NCBI GenBank assembly: GCA_009788065.1
Contig: WQSF01000002.1
Location: forward strand, 1 to 64,000
DNA: 64,000 nucleotides
Reading direction: 5' to 3'
Origin: Treponema sp.
GTDB taxonomy: Bacteria > Spirochaetota > Spirochaetia > Treponematales > Breznakiellaceae
Shown here one piece after another: positions 1 through 64,000 of this stretch. The notes beneath the pieces were generated by a model. That model was not told the origin of the DNA. It saw only the letters and a program-made list of their open reading frames with translations, and ran no database searches. Numbering within the stretch: the stretch's first letter is position 1; each line of letters starts with the position of its first letter. The translations under genes were made by a program, and so were the position numbers.

Positions 1-45
1 GATCAGCGCTAATACGGCCGTGACCACAATCAGTTTTTTTAACAT
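1..45 (-). CDS. N-terminus of a truncated secreted/membrane protein (MLKKLIVVTAVLALI...)
   Basis: Minus-strand ATG at 45 with GAGGAGG 8 nt upstream; hydrophobic signal-like start; runs off the window. Confidence 0.5.
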   Translation of the reverse strand, partial: MLKKLIVVTAVLALI

Positions 46-494
46 AATTCATTCCTCCTCAGAATTTTTTCCCTCCCATACAGGAGTTTGGTATAAAGGG
101 ACATTTTCCCTTAACAAAAATATACATGGATCGAGTAATAATGCATATAGGCATTATCACCTATTTTTAAAATAGGAGAATACACCTACTACACCCTACG
201 CTGTCCACATATATTTTGATCAAAATATATACAAATTAGGAAAACATGTCAAGCAAAAACCCAAAAAAAAAAATTTTTTTACAAATTTGTTATAGCAGTA
301 TATTTTGATGTATTGTAGTATATTATGACTTGACAGAACCTGCCGCAGACGTTTAAAAACGCCCCGCGCCGCTTTCCGTTATGCGCAAATCGCGCTTTAC
401 CGGGCAAATCGATCCCTTCGTAACTCAAGGCGTAAAACACATTTACATGAATATGGATACAGATAATAACCGCCTTAAAGACATCAAAATAATC

Positions 495-523
495 TTGACA
501 AATAAGTCTTAATTCGGTACCAT
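495..523 (+). promoter_or_regulatory. Promoter of the toxin-antitoxin pair: TTGACA-17 bp-TACCAT
   Basis: -35 at 495-500, -10-like at 518-523, followed by GAAGGAG and ATG at 547. Confidence 0.5.
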
Positions 524-546
524 TAAAGTACTTGAAGGAGTTTCAA

Positions 547-828
547 ATGAACATTAACTTAAAAGAGGATGTAAAACCTATTTCTTACATAAAATCCAAC
601 GCGGCAAAAATGATGAAATACGTGAACGAAAGAAAAAGCCCTATTATCGTAACTCAGAACGGAGAGGCAAAAGCTGTATTAATGGACATTGAATCATATC
701 AGCAAACCGAAAACGCGTTTGCGCTGCTCAAATTATTACAATATGCAGAAAAATCAATTGCCGAAGGAAATGTATATGATCACGAGCAAGTGTTCTCAGA
801 ACTAAGGAAAAAGATAAGTAAGAAATAA
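547..828 (+). CDS. Phd/YefM-family antitoxin
   Basis: ISYIKSNAAKMMKYVNERKSPIIVTQNGEAKAVLMDIESYQ is typical Phd/YefM; the track start at 532 is a TTG lying in the SD, so ATG 547 is preferred. Confidence 0.85.
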   Translation: MNINLKEDVKPISYIKSNAAKMMKYVNERKSPIIVTQNGEAKAVLMDIESYQQTENAFALLKLLQYAEKSIAEGNVYDHEQVFSELRKKISKK

Positions 829-830
829 TT

Positions 831-1166
831 ATGGATAAAAAATATCAAATAAAATGGACAGCGCCTGCAAGAGAAGATGTAAGCGAGATTATAGATTACA
901 TTGACAGGACAAATCCGGCTTATGCGGAAAAATTATTGAACCTGATATATAAAAATGTTAAAAAATTAGATATGTACCCCGGACGGCATCGATTAGTCCC
1001 CGAATTTGAAGAAAACGGATATCTAACATACAGGGAAATAATAGTAGAATATTGGAGAGTAATATACAAAATAGAAGGTGATATAATTTATATAATGCTG
1101 GTAATAGACGGCAGAAGAAACATCGACAGTTACTTATTAAATAAGATGCTATTACGAGAAAGCTAA
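831..1166 (+). CDS. RelE/ParE-family toxin
   Basis: YQIKWTAPAREDVSEIIDYIDRTNPAYAEKLLNLI...YREIIVEYWRVIYKIEGDIIYIMLVIDGRR; immediately downstream of the antitoxin. Confidence 0.85.
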   Translation: MDKKYQIKWTAPAREDVSEIIDYIDRTNPAYAEKLLNLIYKNVKKLDMYPGRHRLVPEFEENGYLTYREIIVEYWRVIYKIEGDIIYIMLVIDGRRNIDSYLLNKMLLRES

Positions 1167-1238
1167 GTATAGAGCAAGCATTAAAATATAACTTTTCCTC
1201 CCGTTGACTATCCTAAAAATATGTTACAATGTGTATAT

Positions 1239-1928
1239 ATGAAATCAAATTATATATATTTAATTACGGCGTTTTGCATAGCGTTTTGCTCATGCACCAC
1301 AGTCCCTAAAACCACCGGCGTGAAAGACAATTTTACCATTGATCTGAACGCAAGACCCATTCAAATCGGAGAAATCGAATTACAGATCGAGACGTTTTTC
1401 GGGCTCGGCAAGTTAAAAAAAATTATCGCCCCGGTAACTTATTATCCCAAGGAAGACGCTGTCTGCCTTCAATACAAGTTTAATATGATCAACTGCCAGC
1501 AGTTCTGGAGCCGGAAAGGGCGGCTGGTTTTTCAGAGTTCGCTCGACAGATACAACGAAGATTACGACATGCGCAATTTGTCGCGGAACGACAGAAAATC
1601 GCAGGAAAGATACGGAGAAACAATCGGATATTTAATTTGGCAGCAGGCTGATTTTCTTGTCCGCGCCAGAGGCAATATGAGAATCCACCTCGGATACACT
1701 TTCAAAGATAAAGCGCCTTTCTTTACGGTCTTCCAGCTCGATGCGGAATACATTGACGAAATGGCGAGAGACAATAACAGAGTCAGCGACATCGTTACAT
1801 TCTTTTATACCAGAGCACAGGCGGCGGATCTTGTGTCTTTATTTAATCAGGATATGCTGGATGAATACGCGACAGGCGCGAAGGAACCTCCGGCATGGAA
1901 CAATCGTGTCGATGCGGATCGTTATTAG
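1239..1928 (+). CDS. Putative lipoprotein of unknown function
   Basis: MKSNYIYLITAFCIAFCSC lipobox-like N-terminus; ATG 1239 preferred to 1221. Confidence 0.6.
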   Translation: MKSNYIYLITAFCIAFCSCTTVPKTTGVKDNFTIDLNARPIQIGEIELQIETFFGLGKLKKIIAPVTYYPKEDAVCLQYKFNMINCQQFWSRKGRLVFQSSLDRYNEDYDMRNLSRNDRKSQERYGETIGYLIWQQADFLVRARGNMRIHLGYTFKDKAPFFTVFQLDAEYIDEMARDNNRVSDIVTFFYTRAQAADLVSLFNQDMLDEYATGAKEPPAWNNRVDADRY

Positions 1929-1931
1929 CGT

Positions 1932-2969
1932 ATGATTCAAAAAGAAGAACTGGATAGATGCGCGGCTCTCATTTCCGACTGCAAGAAAGAAATGGCGAAA
2001 CGCATCGTCGGTCAAAGAGAAATGATCGACGGACTTTTAGCGTCGCTTGTCGCAGGCGGGCACATTCTTCTGGAGGGCGTTCCCGGTCTCGCGAAAACGT
2101 TAGCGGTAAAGAGTCTCGCGCAAATTACAGGGCTTGAATTTAAAAGAATTCAATTTACTCCCGATTTATTACCTGCCGATTTAACAGGCACAATGATCTT
2201 TGAACAGGCAGACGGAAGATTTTCAGTACGCAAGGGACCTGTTTTTGCGAATGTAATTCTTGCAGACGAAATCAACCGCGCGCCCGCGAAAGTGCAGTCC
2301 GCCCTTCTCGAAGCGATGGAAGAAAAACAGGTAACAATCGGCGAGACGAGCTATCCCCTGCCCGATCCGTTCTTCGTTCTCGCGACAGAAAATCCCATCG
2401 AACATGAAGGCACTTACTCTCTCCCGGAAGCCGAACTGGATCGTTTTCTTATGAAGCTTCTCATCACCTATCCCGCTCCTGTCGAAGAGCTTGACGTTGT
2501 AAAAAACAGCCCGCCGCTTTCTTCGGGAACGGGCTCAGGCTCCGCGCAGGAACCTCTTTCAAATGTTTTAACAATGGATAAACTCGCGCTTCTGCGTTCT
2601 GTCGCGGAAGCGATTCATATTGACGAAGAAATCAGCAGATACGTTGTATCGATAGTTACCGCGACACGTCCTTCATCGACAAGATCGCGCGCCGCGAAAG
2701 CTTCCATTCAGGATGTTAATAAATCAGAAGACGGCGTTTACCGTTATGTGTCATTCGGCGCCTCTCCCCGCGCGAGCATTGCTCTTTACCGCTGTTGTAA
2801 AATTCAGGCAATGTTCGACGGGCGCAATTTTGTAAGCCCGGAAGACGTTAAAACAGCGGCGCTTCCGGTACTGCGTCACAGGCTTGTGCTTAGTTACGAA
2901 GCGGAAGCCGAAGGAATGGACGCGGACGCGGTTATCGAAAGAATTTTAAGCCATGTGCCGGTGCCGTAA
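1932..2969 (+). CDS. MoxR-family AAA+ ATPase
   Basis: GHILLEGVPGLAKT Walker A, ILADEINRAPAKVQSALLEAMEEKQVT; first gene of a Bat-type operon. Confidence 0.93.
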   Translation: MIQKEELDRCAALISDCKKEMAKRIVGQREMIDGLLASLVAGGHILLEGVPGLAKTLAVKSLAQITGLEFKRIQFTPDLLPADLTGTMIFEQADGRFSVRKGPVFANVILADEINRAPAKVQSALLEAMEEKQVTIGETSYPLPDPFFVLATENPIEHEGTYSLPEAELDRFLMKLLITYPAPVEELDVVKNSPPLSSGTGSGSAQEPLSNVLTMDKLALLRSVAEAIHIDEEISRYVVSIVTATRPSSTRSRAAKASIQDVNKSEDGVYRYVSFGASPRASIALYRCCKIQAMFDGRNFVSPEDVKTAALPVLRHRLVLSYEAEAEGMDADAVIERILSHVPVP

Positions 2970-2972
2970 TGC

Positions 2973-3890
2973 ATGGAAACAAGTGATTTATTAAAATCCA
3001 TTATCAATCTTCCCATTATTTCACGCGGTCTCGCGGAAGAAATGCTCGCCGGAAACTTTAGATCGATCTTTAAAGGACAGGGCATGGAATTTGACGAAGC
3101 GCGTCATTACGAACCCGGAGACGACATCAGATCGATAGATTGGAACGCAAGCGCGCGTTTCGGCAATCCGTTCGTAAAAATGTACCGCGAAGAGCGCGAA
3201 TTAACTATAATGATTTTACTGGATGTCAGTCCTTCAATGCACAGAACGCACATTGCGCGTCACGGATTAAGCCCTTACGAACAAGGCTTGCTTTCCGCCG
3301 CTCTTGTCGCCTTTTCCGCAGAACACACAGGACAGCAGATCGGCGCGCTTTTTTTTGACAGAGACATAGAAAAAGCCTTTCTGCCGCGCAAAGGCAGAAA
3401 ATATTTAATGACGCTTATTACATCCGCGCTTCAGTATCAGAACAATGTAATACCGCGCAGGTCCCAATACGGAAGCGATCTCGCCTCGGCGTTAACAGGC
3501 GCCCAGCGCCTGCTTAAAAAAAGATCGCTTGTAGTAGTCATATCCGATTTTTACAGCGTTAACTGGGAACAGGAAATGGGAAACCTTTGCAGAAAACACG
3601 ATGTAATCGCGTTACGCATAAGCGATTCAAAAGAACTCCCCTTCCCCGGCTTAATAACCCTGGAAGACCCCGAGACAGGCGTTCGCATAGAAGCGCCCGC
3701 AAGCCTTGATTCATTCAAAGAAAGCTGGTCGTTATGGCACAAAGAAAAATCAACATGGTGGGAAACCCAATGCAGAAAATGCGGCGCCTCTTTTTTAGAA
3801 CTCCCCGTAGACGCTGACGCTCCTTCCGTCCTTATAAAATTCTTCGGCAGCCGCACAAAACACAAACACCGCGTCAGGAAGAAGATATGA
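2973..3890 (+). CDS. DUF58 domain protein
   Basis: GQGMEFDEARHYEPGDDIRSIDWNASARFGNPFVKMYREERELTIMILLDVSPSM. Confidence 0.92.
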   Translation: METSDLLKSIINLPIISRGLAEEMLAGNFRSIFKGQGMEFDEARHYEPGDDIRSIDWNASARFGNPFVKMYREERELTIMILLDVSPSMHRTHIARHGLSPYEQGLLSAALVAFSAEHTGQQIGALFFDRDIEKAFLPRKGRKYLMTLITSALQYQNNVIPRRSQYGSDLASALTGAQRLLKKRSLVVVISDFYSVNWEQEMGNLCRKHDVIALRISDSKELPFPGLITLEDPETGVRIEAPASLDSFKESWSLWHKEKSTWWETQCRKCGASFLELPVDADAPSVLIKFFGSRTKHKHRVRKKI

Positions 3891-4825
3891 CTTATATGGA
3901 AGAAAACAAACAAAGTCAAAGTACGCGCGTTCCTTTGCGTCTTCGTGTCTGCGCGAAATTTTTTCTTTTATTCATTTTCATGTTAGTAAATATTAATTTA
4001 AACGCGCAGGCATACAGGGCGTATTTGATACCGGGGCAGATTTATGTAGGAGACCCTGCGACATTGGTGCTGTCGCTGCCCGCTTCGCAGGTTTCAGAAG
4101 ATATTATTTTAACTAAAAGCAATTATTTTATAACCGAAGATAAATTTCCTTCGCATGAAAGCATCGATTTTAAACGCGTGATTTTAGAGAGGCGCTCTAC
4201 AGGAAGCAGGCTGATGATCGAATTCACTCCGTTTGCCGCAGGCGTTCTGGAAATGCCCGTTATCGAAATCGGAGGAGAATATTTTACCGGTTTGCGCGTT
4301 ACAGTAAATTCGCTCTTGGACGCTCGTTCCGCGCCGGCGCTGTCCACGGCGGCTTCCGTTCTGGCAATGCCGGGTACGGCGATAATGATTTACGGAACAA
4401 TGGCGGCGATTGTTTTTTTTATACTTTCCGTTATTTGGTTTATTTTTAAAGGTAAAACCGCGATTCAAAAATGGCGGGAAAAATGGAAAAGAAGAAGGCT
4501 CTTTGTTTCCATCCGCAACGCGGAAAGACGGCTTTACCGCGCAGTGCAAAAAGGCGCGGATAAACGCTCTGTTCTGGACAAACTCTCGGACGAATTCAGA
4601 GATTTTCTTTCCACACTTACGGGAGATAACTGCCGCTCCATGACCGCCCGCGAATTTGAACGCACATTTGAAGCTCTGGAAGACAGTTTGTTCCTTGGAA
4701 GTTTTTTTTCCAGATGCGACAGAATGCGTTTCTCCGGCGTCAATGTTGAATCTTCGGAGATCCTCCACCTTCTTGATGACATGCGCAGTTTCGTCAATGT
4801 CAAAAACAAGGAGGAAAAAAAATGA
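3887..4825 (+). CDS. Bat-operon membrane protein (BatD/DUF4381-like position), function unknown
   Basis: Signal-like segment, beta-rich ectodomain, TM at IMIYGTMAAIVFFILSVIWFIF; overlaps the DUF58 gene; start probably ATG 3896. Confidence 0.65.
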   Translation: MTYMEENKQSQSTRVPLRLRVCAKFFLLFIFMLVNINLNAQAYRAYLIPGQIYVGDPATLVLSLPASQVSEDIILTKSNYFITEDKFPSHESIDFKRVILERRSTGSRLMIEFTPFAAGVLEMPVIEIGGEYFTGLRVTVNSLLDARSAPALSTAASVLAMPGTAIMIYGTMAAIVFFILSVIWFIFKGKTAIQKWREKWKRRRLFVSIRNAERRLYRAVQKGADKRSVLDKLSDEFRDFLSTLTGDNCRSMTAREFERTFEALEDSLFLGSFFSRCDRMRFSGVNVESSEILHLLDDMRSFVNVKNKEEKK

Positions 4826-4830
4826 ACCAA

Positions 4831-4845
4831 AGGTGTCAGTCACCT
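4831..4845. repeat. Copy 1 of AGGTG-TCAGT-CACCT hairpin motif
   Basis: AGGTGTCAGTCACCT read directly; 5-bp stem, 5-nt loop. Confidence 0.8.
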
Positions 4846-4877
4846 CTTAATTTCTTACAAAACTGTCAAATATCAAA

Positions 4878-4900
4878 CAAAAGGTGTCAGTCACCTTTTG
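4878..4900. repeat. Copy 2 of the motif, extended to CAAAAGGTG-TCAGT-CACCTTTTG
   Basis: Perfect 9-bp stem, 5-nt loop; same GGTGTCAGTCACC core as 4831 and 13241. Confidence 0.85.
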
Positions 4901-4910
4901 GGGAGAAAAA

Positions 4911-5909
4911 ATGAACCTTGGTTTTGACAATCCCATCCTTGCCTTTTCCGCGTTTATAATTATTCCGTTAGCCGTCATTATTTTTTCACGGCTGAAAAAT
5001 CCGTTTGTCGCCGCGATTCCGCTCGGCGCTCCCGGCGGCGCTCATATAAAAATTTCCAATATCGGCGGCTTTGTAAAACTTCTGCGGTTTCTGGAAATCG
5101 CGGGAATATTTTTATTATTTTTCAGCGCGGCAGGTCCTTCGGTTAAAACCGCAGAAACTGTCTGGCTTAACAGAGGCGCCGATATAATTTTTATTTTGGA
5201 TACCAGCCCAAGCATGGCGGCAATCGACATGGACGGAAAAAACCGTTTTAACGCGGGAAGCTCCATGCTTATTGAATTTGCGCGCAAACGCCCGACAGAC
5301 AGCATCGGGCTTGTGGCGGTCGGCGAAGACGCGGCGCTGCTTCTCCCTCCGACTTCCGACAGAAACGCGCTTGAACTTCGGCTTGAACAGCTCCAAATAG
5401 GCGAACAAGGCGACGGCACCGCTCTTGGCATGGGAATCGCTGTCGCCGCGTACCACCTTGATAAATCCAACGCAAAAAGAAAAGTCGCCGTTTTAATCAC
5501 GGACGGCGAAAATAACGCTGGATCGATACACCCGGAAACAGCGGCGAGTCTGTTACTCGAAATGGGAATTTCTTTTTGGGTAATCGCTGTAGGATCAACA
5601 GGCGGAGTGCCGATTGATTACATCGATCCTTATACAAAAATCCGCAGAACCGGAATTTTTGATTCGCGTTACGACGCGGAAAGCCTCAGGCGTTTAAGCG
5701 CGGCGGGAGGCGGCGTTTTTATTTCCGCTCCGAATACAATAGCTTTTGCAGATGCTTTCGCGCAGATTGACGATTCCGAAATTACGATACAGAGATCGCG
5801 TATTGTTAACCGCATGACATCCTGTTCTTTTCAATTTTTACTGGCGGCGGTTATTCTGCTTACAGCGATAAAATTTACAAGAAGATATTTGCTGGGAGCG
5901 CTAACATGA
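4911..5909 (+). CDS. batA: BatA-like von Willebrand factor A domain protein
   Basis: MNLGFDNPILAFSAF..., MIDAS DTSPSM; GGGGAG SD before ATG 4911; the track start at GTG 4884 lies inside the hairpin repeat. Confidence 0.85.
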   Translation: MNLGFDNPILAFSAFIIIPLAVIIFSRLKNPFVAAIPLGAPGGAHIKISNIGGFVKLLRFLEIAGIFLLFFSAAGPSVKTAETVWLNRGADIIFILDTSPSMAAIDMDGKNRFNAGSSMLIEFARKRPTDSIGLVAVGEDAALLLPPTSDRNALELRLEQLQIGEQGDGTALGMGIAVAAYHLDKSNAKRKVAVLITDGENNAGSIHPETAASLLLEMGISFWVIAVGSTGGVPIDYIDPYTKIRRTGIFDSRYDAESLRRLSAAGGGVFISAPNTIAFADAFAQIDDSEITIQRSRIVNRMTSCSFQFLLAAVILLTAIKFTRRYLLGALT

Positions 5910-7381
5910 AATTAAAATCAGCCAATATCGATCCTGTCCTTAAAACAAAAATGCTTGTTTCCGATTTATTTTTCTATTTGTTCATCGTGTTATCTGTCAT
6001 CGGTTTATTAGGACCAAAATGGGGTATGGGTTACGCGCCATCGGAATACAGACGGGGTCTGGACACCGTTTTCGCAATCGACGTTTCCCGTAGTATGGAC
6101 ATTCGCGGTGAAATCCCCGCGCCCGGTTCCCGCGTTATGCCTCAGTCGCGCCTTGAACGCGGACTAGCGATTGCAAAAGACAGTATCGCTTCCGTTCCCG
6201 GAGCGCGTTTTGCCGCCGCAATCGGCAGAGGCAGGGGTTATTTGGCAGTCCCGTTAACTTATGACAGCGAAGCTGCGATCATTTTTCTTGATTCGATAGA
6301 CGGCTCCAGTATGACGGGAAGAAGCACCAATCTTGAATCTTTAATCGAAGCCGCGGCAAACGCTTTTCAAAGCGCGTCCCCCGCAAGAAAAACAATCGTT
6401 CTTATCTCGGACGGCGAAACACATTCAGGCGTTATGCGAAACGCAGTAAACCGTTGTGTTAGAGAAAATATTGTTTTATTTGCCGTGGCTGCCGGCAGTG
6501 ACGACGGACAGTTGATTCAGGAGCGTTTAGACGACCCCGAATCCCTGCCTGTGATAAGCCGCAGAGATTCTTACCTTCTGCGCGGAGCCGCCGAAAGAAC
6601 AGGAGGCGTTTACATTGACGCAAACCGCGAAGACGCTTCTTTCGTTCTTTCTTCGAATTTATTATCACTCTCGCAGGAAATGGAAAACACAAACCGCAAC
6701 AGGGAACCCAAGCAAAGACGATCTTTTTTTGTCATACTCGCACTAGCCGCATTCGCCGTTTCAAAGTTTGTTACGCGCCAGCCCGGAAAGTCCGCCATGC
6801 GCCGCATTCCGATCGCTTCGATAATAACGATCATGATGTTTTTCTCATCCTGTACTGAAGGTAAAATGCTTTTACTCGAAGCGAATTTTTTAAGCTCGCG
6901 CGGCAGATACGACGAAGCGATAATTTCCTATTTAAAAGCGCTTAACCATGATGACGCCGCGCCTTACGCCGAATACGGACTTGGGCTTTCTTTTTATCTT
7001 TTAGACGAAGGTAAAGCCGCGCTAAACAGATATGTTGATTCTCAAAATTTGCTTAAAAAATTCCCGTCTAACGAACACCGCGAACTCCGCTACAGAAACC
7101 ATTACAACACAGGCGTAATACTTTTCGAAGAAGGCGAATACCGTTTAGCGGCGGATTCATTCAGGGAAGCGCTGAAAGAAGATCCAAAACGCCTTGAAGC
7201 GAAACGAAATCTGGAATTGAGTCTTATGTCCGGCAATATGGAAACAAATTCGGAAGGCAGGTCAAGAAGCCATGATGATCTTAGAGAAATTCTTTTTGAT
7301 TATTTAAAACAGGAAGAACAGCAAAAATGGAAAAGCCGCGAATGGGCTCCCGAAGAAAATCAGCCGGGACCTGATTATTAA
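5906..7381 (+). CDS. batB: BatB-BatC fusion: vWA domain plus lipobox-like segment plus TPR
   Basis: MIDAS DVSRSMDIRGE; internal MRRIPIASIITIMMFFSSC; TPRs (RYDEAIISYLKALNHDDAAPYAEYGLGLSFY). Confidence 0.85.
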   Translation: MKLKSANIDPVLKTKMLVSDLFFYLFIVLSVIGLLGPKWGMGYAPSEYRRGLDTVFAIDVSRSMDIRGEIPAPGSRVMPQSRLERGLAIAKDSIASVPGARFAAAIGRGRGYLAVPLTYDSEAAIIFLDSIDGSSMTGRSTNLESLIEAAANAFQSASPARKTIVLISDGETHSGVMRNAVNRCVRENIVLFAVAAGSDDGQLIQERLDDPESLPVISRRDSYLLRGAAERTGGVYIDANREDASFVLSSNLLSLSQEMENTNRNREPKQRRSFFVILALAAFAVSKFVTRQPGKSAMRRIPIASIITIMMFFSSCTEGKMLLLEANFLSSRGRYDEAIISYLKALNHDDAAPYAEYGLGLSFYLLDEGKAALNRYVDSQNLLKKFPSNEHRELRYRNHYNTGVILFEEGEYRLAADSFREALKEDPKRLEAKRNLELSLMSGNMETNSEGRSRSHDDLREILFDYLKQEEQQKWKSREWAPEENQPGPDY

Positions 7382-7392
7382 AGGTAAATAAC

Positions 7393-7887
7393 ATGATAAC
7401 TGTTAATATAAAATACTTATTAAACATGAATTTTAATATTAAAATTATTTTTATTTCATTTGCGTTTTTTTTTATTTTTTCCCCGAACGCGCATACGCAG
7501 AGTAATTGGCCTATGGCGACAGAAATACCGTCACGCGATGAGCCGCCCGTACTCCACGCTCCGCCAGAAAAACGCATAGTAACACACGCACTTGTTTGGG
7601 AAGCGTCGCCCGAAATGACATTAAAAAACCGTCAAATTCTCACGTTACGCGCAAACACGCCCATAGACCGCCTGCCGCCGCCGTCATTTTTCATGCCTAA
7701 AATTCCGCAAAATGCGATCCTCGCCCCAGCTCCCGTCACAACCCGCGAAAAATCACTCGGCGTTGTGTTAAAACTTACATTCATCCCGCTATGCGCTGGA
7801 TCATTCATCCTGCCCGAATACACTTTAAGTCAGGACGAGAATACACGGTTTCAAATACCCGCGCTTCAAATTACAGTTAAAGAATAA
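7393..7887 (+). CDS. Secreted protein of the Bat operon, unknown function
   Basis: Signal peptide MNFNIKIIFISFAFFFIFSPNAHTQ; AAGG SD; co-directional with the operon. Confidence 0.55.
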   Translation: MITVNIKYLLNMNFNIKIIFISFAFFFIFSPNAHTQSNWPMATEIPSRDEPPVLHAPPEKRIVTHALVWEASPEMTLKNRQILTLRANTPIDRLPPPSFFMPKIPQNAILAPAPVTTREKSLGVVLKLTFIPLCAGSFILPEYTLSQDENTRFQIPALQITVKE

Positions 7888-7892
7888 TAAAA

Positions 7893-7919
7893 AAACCTCG
7901 AACAACACATTCGAGGTTT
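7893..7919. terminator. Bidirectional terminator between convergent genes
   Basis: AAACCTCGAA-CAACACA-TTCGAGGTTT with A/T flanks. Confidence 0.85.
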
Positions 7920-7943
7920 ATTTTTAAAATTATAAAACCCGGC

Positions 7944-8504
7944 TCATGTCGGGAAGATTTTTCTTCCAAATTCTCCGTTTACTACCTGAGCCATAGCTGA
8001 ATAAATTGCCGATAATCCGCAGAATATTCCCACATAACCTGCGATTATTGTTATGTGACGATTTTCAGTAAAATCGCCGATTGAAAGAAGGAAAAATAAA
8101 ACCGCTAATGATGAAAATACTGTCATTGTAATCATATTATGCGACAGCGTCCCTAAAAACATAAAGAAGGTAAAAACACCCCATAAGGCAAGATAAAAAC
8201 CCATGGAAATATTATCTGCGGGATTAACGCCGAAAGGATTAATCCATATAAGGCATAACGACCACCAGAATAAGCCATATGCTGTAAACGCTGTTCCCCC
8301 AAAAGTATTGCCTACCCGAAGTTCGCTGATTCCGGCAATAATCTGCGCCGCTCCGCCAAGAGCAAAGCCCATCGCAACGATAACGATAGAAAGTTCGACG
8401 ATCCCCGCATTGTGAAGATTTAATAAAACGGTCGTCATGCCAAAACCTAAAAGCCCAAGAGGACCCGGGTTGGCAGTTTTCTTTTCGGACGAATTTTCAG
8501 ACAT
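7944..8504 (-). CDS. GPR1/FUN34/YaaH (SatP)-family acetate/succinate transporter
   Basis: NPGPLGLLGFGMTTVLLNLHNAG signature; multiple TMs; ATG at 8504 with AAGGAG SD (track start 8627 too long). Confidence 0.88.
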   Translation of the reverse strand: MSENSSEKKTANPGPLGLLGFGMTTVLLNLHNAGIVELSIVIVAMGFALGGAAQIIAGISELRVGNTFGGTAFTAYGLFWWSLCLIWINPFGVNPADNISMGFYLALWGVFTFFMFLGTLSHNMITMTVFSSLAVLFFLLSIGDFTENRHITIIAGYVGIFCGLSAIYSAMAQVVNGEFGRKIFPT

Positions 8505-8643
8505 AACAGCTCCTTTTTTTAGCGCCGACAAACAAAAGATTCGAAGCGGCGGCGCATATTGAATACACCGCATAACGGTGTAATTACATATTTTCCTAAT
8601 TATAAACCAAAATGATAAATTATGCAAAATTTCTATAAAAAAT

Positions 8644-9582
8644 CTATATTTTTTTCGCTCTTACAATCATTACATCGCCGCAGTTAAAAAGTTTCGCCAA
8701 GCGGTCGGCGGCTTTTTTTAGACATTTTGAAAAACCGTTTTCGGTTAAGGCGCCTGCGGCAAGACCGCCCCATGTGCGAAAATGAATTTTTTTAAAACCT
8801 GCGTTTTTAAGCATTTTTTTAAGCGTTGATTTAGAAAACAGATATAAATGGTCGAAGATGGCTGATCGCCAGTTTGAACCAAAAAGGCGTGCTTGAAAAC
8901 CGGAAATATCAGGTGTTGTCAAAAATATTGTTCCGTCTTTTTTTAAAACTCTAAAACATTCGTCAAGAAAAGTTTTAGGATCATTTAAATGTTCGATAAG
9001 GTGAGAAGCGTGAATCACGTTAAAACTTTCGGATGGAAAATTGTTTTTTTCAAGCGGAATATTTTTAACGTCTAAAGAACGCTCTTTCTGCGCATATTCC
9101 GCTGAAGGAGAAATTTCAACGCCTGTTACGCGCCACCCGCGTTCCCGAAGGTATGACAAAAGCGCTCCTGTCGCGCAGCCTATGTCTAGAACCGAAGGTT
9201 CTTGAACCTGCGGTTCTAGAACAGAAAAGTTCCGAATTAACGAAACGTCCGCGTTTGCGCCGGTTTTATCCGCGCGCTGGAAATATTGTTTTTCCAGTTT
9301 ATAAAAACCCGCGTCTGCGAGAGCCAGCATCTGCAGTTTTAAAAAAGCCTCTTCGTTTTTCAATTCATAGGACAGGTAATCGTTTCCAAAAGAAGTTTTG
9401 TAACGGGCGATTATATCTTCTTCTTTAAATCTGGGATTTCTCTGTACAAGATTACATTTAACACAGCGGACAAATGAAAATCCGTCGCAGTCCAAAGTGG
9501 GTTTAAAATTCACTCCCGAACAGCAGGCGCAAGAAACCGTTTCGCTCTTTCCGGCGCTAACCGGCATCGACCACGTTTTCAC
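8644..9582 (-). CDS. Class I SAM-dependent methyltransferase with N-terminal Cys cluster
   Basis: SVLDIGCATGALLSYLRERGWRVTGVEISP; HASHLIEHLNDPKTFLDECFRVLKKDGTIFLTTPD; CACCSGVN and CVKC motifs. Confidence 0.88.
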   Translation of the reverse strand: MKTWSMPVSAGKSETVSCACCSGVNFKPTLDCDGFSFVRCVKCNLVQRNPRFKEEDIIARYKTSFGNDYLSYELKNEEAFLKLQMLALADAGFYKLEKQYFQRADKTGANADVSLIRNFSVLEPQVQEPSVLDIGCATGALLSYLRERGWRVTGVEISPSAEYAQKERSLDVKNIPLEKNNFPSESFNVIHASHLIEHLNDPKTFLDECFRVLKKDGTIFLTTPDISGFQARLFGSNWRSAIFDHLYLFSKSTLKKMLKNAGFKKIHFRTWGGLAAGALTENGFSKCLKKAADRLAKLFNCGDVMIVRAKKI

Positions 9583-10437
9583 TTAATTTACAATAAGCCG
9601 GTTCACAACACTGCGGCTTTCGCCGGAGATGTCCTGCACAATTATTTCAAGCGTTACCTGTCCGCGGGTAAAAAAAACTTCGGCTGCCTCAAATGAAGGA
9701 TAACCGGAATATATCTGCCTTGCGGAAACAAGTCCGTTACGTGAAACCATCAAAACGCCGTCTCTTGCGGAAACTGCTTCAAAGTTTAAGGAGCTTACCT
9801 CCGCGCCGTTTACAAGACAGATAATTTTTTGCGGCGCGTACTGCTGGCGTCCCGCCCCGGCGGCATTAACAACGACCGTATAGCGCCCCTGCGTTAAATT
9901 GCGCGACTGCATACCCGTTCCCTGCGCGTTGCGCAAATCCACGGAAATAATCTGCGGAGGACGCGTTTCCTGCAAAGGGGTGATAATCATCGCGGGATTA
10001 ATCCACCGGCGCTCCCTTCTGTCGAAAAGCATAAAATAAAAGCCGTTTTGCAACGACCAGCCGGATATTCCACTTGAAGCAATCGCTGTCTGTCTTTCGA
10101 CATATGTTTGCGTAAACGGAATCTCATGTTCGGCATAACGGCTGTAAATACTGATCAATCCGTCTCCGTGATCAAGAGCAGTCCACGAACCAAGCGGAGA
10201 CGGAAGACGCGAAGCAGGATCATTTTTATTACGCGAAAAAATCACCTCTCCGCTTTCAGCCGCAAGTACGTCTGTTCCGCCGCTGAAAATCATCCCAAGA
10301 ACGGGCATTCCCCTATCGTTTGAACCGAAGTTACGCGCAAGAACGGCGTTTAACGAAGGCCAGCTCATGGAGCCGAGAGAAAATACGGCAAACATAAAAA
10401 TTAACGCTAATGTTATGCGTAATATATATTTTTTCAT
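9583..10437 (-). CDS. Secreted protein with LytM/M23-like fold segment (possibly degenerate)
   Basis: Signal peptide; MIFSGGTDVLAAESGEVIFSRN...SWTALDHGDGLISIYSRY resembles the M23 core. Confidence 0.55.
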   Translation of the reverse strand: MKKYILRITLALIFMFAVFSLGSMSWPSLNAVLARNFGSNDRGMPVLGMIFSGGTDVLAAESGEVIFSRNKNDPASRLPSPLGSWTALDHGDGLISIYSRYAEHEIPFTQTYVERQTAIASSGISGWSLQNGFYFMLFDRRERRWINPAMIITPLQETRPPQIISVDLRNAQGTGMQSRNLTQGRYTVVVNAAGAGRQQYAPQKIICLVNGAEVSSLNFEAVSARDGVLMVSRNGLVSARQIYSGYPSFEAAEVFFTRGQVTLEIIVQDISGESRSVVNRLIVN

Positions 10438-10439
10438 TT

Positions 10440-11603
10440 TTATTTTTCCTCCAGATTAAAGGAAATTAAGGAAGTGCCGCCTCCGGCGACAAGCGCGGAG
10501 CCGTCCGATGTCCTGCCAAGAAAAACATTTTCGCTTTTAAACGGCGCTTTTAAGAATATTGAATCTTCGGGAGCAAACCCTGAAAGCCCGAACCACTTTT
10601 CCTGCGGAAATTTTATCCCTATCAGTTTGTTGTTCTGATACAGATGCGATGTTACAAGGAAAAATAATCCTCTGTCGCCGGATTCGTCAAAGGCGGCAAT
10701 ATCGCCGTCAAGCGGGATGGTTATTCCGCGTCTTGTTTTTATCGTATAACAGCCGATTCCGCCCGAGCGTTCAAAAACAACTCTCGCGTCATTATCAATA
10801 AATTGAATACGAACCGGCCGCCTAAATCCGCTTCCTAAAAATTCATGATAAACTATTTTATATTCACCGCTCGCACTGCCGAAACGTTCAAATAATAAAA
10901 AGCGCTGTTCGTTAATACCGCAGATAATTCCAATATAAGAGCCGTTTTCGGAAAGAGCGCAGCCAAGAATTACTGAATAGCGCGAACCTCCCGGTTCAAA
11001 ATAAAAAATACGCTCCCCGTCTGAATTAAAAACTTCGACAACACCGTCGAGAGAACCTGTCAGAACAAGATCGGAAGCGGCATCCATACAGGTAAGCGGA
11101 GCGCCGAATTCGTATATCCATTTTGTTCTTCCGTACTCGTTAATTTCAGACAGCGAATTCTGTTCGCTTCCAAAAATAAAAATCCTGTCGTCCAGCAATA
11201 CAGGATACCCTCTTGCGTTTTCAATATTTATCTCCGTATTTAAACGGATGTTATTAATTAAAATATTTACAGGTTCCGCCCCGTACTCAGACCACATATC
11301 GGAACTCAGGTAAATATCATTTGTTTTAACTTTGTTTAAAGCAAACTGCCCCGATTCATCGACGTAACCAAAACGCGCGCCCAAAGTAAAAGGAAGAATA
11401 TCACCTTTAAAAACAACGGGAGCGGCATCGGGCTTTTCTTCGGTATCGCCGTAATAATCGCCTAACGCGGTCTGCGTAAGAGAACTAATCCATTTGCAGG
11501 AAAGCGCCGTTTCGCGGGGAACAGGTCTTGCCGCGATAAAAAAATATAGTATAAAAATCACTAAAATTATGACTATCTTTACTTTTCGTTTTTTTTGAGC
11601 CAC
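10440..11603 (-). CDS. Membrane-anchored beta-propeller/PQQ-like repeat protein
   Basis: N-terminal TM; repeated blades (RTKWIYEFGAPLTCMDAASDLVLTGSLDGVVEVFNSDGERIFYFEPGG). Confidence 0.55.
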   Translation of the reverse strand: MAQKKRKVKIVIILVIFILYFFIAARPVPRETALSCKWISSLTQTALGDYYGDTEEKPDAAPVVFKGDILPFTLGARFGYVDESGQFALNKVKTNDIYLSSDMWSEYGAEPVNILINNIRLNTEINIENARGYPVLLDDRIFIFGSEQNSLSEINEYGRTKWIYEFGAPLTCMDAASDLVLTGSLDGVVEVFNSDGERIFYFEPGGSRYSVILGCALSENGSYIGIICGINEQRFLLFERFGSASGEYKIVYHEFLGSGFRRPVRIQFIDNDARVVFERSGGIGCYTIKTRRGITIPLDGDIAAFDESGDRGLFFLVTSHLYQNNKLIGIKFPQEKWFGLSGFAPEDSIFLKAPFKSENVFLGRTSDGSALVAGGGTSLISFNLEEK

Positions 11604-11663
11604 AACCCCTCCCCGGAAGAATTCTCACCGTCATTATATGATATAATAAAACCGGAGGCAAGC

Positions 11664-12074
11664 ATGATTGATAATGAACAGATGAATTTATTATTTAAAG
11701 AGGCGCAAAAAATCGCTTTAAAAGCCTACGCGCCATATTCAAAATTCCGCGTGGGAGCCGCGCTGCTTTGCGAAGACGGAACTGTGATAACCGGCGTAAA
11801 TGTCGAAAACCGCTCCTTCGGCTTAACCACCTGCGCTGAAAGAAACTCGATTTGTACTGCGGTCGCTCAGGGTCATCTCCGTTTTAAAGCGCTCGCGGTC
11901 TCTACGCCGGATTCCGTTGACCCGACCGGCCCATGCGGCGCTTGCAGGCAGGTCATAAGCGAGTTTATGCCTCCGGACGCGCCAGTCCGCTTTGCCGGCA
12001 GCGGAGAAAAGCAGGTTAACTCCACCGTCGGAGAATTATATCCGCTTGATTCATTGCACCAGCTAAGAAATTAG
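11664..12074 (+). CDS. cdd: Cytidine deaminase
   Basis: YSKFRVGAALL, TCAERNSI, GPCGACRQVISEF; SD GGAGG before ATG 11664. Confidence 0.93.
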   Translation: MIDNEQMNLLFKEAQKIALKAYAPYSKFRVGAALLCEDGTVITGVNVENRSFGLTTCAERNSICTAVAQGHLRFKALAVSTPDSVDPTGPCGACRQVISEFMPPDAPVRFAGSGEKQVNSTVGELYPLDSLHQLRN

Positions 12075-12178
12075 AAAAAAGCGCTTCCCAAAATACCGGA
12101 GCGGGAAACCATCTAACTTATTGATTTTATTATTTGATTTTAGTAACATGGGCGTAACTTTATTTTAAGGAGCATTCT

Positions 12179-12604
12179 ATGAAGAAAATTCTATTTCTAC
12201 TGTTATTCGTTTCTTTCGCGTTTTGTTTGAACGCGCAGTCCTCAGGTAAAAAAATACCGAAAAATTTAGACTATCCCCAGCCGGATTTCGATAAGCCTCT
12301 TGTTTCGGTAATTGACTCTATGGAGATAGAAGGGTTTTTTAGGGATTATATAAAAATGCACAACCTTTCTTCCGATTCGGGGATAGTTTTTATCGTCCAT
12401 TTACACCAGCCCGGAAGCAAGGAGTGGATCGTCTACGGCGCCGGTATGCTTAAAGGCAAAGGCGACAGTGATACTATTAGCACCAATATAAAAGGCTTAG
12501 ATAAATACCGTTATCTTGCTATTGAATCTAATAACGGGAAAAATTATAAATACCTGTTCTACACCAGCAGAAATGATTTGCATATTAATATTCTAGACGA
12601 ATAG
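12179..12604 (+). CDS. Secreted hypothetical protein
   Basis: SD AAGGAG; signal peptide MKKILFLLLFVSFAFCLNAQS. Confidence 0.55.
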   Translation: MKKILFLLLFVSFAFCLNAQSSGKKIPKNLDYPQPDFDKPLVSVIDSMEIEGFFRDYIKMHNLSSDSGIVFIVHLHQPGSKEWIVYGAGMLKGKGDSDTISTNIKGLDKYRYLAIESNNGKNYKYLFYTSRNDLHINILDE

Positions 12605-12614
12605 ATATATTGGC

Positions 12615-12640
12615 GCCGCCCTCAGGGCGGCTTTTTTTTT
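12615..12640 (+). terminator. Rho-independent terminator
   Basis: GCCGCCC-TCA-GGGCGGC followed by 9 T. Confidence 0.92.
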
Positions 12641-12679
12641 AAGCCTTGGAAGCGGTATTGGAAGCGATATAAGAAAACA

Positions 12680-12709
12680 TTGACGGATTTTAAAATATCA
12701 TGCGATAAT
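12680..12709 (+). promoter_or_regulatory. Promoter TTGACG-18-GATAAT ending 6 nt before the ATG
   Basis: Direct read; no SD before ATG 12716. Confidence 0.6.
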
Positions 12710-12715
12710 TAATCC

Positions 12716-13216
12716 ATGTCAGGCGATGATATGCTTACCGGTACCTTGGACCCGCGGATTGTCCAGATAAATACTGAATCAATTTTATCGCTCAACCGCA
12801 TAATTTTTTTAAACCACTCAAATAAGAAGGACGCGCTTTTGGCGCTTGCCAAAAATTTGGCAGCCGCTCCGCAGATCAAAAACAGACAGGAACTTTCCTC
12901 GGAAATTCTTAAACGCGACGAACTGATGAGCACCGCGATCGGCTGCGGAATTGCGATTCCCCATGTGCGGCTGTCCTCGGTCACAGACCTTGTTGTTTCG
13001 GTCGGCGTCAGCCGCGTGGATATAACTGATTTTCACGCTATGGACGACGCACCGGTTCGGCTTCTTTTTATGATTGCCGCGGCTGCAAACCAACATTCAT
13101 ATTATTTACAAACGCTTTCATGGTTCAGCGCGAAGTTAAAAAACCGCGATTTACGCGAATCCCTCCTAAAAGCCGAAACTGAACAACAAGTCTACACCCT
13201 CTTAACAAACACCTAA
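12716..13216 (+). CDS. PTS EIIA (Ntr/fructose-type) domain protein
   Basis: LSSEILKRDELMSTAIGCGIAIPHVRLSSVTDLVVSVGVSR with phosphorylatable IPH histidine. Confidence 0.88.
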   Translation: MSGDDMLTGTLDPRIVQINTESILSLNRIIFLNHSNKKDALLALAKNLAAAPQIKNRQELSSEILKRDELMSTAIGCGIAIPHVRLSSVTDLVVSVGVSRVDITDFHAMDDAPVRLLFMIAAAANQHSYYLQTLSWFSAKLKNRDLRESLLKAETEQQVYTLLTNT

Positions 13217-13228
13217 GGCGCCACCTGT

Positions 13229-13254
13229 GGTGTCACCGAGGGTGTCAGTCACCC
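13229..13254. repeat. GGTGTCACC and GGGTGTCAGTCACCC motif pair
   Basis: Same core as 4831/4881; the left copy lacks AGTC. Confidence 0.65.
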
Positions 13255-13380
13255 GCCCAAATGTGCGCGCGCAAGCGCGTTGTTGCTGCCAATTAGCGAG
13301 GCGTGGCGCATGAAAAAAGTCAATGTGACGAATAATGCGCGAACGCTTCAACGTGAGCGGCGCGCCTTAAATTATTACAA

Positions 13381-14499
13381 TTACTCAAAAATGACGCCGA
13401 GCCAGTTGCTCGGATCGGAAAAATCCTGCGCAATCATGCCGATGCCCACCTTAGCGGTGGTTTCAGCCACGAGCCATTGTATTCCAAACGATTCAAAACG
13501 CGCACCGCTTCCCGGAAGGTCTGCAAGACCCATCGCGTGGCTGTGCTGGCGCGAAATCATCATGGAAGCCGGAATCTGCGACTTATCAAGAATAATCGCC
13601 CAAAGCATGGCGCGGCTGTCGCAGTCGCCCCTGCCATCCGCAATCGCGCTTACGAGATTTAAAAAATCGCTTCCGGTTAAATCCCTTTCATAATTAAATT
13701 CCTGAACAAAATCCAGCGCTCTTTGCGCAAACGCTCTTTTTTCCTGTTCGCCGCCGGAAGGGGGACCGCCCCAGTTGCGTACAATCATAGAAGCCGCGTC
13801 AGAAATTCTGTCGTATGAATCGCGAAAAATTGCTCTGTAGTAGCGCGTCCACGCTTCTTTCCAGTTCGGCGAATTCGCGAAATGCTGAAGGATAATAAAT
13901 TCGCGTTCTATCAAAACCTGAGCGGCTTCAGCGTCATTTTCATATATCGTTCCGCTGACTCCTTTCAAAGCCAGAGAAACGCGTTTTTTCTCGCCTCTTG
14001 GAAAACTGTACTCCATTATGGGACCGGGATAACGCCGTTCCGCCTGAGTCGGACACAGCGAATCCAGAGCGGACATATGGAAAAGTTCCAGCTCCTTGTT
14101 GGCTGAAGGACCGTAAGCGAGAGCCAGAAGCCACAGCGGCTGATTCGAAAGGCTTTCCAGCGCGAGAGAGACAGCCCAGCCATTCAACTCGTTAAAATTC
14201 AACGAAAAAATAGCGGCTTGTTTTCCATGATATTGAAAATAATCAACCTCGCCCTTGTTTGAAAGCCGTCTGCTGACATCGTTGACCAATTCCTCCACAG
14301 TGTTGTATCTGCCGTTGTAAACGGCAATATCAAACATCGCGTCGCCGGGACCGGCGAAAGAAAAACGGTCTCTCGCGTCGCCGCCAATATATTCATACCC
14401 TTCGGGAAGATCAAGGAAAAAACCCCACGTAGGCGAATACATCGATTCGGCGAAAGCCAGAACAGGAAAAAAAATCAGTAATATAAAAAATCGTTTCAT
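13381..14499 (-). CDS. Secreted transglutaminase-like domain protein
   Basis: Signal peptide MKRFFILLIFFPVLAFAE; SAIADGRGDCDSRAMLWAIIL, SHAMGLADLPGSG. Confidence 0.6.
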   Translation of the reverse strand: MKRFFILLIFFPVLAFAESMYSPTWGFFLDLPEGYEYIGGDARDRFSFAGPGDAMFDIAVYNGRYNTVEELVNDVSRRLSNKGEVDYFQYHGKQAAIFSLNFNELNGWAVSLALESLSNQPLWLLALAYGPSANKELELFHMSALDSLCPTQAERRYPGPIMEYSFPRGEKKRVSLALKGVSGTIYENDAEAAQVLIEREFIILQHFANSPNWKEAWTRYYRAIFRDSYDRISDAASMIVRNWGGPPSGGEQEKRAFAQRALDFVQEFNYERDLTGSDFLNLVSAIADGRGDCDSRAMLWAIILDKSQIPASMMISRQHSHAMGLADLPGSGARFESFGIQWLVAETTAKVGIGMIAQDFSDPSNWLGVIFE

Positions 14500-14513
14500 G
14501 TTATATTATCGGA

Positions 14514-15185
14514 GTGAAAAACGTAGAAATTTTGTATGAAGATGATAAAATTATAGCGGTAAATAAGCCGGCGGGGCTTGCCGTCCAGGGAGGAAAAGGA
14601 GTAAAAACTTCGCTGGACGCACTGCTGTCGCAATGGTTCCGCGAGGAAGGAAAGACCGGGGAGCCGCATTTGGTTCACAGACTGGACAAGGATACTTCGG
14701 GGGTTCTGCTGGTCGCCAAAGGGCGCAAAGAAGCGGCGCGTTTTTCACAACTGATAAATGACAGAAAAGCAGTTAAACAATATGTCGCGGTCTGCGCCGG
14801 CCGCCCTCCTAAAAACGAAGGCGTAATCGCTGACGAACTTGTAATTCACGGAGTATCCAAGAAATCCGAGACAATGTATAAATTGACGGCAGGCGGAATA
14901 TTGACAGCCTGCGGTCTTGAATATTCCATTTTGGAACTGGAACTCGGTACCGGAAGAATGCACCAGATCCGCCGCCATCTTGCGGCAAACGGCAGCCCAA
15001 TTTTAGGCGATGATAAATACGGAGATTTTTCCCTTAATAAAAAATTAAAAAAAGAAGCAGGGCTTAAACGTCTGCTTCTTCACGCTTCGCGGCTCGTGAT
15101 AAAAGACGGGTATAATCTGGAAATAACGGCAAAGTTACCTGAATATTATGAAGCATATACAAATATAATAAAAAAAGATATATAA
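14514..15185 (+). CDS. RluA-family pseudouridine synthase
   Basis: [67 protein letters not shown] start. Confidence 0.92.
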
Positions 15186-15189
15186 TTAT

Positions 15190-18153
15190 ATGATGAGGCA
15201 TATAAAATGGATAATTTTTACGGTTATAGTGATTTTTCTTGTATTGATTACAAGCTGTCATAAATTATCCAAAACTGACGCAATCACATTTCCTTCGCCT
15301 AAAAATGAAAATATCCCCTCTTTTAGCTACGTTTCATTTAAAGACATTCCCGGTGTAACAGACGAAGAAATTACCGCCGTCGAAAACCTTAAAAAACGGC
15401 AAAAACCATTTACTTACGGCGCGATTGTAACTCCCGAAGCCTTTTACAATGAAAACGGCGAAGTAGGAGGATTTACAAAATATGTCTGCGAATGGCTGAC
15501 GGCGTTATTTGACATTCAATTCGTACCGCAAATTCTTGAATGGGACTACCTTTACAACGGACTTGGATCGGGAGATGTTGATTTTACTGGAGAGCTTACC
15601 CCCACAGAAGCCAGAAAAAAAATATTTTTAATGACCGACCCTATCGCCGAACGCTCGGTAGTCTACTCGTATATAATCAACAGTCTGCCCTTACAGGAAA
15701 TCATAAAATACCGCATTCCGAAATATGCGTTTTTAAAAAACACATCCACTATTGCCGATGTCGCAGGACAAACAGAATACGATTTTATTACAATTCTTGT
15801 TGACAGTTACGAAGACGCTTACAAGTCTTTAAAAAGCGGAGAAGCCGACGCGTTTTTCAGCGAAGGGTTCCATGCGTATTTTAACGATTATATCGATGTA
15901 GCGACACGCGAAATTTTTCCGATAATATACAGCCCTGTTTCGCTTTCTACAAGAAATAATGATTTTTCCGCGATCATCTCTGTTGTGCAAAAAGCGCTGA
16001 ATAACGGAGGCGTTCCGTTTCTGACAAAACTGTACAATACCGGATACCATGATTACCTTATGCACATACTTTATACGCGGCTGACGGAAGAAGAAAAAGC
16101 ATATATTAAAAGCAGCCCCGTTGTCCGGCTTGCCGCGGAATACGATAATTATCCGATCAGTTTTTTTGACAAACATAAAAAAGAATGGTATGGAATCGCT
16201 TTTGACGTGCTTTATCATGTTGAAGCTCTTTCCAATATTAGATTCGAAGTTATAAATGACGAACAAACAGAATGGCCTACGCTGCTAAGGATGCTGGAGA
16301 ACGGCGAAGCGGATATTATAACAGAACTTCAATATTCCGAAGAGAGAATTGGTGAATATTTATGGCCGAAAACTTCTTACATGACAGACTATTACGCGCT
16401 GCTGTCAAAAGAAAGTATCCCAAATGCAAAGATAAATGAAATCCAGCACATGAAAGTCGGACTGACAATAGATACGGGGCAGGCTTATTTATTTAATAAA
16501 TGGTTTCCGAATCATAAACACATCGTAGAATACGAAGGAACAAACGAAGCGTTTGACGCGCTTCAAAATGACGAAATAGAGCTTTTAATGTCCAATTTAA
16601 GCCGGCTTCTCATGCATACCAATTTTTATGAACATGCGGGTTATAAAGCAAATGTAATTTTTAATTATCCTGTCGGCTCTACCTTCGGTTTTAACAAAGA
16701 CAGAGAACTTATATGTTCGATAGTAGACAAAGCCCTTTCATTGATTGAGTTTGAAGAAATATCGGGACACTGGATGAGAAAAACTTATGATTACAGGGTT
16801 AAAGTAGCGCAGGCGCAGATTCCGTGGTTCATAAGCGTATCCGTTCTGATTTTATTTATACTAATTCTTATTCTGATAACAGCGGAAAAATACAAGAATC
16901 AGGGAAAACAACTGGAAATACTTGTTCAGAAACGCACGCGCGAACTTAACGATTCGCAGATTGAACTTGAATCCGCGCTGGACGGAGCGCAGACAGCCAA
17001 CCGCGCCAAATCGGTATTTCTTGCCAACATGAGCCACGAAATCCGCACGCCGATTAACGCGATTGTAGGTATGACCGCAATCGGAAAAAGCGCGGAAGAC
17101 ATCGAGAAAAAAGATTATTGTTTTACAAAGATAGAAGGCGCGTCACATCACCTGCTCGGCGTTATAAACGATGTTCTTGATATGTCAAAAATCGAAGCCA
17201 ACAAATTTGAATTGTCTCCCATTGAATTCAATTTTGAAACCATGATCCAGCAAGTAATTACCGTCACCAATTTCAAGGTCGAAGAAAAAAAACAGCAGTT
17301 TACAATTCAAATTGATCCAAAAATCCCCCGGGCGCTGATCGGGGACGATCAGAGACTCGCGCAGGTGATAACAAACATTTTGGGTAACGCGATAAAATTT
17401 ACTCCCGAATGCGGATTAATTTCTCTTAGCGCGTATGAAATGGGAGAAAAAGACGGTATCTGCACAATCCAGATAATGATCAGCGACAACGGAATCGGCA
17501 TCAGCCACGAACAACAGGCGCGCCTGTTTCAGTCATTCAATCAGGCGGAAACAAGCACTGTAAGAAAATTCGGCGGTACGGGGCTCGGATTGACCATTTC
17601 CAAAACAATCGTGGAAATGATGGGCGGAAAGATTTGGATTAATTCTGAGCTGGGAAAAGGCGCGACATTCTTTATGACAGTTAAAATGAAACGCGGCGAA
17701 GAGAACAAGAATGAGAATGAAGAAAACGCGAAAGAAAAACCGAAAATCAACATGGACGAGATACACGCGTTTTTAAAAAATAAATGCGTTCTGTTGGTAG
17801 AAGATGTGGAAATAAACCGCGAGATAGTAGCGGCGTTATTCGAACCCATCGGGCTTACCCTTGTTCAGGCTTTCAACGGAGTGGAGGCGCTTAAAAAATT
17901 TAAGGAAACGCCCGAGAAATTCGACGCTATATTGATGGACGTTCAAATGCCCGAAATGGACGGATATGAAGCGACCAGCCGCCTTAGAACGTTGAATATT
18001 CCAAGAGCTAAAAAAATACCTATTATCGCGATGACGGCGAATGTATTTCAGGAAGATGTCGAAAAATGCCTGACGGCAGGTATGAACGATCATGTCGGCA
18101 AACCTTTGAACATCAACGAAGTATTATTGAAACTATACTCGCACTGCAGTTGA
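15190..18153 (+). CDS. Hybrid sensor histidine kinase with tandem periplasmic SBP_bac_3-type domains, HisKA/HATPase and receiver
   Basis: Two SBP-like modules, TM at [49 protein letters not shown]-terminal [13 protein letters not shown]...[16 protein letters not shown]. Confidence 0.9.
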
Positions 18154-18186
18154 CTTAAATTAGTATTTTTTCCACAATTAGATAAC

Positions 18187-18882
18187 ATGGCAGTCAGCAA
18201 GCAGCGCCTTCCTGTATCACGGCAGAAACTTGAGAGCCTAAGTACAGACGAATTGATCAAACTCGCCGACGACAACGGCATTGACATCCCTTTCGCTCTT
18301 GAAAGGATTTTCATTATCGAAGAACTTCTTGAACTGTCTAATACGGAAAAGAAAGCGGAATCCGAAGATCTTGAACCGAGCCAGGCATACCCTGAAACAG
18401 CCGCATTACCCAAACAATACAATATCTCTTTTATCGATGTAATAATCAGAGACCCGCTTTGGGTGTTCGCGTTCTGGGAAGTAAAAAGCCACGACAGGGA
18501 GGTACATGAAAACGCCGCCGGTTTTATCGGCTACTGCCTGCGGGTAATTCCGCTGAACGAAGAAGGAAAGGAATCGCCGGATGACAATTCTTTTACTGTG
18601 CCGGTAGAAATCGAAGACTGCGCAAGGTACCTCGGGCTTGCGGAACATTCGTCGCTCGACTGGAAATCTCCGGCTGCCGGCTGTTACATCGTAAAACTTG
18701 AAGCGATGCGCGGAAAATCATTAATGCCGATCGCTTCGTCAAAACCTTTTTACCTTCCTAAACTAAACGAAAATACAACCTTTACCAGCCTTAACAAGAA
18801 TCCTTTAATACACCTTTCCGGCGTGCAGGATTTAACGATAATAAAAAACACGGATCGCCAATCCCGTGTAAAGAGGCAGTAG
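18187..18882 (+). CDS. DUF4912 domain protein
   Basis: YNISFIDVIIRDPLWVFAFWEVKSHD...YCLRVIPL; directly upstream of the GH57 gene. Confidence 0.75.
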   Translation: MAVSKQRLPVSRQKLESLSTDELIKLADDNGIDIPFALERIFIIEELLELSNTEKKAESEDLEPSQAYPETAALPKQYNISFIDVIIRDPLWVFAFWEVKSHDREVHENAAGFIGYCLRVIPLNEEGKESPDDNSFTVPVEIEDCARYLGLAEHSSLDWKSPAAGCYIVKLEAMRGKSLMPIASSKPFYLPKLNENTTFTSLNKNPLIHLSGVQDLTIIKNTDRQSRVKRQ

Positions 18883-18884
18883 TT

Positions 18885-20465
18885 ATGGAATTCCGTTACG
18901 CGATTTCGCTGGTGCTGGAAGCCCATCTCCCTTACGTTAAAGAATATAAAAAAGAAGACGACCTTTCCATTATAGGCGAAGAAGAGCGTTTTTATGAATA
19001 TATTTCCGAAACGCTTCTGCCGCTTCTGGAAGTTTTATTCAGGCTGGACAGCGATCATGTGCCGTTTAAACTCGCCATGGCGCTGTCGCCGATTTTATGC
19101 CATATGTTATGCGACGAGCATTTCCAGAAAAAATATCTTTCCTATCTGGACAAGCAGATCGAATTCGGCAAACAGGAACTTGAACGCACTTCCATGCAAA
19201 GCCAATTAAATAAACTCGCGCAAAATTATTACGACACAATAACAGAAAAAAGAAACTTGTTTACGGAAAAATACGAAAAAAATCTTTTAAAAACTTTCGA
19301 TTTTTACAGGCGCAAAGGAAAACTTGAAATTCTTGCGACTTGCGCGACCCACGCTTTTCTGCCGTTCATCAGCCATAACGCCGAAGCATTGCAGGCTCAG
19401 ATGGAAATTCCTGTCGCTGTTTACAGAAAACATTTTGCCGGAAACCCGCAGGGGTTTTGGCTCCCGGAACACGGATGGACTCATATTCTGGAACCGTATT
19501 TAAAAGCTTACAATTATTCTTACACAATACTGGACAGCCACGGACTTTTGTTCGGAGATCCCGCGCCGGAAAAGGGATGTTTCTTCCCCGTTAAAACACC
19601 TAACGGAACTTTTATCCTTGCAAGAGATCATTATGCAGTAACGGAAATAGAAAAAATGGCGGCGGACGAAATTTACCGAAGTAACGATCACGACGCGGGC
19701 TACGATCTTCCCTCCGAAACCGTAAAACCGTTTTCGGGCGCGGCGGGAGAGCGGCACAGAACAGGCTACGGTTATTACACGCGCGTTAATTCCGTATACG
19801 ATCAGAAAGCCGCGTCCGACAAGGTAAAAGAACACGCGCAGAAATTTATCCAAAATACTGTCGCAAGACTTGAAGAAGCGTCCAAACACATGAAAGAGGC
19901 GCCCATAAGCCTCTATACGCAAAAATGCGGATTTTTCGGCTGCGCATGGCACGAAGGACCCGAGTTTATCGAAACACTTTTCAGAAAAGCCGCTGAATGT
20001 GACGGATTGAATTTTGTCAGCCCGAGCGAATACATTTACATGAAGGACGCTCAATCGTATCAGGTTGTGGCGCCTGAATTTTCGTCATGCGGCGAAAACG
20101 GCTACGCGGAAACATGGCTGGACGTTTCCAATGACTGGATATACCGCCACCTTTACCAGTCAATGGACAGAATGACGGAACTTGCGGAACGTTTCCCGGA
20201 TGATACCGGTTTAAAAGAACGCGCGTTAAATCAGGCGGCGCGCGAAATACTGCTTGCCCAATCTTCGGATTGGCCGTCGCTCTTGTACAGGCAAGAATCG
20301 ACAGAATTCGCCCACAATCAGGCGGAAAACGCGCTTAGAAACTTTACGACAATTTATGAGGCTCTCGGTAGCAACTATATCAGCACAGAATGGTTAACAA
20401 ACCTTGAAAAAAGACACAACATTTTCCCGAATATAAATTACCGCGTTTTCCGCCGAAAGAAATAA
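18885..20465 (+). CDS. Glycoside hydrolase family 57 / DUF1957 (alpha-glucan branching enzyme-like)
   Basis: LVLEAHLPYVKE; GFWLPEHGWTHILEPYLKAYNYSYTILDSHGLLFG; ISLYTQKCGFFGCAWHEGPEFIETL; ESTEFAHNQAENALRNF. Confidence 0.88.
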   Translation: MEFRYAISLVLEAHLPYVKEYKKEDDLSIIGEEERFYEYISETLLPLLEVLFRLDSDHVPFKLAMALSPILCHMLCDEHFQKKYLSYLDKQIEFGKQELERTSMQSQLNKLAQNYYDTITEKRNLFTEKYEKNLLKTFDFYRRKGKLEILATCATHAFLPFISHNAEALQAQMEIPVAVYRKHFAGNPQGFWLPEHGWTHILEPYLKAYNYSYTILDSHGLLFGDPAPEKGCFFPVKTPNGTFILARDHYAVTEIEKMAADEIYRSNDHDAGYDLPSETVKPFSGAAGERHRTGYGYYTRVNSVYDQKAASDKVKEHAQKFIQNTVARLEEASKHMKEAPISLYTQKCGFFGCAWHEGPEFIETLFRKAAECDGLNFVSPSEYIYMKDAQSYQVVAPEFSSCGENGYAETWLDVSNDWIYRHLYQSMDRMTELAERFPDDTGLKERALNQAAREILLAQSSDWPSLLYRQESTEFAHNQAENALRNFTTIYEALGSNYISTEWLTNLEKRHNIFPNINYRVFRRKK

Positions 20466-20478
20466 TCTGTTTTACAAA

Positions 20479-21765
20479 TTAAAAATCAAGCCTGTAAAGG
20501 TCTTCGATTCGCTCTCTCAATTTTTCGCGTTCATCAAGCATGGCAAGACTTTCTCTGGCAGGTTCATACTTGGGATCAATTCTGAGCGCTTCCTCCCAGC
20601 ATTTTCTGGCATCCTGAATATTTCCGCGCGAAAACGCGTCAAGACCCAAAAGGTACAACTCGTCAACATTTTCGGCTAACTTGCTTCGTCCCCTGTCTCC
20701 AAGATCCAAACGCAAAGCCAGACTTATCCTGTTAAGAGGCTGCATGAATTGTGTAAGCAAATCCAATGAATAATTTATATCAAAAGAAATTCTGTTTAAA
20801 GTGACGGCGCTTCCAACGGTAATCCGGCTGGCTCCTGGTTTGTACATAAATCCGGCGCGCATCGACAGAAATTTCGCGACGTTGGCTGAAATTCCAAAAG
20901 ACACGTAAGGCTTTTCACGAAGCGTAATATCCAATAGATTAAGAGGCAGGTTAAAATCTACGGCAATGGCGAGCGGTCGAACCGGTTTATAAGAAATCGA
21001 AGCGTTAAAAACAGTCGGGAGAGCTTCATCAAGAGCCGGAGGTCCGAGGTTTCTGATAACAACGGCGGCGGACATGTTTCGATCCCTTGATACGTAACCT
21101 TTTAAAAAGTTAAACCGCGTAAGAAGACCGACATCCGCCATTACCATCGCCGCGGAATTGGAAGCTCCTGAACCGCCGATTATATTATCGAAATTGTCGG
21201 TAAAATCAGGCATCGTCCTGAAAGCGCATTTCACATTCACACCCAAAGAAAGCCCGGAAAAGTAATAACCGGAAAATAAATTATAGGATGCGTTTAAAAT
21301 CGCGACGCCTTCGGAATAATAACCGCTGGAAACCCTTTCGCCGTAATAATTGTACTCGGTAAACGGCGTGTAAAGCCATTTGATACCGGCTCCAACACCC
21401 AAATTGCCGAAACGTGTTGCAAAAGCGGCGCTTTCAATCTTTGTGTCGGCAATCCAGTTATTGTGAAAAAAAGCTAATTCGGTTTTTTTTAGCATCGAAG
21501 AGCCTGCCGGATTAAAGTCGATGAATGAAATATCGTCGGAAAACGCGGAATACGCGCCCGCCATGCCTTCGGAATGTCCGCCGATGGGGATATTTAGGAT
21601 CGGAAAAGAGGTTAAACCGGCGTTTTCGTCGTAATTATAAATATCGTTTAAATATTCCGCTATATTTCCGTAATTATCCTGCCCGTCAGCCGCCTGCAAG
21701 GGCGAAGAAAGAGTAAAAAAAACGTAAGAAACGGCAAAAAACGCCGTAATTTTAGCGCGGGTCAT
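20479..21765 (-). CDS. UPF0164/PorV-like outer-membrane barrel with C-terminal TPR
   Basis: GHSEGMAGAYSAFSDDISFIDFNPAGSSML typical of Treponema UPF0164; C-terminal LGLDAFSRGNIQDARKCWEEALRIDPKYEPARESL. Confidence 0.8.
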   Translation of the reverse strand: MTRAKITAFFAVSYVFFTLSSPLQAADGQDNYGNIAEYLNDIYNYDENAGLTSFPILNIPIGGHSEGMAGAYSAFSDDISFIDFNPAGSSMLKKTELAFFHNNWIADTKIESAAFATRFGNLGVGAGIKWLYTPFTEYNYYGERVSSGYYSEGVAILNASYNLFSGYYFSGLSLGVNVKCAFRTMPDFTDNFDNIIGGSGASNSAAMVMADVGLLTRFNFLKGYVSRDRNMSAAVVIRNLGPPALDEALPTVFNASISYKPVRPLAIAVDFNLPLNLLDITLREKPYVSFGISANVAKFLSMRAGFMYKPGASRITVGSAVTLNRISFDINYSLDLLTQFMQPLNRISLALRLDLGDRGRSKLAENVDELYLLGLDAFSRGNIQDARKCWEEALRIDPKYEPARESLAMLDEREKLRERIEDLYRLDF

Positions 21766-21852
21766 CTACAATACATTATATATCGGAAAATAATAAAAAA
21801 AACAGTATATCCAAAAGGATCATTAGGAAAAATACGATAATATATTATAGTA

Positions 21853-24800
21853 ATGATAATGCCAGAATCTGAGCGAAAAACGGCTGCGCCGGACATAAAA
21901 CGGCGCGGATTAAAGACATTTTTATTTTTCTCGATTTTTCTGCTTTCAACAGCCCAAACCGCGCTTTTCGCGGCAGGCGGCAAAGAACCCGATATAATCA
22001 GAGCCGACGCGCTTATCGAAGACAGAGATTACGATCAAGCGATAACAATTTTAAGCGATTTCGCAAGACGAAACCCTGACAAATTTGATTTAGCTCAGAA
22101 ACGGCTGAGAATTATTTACAAACTGCGCGATGATTTTAACCGCTCCGCTGATGAACTGATCTACACGCTTTTACACGACCCTGAAAACAATGAAGTAATA
22201 CTGGAACTGACAAGACAGCTTCACACTCTTGAGAGAGCCGAAAGCCCACTTCTTGCGAATTATTTGTCCAGAACTATGGAAATCGCGCAATTCAACGTGA
22301 ACAGAAACAAACTGGCAGACATTTTGGAAAGAGCTAGAGAATTTTTGGACTCAGGCGACTGCAATTCAGCCGTTCAGGTTTATGCCGAAGGCATGGACAT
22401 TATGCGCGACGAATTTTACACGGCTGGTTACGGAACCGGCGTGGAAAACGAAGTCCGCCGGGAAACAGAAAGAATGAATTCCGTAATCGCTTCATTCCAG
22501 CAGAGAAGTTCGCAGATGGGAACGGTTTCTGCGGATATTGTCCGCGCGCTGGAAGCGGGAAACCTTGCCGGAATAAACGAGTTGACAGCGCGTATTACAC
22601 CCGCAATGGATAATTTTATCGCGTTAAAACAAGAAATGTACGCGGTTAATAATAATTTTACAAGAACGTTAAATCAAATTAGAGCAAGCAGACCGGAAAT
22701 GATCGACCGCAACCATCTTTCATTTATGCAGGTTATTATCAACGGAAGGCACGAAGAAAATATTCGCGAAGGCATACTTGGCTCTTTTGACACTTACTGG
22801 AACAATTCAATCGGCGCCATTGTGTCAGCCATCACGCAGTATATCCAAAACGCGAATTCCGCTTCTCTCGCGGCGTTTAACTCGGGGAATTATCAGAACG
22901 CGATCTCGTCGCTTAACAGAACGGAAAATTACTCGAATCTGTCTCCTTTGTATTTTGAAAAACACAGACAACTCTTCGGCTCAAGCGCGCAGGTAATTAC
23001 GCTTTTCGCAAGCATTATCCTCCGGGATGACATTGCTCCCTTCATGGAAATCCGCTCGATAAGCGCGGCAAACGCTTCTCTTTTGCAGGCTTCAAACGCC
23101 GGTTTAAACATGAATATCAACCGCTCTGCGCGCTCGTTAAACGAAGAACTGCAGACGCGCAACAGCATTATAACAATGCAGAATACTATCAGCGGCATCA
23201 GGACAAACGCGAATCAGATTAACGCACAGATTGCCGTTCACCACAGCGCCGCCTACATTACAAACGCGCTTACCGCGATAGACAGGCTTTCCTCTACACT
23301 GCAAACAGAAGAGCTTCAATCGGCGCAAAGATACTATACCATCGCGCATAACAACATTCAAAACAGCCTTACCTCCAGAAGAGGCGAACTTGAAAGAAGC
23401 AGAAATTTTATTAACGGAGAAAGCAGGACAAGCGCGAACGGCATTATAACGATTTTCCGTTATCCCTCGGAAGCTTTGGAAGAGCTGACTGCCATGCTTT
23501 CGGCGATAAATGTTGACATTCAAAACGGCAATTCCATTATGGAACAGCACAGACGCGAAACTCAGGCATTTTCTTCTAACAGCGAAATTACAGCTTCGCG
23601 TACAGGGGAGCAGAATGTTATAAACGAGTTAAACAATGTCCGCTCTCAAGGTCTGACTCTTATAGAAACAGCGCGAAACAGATCGACGCAGGCGGAAGCG
23701 TACAGACAGGACGGCGAAAGGCTTTTACGAGAAGCGCAAACAGCGTTCCAAAGGCAGAGTTACGATCTTGCAAGAGAGAGGATTCAACGTGCTTCCGACC
23801 GTTTTAACGAATCTCTTGAAATACAGGAATCAGCCGCGCTGCGCCAGATTCGCGACACCCAGTTAATAAATTTAGGCTTGCAGATCAATCTTGCGGAAAA
23901 CGAAAATATAATTATCGAAGTTCGTAATCTTGTAAACGCCGCGCGCACGTCCTACTTTAACGGCGATTTCCAGCAAGCCGAAGATTCTCTTACAAGAGCG
24001 AGAAACAGATGGCGCCTGACAAACCCCGATGAAAACGAAGAAATAATTTACTGGATGGGAATTGTACGCACCGCCATGTCCGCGAACTCAGGCAGGGTGA
24101 TACCCGCTACAGCGCCGCTTTACGCGGAAATGAGCCAGCTCCTCAGTTTGGCGCAAAGAAACTTTGACGAAGGTATTCGCCATATAAACGCTGGACAGCG
24201 CGCGCTGGGAGTCGCAAAGTTTGACGAGGCTCGTCAGTTAACAAGAGAAGTAAGGCTGATGTTCCCTGTCAATCAGGAAGCGGGCATCCTTGAGCTTCGT
24301 ATCGAACAATTTTTAGACCCGGCGGCTTTTAACGCAACATTTGAACAGCGTCTGCGTAACGCTGTCGCGGGAACCAGAGTACGCTCAATCGAAGCGTTTG
24401 CGGATCTTCAAAACCTCGCGGAATTAAATCCAAGGTATCCCAATCTTCGATCGATATTGACGCAAGCGGAAATTGACATGGGCTACCGCCCGCCTCCGCC
24501 GAATCCAGCGAACATCGCGCGTTCAAGAGAGCTTACAACTTCCGCGAGCCGCATTGTAGAATCCAACGCAACGGCGCAGTACGAAGTAGCCCTCGCGCAG
24601 TTGAATCAAGCAATTACGCTGAACCCTGAAAATACGGAAGCGACGCGGGTTAGGGACAGACTGCTCAGCCGCATGAGCGTTCCCGGAAATCTTGTTCTCT
24701 CAAGCGAAGACGAAGCCGATTACCAGAGGGCGCTGCGGGAACTGCAGGCGGGAAACAACCTTGTCGCGCTTACGCTCGTGGAAAGGCTTATGCAGAATCC

Positions 24801-24861
24801 AAGCAACAGGAATATTACTAAACTGATAGAACTACAGCAAAGGATATTATCGGCGTTATGA
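21853..24861 (+). CDS. Large secreted/anchored TPR and coiled-coil protein
   Basis: N-terminal hydrophobic segment; many TPR-like and helical repeats; stop overlaps the next start (ATGA at 24858-24861). Confidence 0.7.
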   Translation: MIMPESERKTAAPDIKRRGLKTFLFFSIFLLSTAQTALFAAGGKEPDIIRADALIEDRDYDQAITILSDFARRNPDKFDLAQKRLRIIYKLRDDFNRSADELIYTLLHDPENNEVILELTRQLHTLERAESPLLANYLSRTMEIAQFNVNRNKLADILERAREFLDSGDCNSAVQVYAEGMDIMRDEFYTAGYGTGVENEVRRETERMNSVIASFQQRSSQMGTVSADIVRALEAGNLAGINELTARITPAMDNFIALKQEMYAVNNNFTRTLNQIRASRPEMIDRNHLSFMQVIINGRHEENIREGILGSFDTYWNNSIGAIVSAITQYIQNANSASLAAFNSGNYQNAISSLNRTENYSNLSPLYFEKHRQLFGSSAQVITLFASIILRDDIAPFMEIRSISAANASLLQASNAGLNMNINRSARSLNEELQTRNSIITMQNTISGIRTNANQINAQIAVHHSAAYITNALTAIDRLSSTLQTEELQSAQRYYTIAHNNIQNSLTSRRGELERSRNFINGESRTSANGIITIFRYPSEALEELTAMLSAINVDIQNGNSIMEQHRRETQAFSSNSEITASRTGEQNVINELNNVRSQGLTLIETARNRSTQAEAYRQDGERLLREAQTAFQRQSYDLARERIQRASDRFNESLEIQESAALRQIRDTQLINLGLQINLAENENIIIEVRNLVNAARTSYFNGDFQQAEDSLTRARNRWRLTNPDENEEIIYWMGIVRTAMSANSGRVIPATAPLYAEMSQLLSLAQRNFDEGIRHINAGQRALGVAKFDEARQLTREVRLMFPVNQEAGILELRIEQFLDPAAFNATFEQRLRNAVAGTRVRSIEAFADLQNLAELNPRYPNLRSILTQAEIDMGYRPPPPNPANIARSRELTTSASRIVESNATAQYEVALAQLNQAITLNPENTEATRVRDRLLSRMSVPGNLVLSSEDEADYQRALRELQAGNNLVALTLVERLMQNPSNRNITKLIELQQRILSAL

Positions 24862-27800
24862 GATATATACATCAAATACAAAAAATTTTATTCGCCACGA
24901 TGTTATTCATTATTGCAACCGGCAGTATTTTTGCTGTGGATTTTTTCTGGGAAGAAGCGGCGCCGTTTACCCCGAGAGCGGGAAAGTTCCCGGTCAGCGC
25001 TCATTCAACGGATTTTTCCGTAGTCGCGTGGCAGGAAGTCAGCGCCAGCAGTATTTATATTTATCTGGCTATCAAGGAAGCAGGATCGGATTGGATGCAG
25101 AGAGGCGCCGTCAGCGGTCCTTATACATTCCTTGGAACCGAGCCTTCGATTTTAAGCATGGCGGTTGATAACCGGGGAAGAATAATTATAGCGGTAGCTC
25201 CCGGCGGGGCTCAGGCGGAAATTTTAATTTCGTCTAACAGAGGACAGAGTTTTACAAAACAAATGGTGGATTTGGGCGCGGAAAACACAGTCGCTCCCCG
25301 TCTGTACGTCCGCGGCGACGGAGGTTATTTTCTTTTTGTTACCAGAGGACGCTCGCAGTCATTGTCGATTTATTATTCACGCTCCGATGACGGAGTTTCC
25401 TGGTCGCCGTTTGAATTCTTTACGCCGGAAAATACCTTGTCGCTCAATTTCCTTCCGGCTCATGCAAGCGTCGGACGCAGGGATATTGTATTCTTCCAGT
25501 CGCTGATTATGGGAGTGGAATCGTTATCCACGTTCCAGTTATTTTATAAAATCAGCGACGACGGAGGCAGAATGTGGACTGAGGCGAAGCGTTTTACCGT
25601 TTTTAACGATACTGTAACGCAGACTCAAGCTTCGGCGGATCAGTTTGATAACCAGCGCCCGCATTTAACGCGGCACGGAGATAATCTGCTTTTAGTCTGG
25701 GAAAGGCGTTTTTCCAACAGATCGCCCCAGATTTACAGCGTAATTATTAATTCAAGCGCTAATATTTCAGGGCGCGTAGAGCGCGTAAACAGCGTAGAAG
25801 CATATTGCAATAATCCAATCGGATTTATCCACAGCGATAATACTCCGACTGTTGTCTGGTTTGACAACCGCAGCGGAAATAACAGAATCGTTCTTGCGCA
25901 GCGCGGAGATTACAACTGGGAAAATCACATGCTCTCCTCTACAACGGCAGAAGCGTCATTCGCGAGACCTGTTGTGAGCAAAGACGGCGTATATATTTTC
26001 TGGCAGACCACCTTGCGCAACGCAGGGCGTATTTACATTCTCTCTCCCGATTATTCAGCGCCAAGCCCGAGAATAACGGCTGTAAATTTTATTTCTCAAA
26101 AGGCGAATCGTTCGGAAAGAGCGCGGGTTACATGGAATATTCCGGCGGACACATCCGGTATACTTGGATTTTCATGGAGCTGGAGCCAGGATCAAAATAC
26201 AGTCCCGCCAGAACAGATGATGATTTATAACATCGGCAATACTTCAAATTTAAATATGGAACATACGGCGGCAAGCGACGGCTTATGGTATTTCAGCGTA
26301 CGCGCGCAGGATTATGCGGGCAACTGGTCTCCGCCTTCCCGTGTTGTGTTTAACAGAAAAAACACGCCGCCGCCCGAAGTGCAAATCATCGAACCCGAAA
26401 CGGACGCAAACGGTTTTTTACTTTCCAACACTTTCAATTTATTATGGGAACCATCCGTCGATCCGTACGCCGAAGGTTATACATGGAACCTTCAATTTTT
26501 AGGCGCGAACTCAGGCACGGCGGTTTCTTCTCCGCCTTCCAGAATCATGGGATCAAATACATCTGCCGGTTTTTCAAATCAGGATAACGGCTTTTGGGCG
26601 TTTTCAGTGTCCGCAATCGATCAAGCCGGAAATATAGGACAGCCGTCTCATATTATTTTTAAAACAAATAAATTTATTCCTTACACAAGCGTAAATTTCG
26701 TCGACGCGCAGCAGGATGAACAGGGGATACTCGCAATCAGAGTGATGGGTAGAGGATTTTCAACAGGCGGACGCATCGATTCGATCGTTCTTGAACGCGA
26801 AGGTTCCGCTCCTGAACAAGCGGGAAATTTTAACATTCTGTCTGACAGAGAAATTACGGGACTGACTTTTGAAAACATGGAAGAAGGCGAATACAGGTTA
26901 AGACTGCATCACTCGGTCAGAGGATGGTACACAGCCGAATCGTTTATTCCGGTCGCGAGAACAGGGACAGTCAAGTTCGGCGATTATTCAAAAGAATGGC
27001 GGCCGTCATGGCGCATCGAACAGCGCAAGTTAATTTCATTTAACCCGATTATAGCGCTTGCCGCATTACTTTTCGTTTTATGCGCTCTCGGATTAATCGC
27101 AATGATCAGAGGGCTTGCCTCGGTTATAACAGAAGGCGCGTTAGTCAAGCAGGAAGCGCATGCAATTATTACAGGAGATTTTATGCCAATGGAAAAGAAA
27201 CAAAAGATTGTGCAAATACAAAGAAGGGGAAGAGGACTTAGGTTTAAACTTGCTTCGTTTACAGCCGCTCTTATTCTTCTTGTAGTATTAATGATCTCGA
27301 TGCCAATGTATTTTATGATGATCAACACACAACAGCAAACACTGCTTAGAAGCTTATGGGATCGTTCAAGCGTACTGCTCGAAGGACTTGCTTCCAGCGC
27401 AAGATCGTATCTTCCGATGGCGATTCAATCAGCCGGCGAACGCGGCGCTCTTGAGCTGATGTACCTTCCGGCGCAATCCGCCGCTCTTAACGAAGCACAA
27501 TATATAACGATCACGGGTTACGGACTTAACTCGATACATACAAATCATATTTGGTCGTCAAATGATCCTGATATTGATTCTAAAATTGACACAACGGAAT
27601 TACGTCCCGGCGTTACGCGTTTTAACGACGCGCTTGACCCGTTTTATGAAGAAATCGCAAACGAGCTGAATATGCGCGCTCAAAGGGAAGCCGGAGAACT
27701 TTCCAATAATATTTCAGGAATGACGGAAGAATTTCTTTCTCTCGCGCTTCGTACAGACGCGGCAGGAGAGCGATTGCGCAGCGACATTCAGGTATCAATC

Positions 27801-29390
27801 AACTCGCTGGAATTAAAAGTAAACGAAATACTAACAGCGATCTCAGGAGAGATTGGTTCATATCCGCCGTTCCCTCATAACAAAATTAACGATGAAGGCG
27901 ACGGAAAACATATCTTATATAAACCGATTATGTACCGCCAAAGAGCGGATAACAATTTCTACCGCGGATTAATCAGGCTGGAAGTTTCGACTGAATCAAT
28001 CGTCCGCGAAATAAATCTTGGGAAGATGAGGCTTTTAATCACAATCGGAATTGTCGCAATAGCGGTACTTTTAATCGGAATAACAGGCGCGTTTATTTTC
28101 GCGACGCTGATGATCAGACCGTTAAAAAATCTTGTAAAACATATCGAAATGATCCGCGATACCGAAGATAAATCTAAACTTTCGGGAAAGGACATCAAAA
28201 TAGACACGAAGGACGAGATCGCGATTCTTGGAAATACAATCAACGACATGACCCACGGACTTGTTAAAGCTGCGCTTGCCGCCTCCGATTTGAATATCGG
28301 TAAAGAAATACAAAAGAAATTTATTCCGCTGGAAATGGATTCGAGCGGAAACAAACAGAGCAACGGTTCAAAGAATACGCCAAACTTGAATTTCTTCGGT
28401 TATTACGAAGGCGCGAAGGGTGTATCGGGAGACTACTTTGATTATCAGGACCTTGACGGGCGTTACTACGCAATTATTAAATGCGACGTAGCCGGTAAAG
28501 GAATTCCGGCAGCGCTTATCATGATTCAAGTAGCGACAATGTTCTTAAACTATTTTAAACAGTGGAAACCAAACGCGAAGGGAATGCACATAGAAGAAGT
28601 TGTTTATCAAATCAACGATTTTATCGAAGCGCTTGGTTTTAAAGGACGGTTCGCGGCATTCACACTCTGCCTCTTCGATTCGCAGACAGGAATTGTACGT
28701 TTCTGCAATGCCGGTGACAACATCATTCATTTATACAGTCAGACTGAAGGAAAGAAAAAAACTCTCACCCTGCCGCAGACTCCCGCGACAGGAGTGCTGC
28801 CCAATTTTATGATCGAATCCACAGGCGGCTATAAAGTTCACACCATAACCATCGATAAAGGCGATATACTCCTGCTCTACACTGACGGTATTGAAGAAGC
28901 AAAAAGAAAATTCCGCGACAGTAATTTTAAAGAAATACTTTGTACGGAAGGTCCGAACGACACACCGCACGAAAATCATCTTTGCGGACAAGCCGACGAA
29001 GAAATGAGCCCGGAGCGCGTAGAGGCGATCATTAACGCGGTAATGGCGCGGCAGATTTATACGCTTAAAAAATATCACAATCCTGAAGGAGAAATCGAAC
29101 TTCAATTTGATTTTTCATCATGCGAAGGATCGGTAGAAAATGTAATCATGGCGATGGTGTCGGTGGAAAAAATGTTCCGCTGTTATAAACCGCAGGACGC
29201 CGGAGAAGACGCGCGCGTGCTGGTAGATAAAAAGGTTGATGAATTCCTAAAAGGCCACTTTTTACAGTACAGACGTTATTGCTCACATACAAGGGAATAT
29301 CCTGAAAATCCGGCGTATATGTATTATACTCATATTAGGGAAGATGAGCAGTACGATGATCTTACAATCCTGGGGATAAAACGAAAATAA
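24858..29390 (+). CDS. Multidomain sensor: propeller/FN3-like ectodomain, TMs, second ectodomain, HAMP and SpoIIE/PP2C phosphatase
   Basis: SPPSRVVFNRKNTPPPEV FN3/Y_Y_Y-like repeats; HAMP MIRPLKNLVKHIEMIRDTEDKS; GVSGDYFDYQDLDGRYYAIIKCDVAGKGIPAALIM; DGIEEAKRKF; DDLTILGIKRK. Confidence 0.88.
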   Translation: MRYIHQIQKILFATMLFIIATGSIFAVDFFWEEAAPFTPRAGKFPVSAHSTDFSVVAWQEVSASSIYIYLAIKEAGSDWMQRGAVSGPYTFLGTEPSILSMAVDNRGRIIIAVAPGGAQAEILISSNRGQSFTKQMVDLGAENTVAPRLYVRGDGGYFLFVTRGRSQSLSIYYSRSDDGVSWSPFEFFTPENTLSLNFLPAHASVGRRDIVFFQSLIMGVESLSTFQLFYKISDDGGRMWTEAKRFTVFNDTVTQTQASADQFDNQRPHLTRHGDNLLLVWERRFSNRSPQIYSVIINSSANISGRVERVNSVEAYCNNPIGFIHSDNTPTVVWFDNRSGNNRIVLAQRGDYNWENHMLSSTTAEASFARPVVSKDGVYIFWQTTLRNAGRIYILSPDYSAPSPRITAVNFISQKANRSERARVTWNIPADTSGILGFSWSWSQDQNTVPPEQMMIYNIGNTSNLNMEHTAASDGLWYFSVRAQDYAGNWSPPSRVVFNRKNTPPPEVQIIEPETDANGFLLSNTFNLLWEPSVDPYAEGYTWNLQFLGANSGTAVSSPPSRIMGSNTSAGFSNQDNGFWAFSVSAIDQAGNIGQPSHIIFKTNKFIPYTSVNFVDAQQDEQGILAIRVMGRGFSTGGRIDSIVLEREGSAPEQAGNFNILSDREITGLTFENMEEGEYRLRLHHSVRGWYTAESFIPVARTGTVKFGDYSKEWRPSWRIEQRKLISFNPIIALAALLFVLCALGLIAMIRGLASVITEGALVKQEAHAIITGDFMPMEKKQKIVQIQRRGRGLRFKLASFTAALILLVVLMISMPMYFMMINTQQQTLLRSLWDRSSVLLEGLASSARSYLPMAIQSAGERGALELMYLPAQSAALNEAQYITITGYGLNSIHTNHIWSSNDPDIDSKIDTTELRPGVTRFNDALDPFYEEIANELNMRAQREAGELSNNISGMTEEFLSLALRTDAAGERLRSDIQVSINSLELKVNEILTAISGEIGSYPPFPHNKINDEGDGKHILYKPIMYRQRADNNFYRGLIRLEVSTESIVREINLGKMRLLITIGIVAIAVLLIGITGAFIFATLMIRPLKNLVKHIEMIRDTEDKSKLSGKDIKIDTKDEIAILGNTINDMTHGLVKAALAASDLNIGKEIQKKFIPLEMDSSGNKQSNGSKNTPNLNFFGYYEGAKGVSGDYFDYQDLDGRYYAIIKCDVAGKGIPAALIMIQVATMFLNYFKQWKPNAKGMHIEEVVYQINDFIEALGFKGRFAAFTLCLFDSQTGIVRFCNAGDNIIHLYSQTEGKKKTLTLPQTPATGVLPNFMIESTGGYKVHTITIDKGDILLLYTDGIEEAKRKFRDSNFKEILCTEGPNDTPHENHLCGQADEEMSPERVEAIINAVMARQIYTLKKYHNPEGEIELQFDFSSCEGSVENVIMAMVSVEKMFRCYKPQDAGEDARVLVDKKVDEFLKGHFLQYRRYCSHTREYPENPAYMYYTHIREDEQYDDLTILGIKRK

Positions 29391-29425
29391 CGTGATATAA
29401 TAACATTTATAACAAAGGAGTTTTA

Positions 29426-29452
29426 ATGAAACTTCGTTTCATTTTCGATTAA
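29426..29452 (+). CDS. Candidate leader peptide MKLRFIFD
   Basis: AAAGGAG SD then ATG AAA CTT CGT TTC ATT TTC GAT TAA, start inside an 8-bp hairpin. Confidence 0.35.
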   Translation: MKLRFIFD

Positions 29453-29492
29453 ACGCGCAGCCAGCCGGCTGCTAAGATAAGGAGTTATTGTT

Positions 29493-29813
29493 ATGACATT
29501 TAGCGAAAGAATGAAAGACTTGCTGGAACAGGGTTGGGCTGTATCAAAAGATTTTGCAATTAAAGCCGGAGCGAAAGCGCAGGACCTTGGGGAAAGAGGT
29601 TTACTGATGTGGGACATCAAACAGCTTGAAAATCAAGCCCAGAAATGCCTGACCCGCCTTGGAAACGAAGCCTATATCGCCTTTACGGAAAAGGATCTGC
29701 CGACATTAGACCGCGAATCAACCGAATGCAGCACGCTTTTAAACGAACTTGCGAAAATCAAGGAACAAATAGAACTGAAAGAAAACGAGCTGAAACTGCG
29801 TAAAACAGTGTAG
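29493..29813 (+). CDS. Small hypothetical protein (helical)
   Basis: SD AAGGAG; MTFSERMKDLLEQGWAVSKDFAIKAGAKAQDLGERG. Confidence 0.7.
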   Translation: MTFSERMKDLLEQGWAVSKDFAIKAGAKAQDLGERGLLMWDIKQLENQAQKCLTRLGNEAYIAFTEKDLPTLDRESTECSTLLNELAKIKEQIELKENELKLRKTV

Positions 29814-29827
29814 CATCAGGGTAAATA

Positions 29828-29895
29828 AATAAAAAAGACCTCATCCTTTGATGAAGTCTTTTTTTTATTCCTTTGAGTGAGCCGCGCAGGATTCG
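29828..29895. repeat. Direct repeat copy A: terminator plus tRNA-Lys 3' end remnant
   Basis: 68 bp, 66 identical to 30039-30106. Confidence 0.9.
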
Positions 29896-29905
29896 CCTTC
29901 CAGTC

Positions 29906-29999
29906 GCAAACATCCTGTTTGCTCCTTCCATGCCGCCTGCGCCGCTAAACCGGCAGTCCTGCCGGTTTACCCCGTCGGACGCTTTCGCGTCCTCTGGGG
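29906..29999. repeat. Three-hairpin structured element
   Basis: GCAAACA-TCC-TGTTTGC; TAAACCGGCAG-TC-CTGCCGGTTTA; GGACGC-TTTC-GCGTCC nested in CCCC/GGGG. Confidence 0.8.
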
Positions 30000-30038
30000 T
30001 CGCGGCTCCGTTTCGAATCCTGCTAAAAGTATTCAAGC

Positions 30039-30106
30039 AATAAAAAAGACCTCATCCTTTGATGAAGTCTTTTTTTTATACCTTTGAATGAGCCGCGCAG
30101 GATTCG
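30039..30106. repeat. Direct repeat copy B, containing the terminator and tRNA-Lys 3' end
   Basis: See copy A; hairpin AAGAC-C-TCATC-CTTT-GATGA-A-GTCTT with A and T tracts. Confidence 0.9.
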
Positions 30107-30161
30107 AACCTCCGACCACCGCCTTAAAAGGGCGATGCTCTACCGACTGAGCTAGCGGCCC
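30089..30161 (-). tRNA. tRNA-Lys (anticodon TTT), CCA not encoded
   Basis: GGGCCGC TA GCTCAGTCGGTAGAGC A TCGCC CTTTTAA GGCGG ... GGAGG TTCGAAT CCTGC GCGGCTC A; cloverleaf folds apart from one T-stem mismatch. Confidence 0.92.
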
Positions 30162-30317
30162 AATGCCCAAGTATGTGGCATATATATTTGTAAATAAAAT
30201 TAATAAAAAAATCAAGTAGTCTAACTTTCACTAATATTTAATGGAAACCATTTTTTAGCCCTTCGATATTACGTTTATGGGCGTTTGTTTTCCACAGGTT
30301 TTCCACATTGCAATTAA

Positions 30318-30346
30318 TTGAATTTTAGCCAGATGTATGGTATAGT
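30318..30346 (+). promoter_or_regulatory. Promoter TTGAAT-17-TATAGT with extended TGG, ending 6 nt before the ATG
   Basis: Direct read; no SD. Confidence 0.65.
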
Positions 30347-30352
30347 TATCCT

Positions 30353-30799
30353 ATGAATCTAAAAACAGTGATTACAACAGAAACAATTGACCTTCACTTG
30401 AAGGGTACCACGAAAAAAGAGATTATCAATGAATTGCTTGATATTCTTGTTAGAACGGGGAAAATACAGGATAGGGAAGCGGCGCTTACCGCAGTTATGG
30501 ACAGGGAGGAAAAAATGTCCACGGGAATGAAGCACGGGATTGCCATTCCGCACGGTAAATGCGCTGCCACCGAAGATTTGGTCGCCTGTATCGGCATTTC
30601 AGAAACGCCGGTCGATTTTGATTCTCTGGATAAACAGCCATGCAGAATTTTTATAATGACTCTTTCTCCGGTGGAGAAAACCGGGCCTCATTTGCAATTT
30701 CTTGCGGAAGTCAGTCTCCTTTTTAAAAGCAGCGACAAACGCGACGAAATCCTTAAAGCTGCTACACCCGGGGAAGTTCTGGAAATATTAGCGGAGTAA
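30353..30799 (+). CDS. PTS EIIA (Ntr-type) domain protein, second paralog
   Basis: AVMDREEKMSTGMKHGIAIPHGKCAATEDLVACIGISETPVDFDSLD. Confidence 0.9.
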   Translation: MNLKTVITTETIDLHLKGTTKKEIINELLDILVRTGKIQDREAALTAVMDREEKMSTGMKHGIAIPHGKCAATEDLVACIGISETPVDFDSLDKQPCRIFIMTLSPVEKTGPHLQFLAEVSLLFKSSDKRDEILKAATPGEVLEILAE

Positions 30800-30838
30800 T
30801 TCGCGGTTCTCGCAGAGAAACACGCGATTAACGCAAAA

Positions 30839-32677
30839 ATGCGTATAAGTAACAATTTAATTCTGGACAATGAAGGAAGAACCTTAATTCTTCGCGGAGT
30901 CAATCTGGGGGGAGATTCTAAAATCCCCATAGACGGCGATGCGTTAGGTGATCACAAGGTTTCCTTTGTCGGAAGACCATTCCCTGTAGAAGAAGCGCAA
31001 GACCATTTCAGGCGGCTGAAAAACGCCGGTATGAATTTTCTGCGTTTGATCGTTACATGGGAAGCGATTGAACACGATGGCCCCGGAATTTATGACGAAG
31101 CTTATTTGGCATACCTTAGAAAAATTTTGCAAACTGCCGAAAAAGAAGGCATCTCAATTTTTATCGATCCTCATCAGGATGTGTGGAGCCGCTGGACAGG
31201 CGGAGACGGCGCGCCTTCGTGGACAATGGAAAAACTTGGAATGAACCTTGACAACTTCGACACCTGCAGCGCGGCAGTTACAAAACAACGATACAATGTA
31301 AATTATTCAAAACCATACGCAAAGATGATCTGGCCCAGCAATTACAACCGTTACGCGACAGCGACAATGTTCAGCCTGTTTTTCGCCGGTTTAACCTACG
31401 CGCCTGATTTAAAAATTGACGGCGAGAATGTTCAGGACTGGCTGCAGAACCGCTACATCGCCGCTTTTAAACACGCGCAGCGCCGGTTAAAAAATCTTCC
31501 GGCAATTTCGGGCTGGGGTTCTATGAACGAGCCGCATTTTGGTTTTATCGGACACGGCGATCTTTCGCGATCCGAAAATCCGTTAATCCCGGCAGGACCG
31601 CATCCGAGCCCGTGGCAGTCAATTTGCGCCGCATCAGGATACACGCAAAATATTCCTGTACACGGACTTTTTTCAGGCGAAAAAATTGTTTTACGTTATG
31701 AGACATTTAATACGCAGGGTGTGTCTCTTTTTAAAGACGGATGTTCATGCCCGTGGAAACTGGCAGGAGTCTGGCAGAACGAAAACGGCGCGCCGAGATT
31801 ATTAAACGAAAAACATTTTAGCCTTTATCAAGGACGTGCAGTAAATTTCGCTGATGACTTTTTAAAACCTTTTATTGTTAAATACATTGACGCTATAAAA
31901 CAGGCGGATGAACGCTCGCTCTTTTTTATCGAAGGTTTGTCTCATTGCACAAAAGAAGAATCGCATCCGTCGTGGAACGAAAATGACAATCCAAACGCGG
32001 TAAACGCATTCCATTGGTACGACGGTTTTTCTCTCTTTACAAAAAGTTTCCGTTCATGGTTCAACATAGATACCGACGGACACAGATTAATTCTTGGAAA
32101 GAAAAATATAGCCGAGTATTTTACAAAATGCCTTTCGCAGGCAATTAACTGGACTAAAAAGAAAATGAATAATATCCCCTGCCTTCTCGGCGAATTCGGT
32201 CTTGCCTTCGACATAAACAACAAAACCGGTTTTAAAAAAGGCGATTACAAACTTCACGAAGATGCGCTGTCAATGTATTACGACGCGATAGACGCGAACC
32301 TTCTTCATTCAACAATTTGGAACTATTCCGCAAGCAACACAAACGAACACGGCGACTGTTGGAACGACGAAGATTTATCGATTTATTCGGAAGGAAAAGA
32401 ACGCGCGCAAGCCGGCTGGAAACGCCCCTACCCCATGGCAACGGCAGGCAAACTCCTTTCTTTTAACTGGAACAGAAAACTCAAAAAGTTCACCCTTACC
32501 TTCATGCCGGACACAAGCATAAAAGCGCCTACGATTATTTACCTGCCTGCGTATATTTTCTGCGAATCCGTAAAAGTTGAGACAACATTAAAGTGGGAAT
32601 ACAACAAGGAAGAGCAAAGATTATTTGTTTATAATGATGACAGCGCAGGGGAGATAACAGTTATTGTAACTGTCTGA
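30839..32677 (+). CDS. Glycoside hydrolase family 5, resembling subfamily 12 (glucosylceramidase/EGCrP-like)
   Basis: RTLILRGVNLGGDSKIP; VSFVGRPFPVEEAQDHFRRLKNAGMNFLRLIVTWEAIEHDGPGIYDEAYLAYL; IDPHQDVWSRWTGGDGAPSWT; SMNEPHFGFIG; LLGEFGLAFD. Confidence 0.85.
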   Translation: MRISNNLILDNEGRTLILRGVNLGGDSKIPIDGDALGDHKVSFVGRPFPVEEAQDHFRRLKNAGMNFLRLIVTWEAIEHDGPGIYDEAYLAYLRKILQTAEKEGISIFIDPHQDVWSRWTGGDGAPSWTMEKLGMNLDNFDTCSAAVTKQRYNVNYSKPYAKMIWPSNYNRYATATMFSLFFAGLTYAPDLKIDGENVQDWLQNRYIAAFKHAQRRLKNLPAISGWGSMNEPHFGFIGHGDLSRSENPLIPAGPHPSPWQSICAASGYTQNIPVHGLFSGEKIVLRYETFNTQGVSLFKDGCSCPWKLAGVWQNENGAPRLLNEKHFSLYQGRAVNFADDFLKPFIVKYIDAIKQADERSLFFIEGLSHCTKEESHPSWNENDNPNAVNAFHWYDGFSLFTKSFRSWFNIDTDGHRLILGKKNIAEYFTKCLSQAINWTKKKMNNIPCLLGEFGLAFDINNKTGFKKGDYKLHEDALSMYYDAIDANLLHSTIWNYSASNTNEHGDCWNDEDLSIYSEGKERAQAGWKRPYPMATAGKLLSFNWNRKLKKFTLTFMPDTSIKAPTIIYLPAYIFCESVKVETTLKWEYNKEEQRLFVYNDDSAGEITVIVTV

Positions 32678-32729
32678 TTTTTTCATATAATAAGCATTGC
32701 AGATTTTATCCAATGATAAAGTACACAAC

Positions 32730-33455
32730 CTAATTCCTCTCCATCAATTCTCTAAGTGTAAGTCTGATTTCTTCTTCGCGGATCAGCCTTGAATGAAACC
32801 TGCTTTCTATCTTTCTTCGGTTTTCCAGAATTCGGCTTATGTAATTTAAAGTTACTTCGGGCGCTCCTGTCGATTTAATTCTTCCGGCTCCGGCATTGTA
32901 CATCGCAAGCGCCGAAATTTCCGTACCGCCTGAATTTAAACACTGGCGCAAATAGTTGATTCCATAACGCGCGTTAGAACTTATATTATAAAAAATTGAA
33001 ATATCAAGATGCGGAAAAGATTGATTATTCAACTGGAACAAACCCCGGTCTATGCTTCCGTTGCGGTTTTGCCTGTTAACAGCGCTTGGATTAAATCTGC
33101 TTTCTTCCCAGCATAACGCAAACGCAAGCGCGGGCGGAACATTGAATTCGTCTGAACTGTTTAGAATCGCGTAGGCGATCTCCTGATTTGAACATACTCC
33201 GGTAAAAAATTCTATTACCCAGTCTTTATACTCAGGATTGCGGTAATACTCCAGAACCGGATCGGGCGTACTTTCTGTCGGCGCGAACAGCGTAGAAAAA
33301 TCTTCTTTTACTTTTTCTATAACTACAACTGTCGAAGGTTTTTTAAAATAACCGGAATAACCGGCGATAAGGGCGCATAAAAAAAGGGAACAAAATACTC
33401 CTGCAAACAGGGGTATTACATATTTCATTTTAGTTTTACGAAAACCCCATTCCAA
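32730..33455 (-). CDS. Lytic transglycosylase (SLT domain)
   Basis: FNVPPALAFALCWEESRFNPSAVNRQNRNGSIDRGLFQLN; ALAMYNAGAGRI. Confidence 0.9.
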   Translation of the reverse strand: MEWGFRKTKMKYVIPLFAGVFCSLFLCALIAGYSGYFKKPSTVVVIEKVKEDFSTLFAPTESTPDPVLEYYRNPEYKDWVIEFFTGVCSNQEIAYAILNSSDEFNVPPALAFALCWEESRFNPSAVNRQNRNGSIDRGLFQLNNQSFPHLDISIFYNISSNARYGINYLRQCLNSGGTEISALAMYNAGAGRIKSTGAPEVTLNYISRILENRRKIESRFHSRLIREEEIRLTLRELMERN

Positions 33456-33461
33456 ACCAAC

Positions 33462-34628
33462 TTACCTTTCTATAAGCCTAACCTTGATTATTCCGTTAAC
33501 ATTACGAATTTGATCAAGCACAGGAGACGGAATTTTATGTTCTGTATCAATAATATTATAACCGTAATCATCGCGGTGATGATTTATTAAGTCTTGAATA
33601 TTTATATTCGCGTTAGCAAGATTTGTTGTAATCTGCCCCACCATGTTCGGAATATTTTTATTTATAACAATCAGCCTGTAAGGCGTGCTCGGCTCAAGTT
33701 TGCAGCGCGGAAAATTAACAGAATTGCGGATAGAGCCTGATTCCAGACATTCCATTATCTGCTTAACAGCCATTATCGCGCAATTATCCTCGGCTTCAGG
33801 AGTAGACGCTCCAAGATGCGGAATCGCGATTACCTTTTTGCACGCTAAAAGTTCCTGTGTAGGGAAGTCTGTAACATACGCGCTGATTTTCCCTGATTCC
33901 AAAGCTTCGACTATGTCCTTGTCTTTAACAAGAGCGTTACGTGAAAAATTAATAATTCGCGCGTCTTTTTTAATCAATTTGAGTTTTTCACAATCCAAAA
34001 GACCTTTGGTTGTATCGCCAAGCGGAAGATGCAGGGTAATATAATCCGATTTTGCAAGAAGGCTTTCCAGGGTGTCGGCGCGTTTAACCTCCCGCGAGAG
34101 GTTCCATGCTGCGTCTACAGAAATATACGGATCATAACCTATTACATCCATGCCGAGAGAAATTGCGTCATTTGCGACCATTACGCCGATCGCGCCAAGC
34201 CCGACAACGCCGAGAGTTTTTCCTTTAATTTCCGGTCCCGTAAATTTGGATTTTTCTTTTTCTACAAGCTCCGCGACATCGGCGTTATCTGCAACAGAAG
34301 CAGCCCAGTTGATACCCCCTACTATATTGCGGGAGGATAATAACAGCGATGCAAGAGTTAATTCTTTTACCGCGTTAGCGTTCGCACCGGGAGTGTTAAA
34401 AACCACTATCCCGCTGTCGCTGCAGCGTTGAACAGGAATATTATTATAACCTGCTCCGGCTCTTGCAATCGCAATCACGCTGGATGGAATTTCCGTATCG
34501 CCCATTTCCGCGCTGCGAACCAAAATAGCGTCAGGATTGGAAATGTCGCCTGCGACCTCATATTTATCCTTAGGGAAAAGATCAAGTCCCAAAGGAGATA
34601 TTTTATTTAATGTCTGAATTCGAAACAT
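33462..34628 (-). CDS. serA: D-3-phosphoglycerate dehydrogenase
   Basis: NAVKELTLASLL; GKTLGVVGLGAIGVMVANDAISLGMDVIGYDPY; PHLGASTPEAEDNCA; C-terminal ACT; start MFRIQTLNKISPLG. Confidence 0.93.
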   Translation of the reverse strand: MFRIQTLNKISPLGLDLFPKDKYEVAGDISNPDAILVRSAEMGDTEIPSSVIAIARAGAGYNNIPVQRCSDSGIVVFNTPGANANAVKELTLASLLLSSRNIVGGINWAASVADNADVAELVEKEKSKFTGPEIKGKTLGVVGLGAIGVMVANDAISLGMDVIGYDPYISVDAAWNLSREVKRADTLESLLAKSDYITLHLPLGDTTKGLLDCEKLKLIKKDARIINFSRNALVKDKDIVEALESGKISAYVTDFPTQELLACKKVIAIPHLGASTPEAEDNCAIMAVKQIMECLESGSIRNSVNFPRCKLEPSTPYRLIVINKNIPNMVGQITTNLANANINIQDLINHHRDDYGYNIIDTEHKIPSPVLDQIRNVNGIIKVRLIER

Positions 34629-34638
34629 ATATTTTCCT

Positions 34639-35742
34639 TTATTTTTTTCCTTCAAATTTTTTCATAAATTCTATCAAAGCTTTTACGCCGTCAATCGGCA
34701 TGGCATTGTAAATGCTCGCCCTCATCCCGCCTACAAGCCTGTGTCCCGCAAGATTAATAAGCCCTTGCGCCGCGGCTTCCTTTACAAAGCGCGTTTCCTG
34801 TTCCGTCTTTTTCGCGTCATCGTCCGCCATTGTAACGAAGGGAATATTCATTAAACTGCGGTAAGGCTTTTCTACAGGCGAATAAAAAAGACGCGATGAA
34901 TCGAGGTAGCTGTAGAAAAGATCCGCTTTTTCGCGGTTGAGTTTTGCGATAGCGTCAACACCGCCAAGATTTTTTAGCCATTCCAATACAAGACCGATTA
35001 TATAAATGCCGTAACAAGGCGGCGTATTGTACATTGAATCTTCCGCGGCGTGGATGTCATAGCGAAGCATCGCGGGTGTCCATGCCGGCGCATGGCCGAT
35101 TAAATCGTCGCGGATAATAACAACTGTAGTCCCCGCAGGTCCAAGATTTTTCTGAGCGCCTGCATAGAGGATGCCGAACCTGCTTACATCAAGCGGCTCG
35201 GAGAGAATACAGCTCGAAATATCGGAAACAAGCGGTACAGAATCCGTCTCGGGTATCTTGTCCCATTTTGTGCCGACAATCGTGTTATTGAATGTAATAT
35301 GATAATAAGCGTCACCCGGCGACGGCGCGGGAGCGGCGGGAATGTATGTGTACGCTTTATCTTTGGAACTCGCTTTAATATCAACCGCGGCGTATTTCGC
35401 GGCTTCCTTTGCGGCTTTTTCAGCCCAAATACCTGTATCGATATAACTCGCTTTCTTGCCGACACCGGGAACATCCCCGGCTGCCAGATTGAGCGGAACC
35501 ATGGAGAATTGAAGCGAAGCGCCGCCTTGCAAAAAGAGGACTTTATAATTTGACGGAATACCCATAAGCTCTCTGAGCAGAGCTTCTGTTTTTTCGATAA
35601 TTGGTTTGTAATCTTTAGAACGATGGCTCATTTCCATTACAGACTGACCTGTACCGTTAACGTCAGTCATTTCTGCGGCGGCTTTTTCAAGAACAGGCAA
35701 GGGCAAAACCGAAGGCCCCGGGGAGAAGTTGTATACTTTCAT
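34639..35742 (-). CDS. serC: Phosphoserine aminotransferase
   Basis: MKVYNFSPGPSVLPLPVLEKAAAEM; GGASLQFSMVPLNL; YAGAQKNLGPAGTTVVIIRDDL. Confidence 0.94.
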   Translation of the reverse strand: MKVYNFSPGPSVLPLPVLEKAAAEMTDVNGTGQSVMEMSHRSKDYKPIIEKTEALLRELMGIPSNYKVLFLQGGASLQFSMVPLNLAAGDVPGVGKKASYIDTGIWAEKAAKEAAKYAAVDIKASSKDKAYTYIPAAPAPSPGDAYYHITFNNTIVGTKWDKIPETDSVPLVSDISSCILSEPLDVSRFGILYAGAQKNLGPAGTTVVIIRDDLIGHAPAWTPAMLRYDIHAAEDSMYNTPPCYGIYIIGLVLEWLKNLGGVDAIAKLNREKADLFYSYLDSSRLFYSPVEKPYRSLMNIPFVTMADDDAKKTEQETRFVKEAAAQGLINLAGHRLVGGMRASIYNAMPIDGVKALIEFMKKFEGKK

Positions 35743-35824
35743 GGTAAACTCCAAAACTTGATATTTTAACTGAACAATACATGAAAAAAGAGGTTTTGTC
35801 GAGATACGCAAACAACAAGCGGTT

Positions 35825-37819
35825 TTAAAACACCGCCGATCCTCCGCTTACTACCCATGTCGCCAGAATCGCAAGTACAAACGAACCGACATAAACTGTC
35901 CCGCTTTTTCTGTAGAGCCATGTCGAAAAGAAAAATAAAACGGCAAATTGCGGAACAAGCAGTATCAATATTGACATAAAGGGTCCTCCGAAAAGCGACG
36001 AGAAAAACAAATCCGCGCCCGGACCGAAGCCCATAAAAAACGGAATGTACTGTATAAACGCAATGATGAACAAACCTCCGAGCATCACAAGTATACTGTA
36101 ACCCCACCAGGCAAGCTGGGTAAGCGCGTCCGATTTTTGCCCTTTTATTTTATATTCGGGAAGCCTGAGCTGTCCGTAAAGTTTTACACCCGCGTTAATC
36201 GTAAAGAACGCCGCGTAAACAGGCAGATAGACAAGGAACTGCCCGAAACGCGCAAGATTAAACGGACGGAAGAAAGGCCAGATGAACCGGAAATCCATTT
36301 GGAAAACCGCGGCGCTTATACATGTTAGAATGTACATCGTTCCTGTTAAAATAAAAGCCATTATAACAGAGCGGACGGCAAGCCTTTGCCATTTGTACGA
36401 AGGGCGGATTATTTTTATACCTTTTTCCGCCGGTCCTTCCATTCCGAGATCTGTCAATGTCCAGCCTGTTTTTACGCCTTCTCCTTTCCTGTACCATCGA
36501 TACATCGTAATAAGAGCGATAATCATGAGTAAACCTAGCCATGCGAGAAAACCGTTGCCGATTGTCATGCGGAACATATTTTCAGGTAACGGAAGAAGAC
36601 CATGACCCAACTGTGTCACAAACGGAAAGGTAACGCCGCTTATGATAACCGCGATCAGGACTGTGGTTGTACGGCTTTTGGGTTCAAGCATTTTAGGGTT
36701 ACTTTTTAAAGGAATCGACAGAGATTCAAAATATTTAAAATTGGTTAAAATTAAAAACAGAGGAAGCATAGAAACCATGGCGGCTAACATGGCGATCAGG
36801 TTTAAACATTCCTTAAGCCACTGGACATGATCCGTGTCGGCTATGTTTGTATTGACTTCAAGCGCGGTTGTAAACCATTTCATCGCAGGCGCGAGAGCGT
36901 CGCTGTCGTAAGTTACAAGGCGGTGGTTTGTTTTAATAAGTTCCATACGCCGCGCGGAACCGTCGGCGAAAGAGCCGTAAGTTCTGTTCCATTCAACAGG
37001 AGCGTCCTGTCCCATAAAATCACGGTAACGCAGAGGCGTTTTTTCCAGTCCAAGAATGGTTTGGTTATAATCGCGCATATTTTCAAATTCTTCTATCAGC
37101 GCCTGCAGCATCATTACATTGTTGAATTTAATATTTTCGGAATCGTAGTGTCTAAGCGCGAAAATTTCTCCGCATTGGTGAACGATGGCGCGGTGTTCAG
37201 GGAATTCCGCCGCAACCGACCAGCCCGACCATGTTCCCATTGAATGTCCGGTGATCCCCATCCTGTTTGAATCTACAAATGGAAGCGAAGACAGATACTG
37301 CCACGCGTCTTTACCGCCCATCGAACTGTCGGCTAATCCGTCCGAAATAGAAGGGCGGAAAAAATCGAGAATGCTGAATGTCATCATTATCATGAACCGT
37401 TTGGGACCGGAGATTGTTTTATCCAGATTCTTAATGTTGTAGTGCGCCCAGCCGCGTCCGCGCATACCGGGCTTTGAATCACCGTGCCCGTAACTGTCAA
37501 TCGAAAGGACGACAATACCTCTGCGCGCCAGCTCAATACAAAAAGCCATGTTGGTATCCTTGTCGCTCTGATACCCGTGCATCGCAAGCACAGCCGCGGC
37601 GGGATTTGCCGCAGCGGCGGTATTAGGTTTATAAAGCCTGTAAGCAATTTTCACGGGCATTTCATTCATTGCCCTGCTTTGTTCAGGTACGATGAAACCT
37701 GTCGAAACTTCGACGCTTCCAAAACCGTTTCGTACATGCGCGGCAAACCCGGCGCATACAAAAGTGATTGTTACACATGCCGCAAAAACAATAAGCGGCT
37801 TAATAATGGCTTTATTCAC
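35825..37819 (-). CDS. Membrane-associated alpha/beta hydrolase
   Basis: AVLAMHGYQSDKDTNMAF, GITGHSMGTWSGWSVAAEFPEH; several C-terminal TMs; AGGGGG SD before GTG. Confidence 0.82.
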   Translation of the reverse strand: MNKAIIKPLIVFAACVTITFVCAGFAAHVRNGFGSVEVSTGFIVPEQSRAMNEMPVKIAYRLYKPNTAAAANPAAAVLAMHGYQSDKDTNMAFCIELARRGIVVLSIDSYGHGDSKPGMRGRGWAHYNIKNLDKTISGPKRFMIMMTFSILDFFRPSISDGLADSSMGGKDAWQYLSSLPFVDSNRMGITGHSMGTWSGWSVAAEFPEHRAIVHQCGEIFALRHYDSENIKFNNVMMLQALIEEFENMRDYNQTILGLEKTPLRYRDFMGQDAPVEWNRTYGSFADGSARRMELIKTNHRLVTYDSDALAPAMKWFTTALEVNTNIADTDHVQWLKECLNLIAMLAAMVSMLPLFLILTNFKYFESLSIPLKSNPKMLEPKSRTTTVLIAVIISGVTFPFVTQLGHGLLPLPENMFRMTIGNGFLAWLGLLMIIALITMYRWYRKGEGVKTGWTLTDLGMEGPAEKGIKIIRPSYKWQRLAVRSVIMAFILTGTMYILTCISAAVFQMDFRFIWPFFRPFNLARFGQFLVYLPVYAAFFTINAGVKLYGQLRLPEYKIKGQKSDALTQLAWWGYSILVMLGGLFIIAFIQYIPFFMGFGPGADLFFSSLFGGPFMSILILLVPQFAVLFFFSTWLYRKSGTVYVGSFVLAILATWVVSGGSAVF

Positions 37820-37882
37820 AGCAACCCCCTAAGAAAGTATCCGCAGTTTAAATGGCGGATACTATGTAGTATAATATATAAT

Positions 37883-39139
37883 ATGGAAAAACTGTATCGC
37901 GACGCGCAAATTATTATTGACAAAGCAATCGAAGCAAATATGCCGTTTCAAACCGTACGCGAGGCGCTTAAAAATAAACAATTTACAGGAAATTTACACT
38001 TGCTCGCAATCGGTAAAGCGTCATGGGCAATGGCAAAAGCCGCAAGCAAAGAATTGGGCGGCAGGATTAAACGCGGTATTGTCATTACAAAATACGGACA
38101 TTCGTTAGGCGATATTCCAGGGATGGAAATTATCGAGGCTGGACATCCCCTGTCTGATAAAAACACAATCGCCGGAACTGAGAAAGCTGTCGATATGGCT
38201 CAGAATCTCGGCGAAGATGATGAGCTGTTATTTTTAATTTCGGGCGGCGGTTCCGCATTATTCGAAAAACCTCTGCCGGGTATAACTCTGGAAGACATTG
38301 TAGAAACCAATTCACAGCTTCTTTCATGCGGCGCGGACATTGTAGAAATTAATATGATAAGAAAATGTCTTTCCGCTGTTAAAGCCGGACGCTTCGCCCA
38401 AATTTGCGCGCCTGCGAAAATTTTTACAATAGTGTTATCCGATGTTTTAGGAGACCGTCTTGATTCCATCGCGTCAGGTCCCGCAGCGCCGAATATGTCA
38501 ACGGCGGAAGAAGCGCTGGCTGTTGTAAAAAAATACAGCCTTAACTTTAATTACAAAGTAATGGAGTATATAGCAAAAGAAACTCCAAAAACATTGGAAA
38601 ATACGGAAACGGTCGTTACAGGCAGTGTCCGCGCTTTATGCGCCGCCGCCGCCGTAACAGCCGCCTCTCTTGGATACACTCCTTATATACTCTGCTCACA
38701 GATGAACTGCGAAGCCCGCGAAGCCGGCAGAATAATTTCTTCCATCGCCAGGCAAATTGACAAGAACGAATATTCTTTTAAAAGCCCCTGCGCTTTAATT
38801 TTCGGCGGCGAAACTGTAGTAACAATCAGGGGTAACGGCAAAGGCGGCAGAAATCAAGAACTGGCATTATCAGCGGCAGAGCAAATCGCAGGTTTAAATA
38901 ACCTAATCATCTTCTCCTTCGGTTCAGACGGCACCGACGGCCCTACAGACGCAGCGGGTGGAATAGTAGACGGCTCCGCATTTCAGCGCTTAAAAGAAAA
39001 AGGAATAAATCTTCAAACCGCATTAAACAACAACGACTCCTATACTGCATTAGCCGCCATAAACAGCCTGATAATAACCGGTCCGACAGGCACAAACGTA
39101 AATGATCTGACAGTTGTCTTACACGCCATTGAAACGTAA
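37883..39139 (+). CDS. Glycerate 2-kinase (GckA/MOFRL family)
   Basis: HLLAIGKASWAMAKAA; EAGHPLSDKNTIAGTEKAVDMAQ; LFLISGGGSALFEKP; GKGGRNQELALSAAEQIAG; SFGSDGTDGPTDAAGGIVDG. Confidence 0.92.
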   Translation: MEKLYRDAQIIIDKAIEANMPFQTVREALKNKQFTGNLHLLAIGKASWAMAKAASKELGGRIKRGIVITKYGHSLGDIPGMEIIEAGHPLSDKNTIAGTEKAVDMAQNLGEDDELLFLISGGGSALFEKPLPGITLEDIVETNSQLLSCGADIVEINMIRKCLSAVKAGRFAQICAPAKIFTIVLSDVLGDRLDSIASGPAAPNMSTAEEALAVVKKYSLNFNYKVMEYIAKETPKTLENTETVVTGSVRALCAAAAVTAASLGYTPYILCSQMNCEAREAGRIISSIARQIDKNEYSFKSPCALIFGGETVVTIRGNGKGGRNQELALSAAEQIAGLNNLIIFSFGSDGTDGPTDAAGGIVDGSAFQRLKEKGINLQTALNNNDSYTALAAINSLIITGPTGTNVNDLTVVLHAIET

Positions 39140-39163
39140 TCGCATTTATAGTAGACTTTAGTT

Positions 39164-40153
39164 ATGGCTGATAGAGTCTTTACAGTGCTGGATCTTATCG
39201 ATCTCGATCTTAAGGAACATAACTCCCTTAACTTGCGCTGTATCGGCGGCAGAAAAGGTCTTGGAAGGGCAATCGATATTCCCGATTTGAACAGACCGAT
39301 GGGCGCCATAATGGGTTTTTTTGAAGATTTCGCTTTCCAAAGAATTCAACTTTTCGGGCGCGGAGAGGTGGCTTTTTTAAGACAGCTCGAGAACGACGGC
39401 AGAACCGATTCAATCAGAGAGATGTTCAACTATAATCTGCCCTGCTGTATTTTTACCCATAACTTATCCCCTCACAAGGATTTTTTTGAAATCGCTGAAA
39501 ACGCGCAATGTCCGATCCTTCAAACCGATTTGGGATCGGCGGATTTTTCCGCGAGAATTATGCGCATTCTTTCCAGGATATTTTCTCCGAGGCAGGTTGT
39601 GCACGGCGTGCTTGTAGAAGTCTACGGTTTGGGAATTTTAATTCAAGGCGATTCAGGCGTTGGAAAGAGCGAGACAGCTTTAGAACTGATTCACAGAGGA
39701 CACCGCCTTGTCGCGGACGACGTTGTAGAAATTAACTGTATCAACGGTAATACATTGATGGGCGCGGGTGCAAATAAAATCATCGGACATCACATGGAAA
39801 TCCGCGGTCCGGGAATTATCAATATAACCCACCTTTTCGGAGTAAGGGCGATCAGGGATCGTAAGGAAATACAACTTTTGGTTGAACTGGAAGAATGGGA
39901 TTCAAGTAAAAATTACGACCGTCTTGGCGCCGAGGATCATACAGTCGAACTTTTAGGGGTAAATATTCCCAAACTGGTAATACCGGTAAAACCCGGACGC
40001 AATATTTCGATTATTATCGAAATAGCGGCAATGAACGAGCGTCTAAAATCGATGGGTTACCATGCCGCGAGAGAATTTAACAAGAATATTTTAAAGTGGA
40101 TCGAAAGCGACGCAGCGCGTTCTGTTTTCTTCGGTCACGAAGATATAATTTAA
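39164..40153 (+). CDS. hprK: HPr kinase/phosphorylase
   Basis: GVLVEVYGLGILIQGDSGVGKSETALELIHRGHRLVADDVVEI; MEIRGPGIINI. Confidence 0.95.
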   Translation: MADRVFTVLDLIDLDLKEHNSLNLRCIGGRKGLGRAIDIPDLNRPMGAIMGFFEDFAFQRIQLFGRGEVAFLRQLENDGRTDSIREMFNYNLPCCIFTHNLSPHKDFFEIAENAQCPILQTDLGSADFSARIMRILSRIFSPRQVVHGVLVEVYGLGILIQGDSGVGKSETALELIHRGHRLVADDVVEINCINGNTLMGAGANKIIGHHMEIRGPGIINITHLFGVRAIRDRKEIQLLVELEEWDSSKNYDRLGAEDHTVELLGVNIPKLVIPVKPGRNISIIIEIAAMNERLKSMGYHAAREFNKNILKWIESDAARSVFFGHEDII

Positions 40154-40167
40154 AGGAAGCTTAATAG

Positions 40168-40434
40168 GTGTTTCAAAAAATCGTAAAGGTCACAAACAGA
40201 GCCGGCATTCACGCGCGTCCTTCCGCGCTGCTGGTTCAAACGACAAAAAATTTCTCATCCAATATTTATTTTCAAAAAGGATCGGATCGTATCAACGCCA
40301 AATCAATCATGGGTATTATTACCCTGGGCGCCGCTTACGGTCAGGAATTAATAATAATCGCCGACGGAGAAGATGAAGAAGCTGCAGTAGAAACAATTCT
40401 TAAACTTTTTGAATCTAAATTCGAGGAAGAGTAA
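40168..40434 (+). CDS. ptsH: HPr phosphocarrier protein
   Basis: RAGIHARPSALLVQ (His15), INAKSIMGIITLGA (Ser46); GTG start. Confidence 0.95.
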   Translation: MFQKIVKVTNRAGIHARPSALLVQTTKNFSSNIYFQKGSDRINAKSIMGIITLGAAYGQELIIIADGEDEEAAVETILKLFESKFEEE

Positions 40435-40439
40435 GTCCG

Positions 40440-42173
40440 GTGCAAAAAAATAAAACACGGCCTGAATATTCATTTTTAAGCGTAAGAATTTTAATCCCTA
40501 TATATACCCTGCTGTGTTTTCTTACAGTTCTTTTTTCCAGAAACTTTTTTAAAGACACTCTTAGAGACGGCGAAATGCCCGGTGCTCTGGATTTAATCGT
40601 ATTCTTCACAATCCCTGTTGTGTTGGTTATCATTCTTGGAATTTCCGTTTTTCATCTTCTGATGGATTTTATTTTTAAACGCCCCGGAAGCAAATTCAAC
40701 GCGATGCTTTTAGCGTACTTCGCCGTTATAGTAATATTTTCTATCGCGCCGATAACATTGATGACAAGTACCGCGTTAAACGAAGTTGTACGTTTCTGGT
40801 ACAGCATAGGCGCAAACGCGGCAACAAGAGCCGCAAACAGTTTTATCGCGGATAATTATTCGCTCCATCTTGAACGCTGCGAGAATATTATAAAAAGCGC
40901 CGATTTTTCATCCATTGAACGGTCAAACGGAAAACTTCCGCAGGATATATCCTGCGTTCAGACTTTTAGGTTAACAAACGGTAATTGGGAAGAAAGATCG
41001 TTTCTGGGCAATGAAGAATATAAACTTTCGTATCTTCCGGCAGCAGAAGGCGGTTTTATTATAAGGGAAATGCCGCGCGACATGGGAACAATTCGTTATG
41101 TGCAAAGGATATCGCAGTCATCTGCGCGGCTGATCAGTTATAACCTTGGCGTTGATTTTGACACAGGAAGAGCCGCTTTAAGCAATCAGATTGAACGGTT
41201 TGAAACCGTGAACCTGCTAAGAAAAAACATTCGTCCGCTTTTAATTTATTTTTGCGTTGTTTTTTTTCTTCCCACTCTTTTAATGACAGCAATCATCGCT
41301 ATATCATTTACGCGCCGGATTACACACCCGATTGTTGAACTAACGGAAGCGACTCAGCGCGTCGCGGAAGGAGATTTCTCGATCCAGTTGCTGTCGCGCC
41401 GCAATGACGAGCTTGGCATTCTTATCCGGTCCTTCAACTCGATGGTGCAGGATCTGGAAAAATCGCGCGATGCTCTTGTAAGAAATGAAAAAATTTCAAT
41501 TTGGCAGAACATGGCGCAGCAGTTGGCGCATGAAATTAAAAATCCGCTGACTCCGATAAAACTTTCGGCGGAACGAGCGCTTAGAAGATGGCAGAATGAT
41601 CCGCAGCATATCGGCGAGATTCTGGAAAGTTCCATGATGGCGATTATTCAGGAAACCGAAGGGCTTTCCACACTGCTCAATGAATTCAGAACATTATCAA
41701 AACCGATGGAGCCGTCTAACTCTACAACAGGTTTGCTGGAACCCATATTGGAAGTCATCAACGCGTATTCCAGCTCCTATCCGAAAGTTAAATTCGACAC
41801 AGAGTACGTGAAGACCGACTTTCATGTTAAAATAGACAAACACCGCCTTTCCCAGATTCTTACAAACCTTGTAATTAATTCGATAGACGCAATGAACGGA
41901 GAAGGCGCTATTGAATTACGCACTGATATTGTAAAAAAACGGGAGGTTTGTTATTGTAGGATCAGCGTCAAAGATTCAGGCAAGGGAATAAACAGCGAAG
42001 ACAGCCAGCTAATTTTTACTCCGTATTTTACTACAAAAGAATCCGGCACAGGGCTTGGGCTTCCCATTGTCGAACGAATCGTTACGGATCACGGCGGCGC
42101 AATTTGGTTTGATTCGGCTGACGGTGTAGGCACAACCTTCTATATCGATTTGCCGCTAACGGATGAAATATAA
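40440..42173 (+). CDS. NtrY-type sensor histidine kinase (HAMP, HisKA, HATPase)
   Basis: ISIWQNMAQQLAHEIKNPLTPIKLSAERALRRW; KDSGKGINSEDSQLIFTPYFTTKESGTGLGLPIVERIV. Confidence 0.9.
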   Translation: MQKNKTRPEYSFLSVRILIPIYTLLCFLTVLFSRNFFKDTLRDGEMPGALDLIVFFTIPVVLVIILGISVFHLLMDFIFKRPGSKFNAMLLAYFAVIVIFSIAPITLMTSTALNEVVRFWYSIGANAATRAANSFIADNYSLHLERCENIIKSADFSSIERSNGKLPQDISCVQTFRLTNGNWEERSFLGNEEYKLSYLPAAEGGFIIREMPRDMGTIRYVQRISQSSARLISYNLGVDFDTGRAALSNQIERFETVNLLRKNIRPLLIYFCVVFFLPTLLMTAIIAISFTRRITHPIVELTEATQRVAEGDFSIQLLSRRNDELGILIRSFNSMVQDLEKSRDALVRNEKISIWQNMAQQLAHEIKNPLTPIKLSAERALRRWQNDPQHIGEILESSMMAIIQETEGLSTLLNEFRTLSKPMEPSNSTTGLLEPILEVINAYSSSYPKVKFDTEYVKTDFHVKIDKHRLSQILTNLVINSIDAMNGEGAIELRTDIVKKREVCYCRISVKDSGKGINSEDSQLIFTPYFTTKESGTGLGLPIVERIVTDHGGAIWFDSADGVGTTFYIDLPLTDEI

Positions 42174-43567
42174 TGCCAGCAATTTTAATAATAGACGACG
42201 AACCCGGTATAAGATCAACTCTGAGTTCAATTCTTGAAGATGAAAAATATAAAGTTTTTACCTCACAGGACGCGCTCGCTGGCATCGAAACGCTTAAACG
42301 CGAAACCGTCGATTTAATTTTTTTAGATGTTCTTCTGCCAAAATTGGGCGGCATCGAAGCTCTGGAAAAAATTAAAAACGGATGGCCGTTAACAGAAATT
42401 GTAATGATCTCGGGACACGCCAATATCGACATGGCTGTACGGGCTGTAAAACTTGGCGCGTTTGATTTTTTGGAAAAACCTCTGTCGCTTGAGAAAGTGC
42501 TTACCGTATGCAGGAACGCGCTTGCAATAAAAAACCTTCGTGAAGAAAATAAAACTTTAAAAAAATTAAACAGCTTCGCCTGCGAAGATATAATCGGCAC
42601 AAGCGCCGCTATCAGGGATATCCGCGAAACGGTAAAACAGGCGGCAGGAAGCGACGCCAGGATTTTAATCACAGGCGAAAACGGCGCGGGGAAGGAAGTA
42701 ATCGCAAGAGCGATCCATCTTTGCTCGGTGCGTTCGGACAATCCTTTTATCGACGTTAACTGCGCGGCAATTCCCGAAACATTAATCGAGAGCGAATTGT
42801 TCGGCCATGAAAAAGGCGCTTTTACAGACGCGGTTTCTACGCGCAAGGGACGCTTCGAGCTGGCTCACGGAGGAACCCTTTTTCTGGATGAAATCGGCGA
42901 CATGAGCTTGTCCGCGCAGGCAAAAGTTCTTCGTGTCATTCAGGAGCAGAAAATTGAACGTCTTGGCGGCGAGAGAACAATTGAAACCGATGTCCGTATA
43001 ATCGCGGCTACAAATCAGGATTTGGAAAAAGCCTGCAAAGAAGCGCGCTTCAGGCAGGATCTTTTTTTCAGATTAAATGTAATCCCTATTCACGCTCCCG
43101 CGCTGCGCGAAAGGCCGGAAGATATTCAACACCTTTTGTGTTATTTTTTAAAAAAATTGGAGAAAGAGATTACTTTAGAGCCTGACGCGCTGGATTTGCT
43201 TTCAACCCATGATTGGCCGGGAAATGTGCGCGAACTAAAGAATTTAGCGGAAAGAATCGCGGTTATGCACTCAGGGGATACAATCGGTATGGAAGATCTA
43301 GGAAAACTGCTTCAGAAAAAAGAGAAAAAACCGCAATACAAAGAAAATGAAAAAAATGCCGCGGACAATGAAAACCTGCCGGAAGGCATTTTTAACCAAA
43401 ATTATAATGACGCAAAAGATAATTTCGAAAAACGTTTTTTAGAGTTCCATCTTTTAAAAAATAATGGTATAATTTCCAGAACGGCTGAGGCTATCGGAAT
43501 ATATCCGAGCAACCTTCATGCTAAACTGAGAAAGTACAATATATCAACTTCAGGTAATAAGGAATAG
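42173..43567 (+). CDS. NtrX-type sigma-54-class response regulator
   Basis: Receiver; ILITGENGAGKEVIARAIH; GHEKGAFTDAVSTRKGRFELAHGGTLFLDEIGDMSLSAQAKVLRV; Fis-type HTH. Confidence 0.9.
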   Translation: MPAILIIDDEPGIRSTLSSILEDEKYKVFTSQDALAGIETLKRETVDLIFLDVLLPKLGGIEALEKIKNGWPLTEIVMISGHANIDMAVRAVKLGAFDFLEKPLSLEKVLTVCRNALAIKNLREENKTLKKLNSFACEDIIGTSAAIRDIRETVKQAAGSDARILITGENGAGKEVIARAIHLCSVRSDNPFIDVNCAAIPETLIESELFGHEKGAFTDAVSTRKGRFELAHGGTLFLDEIGDMSLSAQAKVLRVIQEQKIERLGGERTIETDVRIIAATNQDLEKACKEARFRQDLFFRLNVIPIHAPALRERPEDIQHLLCYFLKKLEKEITLEPDALDLLSTHDWPGNVRELKNLAERIAVMHSGDTIGMEDLGKLLQKKEKKPQYKENEKNAADNENLPEGIFNQNYNDAKDNFEKRFLEFHLLKNNGIISRTAEAIGIYPSNLHAKLRKYNISTSGNKE

Positions 43568-43570
43568 TTT

Positions 43571-44173
43571 ATGAAAGAATTGACAGATCGCCAAAAACAA
43601 GTCCTAACCTTTATCGCAAACTATATTAAAAAACAGTCATATCCGCCAACAATCAGAGAGATTGCAGATAATTTTGAAATATCCGTTAAAGGCGCTCACG
43701 ATCATATTACCGCTCTGCGGAAAAAAGGGCATTTAAAACAAGCCGACAAGCGCCCGAGAACAATGGGGCTTACCCATTTAAGACCGGAAGACGCGGATTT
43801 AATGGAAATCCCGATTCTTGGAACCGTCGCCGCCGGCGTTCCGATTCTTGCGGAAGAAAATTTTGACGGAAATATTCTTCTCCACCGATCCATGTTAAAG
43901 AAAAATAAAAAATATTTCGCGCTAAAAGTAAAAGGCGATTCCATGTCGGGTGCCGGTATTTTACAGGGCGACACCGCTGTTATCGAAAAAATGAACACTG
44001 TCCGCAACGGTGAGATCGCCGTAGCCGTGATAGACGAAGCCGTAACCTTAAAACGTTTTTACAAGGAAAGCACAAGAATCAAATTACAGGCGGAAAATCC
44101 GGCGTACAAACCTATTTACAGCCAGGATGTAAAAATTCTCGGCAGGCTGTTCAGTATAATCCGTTCATATTGA
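43571..44173 (+). CDS. lexA: LexA repressor
   Basis: MKELTDRQKQVLTFIANYIKKQSYPPTIREIADNFEIS; cleavage AAG; VKGDSMSGAGILQGD, AVTLKRFYKE. Confidence 0.94.
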   Translation: MKELTDRQKQVLTFIANYIKKQSYPPTIREIADNFEISVKGAHDHITALRKKGHLKQADKRPRTMGLTHLRPEDADLMEIPILGTVAAGVPILAEENFDGNILLHRSMLKKNKKYFALKVKGDSMSGAGILQGDTAVIEKMNTVRNGEIAVAVIDEAVTLKRFYKESTRIKLQAENPAYKPIYSQDVKILGRLFSIIRSY

Positions 44174-44174
44174 T

Positions 44175-45134
44175 ATGTCAGGCGCGGCAAACTCATATAT
44201 TTTTCTTGGACCGGAATTAGGCAAGAAACAGGATGCCGTTGATTCAATTAAAAAGAAATTTCCGGCAGCCGAAACATCTGTGTTCTACGTGGGCGAAACT
44301 TCGATTACCGAAATCGCCGATTCAATCCAGAACCATAGTTTATTCGCCGAATCCAGAATTATTATAATTAAAAACGCCGAGCTTATTAAGAAAAAGGACG
44401 AGATAGAACTGCTTGTCTCCTGCGTAAAAAATCTGGAAAACGATACCGTACTTATTTTTCTCTCCGACGAAAACCGGCTTTCCGCAGGACTTGACGACTG
44501 CGCTCACGGCGCAAACCGCCAGGTTTTTTATGAACTGTTTGAAAGGGATAAAAACGAATGGGTTATGTCTTTTTTCCGCAGAGAAGGATTTTCAATCGAT
44601 AAGGATTGTATTGCCGCAATTCTTGAACTGGTAGAAAATAACACAGAAGCGCTAAGAAGAGAATGTTCGCGTCTGATTTTATTTTTACCAAAAGATAAAC
44701 CTGTAAAAGCCTGCGATATTGAAAAATGGCTTTCTCATAACAGAGAAGAATCCGCGTTTACTCTATTTACGCGAATCGCCAACGGAGACCTTTCAAAAGC
44801 GCTTGAATCGCTTTCCGTTATGTTAGCCGCAAAAGAAAAAGCCCAGAAAATTTTAGCGGGTCTTACTTCGTGTTTCAGAAAACTCGGCGATTATTTAACT
44901 CTGCTGGAATCAGGAAATGCAAACAACAATTTTGAATTAAAGAAAATCGGACTTTCATCGCCTAAGGCAAGGGACGATTACGCTGCGGCTTCCCGCCGTT
45001 ACAACATTGACGCTGTAGAAGCATGTCTTGCGCTTACCGCCGAATACGATACGCTTCTTCGATCTCCTGTCAATGTAATGGAAAATGTATTGATGGATAG
45101 ATATATTTTAAAAATTATTAAAACCGGCAGTTAA
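44175..45134 (+). CDS. holA: DNA polymerase III delta subunit
   Basis: YIFLGPELGKKQDAVDSIKKKF; ALRRECSRLILF; overall HolA pattern. Confidence 0.78.
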   Translation: MSGAANSYIFLGPELGKKQDAVDSIKKKFPAAETSVFYVGETSITEIADSIQNHSLFAESRIIIIKNAELIKKKDEIELLVSCVKNLENDTVLIFLSDENRLSAGLDDCAHGANRQVFYELFERDKNEWVMSFFRREGFSIDKDCIAAILELVENNTEALRRECSRLILFLPKDKPVKACDIEKWLSHNREESAFTLFTRIANGDLSKALESLSVMLAAKEKAQKILAGLTSCFRKLGDYLTLLESGNANNNFELKKIGLSSPKARDDYAAASRRYNIDAVEACLALTAEYDTLLRSPVNVMENVLMDRYILKIIKTGS

Positions 45135-45136
45135 AT

Positions 45137-47890
45137 TTATATTTGCTTGGTATAATCTTCAATCGCTTTAACCGCTTCGTCAAATTCACTGTGAATTAAA
45201 AATCCCGATAATGTATCCAAATGCTCTTTTACATTCGATGGCCATGATTTGTCTTTTAACTGGCTTAGAATATCTTTAGCGGTTTTTTTATTATAAATCG
45301 AGCAAGCGTCGCGTATCTGTAAAAGTTTTTCTTTTAATAAAGACATATCTCCTTCGTCGCCGTTCGCATCCTTTTGAATCTTGGCTTCGAATTTATAAAT
45401 TACGCCGTAAAGTTTTTCCAAAAACGAAGGGAGAGCCGTTAAGATTGTCTTATTATCTTTTTCGCGTCCCGAGTGTTCAAGTTTTGAAGCTTCTTCGCAA
45501 AGGTCTTTTTCACCGACATTCGCAAGAGCGCTTTTCATCGCGTGAACATTAATAACAAAAGTGTTAATATCATCCGCCCTTCGGCACTTGTTAATAAAAA
45601 TCGCTTCCATCACAGCCGCGGCTTTTATCGCGTCACGGATAAAATATTCCGCAAGCTGCGGCTCCACAGCCTGATTATTCACACCGTGAATTAAATCATC
45701 TTTTTGTTTTCGCGCAGCTTCAATTACATCAGGAGGATATTTATCGCGAATCAGCCTGTTGAGCGTCATATTCAACTGCCTGATATCAATCGGTTTGGAA
45801 ATAAATTCGTCAAAACCGCTTTGAATGAACATTTCAGCCTGCCCTGTAAGCGCGTTGGCTGTTAAAGCGACAACCGGTTTTTTGTAATTAAAACTGCGGA
45901 TTAATTTTGTCGCTTCAATGCCGTCCATCTTCGGCATCATATGATCCATGAAAATAATATCATATTCCATACCTTCCCTGATTTTTTCGATTGCTTCAAA
46001 ACCGCTCATTGCGGTATCAATCGAAAGACCGTAAGGCGCCATAAGCCCTTTAGCGACATAAAGATTTGTTTCCACATCGTCTACGATTAGAACTCGTCCG
46101 TACGGCATAAATTCGCGTTTTATCTGTACATTTTTAATCTTGAGCGCGTTAGCGGCGTTTAACTGCATCAAATTATCCGCCATTTCCCTGCCGATTGGTT
46201 CATGATCCGCGCATTTCTGAGGAATATGTATCGTAAACACGGAACCCATGCCGGGAGTGCTTTCAATATCTATTTTTCCGTTCATCATCCTGAGAAGATT
46301 GCGCGTAATATTCATGCCAAGACCGGTTCCTTCGGTCTTTCTGTTTGCTTCCATGTTAAACCGGGCATATTCGCTTCCAAGCTTTTTAACCTGGTCGGCT
46401 GTCATTCCCTGCCCTGTATCGCTGATGCGAAAAACTAAATTAATATCGTCATACGCGCTTGAATCATCTTTTTCCGAATAAACTTTAAGTCCTATCATTC
46501 CTTCATACGTATATTTAAACGCGTTAGAAAGAATATTATTTAAAATCTGTTTAATGCGCAGTTCGTCACCCGTCATTATAATGGGAGTATTTTCATCCAC
46601 ATTAAGCCTGAATTCGATTGGTTTACTTTCATAGCGCATAATGTTTAGCTGAACAGTATCGTGAATAAGACTTGCAATATCGTATTGAGCCGGCATCAAT
46701 TCCAATTTTCCGGCTTCAATTTTTGAAAGATCCAATATATCGTTTATAATGCCGAGCAAAAGATCAGCGGAGTTGTAAATTCTTTCAAGCGCGTCTTTTG
46801 TTACCTGCGGCAGCATATCATCCTGAAGCTGGATTTCAGTAATTCCCAAAATCGCGTTCATTGGCGTGCGGATTTCGTGGCTCATTTTCGCGAGGAATTC
46901 GCTCTTTGCCTTACTGCTTTCTTCGGCAATTTCAGCCTTGCGCATCTCGGCAATCATCGCCTTTTGCTCGCGCAAATCCCTGATATACTCTGTAACTGTA
47001 AACTCGCCCTTGTATTTTACACGTATGCAGATAATTTCTGTCGGGATTTGCTCGCCGTTTAATTTTTGATGCATCCATTCAAACCGGCTGTATCCTTCTT
47101 TCAGCGCTTTACCGACAAGAGCCTGTCCTTTTTCTCCTGACGGAATTCCGTCAGGCTGAAATTGAGGAGACAACTGCACAAAATTATCGATAAAATCCTG
47201 TTTATCTATCATGTCAAACATTTTTACCGCTTCGTTATTGCAGTCGATTAAGGTAAGATCGTTATCCCAAAAAATTGTACAGAAGGGAGCGGCGTCTATC
47301 ATTATCTGAGTGCGTTCATCGGCTTCGCGCATTTTTATTGACTGATTGTTTCGGTTCACGGCAGCGCACATCATAAGACCGGCGGAAGTTAAAATATTAA
47401 TTTCTTCGTTAATAAAAGTGCGTTCATGCCGGCAGTCATCAATACTGAAAAAACCCCAAAAATCGCCTTCCAGAAACATCGGAATAATAACAATAGATTT
47501 TATTTCATAGTAACCCAAAAAGTCACGATCCTCTTCCGGTAATTCAAACAGAGGGCTGTTTATATTATTCCCGAGCAAGAACTGCTTTTGCCATTCTTTT
47601 TTCATGCTGTACGGAAAATGCAAACCTAACGGAACATGAACGCAATTTTTACCGTGATCGCTGAGCCATTCGTGGCGTAATACAAAGTGAGGTTCGTTAT
47701 TAATTGTTTCGTTACGCCAAATTTGAACGCGGTCAACTTCCAGACAGCGCCCGACAAGTTCCAAACTTTTTATTAATGTTGTTTCAAAGGAAACATTTTC
47801 ATTTCTCGCAAGCAGAATTGTGGCGGCGGTATTCACCGTGTCAAGCAAACGGGTCTGGTTTTCATGCGTGTTCCTGCCGCTGTTAAACAT
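45137..47890 (-). CDS. GAF/PAS hybrid histidine kinase with receiver and HPt-like C-terminus
   Basis: [63 protein letters not shown]-type receiver; VHAMKSALANVGEKDLCEEA HPt. Confidence 0.9.
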   Translation of the reverse strand: MFNSGRNTHENQTRLLDTVNTAATILLARNENVSFETTLIKSLELVGRCLEVDRVQIWRNETINNEPHFVLRHEWLSDHGKNCVHVPLGLHFPYSMKKEWQKQFLLGNNINSPLFELPEEDRDFLGYYEIKSIVIIPMFLEGDFWGFFSIDDCRHERTFINEEINILTSAGLMMCAAVNRNNQSIKMREADERTQIMIDAAPFCTIFWDNDLTLIDCNNEAVKMFDMIDKQDFIDNFVQLSPQFQPDGIPSGEKGQALVGKALKEGYSRFEWMHQKLNGEQIPTEIICIRVKYKGEFTVTEYIRDLREQKAMIAEMRKAEIAEESSKAKSEFLAKMSHEIRTPMNAILGITEIQLQDDMLPQVTKDALERIYNSADLLLGIINDILDLSKIEAGKLELMPAQYDIASLIHDTVQLNIMRYESKPIEFRLNVDENTPIIMTGDELRIKQILNNILSNAFKYTYEGMIGLKVYSEKDDSSAYDDINLVFRISDTGQGMTADQVKKLGSEYARFNMEANRKTEGTGLGMNITRNLLRMMNGKIDIESTPGMGSVFTIHIPQKCADHEPIGREMADNLMQLNAANALKIKNVQIKREFMPYGRVLIVDDVETNLYVAKGLMAPYGLSIDTAMSGFEAIEKIREGMEYDIIFMDHMMPKMDGIEATKLIRSFNYKKPVVALTANALTGQAEMFIQSGFDEFISKPIDIRQLNMTLNRLIRDKYPPDVIEAARKQKDDLIHGVNNQAVEPQLAEYFIRDAIKAAAVMEAIFINKCRRADDINTFVINVHAMKSALANVGEKDLCEEASKLEHSGREKDNKTILTALPSFLEKLYGVIYKFEAKIQKDANGDEGDMSLLKEKLLQIRDACSIYNKKTAKDILSQLKDKSWPSNVKEHLDTLSGFLIHSEFDEAVKAIEDYTKQI

Positions 47891-48908
47891 TAACCTGCGC
47901 CCTTACTTCTCTAAACAGATCTCTTGATTCATAAAAAACACCGGTTATTGCAGGATCATAATGGGTTCCGGCGTTTTCCATAATTATCTGCACAGCTTCA
48001 TCGTCTGAAAACGCTTTTTTATATGGACGTTCTGATACAAGGGCGTCGTATACGTCTACAATCGCCATGATACGTCCCTGTAACGGGATCTCTTCTCCTT
48101 TAAGTCTGTTAGGATAACCTTTACCGTCCCATCTTTCATGATGGCTTCCGGCAAACAATCTTGCGTTACGCAAAAATTCGCCTTCGCCTGTCTGCGCGAT
48201 AATTTTATCGATAATACGTTCGCCTTCATGAGCGTGGGTTTTCATTATCTCATATTCATCATCTGTAAGCTTTCCCGGTTTATTTACGATAATATCCGTA
48301 ATGGAAATTTTTCCAAGATCATGCATTCGCGCTGAAGAAATTATTTTTTCAACATCCCAGTCGCAGATTTCTTTTTCGTAAACGCCTTTTCTTTTCATTT
48401 CGCCAATTAAAATTTTTATATACGCTGATGTTCTTTCGATATGACCGCCGGTTCCCTTATCCCTGCTTTCTACGATATTCGCAAGAACAGATACAATGCT
48501 GTTTTGAAGCCTGTTTAACTGCGACGTTCTTTCGCGAATCATATCGTCTATTTCAAGATGGGTTTTAATACGGTTTAAAAGCACCGGCGTGGAAAACGGT
48601 TTTGTCACAAAATCGATAGCGCCGATTTCAAAACCCTTCACTTCCACAATAGGATCATTTCTGCCTGTAAGGAATATAACAGGAATATTAGACCACATAA
48701 CATCGGATTTAAGCGCGTTCAGGGTATCAAACCCGTCCATTCCCGGCATTTCTATGTCTAAAAGAATTAAATCAGGTATAATTTTTTCCAGAAGCTCAAA
48801 CATTTTATTTGAAGACGCCATTGTCATTACACGATAATTGTTCTCCAGCGCCGCTTCCGCCATGGAAAGGTTTGTGTCGCTGTCGTCAACAACAAAAATA
48901 GTCTTCAT
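47883..48908 (-). CDS. Response regulator with HD-GYP domain
   Basis: MKTIFVVDDSDTNLSMAEAAL; HDLGKISITDIIVNKPGKLTDDEYEIMKTHAHEGERII; AGSHHERWDGKGYPNRLKGEEIPLQGRI. Confidence 0.93.
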   Translation of the reverse strand: MKTIFVVDDSDTNLSMAEAALENNYRVMTMASSNKMFELLEKIIPDLILLDIEMPGMDGFDTLNALKSDVMWSNIPVIFLTGRNDPIVEVKGFEIGAIDFVTKPFSTPVLLNRIKTHLEIDDMIRERTSQLNRLQNSIVSVLANIVESRDKGTGGHIERTSAYIKILIGEMKRKGVYEKEICDWDVEKIISSARMHDLGKISITDIIVNKPGKLTDDEYEIMKTHAHEGERIIDKIIAQTGEGEFLRNARLFAGSHHERWDGKGYPNRLKGEEIPLQGRIMAIVDVYDALVSERPYKKAFSDDEAVQIIMENAGTHYDPAITGVFYESRDLFREVRAQVNV

Positions 48909-49010
48909 CTTTTGATTATAATATGATAATACTTTTTTGAATACAATTCCTGAGAATAAATAAAACATCTTGCCGGTAAAAATGCTGTATGACATGATCT
49001 TTATACAAAA

Positions 49011-49037
49011 AACCCTCCGTTTTCAGAGGGTTTTTTT
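49011..49037. terminator. Terminator hairpin CCCTC...GAGGG with A/T tracts
   Basis: AAAAAACCCTCCGTTTTCAGAGGGTTTTTTT. Confidence 0.85.
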
Positions 49038-49058
49038 ACGATTAATTGTTATTTGTAC

Positions 49059-49532
49059 TTACTTCTTTTTGGTAATATCTACAATCTCAAACTTAAGCGG
49101 AGTTTCGCCTTTGGCTAACATTGCCACACCTGAGGCAGGACCATTGGCTTTAATGTATTCTAATATTTTATCATCGTCTTGTTCGATTTTTACATGATAA
49201 GTATGTCCGGGAAGAAAATCATATTTTATATCTATGGCATCCATCCATCTCAGCGTATCGTTATAAGACACTGAAAGCGTTCTTTCTCCCGCCTGTATTA
49301 TCAGCGCGCTTTTCGGTCTTTTTTCAGTTCCTTCTCCCGGAAAAGCAAGCGGTAATGATCCAAGCTTTTTTTGTTCACCGTCTATTTTTTCGATTCTGGC
49401 GTTATCAGCATAAGCCAGCGTAACCTGTTGATCCTTAGGTATTTTACTGTCCCAACTTTTCGGCGCCGCATAAACAGACGACATTCCCGCTGTTAATACA
49501 AACAGCCCTACTAAAAGCCATACCCTCTTCAT
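49059..49532 (-). CDS. Secreted hypothetical protein
   Basis: Signal peptide MKRVWLLVGLFVLTAGMSSVYA; SD AAGGAG. Confidence 0.6.
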   Translation of the reverse strand: MKRVWLLVGLFVLTAGMSSVYAAPKSWDSKIPKDQQVTLAYADNARIEKIDGEQKKLGSLPLAFPGEGTEKRPKSALIIQAGERTLSVSYNDTLRWMDAIDIKYDFLPGHTYHVKIEQDDDKILEYIKANGPASGVAMLAKGETPLKFEIVDITKKK

Positions 49533-49773
49533 AATTTCTCCTTTTTCGTAACGCTTGCCTCAACAGCAGGTTACCTTGATAAAATTTACCAGCCGTACAG
49601 ACCGGCTAATAAAAACACCGTATTCAGCATTTTTATTAAGAGTTTACTTTCCTGTTAATGTATAACATAAAAAGTTTTACTCTCATTGTAAGCACTATAT
49701 CACGGCATGGTGAAACTTTCAAGCCCTTTATCATTTTATATTAAAATAAAACAATTATAAATAAGCAAATAAA

Positions 49774-49800
49774 AACCCCCAATCTTGTTGATTGGGGGTT
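49774..49800 (-). terminator. Terminator downstream of PFOR
   Basis: AACCCCCAATC-TTGTT-GATTGGGGGTT with poly-A/T flank. Confidence 0.9.
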
Positions 49801-49823
49801 ACAAATTAAATTAAACAATCAGT

Positions 49824-52800
49824 CTAGAACGGTCTGTCCGCTAAATACTTGTACTCCTTGTAAATGCGTTCAGCTTGTTTTTTGGCTTTTGCGAGCAGCA
49901 TATCGGCGCGCGCAGGATCGGCGGCTTTAAGACTCTTAAAGCGGACTTCTTTGTACATAAAGTCTTCGATGGCTGTTGTCGCCTCTTTGGAATCGAGCTG
50001 GAAGGGGTTCTTGCCCTGATCTTTCAATCTCGGATCGTAGCGGTATAAAGGCCACAGACCGCTTGTTACAGCCGCCTTGCCCTGTTCAAGTCCCTTGCTC
50101 ATGTCGATGCCGTGGTTAATACAATGCGAGTACGCGATAATCAAAGACGGACCATCGTAGGATTCTGCTTCGCGGAACGCCTTGATAACCTGAGCCATGT
50201 TTGCGCCTAACGAAATCTTGGCGACATAAACATAACCGTAACTCATGGCAATCATGCCGAGGTCTTTCTTTGTATTTTCTTTTCCCGCTGCGGCGAATTT
50301 CGCGATTGCGCCGACAGGAGTTGATTTTGACATCTGTCCGCCTGTGTTTGAATAAACTTCTGTATCCATGCAAAGCAGGTTGACGTTTTTACCGGAGGCA
50401 AGAACGTGATCCAAGCCGCCGAAACCGATGTCGTACGCCCAGCCGTCGCCGCCGAAGCCCCACACAGATCTCTTTATAAAGTGGTCTGCAAGAGAGAGCA
50501 GCATTTTCGCTGTCGGCTTATTATCCTTCTTAAGAGCGGCTTTGAGTTCGTCTACATTTTTACGCTGTTCATTGATGGAAGCTTCATCTTCCTGCTTGTT
50601 GGAAAGCAGTTTGTCGATGATCGCGGCGGCGATGCCTTCGCCCTTTGCCTTCTCTCCCATTTCACGGGCATGAACAGCGAGCTTGTCGCTTGTAAGTCTA
50701 AAGCCAAGCGCGAATTCCGCTGTGTCTTCAAACAAAGAGTTAGACCACGCAGGACCCCTTCCTTCGGCGTTTATACAATACGGAGTTGTCGGCAGGTTGC
50801 CGCCGTAGATTGACGAACAGCCTGTGGCATTCGCGATAAGAGCGCGATCACCGAAAAGCTGAGACATCAACTTAATGTAGGGTGTTTCACCGCATCCGCC
50901 GCAAGCGCCTGAGAATTCAAACAACGGGCGTTTGTAAGCCAACGCTTTAGGATTGCTCAGTTCGCCGTCTGCCGGAGTTTCGGGAAGACTTAAGAAATAA
51001 TCCCATACCGCAGCTTGTTCAACGTGGAATTCAGGATCATCTGAATATGATTTATAAGTGAGAGCCGAAGGACTTCCGTCGCCCTTGCACATCGGACAGG
51101 CTGTAAAACAAACGCCGCATTCGTAGCAGTCTTCGCAGGCGATAACCAGCGCGGCTTTTTTGCCTTCAACCGCTTTGGGTTTAACTTCGGTAGTAAGGAA
51201 ACCTTTCGGCGCTTTCGCGACTTGATCCGCGGAAAGGTTCTTCATGCGGATACATGCGTGCGGACAGACAACTGTACAAATACCGCACTGGGTACAAACA
51301 TCGGGGTTCCAAATCGGAACGCGTTCTGCGACCGAGCGTTTTTCGTACTGGGTTGTCGCTGTCGGGAAAGTTCCGTCTTCGGGGAGCTTGCTGACAGGCA
51401 GCGAATCGCCGTTCTGGAAAGAAACTGTTCCAAGCACTTCTTTAATCCACGGGTCTTTCGCGGTTGCAAAAGGCGCTTTCATTTTGTGATTGCCTTCTGT
51501 GCTTGAAGGATATTTCACTTCTTCTACCGCGCCCAACGCCGCGTCAACTGTTTTGTAGTTCTTTTCTACAACGTCCGCGCCCTTTTTGCCGTATGAATGT
51601 TGGATATGCTCCTTCATCAGTTTAACGGCTTCGGCTTCCTGCAATACGCCAGAAATTTTAAAATAAGCGGCCTGCATAACTGTGTTAATGCGGTTACCCA
51701 TTCCTGTAGAGCGGGCAATGTGAGCGCCGTCAATAACGAAGAACTTCAGTTTTTTCTCGATGATTTTTTTCTGGATTTCGTTTGGAAGTTCTTTCCAAAC
51801 ATCCGCCGCTTTGTACGGGCTGTTAAGAAGGAATGTTCCGCCTTCTTTAAGTTTAGAAAGCATGTCGTACATTTCGATGTAAGAGAATTTATGACACGCA
51901 AGGAAGTCCGCCGAGTTGATAAGATACGGGCGGCGAATCTTATCTTTGCCGAAGCGAAGGTGAGAAACTGTAAATCCGCCTGATTTTTTCGAGTCGTATG
52001 AGAAATACGCCTGCGCGTTAAGTTCCGGTCTTGCTTCACTGATAATCTTGATCGAGTTCTTGTTCGCGCCGACAGTACCGTCCGCGCCGAGTCCGTAGAA
52101 CAGCGCTTCATTCATACCCTCTTCAGGGATGAAGAAGTTATGATCGTATTCAAGGCTCTTTCCAAGAACGTCGTCTTTAATACCGACAATAAAGTTGGAG
52201 ATTTTTTTACCGGAAAGGTTGTCGTATACCGCTTTCGCCATACTGGGAGTAAATTCTTTTGAACCGAGACCGTAGCGTCCGCCGAGAATAACCGGAGTTG
52301 CCTTAAAGTCGCCGGAATCCTGCATTTCCGCGATTGCTGTACGGACATCTTCATACAAAGGTTCGCCCAGACAGCCGGGCTCTTTTGTGCGATCCATTAC
52401 CGCAATTGCTTTTACATTTGCAGGTAACGCTTTTACAAAAAGTTTCGCGTCAAAGGGGCGGAACAGGCGGACTTTTACCATGCCCGTTTTCTCGCCTTTG
52501 CCGTTCAGGTAGTCGACGGTTTCTTCCACAACATCCGCGCCGGAACCCATAATGATAATTACTTTTTCAGCGTCTTTCGCGCCGTAGTAATCAAATATAT
52601 GATACTGGCGTCCGATTACTTTGGCGAATTTATCCATCTCCGCCTGTACAATACCTGCGACTTTTTCATAATACTTGTTAACGCCTTCGCGTCCTTGGAA
52701 ATAAGTGTCCGGGTTCTGAGCCGTACCGCGAATGGTCGGGTTTTCCGGGGTTAAACCGCGTCTGCGGTGCTCGGCGACAAGCTCGTCATCGATCATCTGG

Positions 52801-53378
52801 TGCATATCTTCGTATGAGATTTCCTCAACTTTTTGAAGCTCGTGGCTGGTGCGGAAACCGTCAAAGAAATGCAGGAACGGAACTCTTGAACGTAAAGTTG
52901 CCGCATGGGCGATAAGCGCAAGGTCCATAACTTCCTGAACATTGTTGGAAGCCAGCATAGCCCAGCCGGTCTGACGGCAAGCCATTACGTCCTGATGATC
53001 GCCGAAAATCGAAAGGCTCGATGTAGCCAGAGCGCGCGCCGATATATGGAAAACCGTAGATGTAAGTTCACCCGCGATTTTATACATATTGGGAATCATA
53101 AGGAGCAAACCCTGAGAAGCGGTAAATGTAACGGACATCGCGCCTGTAGTAAGCGCTCCGTGTACTGCCGCCGCCGCGCCTGCTTCGGACTGCAATTCTA
53201 CAACATCAGGGATGGAACCCCAGATGTTCTTGCGCCCATGCGCTGAAAACTCGTCGGAGAGTTCGCCCATCGGGCTGGAAGGGGTAATCGGATAAATCGC
53301 GATTACTTCGCTTAGCGCGTGGGCAACATGCGCCGCCGCGTTATTACCGTCAATCATTACAATGCTTTTTTCTGCCAT
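49824..53378 (-). CDS. nifJ: Pyruvate:ferredoxin (flavodoxin) oxidoreductase
   Basis: IDGNNAAAHVAHALSEVIAIYPITPSSPMGELSDEF; two CxxCxxCxxxC clusters; ACGGCGETPYIKLMSQLFGDR; GGDGWAYDIGFGGLDHVLASG. Confidence 0.97.
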   Translation of the reverse strand: MAEKSIVMIDGNNAAAHVAHALSEVIAIYPITPSSPMGELSDEFSAHGRKNIWGSIPDVVELQSEAGAAAAVHGALTTGAMSVTFTASQGLLLMIPNMYKIAGELTSTVFHISARALATSSLSIFGDHQDVMACRQTGWAMLASNNVQEVMDLALIAHAATLRSRVPFLHFFDGFRTSHELQKVEEISYEDMHQMIDDELVAEHRRRGLTPENPTIRGTAQNPDTYFQGREGVNKYYEKVAGIVQAEMDKFAKVIGRQYHIFDYYGAKDAEKVIIIMGSGADVVEETVDYLNGKGEKTGMVKVRLFRPFDAKLFVKALPANVKAIAVMDRTKEPGCLGEPLYEDVRTAIAEMQDSGDFKATPVILGGRYGLGSKEFTPSMAKAVYDNLSGKKISNFIVGIKDDVLGKSLEYDHNFFIPEEGMNEALFYGLGADGTVGANKNSIKIISEARPELNAQAYFSYDSKKSGGFTVSHLRFGKDKIRRPYLINSADFLACHKFSYIEMYDMLSKLKEGGTFLLNSPYKAADVWKELPNEIQKKIIEKKLKFFVIDGAHIARSTGMGNRINTVMQAAYFKISGVLQEAEAVKLMKEHIQHSYGKKGADVVEKNYKTVDAALGAVEEVKYPSSTEGNHKMKAPFATAKDPWIKEVLGTVSFQNGDSLPVSKLPEDGTFPTATTQYEKRSVAERVPIWNPDVCTQCGICTVVCPHACIRMKNLSADQVAKAPKGFLTTEVKPKAVEGKKAALVIACEDCYECGVCFTACPMCKGDGSPSALTYKSYSDDPEFHVEQAAVWDYFLSLPETPADGELSNPKALAYKRPLFEFSGACGGCGETPYIKLMSQLFGDRALIANATGCSSIYGGNLPTTPYCINAEGRGPAWSNSLFEDTAEFALGFRLTSDKLAVHAREMGEKAKGEGIAAAIIDKLLSNKQEDEASINEQRKNVDELKAALKKDNKPTAKMLLSLADHFIKRSVWGFGGDGWAYDIGFGGLDHVLASGKNVNLLCMDTEVYSNTGGQMSKSTPVGAIAKFAAAGKENTKKDLGMIAMSYGYVYVAKISLGANMAQVIKAFREAESYDGPSLIIAYSHCINHGIDMSKGLEQGKAAVTSGLWPLYRYDPRLKDQGKNPFQLDSKEATTAIEDFMYKEVRFKSLKAADPARADMLLAKAKKQAERIYKEYKYLADRPF

Positions 53379-53469
53379 AATTTTCCTCTATTTTATGGGA
53401 TTTTAGATTATTGAAGAATTTTATCATGGTAATGTGTATAACACAAGAGTGAAAAAGAGCGGTATACGG

Positions 53470-53853
53470 CTACTCTGTCTGAGTTTCCAGTATTTTATCG
53501 ATTCTGGTAAGCAAATCTACTGGTTCGTAAGGTTTTGTGATAAGATCGGCGGCGCCGATTCTGGACGCATAGAGTTTTTCTCTTACCCCGTCCAGAGACG
53601 TTAAGAACGCTATAGGGACACTCCGCAGGAGGCTGATACCCTTAATTTTATTATAAGTTTCCCAGCCGTCCATTTCCGGCATCAAAATATCTAAAAGAAT
53701 CACCTGAGGGACAAGACCTTTGGATAGAAGGGTTAACGCTTCTTTTCCGGATTTTGCGGTAATGACGTTGAACTTCTCTTTTAAAATATTCTCCGCTATA
53801 ACAAGATGAACTTCGCTGTCATCTACTAAAAGGATCTTTTTAGCGTTATCCAT
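53470..53853 (-). CDS. Single-domain response regulator
   Basis: KILLVDDSEVHLVIAENIL; VILLDILMPEMDGWETY; ITKPYEPVDLLTRI; GGAGGAGGGAG SD before ATG 53853. Confidence 0.9.
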   Translation of the reverse strand: MDNAKKILLVDDSEVHLVIAENILKEKFNVITAKSGKEALTLLSKGLVPQVILLDILMPEMDGWETYNKIKGISLLRSVPIAFLTSLDGVREKLYASRIGAADLITKPYEPVDLLTRIDKILETQTE

Positions 53854-53991
53854 ATTGAATCTCCCTCCTCCCATCGCAGAGCCCTGTTAAAATATAAACA
53901 GTATCTGTTAACAATATAACATAGCTATAATGAAAAGGCAAAGGATTTAAATACACTATCCATAAACGTCAAAAGCAGGTATTATGTTATA

Positions 53992-54702
53992 ATGAAATAT
54001 CGAAATTTACTTACTTTTGCGGCATTAGCCGCAGCGGTTATAACCGCGATTGTTTTTACCGGCTGTAAAGGCGGCTCAGGAACTTCCGGCGAAGGAGTTA
54101 ATTTTAACAATGACGCGTCCTACGCCCTTGGATTAAATATCGGCTCCGGTTTAAGAGACGGACTGGCGGCTGACGGCGTTTCACCTAATATTAACGAGCT
54201 GTTAAAGGGCATGAAAGACGGCCTTACCGGTAAAACTCCGCGTTTCGACTTAATGGAAGCCAGGAATATTGTCGAATCCACTTTTGACGCGGTAATGGCA
54301 GAGAAGGGCGCGAAGGTTCTGGAAGAGGGAAACGCTTTCCTCGCGGAGAATGCCGGAAAACCGGGCATTTCCATTACGCCAAGCGGACTGCAGTATGAAG
54401 TGTTAGTTGAAGGAACAGGGCAAAGACCGTCAGAAGAAAATGTGGTTAAGGTGCACTACGAGGGAAGATTGATCGACGGTTCGCTTTTTGACAATTCATA
54501 CGAATATCAGGAACCTGTAACATTCCCGCTTAACGGCGTTATCCCCGGATGGACAGAAGGTTTACAGTTAATGCCTGTCGGCAGTAAATACAAATTTTAT
54601 ATTCCTTCAGAATTAGGTTACGGCGCTTACGGCGCGGGCGCTTCTGTACCTCCCAATGCTGTATTAATTTTTACAGTTGAACTGCTCGAAATAGTAGAAT
54701 AA
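53992..54702 (+). CDS. FKBP-type peptidyl-prolyl isomerase lipoprotein (FkpA-like)
   Basis: Lipobox VFTGC; ITPSGLQYEVLVEGTGQRPSEENVVKVHYEGRLIDGSLFDNSY. Confidence 0.9.
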   Translation: MKYRNLLTFAALAAAVITAIVFTGCKGGSGTSGEGVNFNNDASYALGLNIGSGLRDGLAADGVSPNINELLKGMKDGLTGKTPRFDLMEARNIVESTFDAVMAEKGAKVLEEGNAFLAENAGKPGISITPSGLQYEVLVEGTGQRPSEENVVKVHYEGRLIDGSLFDNSYEYQEPVTFPLNGVIPGWTEGLQLMPVGSKYKFYIPSELGYGAYGAGASVPPNAVLIFTVELLEIVE

Positions 54703-54720
54703 TAAATATTGGAGAGAAAG

Positions 54721-55422
54721 ATGAAAAAAGCAATCGTATTTTTATGTCTGTTTTTTGCGGTCCTTGCATTGCACGCAAAGGCAATCCAGGAAGATTACAG
54801 AAACGCTGAAGACATGGCCCGCGTAAGTTACGCGTTCGGCATGGCAATCGGCATGAACTTTGACATGGGATCGATGGGTATCGATTTTGACTACACTGCG
54901 TTTTCCAGCGGATTAAAAGCTGTTGTTGAAGGCAAAGAAACCATGTTCAGCGAAGAAGAGGCAAGAGAAATAATTCAAGCCGCTCTTCAAAACGCGTTTG
55001 AAAAAGAAGCCGCGGTAAATCAAAAAGCGGAAGAGGAATTTTTATTCCTGAACAGCCAGAAATCCAATATTAAAGTTACAGCCAGCGGTCTTCAGTATGA
55101 AGTAATAGAAGAAAAAATCGGCGACAAACCTACAATAGATTCTGTGGTAAGAGTTAACTATACCGGGACATTTATCGACAACAAACCTTTTGACAGCTCC
55201 AAAGAAGAAGGCGGCGCGTATATTCCGCTGGAAATGGTTATCCCCGGATGGTCGGAAGGTTTAATGCTGATGAGCCCGGGTTCGATATACCGTTTCTACA
55301 TTCCGTCAAATCTTGCGTACGGCAAAGACGGTATTCAAGGGATTATTCCGCCTTACGCTACTTTAATTTTCTCTGTTGAACTGCTCGGAATAATCGAAAA
55401 CGAAAACGATGAAGACGAATAA
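54721..55422 (+). CDS. FKBP-type peptidyl-prolyl isomerase, secreted
   Basis: VTASGLQYEVIEEKIGDKPTIDSVVRVNYTGTFIDNKPFDSS; signal peptide lacking lipobox. Confidence 0.9.
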   Translation: MKKAIVFLCLFFAVLALHAKAIQEDYRNAEDMARVSYAFGMAIGMNFDMGSMGIDFDYTAFSSGLKAVVEGKETMFSEEEAREIIQAALQNAFEKEAAVNQKAEEEFLFLNSQKSNIKVTASGLQYEVIEEKIGDKPTIDSVVRVNYTGTFIDNKPFDSSKEEGGAYIPLEMVIPGWSEGLMLMSPGSIYRFYIPSNLAYGKDGIQGIIPPYATLIFSVELLGIIENENDEDE

Positions 55423-55424
55423 AG

Positions 55425-57257
55425 TCAGACAGGTATCTTTATTCTAAATACTGATCCTTCGCCGATGCGGCTTTCCGCTTCGGCGTTTCCGTTGTGAAGC
55501 AGAGCGATGTGCCGTACGATACTCAGTCCGAGACCGGTGCCGCCTGCTTCTCTGCTCCTCGCCTTGTCCACGCGGTAAAATCTTTCGAATATTCGTTCAA
55601 GATGTTCAGACGGAATTCCTATCCCCTTGTCGCGCACTTCAAAAATAAGCATATCATTTGTTAAGACCGTGCTAACCCAAAGTTTTGATTTAACAGGCGA
55701 GTATTTAATGCCGTTATCTATTAAATTGATCAATGCCTGAATAATAAATGAACCGTGCAGTTTTGCTTTAATATTATCCTGACAGCTTGGAATAATGTCG
55801 ATTTGTTTTTTTTTCGCCTGATGCTCAACAGAAGAAACAGCTTCGTCTATAAGCGGCGCAACAAACTGTTCTTCCATATCAAATGTTTTACTGTCATCGT
55901 TTTCCAGACTTGCAAGAATTAAAAGATCGTTTGTCAGATTTTCCATGATGCCGGCATTCTTGTAAATTATATCGATAAAATGAGCGTATTTAGCTGACTT
56001 ACCCTTGCTATCAGAAACAGAATCTAAAAGCGTTTCCGAAAAACCTTTTATAACCTGAATAGGAGTGCGAAGTTCATGCGACACATTCGCGACAAAATCC
56101 TTGCGTACCCTTTCAAGTTTGACAAGACGTGAAATATCCTGCAGTACAAGAACCGCGCCGCCCGGCGCAAGCGGAGAAGCGTGAACCAATAACACCTGCC
56201 CGGCAACAGCGCGTTTCTCCGCGAGAGCAGACATACCCTTATGAAATGTTAATTCCGTTTCAAACGGCTCGCCTGAGTTGATCGCTTTTTTCGCGATTTC
56301 CATCAGCTCTGTAGAACGAGTCGCCTCAAGCAAAGTCATCGCGTTTCCGGCGGAAGCGGTTTTTATATCACAGTCTCCAAGATTAAAAAGTTCTCTGGCT
56401 TTAGGATTTACAAGATGGAGTTTTAACGAGCTGTCCATCGCGAAAACCGCTTCCGACATTCCGTTAAGAATCGCTTCAAGGCGGCTGCCTTCTGACTTTG
56501 CGTTTTCAAAACGGATGTTAAGCTCTTCTGTCATTGCGCGCATTGCTCTTTCAAGGCTTAAAAATTCAGGCGCGACAGGCTCCTCAGCCTCAGTTCCCGA
56601 TATAAGCGGCGCAGCTCTCGCAGAGAAACGCACTCCAACCTTGGCAATGCTAACAAGTCTTTCAAGAGATGCGGACAGGGATCGCGAGTACATGATGACT
56701 GCCCAAAAAGCGACAGCGATAAAAAGAGATATAAAAATAATAAATGGAACAATAATGGAAGAAACACGCATTCCAAATCCGGGAATAGAAAACGAAAGTC
56801 TGAAAACGCCGATAACATTATGCTCGTCGTCAAAAACAGGAAGCGCGTGATAAATACGTCTCATCCCCGTGCTGATTGAATCCCGCCTTGAACCTGCCTC
56901 TCTTCCTTCAAGCGCGGCAGATACCTCTTTACGATCGATGTGATTTACAAGTCCTTCCGTTACATGAGAATCCCATAAAACATAACCGGAAGTATTAATT
57001 AAAGTAAGGCGGTGAGCCTCGTCAATATCTACAGGAAAAGAAATCTGTACGGAATGATCGCCGTCATGCGATAAAAACACATCGTCTATTTCATCGCCTA
57101 TTACAGTCATCAACGATCTTGCAGTGTTTCCAAGACTTGTCATGTTTATTTCGTAATAAAGCGAATCCATAAATATCATAACCGATATTACAAACACTGC
57201 CGAGAAAGCCAGGACAGCCAAGCCCAGTGTCAGCAGGCTATTTTTAAATATTGTCAT
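55425..57257 (-). CDS. phoR: PhoR-type sensor histidine kinase
   Basis: VRKDFVANVSHELRTPIQVIKGFSETLL; FYRVDKARSREAGGTGLGLSIVRHIALLHNG; pst operon context. Confidence 0.9.
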   Translation of the reverse strand: MTIFKNSLLTLGLAVLAFSAVFVISVMIFMDSLYYEINMTSLGNTARSLMTVIGDEIDDVFLSHDGDHSVQISFPVDIDEAHRLTLINTSGYVLWDSHVTEGLVNHIDRKEVSAALEGREAGSRRDSISTGMRRIYHALPVFDDEHNVIGVFRLSFSIPGFGMRVSSIIVPFIIFISLFIAVAFWAVIMYSRSLSASLERLVSIAKVGVRFSARAAPLISGTEAEEPVAPEFLSLERAMRAMTEELNIRFENAKSEGSRLEAILNGMSEAVFAMDSSLKLHLVNPKARELFNLGDCDIKTASAGNAMTLLEATRSTELMEIAKKAINSGEPFETELTFHKGMSALAEKRAVAGQVLLVHASPLAPGGAVLVLQDISRLVKLERVRKDFVANVSHELRTPIQVIKGFSETLLDSVSDSKGKSAKYAHFIDIIYKNAGIMENLTNDLLILASLENDDSKTFDMEEQFVAPLIDEAVSSVEHQAKKKQIDIIPSCQDNIKAKLHGSFIIQALINLIDNGIKYSPVKSKLWVSTVLTNDMLIFEVRDKGIGIPSEHLERIFERFYRVDKARSREAGGTGLGLSIVRHIALLHNGNAEAESRIGEGSVFRIKIPV

Positions 57258-57269
57258 TATGCAGCCCCT

Positions 57270-57965
57270 TTATTCATTAGAAATTCTGAAGCGGTAACCA
57301 ACACCCCGGATTGTTTCGATCATGTCTCCGGCTTTGCCGAGTTTTTTTCGTAAACCAAGAATTTGAACATCGACAGAACGATCTGTTACAGGATAATCAT
57401 GTCCGTGGATCGCGGCGATTATCTGGTTACGTGAAAATACAATTTCGGGATTGGAGAGAAAATGTTTTAAAAGAGCAAACTCCGTTGCAAAAAGATCAAG
57501 CCGGGTTTCGCCGCAAAAGGCGGCATGGCGGGCGGCGTCCAGTTTTATTTCGCCTTGCCGCCACGCGGTAACTGAAGCATCTATATTATCTTCCTGACGG
57601 CGTAACGCAACCCGGATTCTCGCCACCAAAACTTTGGGACTGTACGGTTTTACAACATAATCATCCGCGCCAAGTTCAAGCCCCGTAATAATATCGGACT
57701 CTTCGCCTTTTGCGGTTGTCATTATCACGGGAATATTTTTACATTGATCAATTTCTTTTAATTTTTTAAGAACTTTTAAACCGTCCATCTCGGGAAGCAT
57801 TATATCAAGCAAAATGCAATTAACTTTTTTAGAATTTAATATTTTAAGTCCTTCTTCACCTGTCTGTGCCTGAAGGAGGTTCCAGCCTTCTTTCGATAAT
57901 GAAAGAGAAAGCAATTCTTGAATATCGGGATCATCTTCGATAATCAATATAACCGCTTTACTCAT
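57270..57965 (-). CDS. phoB: PhoB-type response regulator
   Basis: Receiver with LLDIMLPEMDG; RSVDVQILGLRKKLGKAGDMIETIRGVGYRF winged helix. Confidence 0.92.
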   Translation of the reverse strand: MSKAVILIIEDDPDIQELLSLSLSKEGWNLLQAQTGEEGLKILNSKKVNCILLDIMLPEMDGLKVLKKLKEIDQCKNIPVIMTTAKGEESDIITGLELGADDYVVKPYSPKVLVARIRVALRRQEDNIDASVTAWRQGEIKLDAARHAAFCGETRLDLFATEFALLKHFLSNPEIVFSRNQIIAAIHGHDYPVTDRSVDVQILGLRKKLGKAGDMIETIRGVGYRFRISNE

Positions 57966-58623
57966 TCAATTCCTCGTGTACGCCTTCAATCATGTATATA
58001 ACAGCTTCACAAATATTAGTGATATGATCGCCAAGACGTTCAAGCTGGTTCGACGTATGCAGTATTTGAAGAGCGCTTTTTACAAGATCGGGATTTTTTT
58101 TCATCACTTTTAAAATATTCTCTGTTAACGCCTTGTGTTCATCGTCAATCTGACGGTCCATTGCCGCGGCTTCCCGCGCCGCCTGCGAATCCTGCGCCAT
58201 AAAGGCGGAAATCGCGGTGCGTATCATCACCTGCCCTGTTACTGCCATTTTCTCCAAATGTTCCTGCGCGCTGAAAGGAGAATCTTTCCCCTTTGAAAGT
58301 TTTCTCGCGGCGCGCGCCAAATGTACCGCATGATCGCCAATCCTTTCGATATTGCTTGTAAGTTTAAAGATTGTTACAATCTCGCGAAGATCGCGCGCGA
58401 CGGGCTGTTGTGTGGCGATTATCATCGCCGCGTCATCTTCGATTCTTATTTGGAGAGCATCTACATCAGCGTCATCGGTGCGCACTTCCCGCGCAAGTTC
58501 CGGGTCGCGTGTTTTTAACGCGGTAAGCGCCTTGCCCAGGTTTTCTTCTACCCTGGTCGCCATCGCTAAAATATCCTGACGCATCCTGCTCAATTCTTCA
58601 GAAAAAAAGTTTCGTGTATTCAT
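57958..58623 (-). CDS. phoU: Phosphate transport regulator
   Basis: MNTRNFFSEELSRMRQDILAMATRVEENL; TSNIERIGDHAVHLARAA; SNQLERLGDHITNICEAVIYMIEG. Confidence 0.94.
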   Translation of the reverse strand: MNTRNFFSEELSRMRQDILAMATRVEENLGKALTALKTRDPELAREVRTDDADVDALQIRIEDDAAMIIATQQPVARDLREIVTIFKLTSNIERIGDHAVHLARAARKLSKGKDSPFSAQEHLEKMAVTGQVMIRTAISAFMAQDSQAAREAAAMDRQIDDEHKALTENILKVMKKNPDLVKSALQILHTSNQLERLGDHITNICEAVIYMIEGVHEELNE

Positions 58624-58636
58624 GCTCCCCCCATCC

Positions 58637-59392
58637 TTAACCAAATCTTCCGGAAATATAATCTTCTGTCCTCTTGTCGCGAGGCTTTGTAAAAACTTCC
58701 CTTGTATTATTATACTCTATTATCTCGCCAAGCAGGAAGAACGCTGTCCTGTTACTGACACGCGACGCCTGATGCATGGCATGAGTCACAAGAATTATGC
58801 TGAATTCTTTTTTTAACTCTCCGATTAATTCCTCGATACGCCCTGTCGCGATTGGATCAAGAGCGCTTGTCGGCTCGTCCATTAAAATTATTTCAGGCTT
58901 CATTGCGATACTTCTTGCAATGCAAAGACGCTGCTGCTGTCCGCCTGAAAGCGCCTGCGCCGGTTTTTTCAGTCTGTCCTTTACCTCATTCCAAAGCGCC
59001 GCTTTTTTTAATGATATTTCCACAATGTCAGCAAGAACGCGCTTATCCTTAATGCCCTGCATACGTTGTCCGTAAGCGACATTGTCAAATACCGTCATGT
59101 TAAACGGATTCGGTTTTTGAAACACCATACCCACGCGGCTGCGGAGTTCCGTAACATCCATCGAGCCGTAAATATTCTCGCCGTCAAGCAAAACCTCTCC
59201 TGTTATGCGGCATGACGGAATAAGATCGTTCATGCGGTTCAATATCCTGATAAACGTTGATTTCCCGCATCCCGACGGTCCGATAAGCGCCGCGACATCG
59301 CCTCTGTTAATGGCAAAGTTAATATTTTTTAACGCTTGAAAATCGCCGTAAAAGAGATCGAGATTTTTTACATCAATTTTATTATTATCCAT
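58637..59392 (-). CDS. pstB: Phosphate ABC transporter ATPase
   Basis: [73 protein letters not shown]. Confidence 0.96.
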
Positions 59393-60237
59393 TATGCGTC
59401 TCCAAGTTTTTTTCTGAAGTTAGCTGTCAGGATTTTAGTCGCGGTGTTGATGACTACAACTAAAATTACTAACACGGAAGCCGTGGCGAAAGCGATGCCA
59501 AAATCTTCCGGGCGCACCGCTTCGTTTGTAAGATAGTAAAGGTGGATTGTTAACGTTCTCCCTGATTCAAAAATGGTTCGCGGCATATTTTTTGTTAAAC
59601 CTACAGTCAGCAGAACAGGCGCTGACTCGCCTACAACGCGCCCGATTGCAAGAATGACAGACGTTAAAATGCCCGGGAGCGCAGACGGTAAAACAACATG
59701 AATGGTTGTTTGAAACTTTGTCGCGCCAAGAGCGAGGGAACCTTCGCGGAATGAATCGGGAATCGATTTTAAAGATTCTTCCGTTGTGCGAATAATTACA
59801 GGCAGTATCATTATGCTCAAAGTAAGAGAACCCGCTATAATAGATTGTCCAAAATTTAAAAAACGGCAGAAAACAAGAAGCCCGAAAAGTCCGTAAATAA
59901 TCGACGGAATCCCGGCAAGCGTTTCAATCGCAAGCCGTAAAATCCTTATAAACGACGAGTTACCCGAATATTCATTTAAAAAAATAGCGGTAGCAAGTCC
60001 GACAGGAAGCGACACAGCAATCGAAACAAGAACTACATAAAGAGTTGTAACAATCATCGGCAGAATACCGGTTTCCGCGTTGGTAAGAAATGACCAATTC
60101 AAATACCCTGCCTGCGATTTAAAAATATAAATAATAATGAACGCCAGCGCGGCAATAATGCCTGTCATCGTAACAGCCATAACGCCATATAAAAAAGAAT
60201 CTAAAATTTTCCTCTTACTTAACATAAAATTCGCCAT
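59392..60237 (-). CDS. pstA: Phosphate ABC transporter permease
   Basis: Multi-TM permease; [45 protein letters not shown]. Confidence 0.93.
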
Positions 60238-60289
60238 CTCCGCACACTTAAAAAATATTCCTCGCTAATCTACGGTTCCTGTTTCCCAA

Positions 60290-61483
60290 TCATAATTCCT
60301 GGGCGTACATTCTTCTTCGATACCACAAAATCACGCTATTCAAAATTAAAATAATCGAAAACAGCGTAACCCCAATCGAAAACAGCATCTCGCTGTGCCT
60401 GCCGGACGCATAACCCATTTCCATGGCAATCGTCGATGTTAATGTACGAACACTCGCCAAAGGATTAATCGTAAGCTGAGGAGAGTTACCCGCAACAAGA
60501 ATTACCGCCATGGTTTCTCCAACAGCGCGTGAAATACCGAGAATCACTCCGGCGATTACCCCCGAATTTGCGTGAGGCAGAACTACTTTCCACGCAGTCT
60601 GCATCCTGCTCGCTCCAAGCGAAAGACTCGCTTCTCTCACCGAGAGCGGAACCGCGCGCAAGGAAGTTTCCGCGATTGTGATAACAGTCGGCAGTATCAT
60701 CAGCGCTAAAACAATTATGGCGGAAAGAAGCGTATTACCCGATGGAATGTTAAAAACAGTTCTAATAAACGGGACAATCACCATAAGCCCGAAAAATCCG
60801 TATACTACGGATGGAATTCCGGCAAGCAATTCAATTCCCGCCCGGATACCGGAAGCGGCTTTGGGTTTTAGAAACTCCGCCATAAAAAGCGCGCATAACA
60901 GCGCGATTGGAACTCCCAAAAGAATGGCACCGAGACTTGCGAGGAGAGTTCCGGCTATCATCGGGAAAATGCCGAATACTTTATCTCTGCTTGGCCGCCA
61001 TTCAAGACCGCTCAAAAATTTTCCAAAATTGTAAGGCGGTTCTGGAAGAATAACATGTATCCGTTTTTGCAGCGCGGCAATCGCCGACGGCCAGCTAACA
61101 GTGTAAACATAAGCCTCTGGATATGTAATTTCAACTTCGTTGTTGTGCGTAAATGAGAGGCATTTTTCCGCATCTTTTTCTTTGGTATCAATTTTAATTT
61201 CGAAAATATTAATAACATCTCCAACAGGAAAACTTATATTAATAATTTCTGTATTTTTTGGAATATCTATAAAAGTGTTATGATTTTTATAAAGAACACC
61301 GTTAACTGTAATTTCATCTATTCTTTGAGCAACCAAACGTATGCCCGAAGCGGTGGAAGTAAAAAACGGCGCTGAACCTTGAGCGAAAACAAAAAGCAAA
61401 ATAGCCCCCAGCGCCAGTACGGAAAAGAGGGCTACAATACTTACCAGATGTTTAAAAAAAACATCAGAAAATTTACGGTTCAT
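60290..61483 (-). CDS. pstC: Phosphate ABC transporter permease
   Basis: ELLAGIPSVVYGFFGLMVIVPFI; EASLSLGASRMQTAWKVVLPHANSGVIAGVILGISRAVGETMAVILVAG. Confidence 0.93.
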   Translation of the reverse strand: MNRKFSDVFFKHLVSIVALFSVLALGAILLFVFAQGSAPFFTSTASGIRLVAQRIDEITVNGVLYKNHNTFIDIPKNTEIINISFPVGDVINIFEIKIDTKEKDAEKCLSFTHNNEVEITYPEAYVYTVSWPSAIAALQKRIHVILPEPPYNFGKFLSGLEWRPSRDKVFGIFPMIAGTLLASLGAILLGVPIALLCALFMAEFLKPKAASGIRAGIELLAGIPSVVYGFFGLMVIVPFIRTVFNIPSGNTLLSAIIVLALMILPTVITIAETSLRAVPLSVREASLSLGASRMQTAWKVVLPHANSGVIAGVILGISRAVGETMAVILVAGNSPQLTINPLASVRTLTSTIAMEMGYASGRHSEMLFSIGVTLFSIILILNSVILWYRRRMYAQEL

Positions 61484-61500
61484 GGGCAGCAGTTACCGGA

Positions 61501-62316
61501 TTAATTTACAGGAATCCAGCTTTTTCGGACAATAGCCTGTCCTTCAGAGCCGAGCATCCATTGAATAAACGCGGCGCTTTCCGCATGCAAATTATTTCCG
61601 GTAAGAACAATAAAAGGACGTGCGATTTTATAAGAGCCGTTTACAACATTCGCCGCGCTTGCCGCAACACTGCCGACAGAAACGGCTTTAACTGTATCGT
61701 CAACCGAACCGAGCGAGATATAACCAATGGCGTTGGGATTCTGCGTAATACCGGCTTTAATTGCGCCCGTGCTTGTTGATTCATTTGCTCCGGCGCGAAG
61801 CTTGCCCTGAAAACCGACAAGTTCTTCAAACGCGCCGCGGGTGCCGGAACCTTCTTCGCGGCTTATAACGGCAATCGCTCCGCGCGCGCCGCCGACCTGG
61901 CTCCAATCAGTAATCGCTCCTGTGTAAATATCTCTAATCTGTTCTATTGAAAGACTCGACATTTCATTATTTTTATTTACGATAACTGCAATACCGTCGA
62001 TGGCGACGACCTCAGCTTTGAGCCCCCTGCCCTGTTCTGCAGGTGTAAGATCGCGGCTGGACATTCCAATCTGGTATGTAACGCCCGCGTTTGTGATTCC
62101 GTCGCCGGAACCTGTTCCGTTTATATTTACCTTAATGTGGGGTTTTATATTTGCATATTCATGAGCAACCATTTCCATTAACGGTGTTACAGAAGTTGAT
62201 CCGCCAACTTCAATTGTATACGGCTGCACAGTTCCGGCTTGACCTGTTGAACCTTTTGAACAAGCGCCTGCCAAAACCATAATTGCCGTTATTACAGCGA
62301 TTAATTTAATTTTCAT
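61501..62316 (-). CDS. pstS: Phosphate-binding lipoprotein
   Basis: Lipobox VLAGAC; IEVGGSTSVTPLMEMVAHEY; ISREEGSGTRGAFEELV. Confidence 0.94.
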   Translation of the reverse strand: MKIKLIAVITAIMVLAGACSKGSTGQAGTVQPYTIEVGGSTSVTPLMEMVAHEYANIKPHIKVNINGTGSGDGITNAGVTYQIGMSSRDLTPAEQGRGLKAEVVAIDGIAVIVNKNNEMSSLSIEQIRDIYTGAITDWSQVGGARGAIAVISREEGSGTRGAFEELVGFQGKLRAGANESTSTGAIKAGITQNPNAIGYISLGSVDDTVKAVSVGSVAASAANVVNGSYKIARPFIVLTGNNLHAESAAFIQWMLGSEGQAIVRKSWIPVN

Positions 62317-62411
62317 TTTATTACTCCTTTGTTGAATCTCTGAATAAAGGGTAAATATACAGCGTTAGAAGCAGGTGAGGAAATTGTTAGAATTTGGTTA
62401 ATTTAAACATA

Positions 62412-62557
62412 GTTTTTGCCAACGAAATAACAGGTATTTTGATAGTTTTTGCCAACGAATAAACTACTATTATACCTGTTTTTGCCAATGAATATGTTTA
62501 TATTTTAATAGTTTTTGCCAACGAAAATATTGATAATTCTTGTTTTTTGCCAATGAA
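62412..62557 (+). repeat. Five direct repeats of GTTTTTGCCAAYGAA at ~33 bp pitch
   Basis: Copies 62412-62426, 62445-62459, 62478-62492, 62511-62525, 62542-62557 (extra T). Confidence 0.95.
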
Positions 62558-62568
62558 AGTTATATAAT
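62540..62568 (+). promoter_or_regulatory. Promoter TTGTTT-17-TATAAT ending 6 nt before the ATG
   Basis: -35 62540-62545, -10 62563-62568; overlaps repeat copy 5. Confidence 0.7.
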
Positions 62569-62574
62569 AGAATT

Positions 62575-63882
62575 ATGAGAAGACTGGGATTAGACCAATT
62601 AATGGAATGGAAGACAAAAAAAGGGCATAAACCGCTTATAATCAACGGAATTCGACAGGTTGGTAAAACCTGGCTCATGAAAGAATTTGGGCGGCTGCAT
62701 TACAAAAATACGGCATATATCCTGTTCGAGAAAAACTCAAGGCTTCAGGATTTGTTCTCCGCAGATATGGATACAAGCAGGATTCTGACAGGTCTGGAAC
62801 TGGAAAGCGGAAAAAAGATCTACCCGTATAATACCTTGATTATTTTTGATGAAATACAGGAGTGTCCCAATGCGTTAACCGCGCTTAAATACTTTAACGA
62901 AAACGCGCCGGAATATGATATTGTTGCCGCAGGCAGCCTGCTTGGTGTTTTTTTGCATAAAGACGTATCTTTTCCGGTCGGCAAAGTTGAATTTATGAAT
63001 CTTTATCCTCTGGCGTTTTCTGAATTTTTAACCGCGATCGGCGAAGAAAAATTAAAAGACCTTGTAAAAAGCTGTGATTGGGAATTAATCAAAGTATTTA
63101 AAGATAAGTTAATCGATTATTTGAAAATGTATTTTTTCACAGGCGGAATGCCAGAAGTAGTTTTAGAATTTTCAAAAGAGCGTAATTTCTACTTAGCCAG
63201 AGAAATGCAGAATGATATATTAGATTCTTACCAACAGGATTTTTCTAAACATATTCCTATAAACGATCTTCAAAGAACACGCCTTATATGGGATTCTATC
63301 CCGGTACAGCTTTCTAAAGATAATAAAAAATTTATATATAAAGATGTTCAGAAGAACGCGACGTCTTCTACATTTGAAACCTCTCTTGCATGGCTCGAAA
63401 ACTGCGGACTTGTTCATAAAGTGCCGCGTGTTTCCAAACCTGCGCTCCCATTGAAAGGATACGCGAATACCGGCGCTTTTAAATTATTTTTCTGCGATGT
63501 TGGCTTACTTTCTGCAATTTCAGGATTGGATGCAAGAACTATTCTGGAAGGCGACGCCATGTTTACTGAATTTAAAGGAGCGCTAACCGAACAATATGTT
63601 TGTCAGGAAATGAAACATTTTAGTAACATAACGCTTGCATATTGGACAAACGACAGCGCCACAGCGGAAATTGATTTTGTTATACAAACTGACAGTAAAA
63701 TTATTCCCATAGAAGTTAAATCTTCCATTAACCTAAAAGCAAAGAGCCTGTCTGTTTACCGCGAAAAGTTCTCTCCAAAAACCGAAATCCGCGCTTCGCT
63801 TGCAAATTTCAACAGAAGCGGCAACCTGTATGATATACCGCTTTATATGTTAAGCGAGTTTAAGATGATTGTTGAAGGGTGA
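62575..63882 (+). CDS. AAA ATPase with C-terminal DUF4143
   Basis: MRRLGLDQLMEWKTKKGHKPLIINGIRQVGKTWLMKEFG; LIIFDEIQECPNALTALKYF; YWTNDSATAEIDFVIQTDSKIIPIEVKSS. Confidence 0.92.
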   Translation: MRRLGLDQLMEWKTKKGHKPLIINGIRQVGKTWLMKEFGRLHYKNTAYILFEKNSRLQDLFSADMDTSRILTGLELESGKKIYPYNTLIIFDEIQECPNALTALKYFNENAPEYDIVAAGSLLGVFLHKDVSFPVGKVEFMNLYPLAFSEFLTAIGEEKLKDLVKSCDWELIKVFKDKLIDYLKMYFFTGGMPEVVLEFSKERNFYLAREMQNDILDSYQQDFSKHIPINDLQRTRLIWDSIPVQLSKDNKKFIYKDVQKNATSSTFETSLAWLENCGLVHKVPRVSKPALPLKGYANTGAFKLFFCDVGLLSAISGLDARTILEGDAMFTEFKGALTEQYVCQEMKHFSNITLAYWTNDSATAEIDFVIQTDSKIIPIEVKSSINLKAKSLSVYREKFSPKTEIRASLANFNRSGNLYDIPLYMLSEFKMIVEG

Positions 63883-64000
63883 CCGGTTCTTTACATGTTC
63901 GATTCCTAGTTTTAACAAAAATTTAATATTACATTTAATTATGAGTCAAGCGTTTAAAACACTTTTCGCTCATGTTTCCTCAGAGTCAGCATTGTCATCC

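Follow-up and report, generated by a model that had tools for sequence, protein, structure and literature searches.

A REP-like repeat doublet inserted at the batA start site of a Treponema genome, with a candidate coupling micro-ORF

The window analysed here, a stretch of 64,000 nt from the genome of a Treponema sp., contains the junction of two whole genes of the bat operon, namely batA and the gene immediately upstream, for which neither Pfam nor NCBIfam gave a match. At the junction lie two identical palindromes 51 bp apart, enclosed by two copies of a segment that holds a Shine-Dalgarno (SD) sequence and a start codon, together with a short frame that links the end of one gene to the start of the next (Table 1). 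The first-pass annotation of this DNA, made from the letters alone, had described two hairpins, the duplicated segment and a 30-codon frame, and its sequences and coordinates proved correct letter for letter. The coupled micro-ORF that it had proposed does exist as an arrangement, since the frame is open throughout and has an ATGA overlap at both ends; its predicted translation is MNQRCQSPLNFLQNCQISNKRCQSPFGEKK, and the SD sequence GGGGAG precedes batA.

Table 1. Features of the upstream gene-batA junction and the further palindrome copy in the window
Feature	Position	Strand	Basis or remark
Upstream bat-operon gene	3896..4825	+	TGA stop 4823-4825; adjoins batA in relatives too
Left copy of duplicated SD-ATGAACC segment, GAGGAAAAAAAATGAACC	4811..4828	+	Direct-repeat search
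Micro-ORF, 30 codons	4822..4914	+	ATGA overlaps with upstream stop (4822-4825) and batA start (4911-4914)
Inserted REP doublet, 71 bp	4829..4899	+	AAA-GGTGTCAGTCACC-38-nt spacer-GGTGTCAGTCACC-TTTT; not at relatives' junction
Palindrome 1, GGTGTCAGTCACC	4832..4844	+	Motif count, ssDNA fold
A-rich 38-nt spacer, part of 51-bp unit	4845..4882	+	Unit alignment/sequence model
Palindrome 2, GGTGTCAGTCACC	4883..4895	+	Motif count, ssDNA fold
Right copy of duplicated SD-ATGAACC segment, now batA's, GGGGAGAAAAAATGAACC	4900..4917	+	Direct-repeat search
batA (VWA-domain protein BatA)	4911..5909	+	ATG at 4911
Third palindrome copy, single, without 51-bp unit	13241..13253	+	Intergenic, between convergent genes

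Two direct repeats meet at the junction, one of 24 nt at a spacing of 51 and one of 16 nt at a spacing of 89. The latter is the duplicated SD/start region, also claimed in the annotation, whose copies match at 15 of 16 positions and perfectly only over the 12-nt run AAAAAATGAACC. The 16-mer is confined, with at most one mismatch, to these two sites on both strands of the window, where the next best match has three mismatches, and the flanking duplication is therefore not a product of chance. The window holds three exact copies of the palindrome, where the chance expectation, allowing up to two mismatches, is 0.31; folded as single-stranded DNA, the junction copy forms a hairpin of -6.4 kcal/mol (z -5.7), and the genome's own palindromes range from -3.9 to -6.4 kcal/mol (z -3.4 to -5.7). 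The two-copy junction array was missed by Tandem Repeats Finder, which elsewhere in the window reported a 33-bp tandem repeat of 3.8 copies (62409-62535). We also observe that the batA frame stays open upstream as far as a GTG within palindrome 2 (4884-4910), which would allow a longer BatA (MSVTFWGEK-MNLG...).

Relatives mostly have the two genes directly overlapping. Our comparison covered 78 named Treponema and spirochaete loci, mostly from MAGs labelled Treponema sp., which we take from their isolate names to come from termite-gut metagenomes. The distance from the upstream gene to batA is 5 nt or less in 73 of them, and in 60 the start minus the stop is -1, that is, an NTGA overlap with nothing between. 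Overlaps of this type also prevail in 29 further relatives, a set that partly coincides with the first. The junction of the nearest relative, whose BatA is 81% identical, reads gaggagaaagaaaaGTGAACCTGG and resembles both copies in the window. Because 60 of the 78 loci have both genes overlapping by NTGA, we consider a real insertion into an ATGA-overlap junction, as the annotation had proposed, to be well supported by the comparison.

The insert belongs to a dispersed repeat family. The window's own assembly (G000; 2.14 Mb, 98 contigs, 70% complete) contains 77 exact palindromes, versus none for a reversed-pattern control, and these group into 53 arrays, each holding one exact palindrome or more, a coordinate-based count of the stretches around the copies. 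The commonest palindrome spacing by far is 51 bp, and the arrays are mostly direct tandems of a unit made up of the 13-mer, GGTGWCAGTCACC, and an A-rich spacer of 38 nt whose positions are fixed. A sequence model of this unit has 76 matches in G000 (E up to 0.01) and a few weak ones in relatives, while exact direct 51-bp pairs number 29 in G000; no such tandem pair was found in 99 relatives, and a search of other species genomes in GTDB for the exact pair pattern gave no match either. No Rfam family matches the repeat, and our literature searches found no relevant paper on the palindrome letters and nothing on RAYT with Treponema or REP with termite-gut Treponema. By eye, the A-runs of the spacer (4859-4882; alignment columns 28-31, 38-42 and 48-51) are conserved about 10 bp apart and could curve the DNA. 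A different type of element begins with GGTGTCAGTCACC followed by a TAYGCTA-like sequence, with an inverted copy at its end (L034, L041, L046, L060, L061, and L132 of G002), and some of these carry TATAGCG-type inner palindromes.

Placed approximately by a simple codon-usage gene finder, 19 of the 53 arrays lie between divergent genes, 9 between convergent genes and 21 between co-directional genes (9 in sense, 12 in antisense), with 2 at contig ends and only 2 within genes, though coding sequence makes up about 78% of the total. The gap minus the element comes to about 0-20 bases at batA only, the next smallest array gap being about 50. Among all 53 arrays, the one at batA is thus alone in lying between closely packed genes that once overlapped, so ATGA sites are not the element's habitual target. 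A flank-to-flank search for direct repeats gave four strong cases: batA, two matches within the element's own spacer, and L023, where the flanking match is imperfect, further off and doubtful. The "target-site-like duplication" of the first-pass annotation consequently holds at batA and fails as a rule; the annotation had itself reckoned motif copies lacking flanking duplications as evidence against its reading, and nearly all other arrays are of that kind. Since the other arrays tested show no clear flanking duplication, with L023 as the one doubtful case, duplicating its target site is not a trait of the element, and what happened at batA is particular to that event.

Across the genus, the bare palindrome is present in 24 of 40 genomes, among them G001 (38 copies), G020 (18) and G002 (17); in G002 most form inverted pairs about 63 bp apart. 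RAYT-like Y1_Tnp genes occur in 18 of the 40 genomes. Two of their products, from G002 and G011, were scanned against the NCBIfam model NF047646 (REP-associated tyrosine transposase), and both score above its curated cut-off, which is set at 80 bits and which the G002 protein passes with 99.7. Counting the G002 RAYT and the nine closest to it, flanking repeats exceed the shuffled expectation in eight of the ten. The G002 gene has an 82-bp inverted copy on each side, ending in GGTGTCAGTCACC, and the G032 gene has GGTGACAGTCACC on both sides and in both orientations, so that exact palindromes or one-letter variants flank these two. The flanking repeats of the G010, G011, G012, G016, G021 and G035 genes are mainly direct, and palindrome variants (GGTGCCAGGCACC, CTACCAGGCACC, GGTGATTGACACC, GGTATCAATTACC) are recognisable at all of them but G021. 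Downstream of the RAYT gene at the G035 locus (L170) there is a run of at least ten consecutive GGTGATTGACACC palindromes. A promoter-like block (roughly TTTTCattttcgGgCAAGC...CGCGCCATATATATA) stands 5' of congener RAYT genes (L165, L166, L167, L172) and, in G000, 5' of various genes, often adjoining REP arrays (L010, L018, L032, L039, L049, L052).

The search for a REP-associated Y1 transposase that the annotation had suggested therefore succeeds in the congeners, whose palindromes flank RAYTs, and not in G000, where neither the Pfam model nor a congener's protein found a RAYT in the 98 contigs of the 70%-complete assembly. The element behaves as a REP and in most respects is one, in an untagged variant made mainly of direct repeats. 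Since the own assembly yields no RAYT, that one moved the element in the window's own species is our inference.

The two genic arrays of G000 lie in conserved enzymes identified by Pfam, and in both the 51-bp family is read in frame. One (L037, G000:C24:11903-11966) is inside Aat, the leucyl/phenylalanyl-tRNA protein transferase, and reads ...RSMVSSMVSVTYEESPKYKNNTQMVSVTTELL...; the other (L024, G000:C13:32156) is inside AroA, the EPSP synthase, and reads ...KHMVSVTHKENYKNIIKTQNGEN.... None of the 19 congeners aligned with each protein has a palindrome at the insertion position. In a congener, G035, aroA carries at a different site (L318) two copies of GGTGTCAGTCACC 36 bp apart, in frame and giving KGVSHLFE twice. 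Because 51 bp equal 17 codons, growth of an array keeps the frame.

The insertion, the duplication of the SD/start region, the palindrome's place in the family and the link to RAYTs in congeners are established here, and as a whole we regard the following account as probable. The palindrome family would have spread in the genus through a RAYT (TnpA-REP) acting on single-stranded hairpins. A non-autonomous doublet, whose 51-bp unit joins the 13-nt palindrome to the 38-nt spacer, entered the overlapping upstream gene-batA junction, which before insertion is expected to have held a single GGAGRAAAAAATGAACCTTGG. The same event also duplicated some 12-18 bp with the Shine-Dalgarno sequence, the ATG and the first codons, and because this segment is duplicated, the stop of the upstream gene is intact and batA still has an SD and a start. 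The duplication may stem from template switching, or from the filling of a staggered break in which REP DNA had been captured. A ribosome finishing the upstream gene could then reinitiate at 4822, traverse the hairpins and pass to batA at 4911, though we consider the probabilities for and against such translation and coupling to be about evenly balanced. Against this account, no RAYT was found in the own, 70%-complete assembly, the GT[AG]G tag is absent, and larger target duplications are not known from REP/IS200-type transposition (PMC2817692); nearly all other copies have no duplication. Subclasses without the 5' GT[AG]G tag have been described (PMC6006769).

The main alternative accepts the insertion and treats the micro-ORF as an accident, with batA read from the SD copy that precedes it and no role for the frame of 30 codons. 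The good SD before batA could allow translation without the micro-ORF and so counts against coupling, and the frame is known from one species only. Given the duplication, luck would preserve the frame about once in ten times (1/3 for the length multiplied by about 0.3, the rate in other units, for an open frame), and selection is thus not proved by the arrangement itself; the 51-bp units are open in 12, 12 and 8 of 29 copies in the three frames against a fraction of 0.26-0.31 expected from shuffled spacers, and these 29 copies, hardly above the shuffled spacers, give no sign of coding selection on the unit. What tells against an accident is that the ancestral ATGA overlap has been kept exactly at both ends, and a weak indication comes from the predicted RNA fold, in which the stretch before batA is paired and would be opened by a translating ribosome, as coupling would have it. 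We give the accidental micro-ORF an even chance. The opposite position, that a MIRU-like element targets overlapping stop and start codons and has a coupling ORF built into its design, draws on the anatomy at batA, where an insertion at a start codon, an internal ORF and a -4 overlap match what is described for MIRUs (PMC12548453). It is very improbable in view of the single array found in such a junction and the many found in divergent (19), convergent (9) or co-directional antisense (12) settings, and as a property of the family such targeting is refuted by the census of 53 arrays.

Two further explanations dispense with a RAYT. A DDE-type MITE with a long target-site duplication would account for the 12-18 bp duplicated at batA, and the inverted pairs of G002 palindromes resemble terminal inverted repeats, but nearly all other copies are without duplications, the G000 units are direct tandems and the congener palindromes cluster at RAYT genes, which leaves this explanation unlikely. 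Build-up in place, by a local duplication of the junction followed by slippage, is hardly credible: it fits the flanking duplication and the tandem units, yet the 71-bp insert matches a dispersed family both in sequence and in its 51-bp spacing, and array formation in place is contradicted by that family.

Among known systems, the closest likeness is to REPs and REPtrons with their RAYTs, which share a short, hairpin-forming palindrome in many, mostly extragenic copies; in this genus, too, palindromes flank RAYT genes and species-specific variants go in step with the RAYT. Work on RAYTs describes REPs that stand in inverted orientation and carry a GTAG tag, which some subclasses lack (PMC2817692, PMC6006769, PMC8266576), whereas here the GT[AG]G tag is absent, the left flank of the first palindromes being A-rich or ending in AAC, and G000 has direct tandem 51-bp units instead of inverted pairs or BIMEs. 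The RAYT flanks in this genus are mostly direct repeats as well, and the own assembly shows no RAYT. With REPINs and IS200/IS605 miniatures the element shares a hairpin pair plus spacer as the mobile unit, of which G002 has the inverted-pair form; the pair in G000 differs in being direct and tandemly repeated, its direct arrangement recalling the hairpin pair at the ends of IS200/IS605.

MIRUs of mycobacteria, the precedent for what is seen at batA, are described as entering at start codons and forming a -4 overlap that leaves expression little disturbed (PMC12548453). The likeness drawn here concerns arrangement: both have an intergenic unit capable of tandem growth at a start codon, an internal ORF and a 4-nt overlap. 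The differences are that a single array out of the 53 has such a placement and that 12-18 bp including the SD are duplicated. The batA site thereby provides a clean before/after pair for an insertion in an ATGA-coupled operon junction outside mycobacteria, and makes it testable whether short mobile repeats persist in coupled operons by providing a coupling ORF. Beyond the junction, a repeat family of spirochaetes is connected with RAYTs that are flanked mostly by direct repeats and lack a GTAG tag there, and conserved enzymes are seen to contain copies in frame.

In Rickettsia, palindromic repeats (RPEs) are inserted in frame in protein genes, as is the palindromic repeat in Aat and AroA of G000 and in AroA of G035. 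The present copies are mostly extragenic, genic ones being a minority, the unit differs in sequence and size, and frame-keeping follows here from the 51-bp unit; by eye, its ends also lack the CGTC tag described for the Rickettsia elements (PMC3733652). A rather speculative extension, which we hold to be less probable than its contrary, is that the 17-codon REP unit is tolerated wherever ribosomes pass, in frame within genes and as a coupling ORF at batA, where it might be an independent counterpart of MIRUs derived from a RAYT-mobilised palindrome. The element is not a new kind of system; it is a spirochaete variant, MIRU-like at one site and RPE-like in two genes.

Follow-up and report, generated by a model that had tools for sequence, protein, structure and literature searches.

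Structured repeat units behind spirochaete tRNA genes, a widespread family with the anatomy of tRNA-linked repeats and candidate CsrA-binding loops

What is the duplicated tRNA end that lies, with a group of hairpins, behind the tRNA-Lys gene of this Treponema contig: the scar of an integration, a mobile element, a decayed gene copy or a small gene in its own right? From the letters of the window (i.e., the whole stretch of 64,000 nucleotides that was analysed), an earlier note had described 68-bp direct repeats with two mismatches, each comprising a terminator and the end of tRNA-Lys, on both sides of three strong hairpins, and all of this was recovered. The repeats (29828-29895 and 30039-30106; 97%, spacing 211) each contain a terminator-like hairpin with a T-run (29831-29864 and 30042-30075) and the last 18 nucleotides of tRNA-Lys(ttt). 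The minus strand of the DNA between them folds into the three hairpins with -72.3 kcal/mol (z = -8.0), a value equalled by none of 200 shuffles. The hairpin element behind the tRNA gene measures 138 bp and runs in the tRNA sense, its parts being listed here in minus-strand order:

30088..30162, minus strand: tRNA-Lys(ttt), the host gene (ARAGORN; Rfam RF00005, 63.9 bits)
30089..30106, minus strand: tRNA-Lys 3' end, original copy, with T-loop, T-stem 3' strand, acceptor 3' strand and discriminator (sequence)
30042..30075, minus strand: terminator-like hairpin 1 with T-run, spacer between tRNA and unit (inverted repeat; the terminator scan scores its downstream twin and not this one)
30012..30023, minus strand: 5' arm GCAGGATTCGAA, reverse complement of the tRNA-Lys T-loop and 3' T-stem (inverted repeat; the rule is general across 131 units)
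29969..30000, minus strand: hairpin A with a GAAA tetraloop (fold)
29947..29968, minus strand: hairpin B with AGGA in the apical loop, CsrA-type (fold; loop-motif count)
29895..29933, minus strand: hairpin III, conserved (match of model R1 at 29885-29940, minus strand, 68.9 bits; covariation in the family)
29878..29895, minus strand: 3' tail, second copy of the tRNA-Lys 3' end (repeat comparison)
29831..29864, minus strand: intrinsic terminator 2, immediately behind the unit (terminator scan; duplicate of hairpin 1)

In the fold of this unit, a helix formed by GCAGGATTCG and CGAATCCTGC (30023-30014 with 29895-29886) encloses the three hairpins, of which hairpin III is made of a closing stem, a GGA/GNA internal loop, tandem GA pairs, a 6-bp stem and the apical loop CAGGATG. 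Both termini are indeed derived from the tRNA, as had been supposed, although not to the same extent. The 3' end (29878-29895) copies the whole tRNA-Lys tail through the discriminator base, whereas at the 5' end (30023-30012) the T-loop and 3' T-stem appear as their reverse complement, without the whole acceptor. A simple promoter scan of the window gave no unit promoter in the spacer. The gene that adjoins tRNA-Lys (30353-30799, plus strand) encodes a protein of 148 amino acids, conserved in all 45 relatives searched, which by reading of its sequence is a putative PTS EIIA/PtsN-like domain.

The element is one unit of a large, widespread and previously unlisted spirochaete family found behind tRNA and tmRNA genes. 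BLASTN with the element matched seven sites in its own genome, and 33 of 60 relatives also had copies, so that a single-copy sequence, which would have spoken against mobility, was discarded; the copies fetched lie almost all behind a tRNA or tmRNA gene and on the same strand, i.e., at tRNA 3' ends, the location that the earlier note had named as support for mobility. In order to remove bias, an exact pattern limited to hairpin III, and thus to the core only, was run on GTDB genomes. Among the matches listed, 73 of 86 copies are situated less than 600 nucleotides downstream of a same-strand tRNA gene, most of the remaining ones are cut by contig ends of these draft genomes, and all belong to spirochaetes except one on a contig of a Tannerella MAG (L138). 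There, the core sits at the contig end, and the contig is probably a mis-binned spirochaete sequence. Of 393 genomes sampled from the phylum, 73 gave a match to model R1, which describes the conserved 3' hairpin; they represent 33 of the 167 genera and belong mainly to the same order as our Treponema, but also to several other families of the class and, in one case, to a lineage outside the class. Cultured, non-pathogenic bearers include T. primitia, T. bryantii and Brucepastera parasyntrophica. A patchy distribution of this kind argues against an essential role. Where units are present they can be abundant, since a survey of tail copies at tRNA genes was positive for 17 of 50 genes in one genome (G267), 7 of 42 in another (G258) and 7 of 32 in the own genome, this last count including one weak 14/17 match.

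Units measure 82-314 bp, most of them 130-150, and contain no ORF. They often occur in tandem, in arrays of two to six with a period of 107-228 bp (mostly 185-215; 185-190 bp in arrays of 5-6 units), and often each have their own terminator behind them, while the spacer lacks a T-run in half of them. The anatomy is thus tRNA, spacer or terminator, arm, three-hairpin core, tail copy, spacer or terminator. Some loci present particular forms. Behind two tRNA-Gly(gcc) genes of G267 (L272 and L338), TLR-like arrays with a period of 107-148 bp keep the rule of arm and tail with a different and short core (TTCAATCCATTCCTATCGACACGCGGAGC...). Behind tRNA-Pro(tgg) of the same genome (L346), one unit apparently sits inside another, within the apical loop of the latter's hairpin III, and behind tRNA-Ser(gct) of G022 (L057, about 1943-2230), a foreign hairpin repeat, similar to a sequence also present in L061, interrupts the hairpin B loop of a unit.

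The ends of the units match the local tRNA. Among the matches listed, 58 of 73 core-pattern copies carry the tail of their own tRNA at 15 or more of 17 positions, compared with 0.5% for the tails of other tRNAs and at most 7 of 73 in 500 label shuffles; in most units this tail is retained at 17/17 or 16/17 and is particular to the tRNA concerned. The copy is confined to the stretch between the T-loop and the tRNA 3' end and never includes the tRNA body. Similarly, in 131 distinct units the 5' arm corresponds, in reverse complement, to the T-loop and 3' T-stem strand of their own tRNA, complementarity being observed at positions 9-19 of T-loop and T-stem in 72-100% of the units and ending abruptly at the acceptor border in about half of them. 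In units whose tRNA tail differs from their own tail, the arm agrees with the tRNA in 20 cases and with the own tail in 11.

These matching ends accompany cores that seem to have travelled. In a comparison of 37 cores, which takes in only units first found by similarity to the window core, the nearest core belonged to a different tRNA and a different genome in 32 cases; the core of our tRNA-Lys, for instance, is 88% identical to one behind a tmRNA. Vertical inheritance by tRNA locus was rejected, given that the nearest neighbour shares the tRNA type in only 4 of the 37. The sites of relatives, which the earlier note proposed to compare, include empty and scarred as well as filled tRNA-Lys sites within the genus, only a few orthologous sites being informative since most of the 30 loci have no tRNA near the neighbouring gene. 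Together, the nearest cores at other tRNAs and the coexistence of filled, scarred and empty sites support the view that cores move between tRNA loci and probably take on the 3' end of the local tRNA, and that recombination between repeated tails probably loses or multiplies units. Speculatively, both 3' strand ends of a core, with TTCGAATCC-like sequence, could be elongated with the T-arm of the new tRNA as template. The early proposal of a small non-autonomous mobile element therefore stands for the movement of cores between tRNA loci and falls for a conventional transposon: instead of the constant terminal inverted repeats and short target duplication of MITEs, the units have ends that vary with the host tRNA.

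The core looks like an RNA selected on the sense strand. The pairing of hairpin III is kept in 98.6% of cells, against 74.9% when shuffled (0 of 500 shuffles as good), its covariation score reaches 0.63 against 0.18, and compensatory changes affect both helices; the pattern used to collect these hairpins fixes several columns and leaves the varying stem pairs free. The sense fold is better than the antisense fold in 70 of 72 units, by 7 kcal/mol on average, and the GNRA-like loops of hairpin A and the tandem GA pairs fit an RNA, although a function as single-stranded DNA is still conceivable. Rfam, searched at gathering and relaxed thresholds, returned the tRNA as the only real match; Thr_leader, CsrC and other hits were dismissed as weak matches to terminators.

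GGA is the motif bound by CsrA, and loops such as CAGGATG, CATGGATG and similar forms are of CsrA type. The presence of GGA in loops as a CsrA-type motif is documented (PMC8144298). In 50 units picked by their tail copy alone, and hence independently of the core model, GGA occupies 87 of 145 apical loops (60%, against 22% in shuffles), and 35 of the 50 exhibit at least two GGA loops (15% in shuffles). Several hairpins with apical GGA, as in CsrA-sequestering sRNAs, are therefore found in the units. The enrichment concerns two separate hairpins and extends across families, with the ANGGA form in hairpin B; the loop of hairpin III reads ACGA rather than GGA in about 17%. The own genome encodes CsrA, as do 70 of the 73 genomes with units, compared with 264 of 320 others (Fisher p = 0.003), an association confounded by phylogeny because families f10 and f13 lack both: they have no units and, among the rows listed, mostly no CsrA. 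Many CsrA-bearing genomes are devoid of units, and one 99% complete genome (G270) has five units and no CsrA match. In the literature searched, no sRNA antagonist of a spirochaete CsrA was found.

E. coli has been known since 1978 to possess repeats linked to tRNA genes (TLRs), whose function and origin, to our knowledge, were never settled. We favour, with a probability of roughly 55%, the reading of the window element as a spirochaete TLR, i.e., the gene of a small structured RNA, flanked by two terminators downstream of a tRNA gene and predicted to yield a read-through CsrA-binding sRNA. Recurrence behind many tRNAs and tmRNA, selection on the structure of the sense strand and the anatomical match to the E. 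coli TLRs are observed, whereas the role in CsrA binding is inferred from the motif and from analogy. RNA polymerase reading through the first terminator would produce the unit RNA, whose arm would pair with the tail copy in a closing helix similar to a tRNA T-stem. Enzymes processing tRNAs or 3' ends might then trim it at the tail. The apical GGA loops would bind CsrA dimers, and the dose of this sponge would consequently follow tRNA transcription and growth rate.

The most serious competitor, which we consider unlikely although far from negligible, is a selfish mobile element adapted to the 3' ends of tRNAs, in which the RNA structure serves mobility rather than host regulation. Its DNA or RNA would be copied with 3' ends priming on the T-loop and T-stem of a new tRNA gene, so that both ends become target copies, the arm inverted and the tail direct. 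The relationships of the 37 cores, the patchy presence with empty and scarred tRNA-Lys sites, the tandem arrays, the nested unit and an arm that follows the tRNA more often than the own tail all fit such an element. On the contrary, the units encode no enzyme, no autonomous partner was found, none appears in viral contigs, the core comparison is limited to units resembling the window core, and the conservation of GGA loops across distant families answers no obvious need in mobility. A combination of both ideas is similarly doubtful, namely a tRNA-parasitising mobile RNA gene whose core would jump between tRNA genes, copy its ends from the T-loop, T-stem and acceptor of each new host, and found predicted CsrA-binding RNAs under tRNA promoters across the phylum. 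Less probable still is a TLR-type structured RNA without affinity for CsrA, with AGGA loops used for contacts with the ribosome or another protein, for tRNA processing or for control of termination. The ACGA variants of hairpin III and the bearer genome without CsrA match would suit it, as would the prediction that E. coli tRNA-linked TLRs, unlike the rRNA-linked ones, are CsrA non-binders (PMC8144298); the GGA enrichment in two hairpins across families, the ANGGA form and the co-occurrence with CsrA are less easily accommodated.

Two further explanations, both raised by the earlier note, concern the duplication itself. The first is an att-like duplication, here taken as left by site-specific integration of a phage or ICE: the tRNA 3' end, which is directly repeated, is the usual attB region, and the boundary at the T-loop resembles a crossover. 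Such a residue is very improbable, and a phage att scar was rejected, as units contain neither integrase nor ORF, the inverted arm is foreign to att sites, the ends differ from one host tRNA to the next, conservation and covariation of the core extend across families, and 2.9 million viral contigs gave no match to it. A decayed tandem duplication of tRNA-Lys and its terminator would account for the terminator being duplicated along with the tRNA end, but is hardly credible: the copy never extends to the tRNA body, and a conserved unrelated core and an inverted arm lie in between at dozens of different tRNAs, a recurrence that refutes it.

The preferred reading, a spirochaete TLR, gains from comparison with known systems. 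An independent, abundant family with TLR anatomy in another phylum indicates that this arrangement is general and offers data beyond E. coli alone, i.e., covariation, loop motifs and target-matched ends. Two questions can now be put to the test, namely whether the transcription of stable RNAs determines the activity of CsrA by way of read-through sRNAs, and by what route a repeat comes to carry the 3' end of every tRNA that newly hosts it. In the literature searched, TLR-like repeats were not reported outside E. coli. Integrative elements targeting tRNAs share the tRNA 3' end as direct repeat, but the units differ by the lack of an integrase (no ORF fits in a unit), their size of 82-314 bp, the inverted arm and the conserved RNA structure. 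The CsrB, CsrC and RsmYZ sponges similarly display several hairpins with apical GGA, whereas spirochaete units have about two sites each, are many and dispersed, and show no dedicated promoter in the window. The E. coli rrn TLRs RrA, RrB and RrF are sRNAs that arise by read-through between two terminators, and their GGA loops bind CsrA in vitro (PMC8144298). Like the units, they are flanked by dual terminators behind a stable-RNA gene, repeat the end of that gene at their 3' end and have GGA loops, including CAGGACG; unlike them, they follow 5S rRNA in three rrn operons rather than tRNA and tmRNA genes, are nearly identical to one another where the spirochaete sequences vary, and bind CsrA demonstrably where the units carry predicted sites. 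The closest anatomy is that of the E. coli tRNA-operon TLRs (tyrTV, rtT RNA, Rfam RF00391). As in these, the units lie downstream in the tRNA operon and on the same strand, one to several per locus and at several loci per genome, and their 3' end directly repeats the last 18-19 bp of the upstream tRNA. Our check of tyrTV in E. coli MG1655 also revealed tail copies every 178 bp (tyrV), comparable to the spirochaete period, a 10-nucleotide inverted arm and a multi-hairpin core. The Rfam RtT model (RF00391) matched no spirochaete unit, with tyrTV controls at 133-138 bits, and model R1 reached at best a non-significant 11 bits on the tyrTV and rrnB TLRs. The units, with their shared anatomy and no detected sequence homology, are thus of TLR type by anatomy and form a new sequence family distinct from Rfam RtT, with one recognisable core, a fixed hairpin III and usually two GGA loops, present at many tRNA types and tmRNA and often accompanied by terminators.
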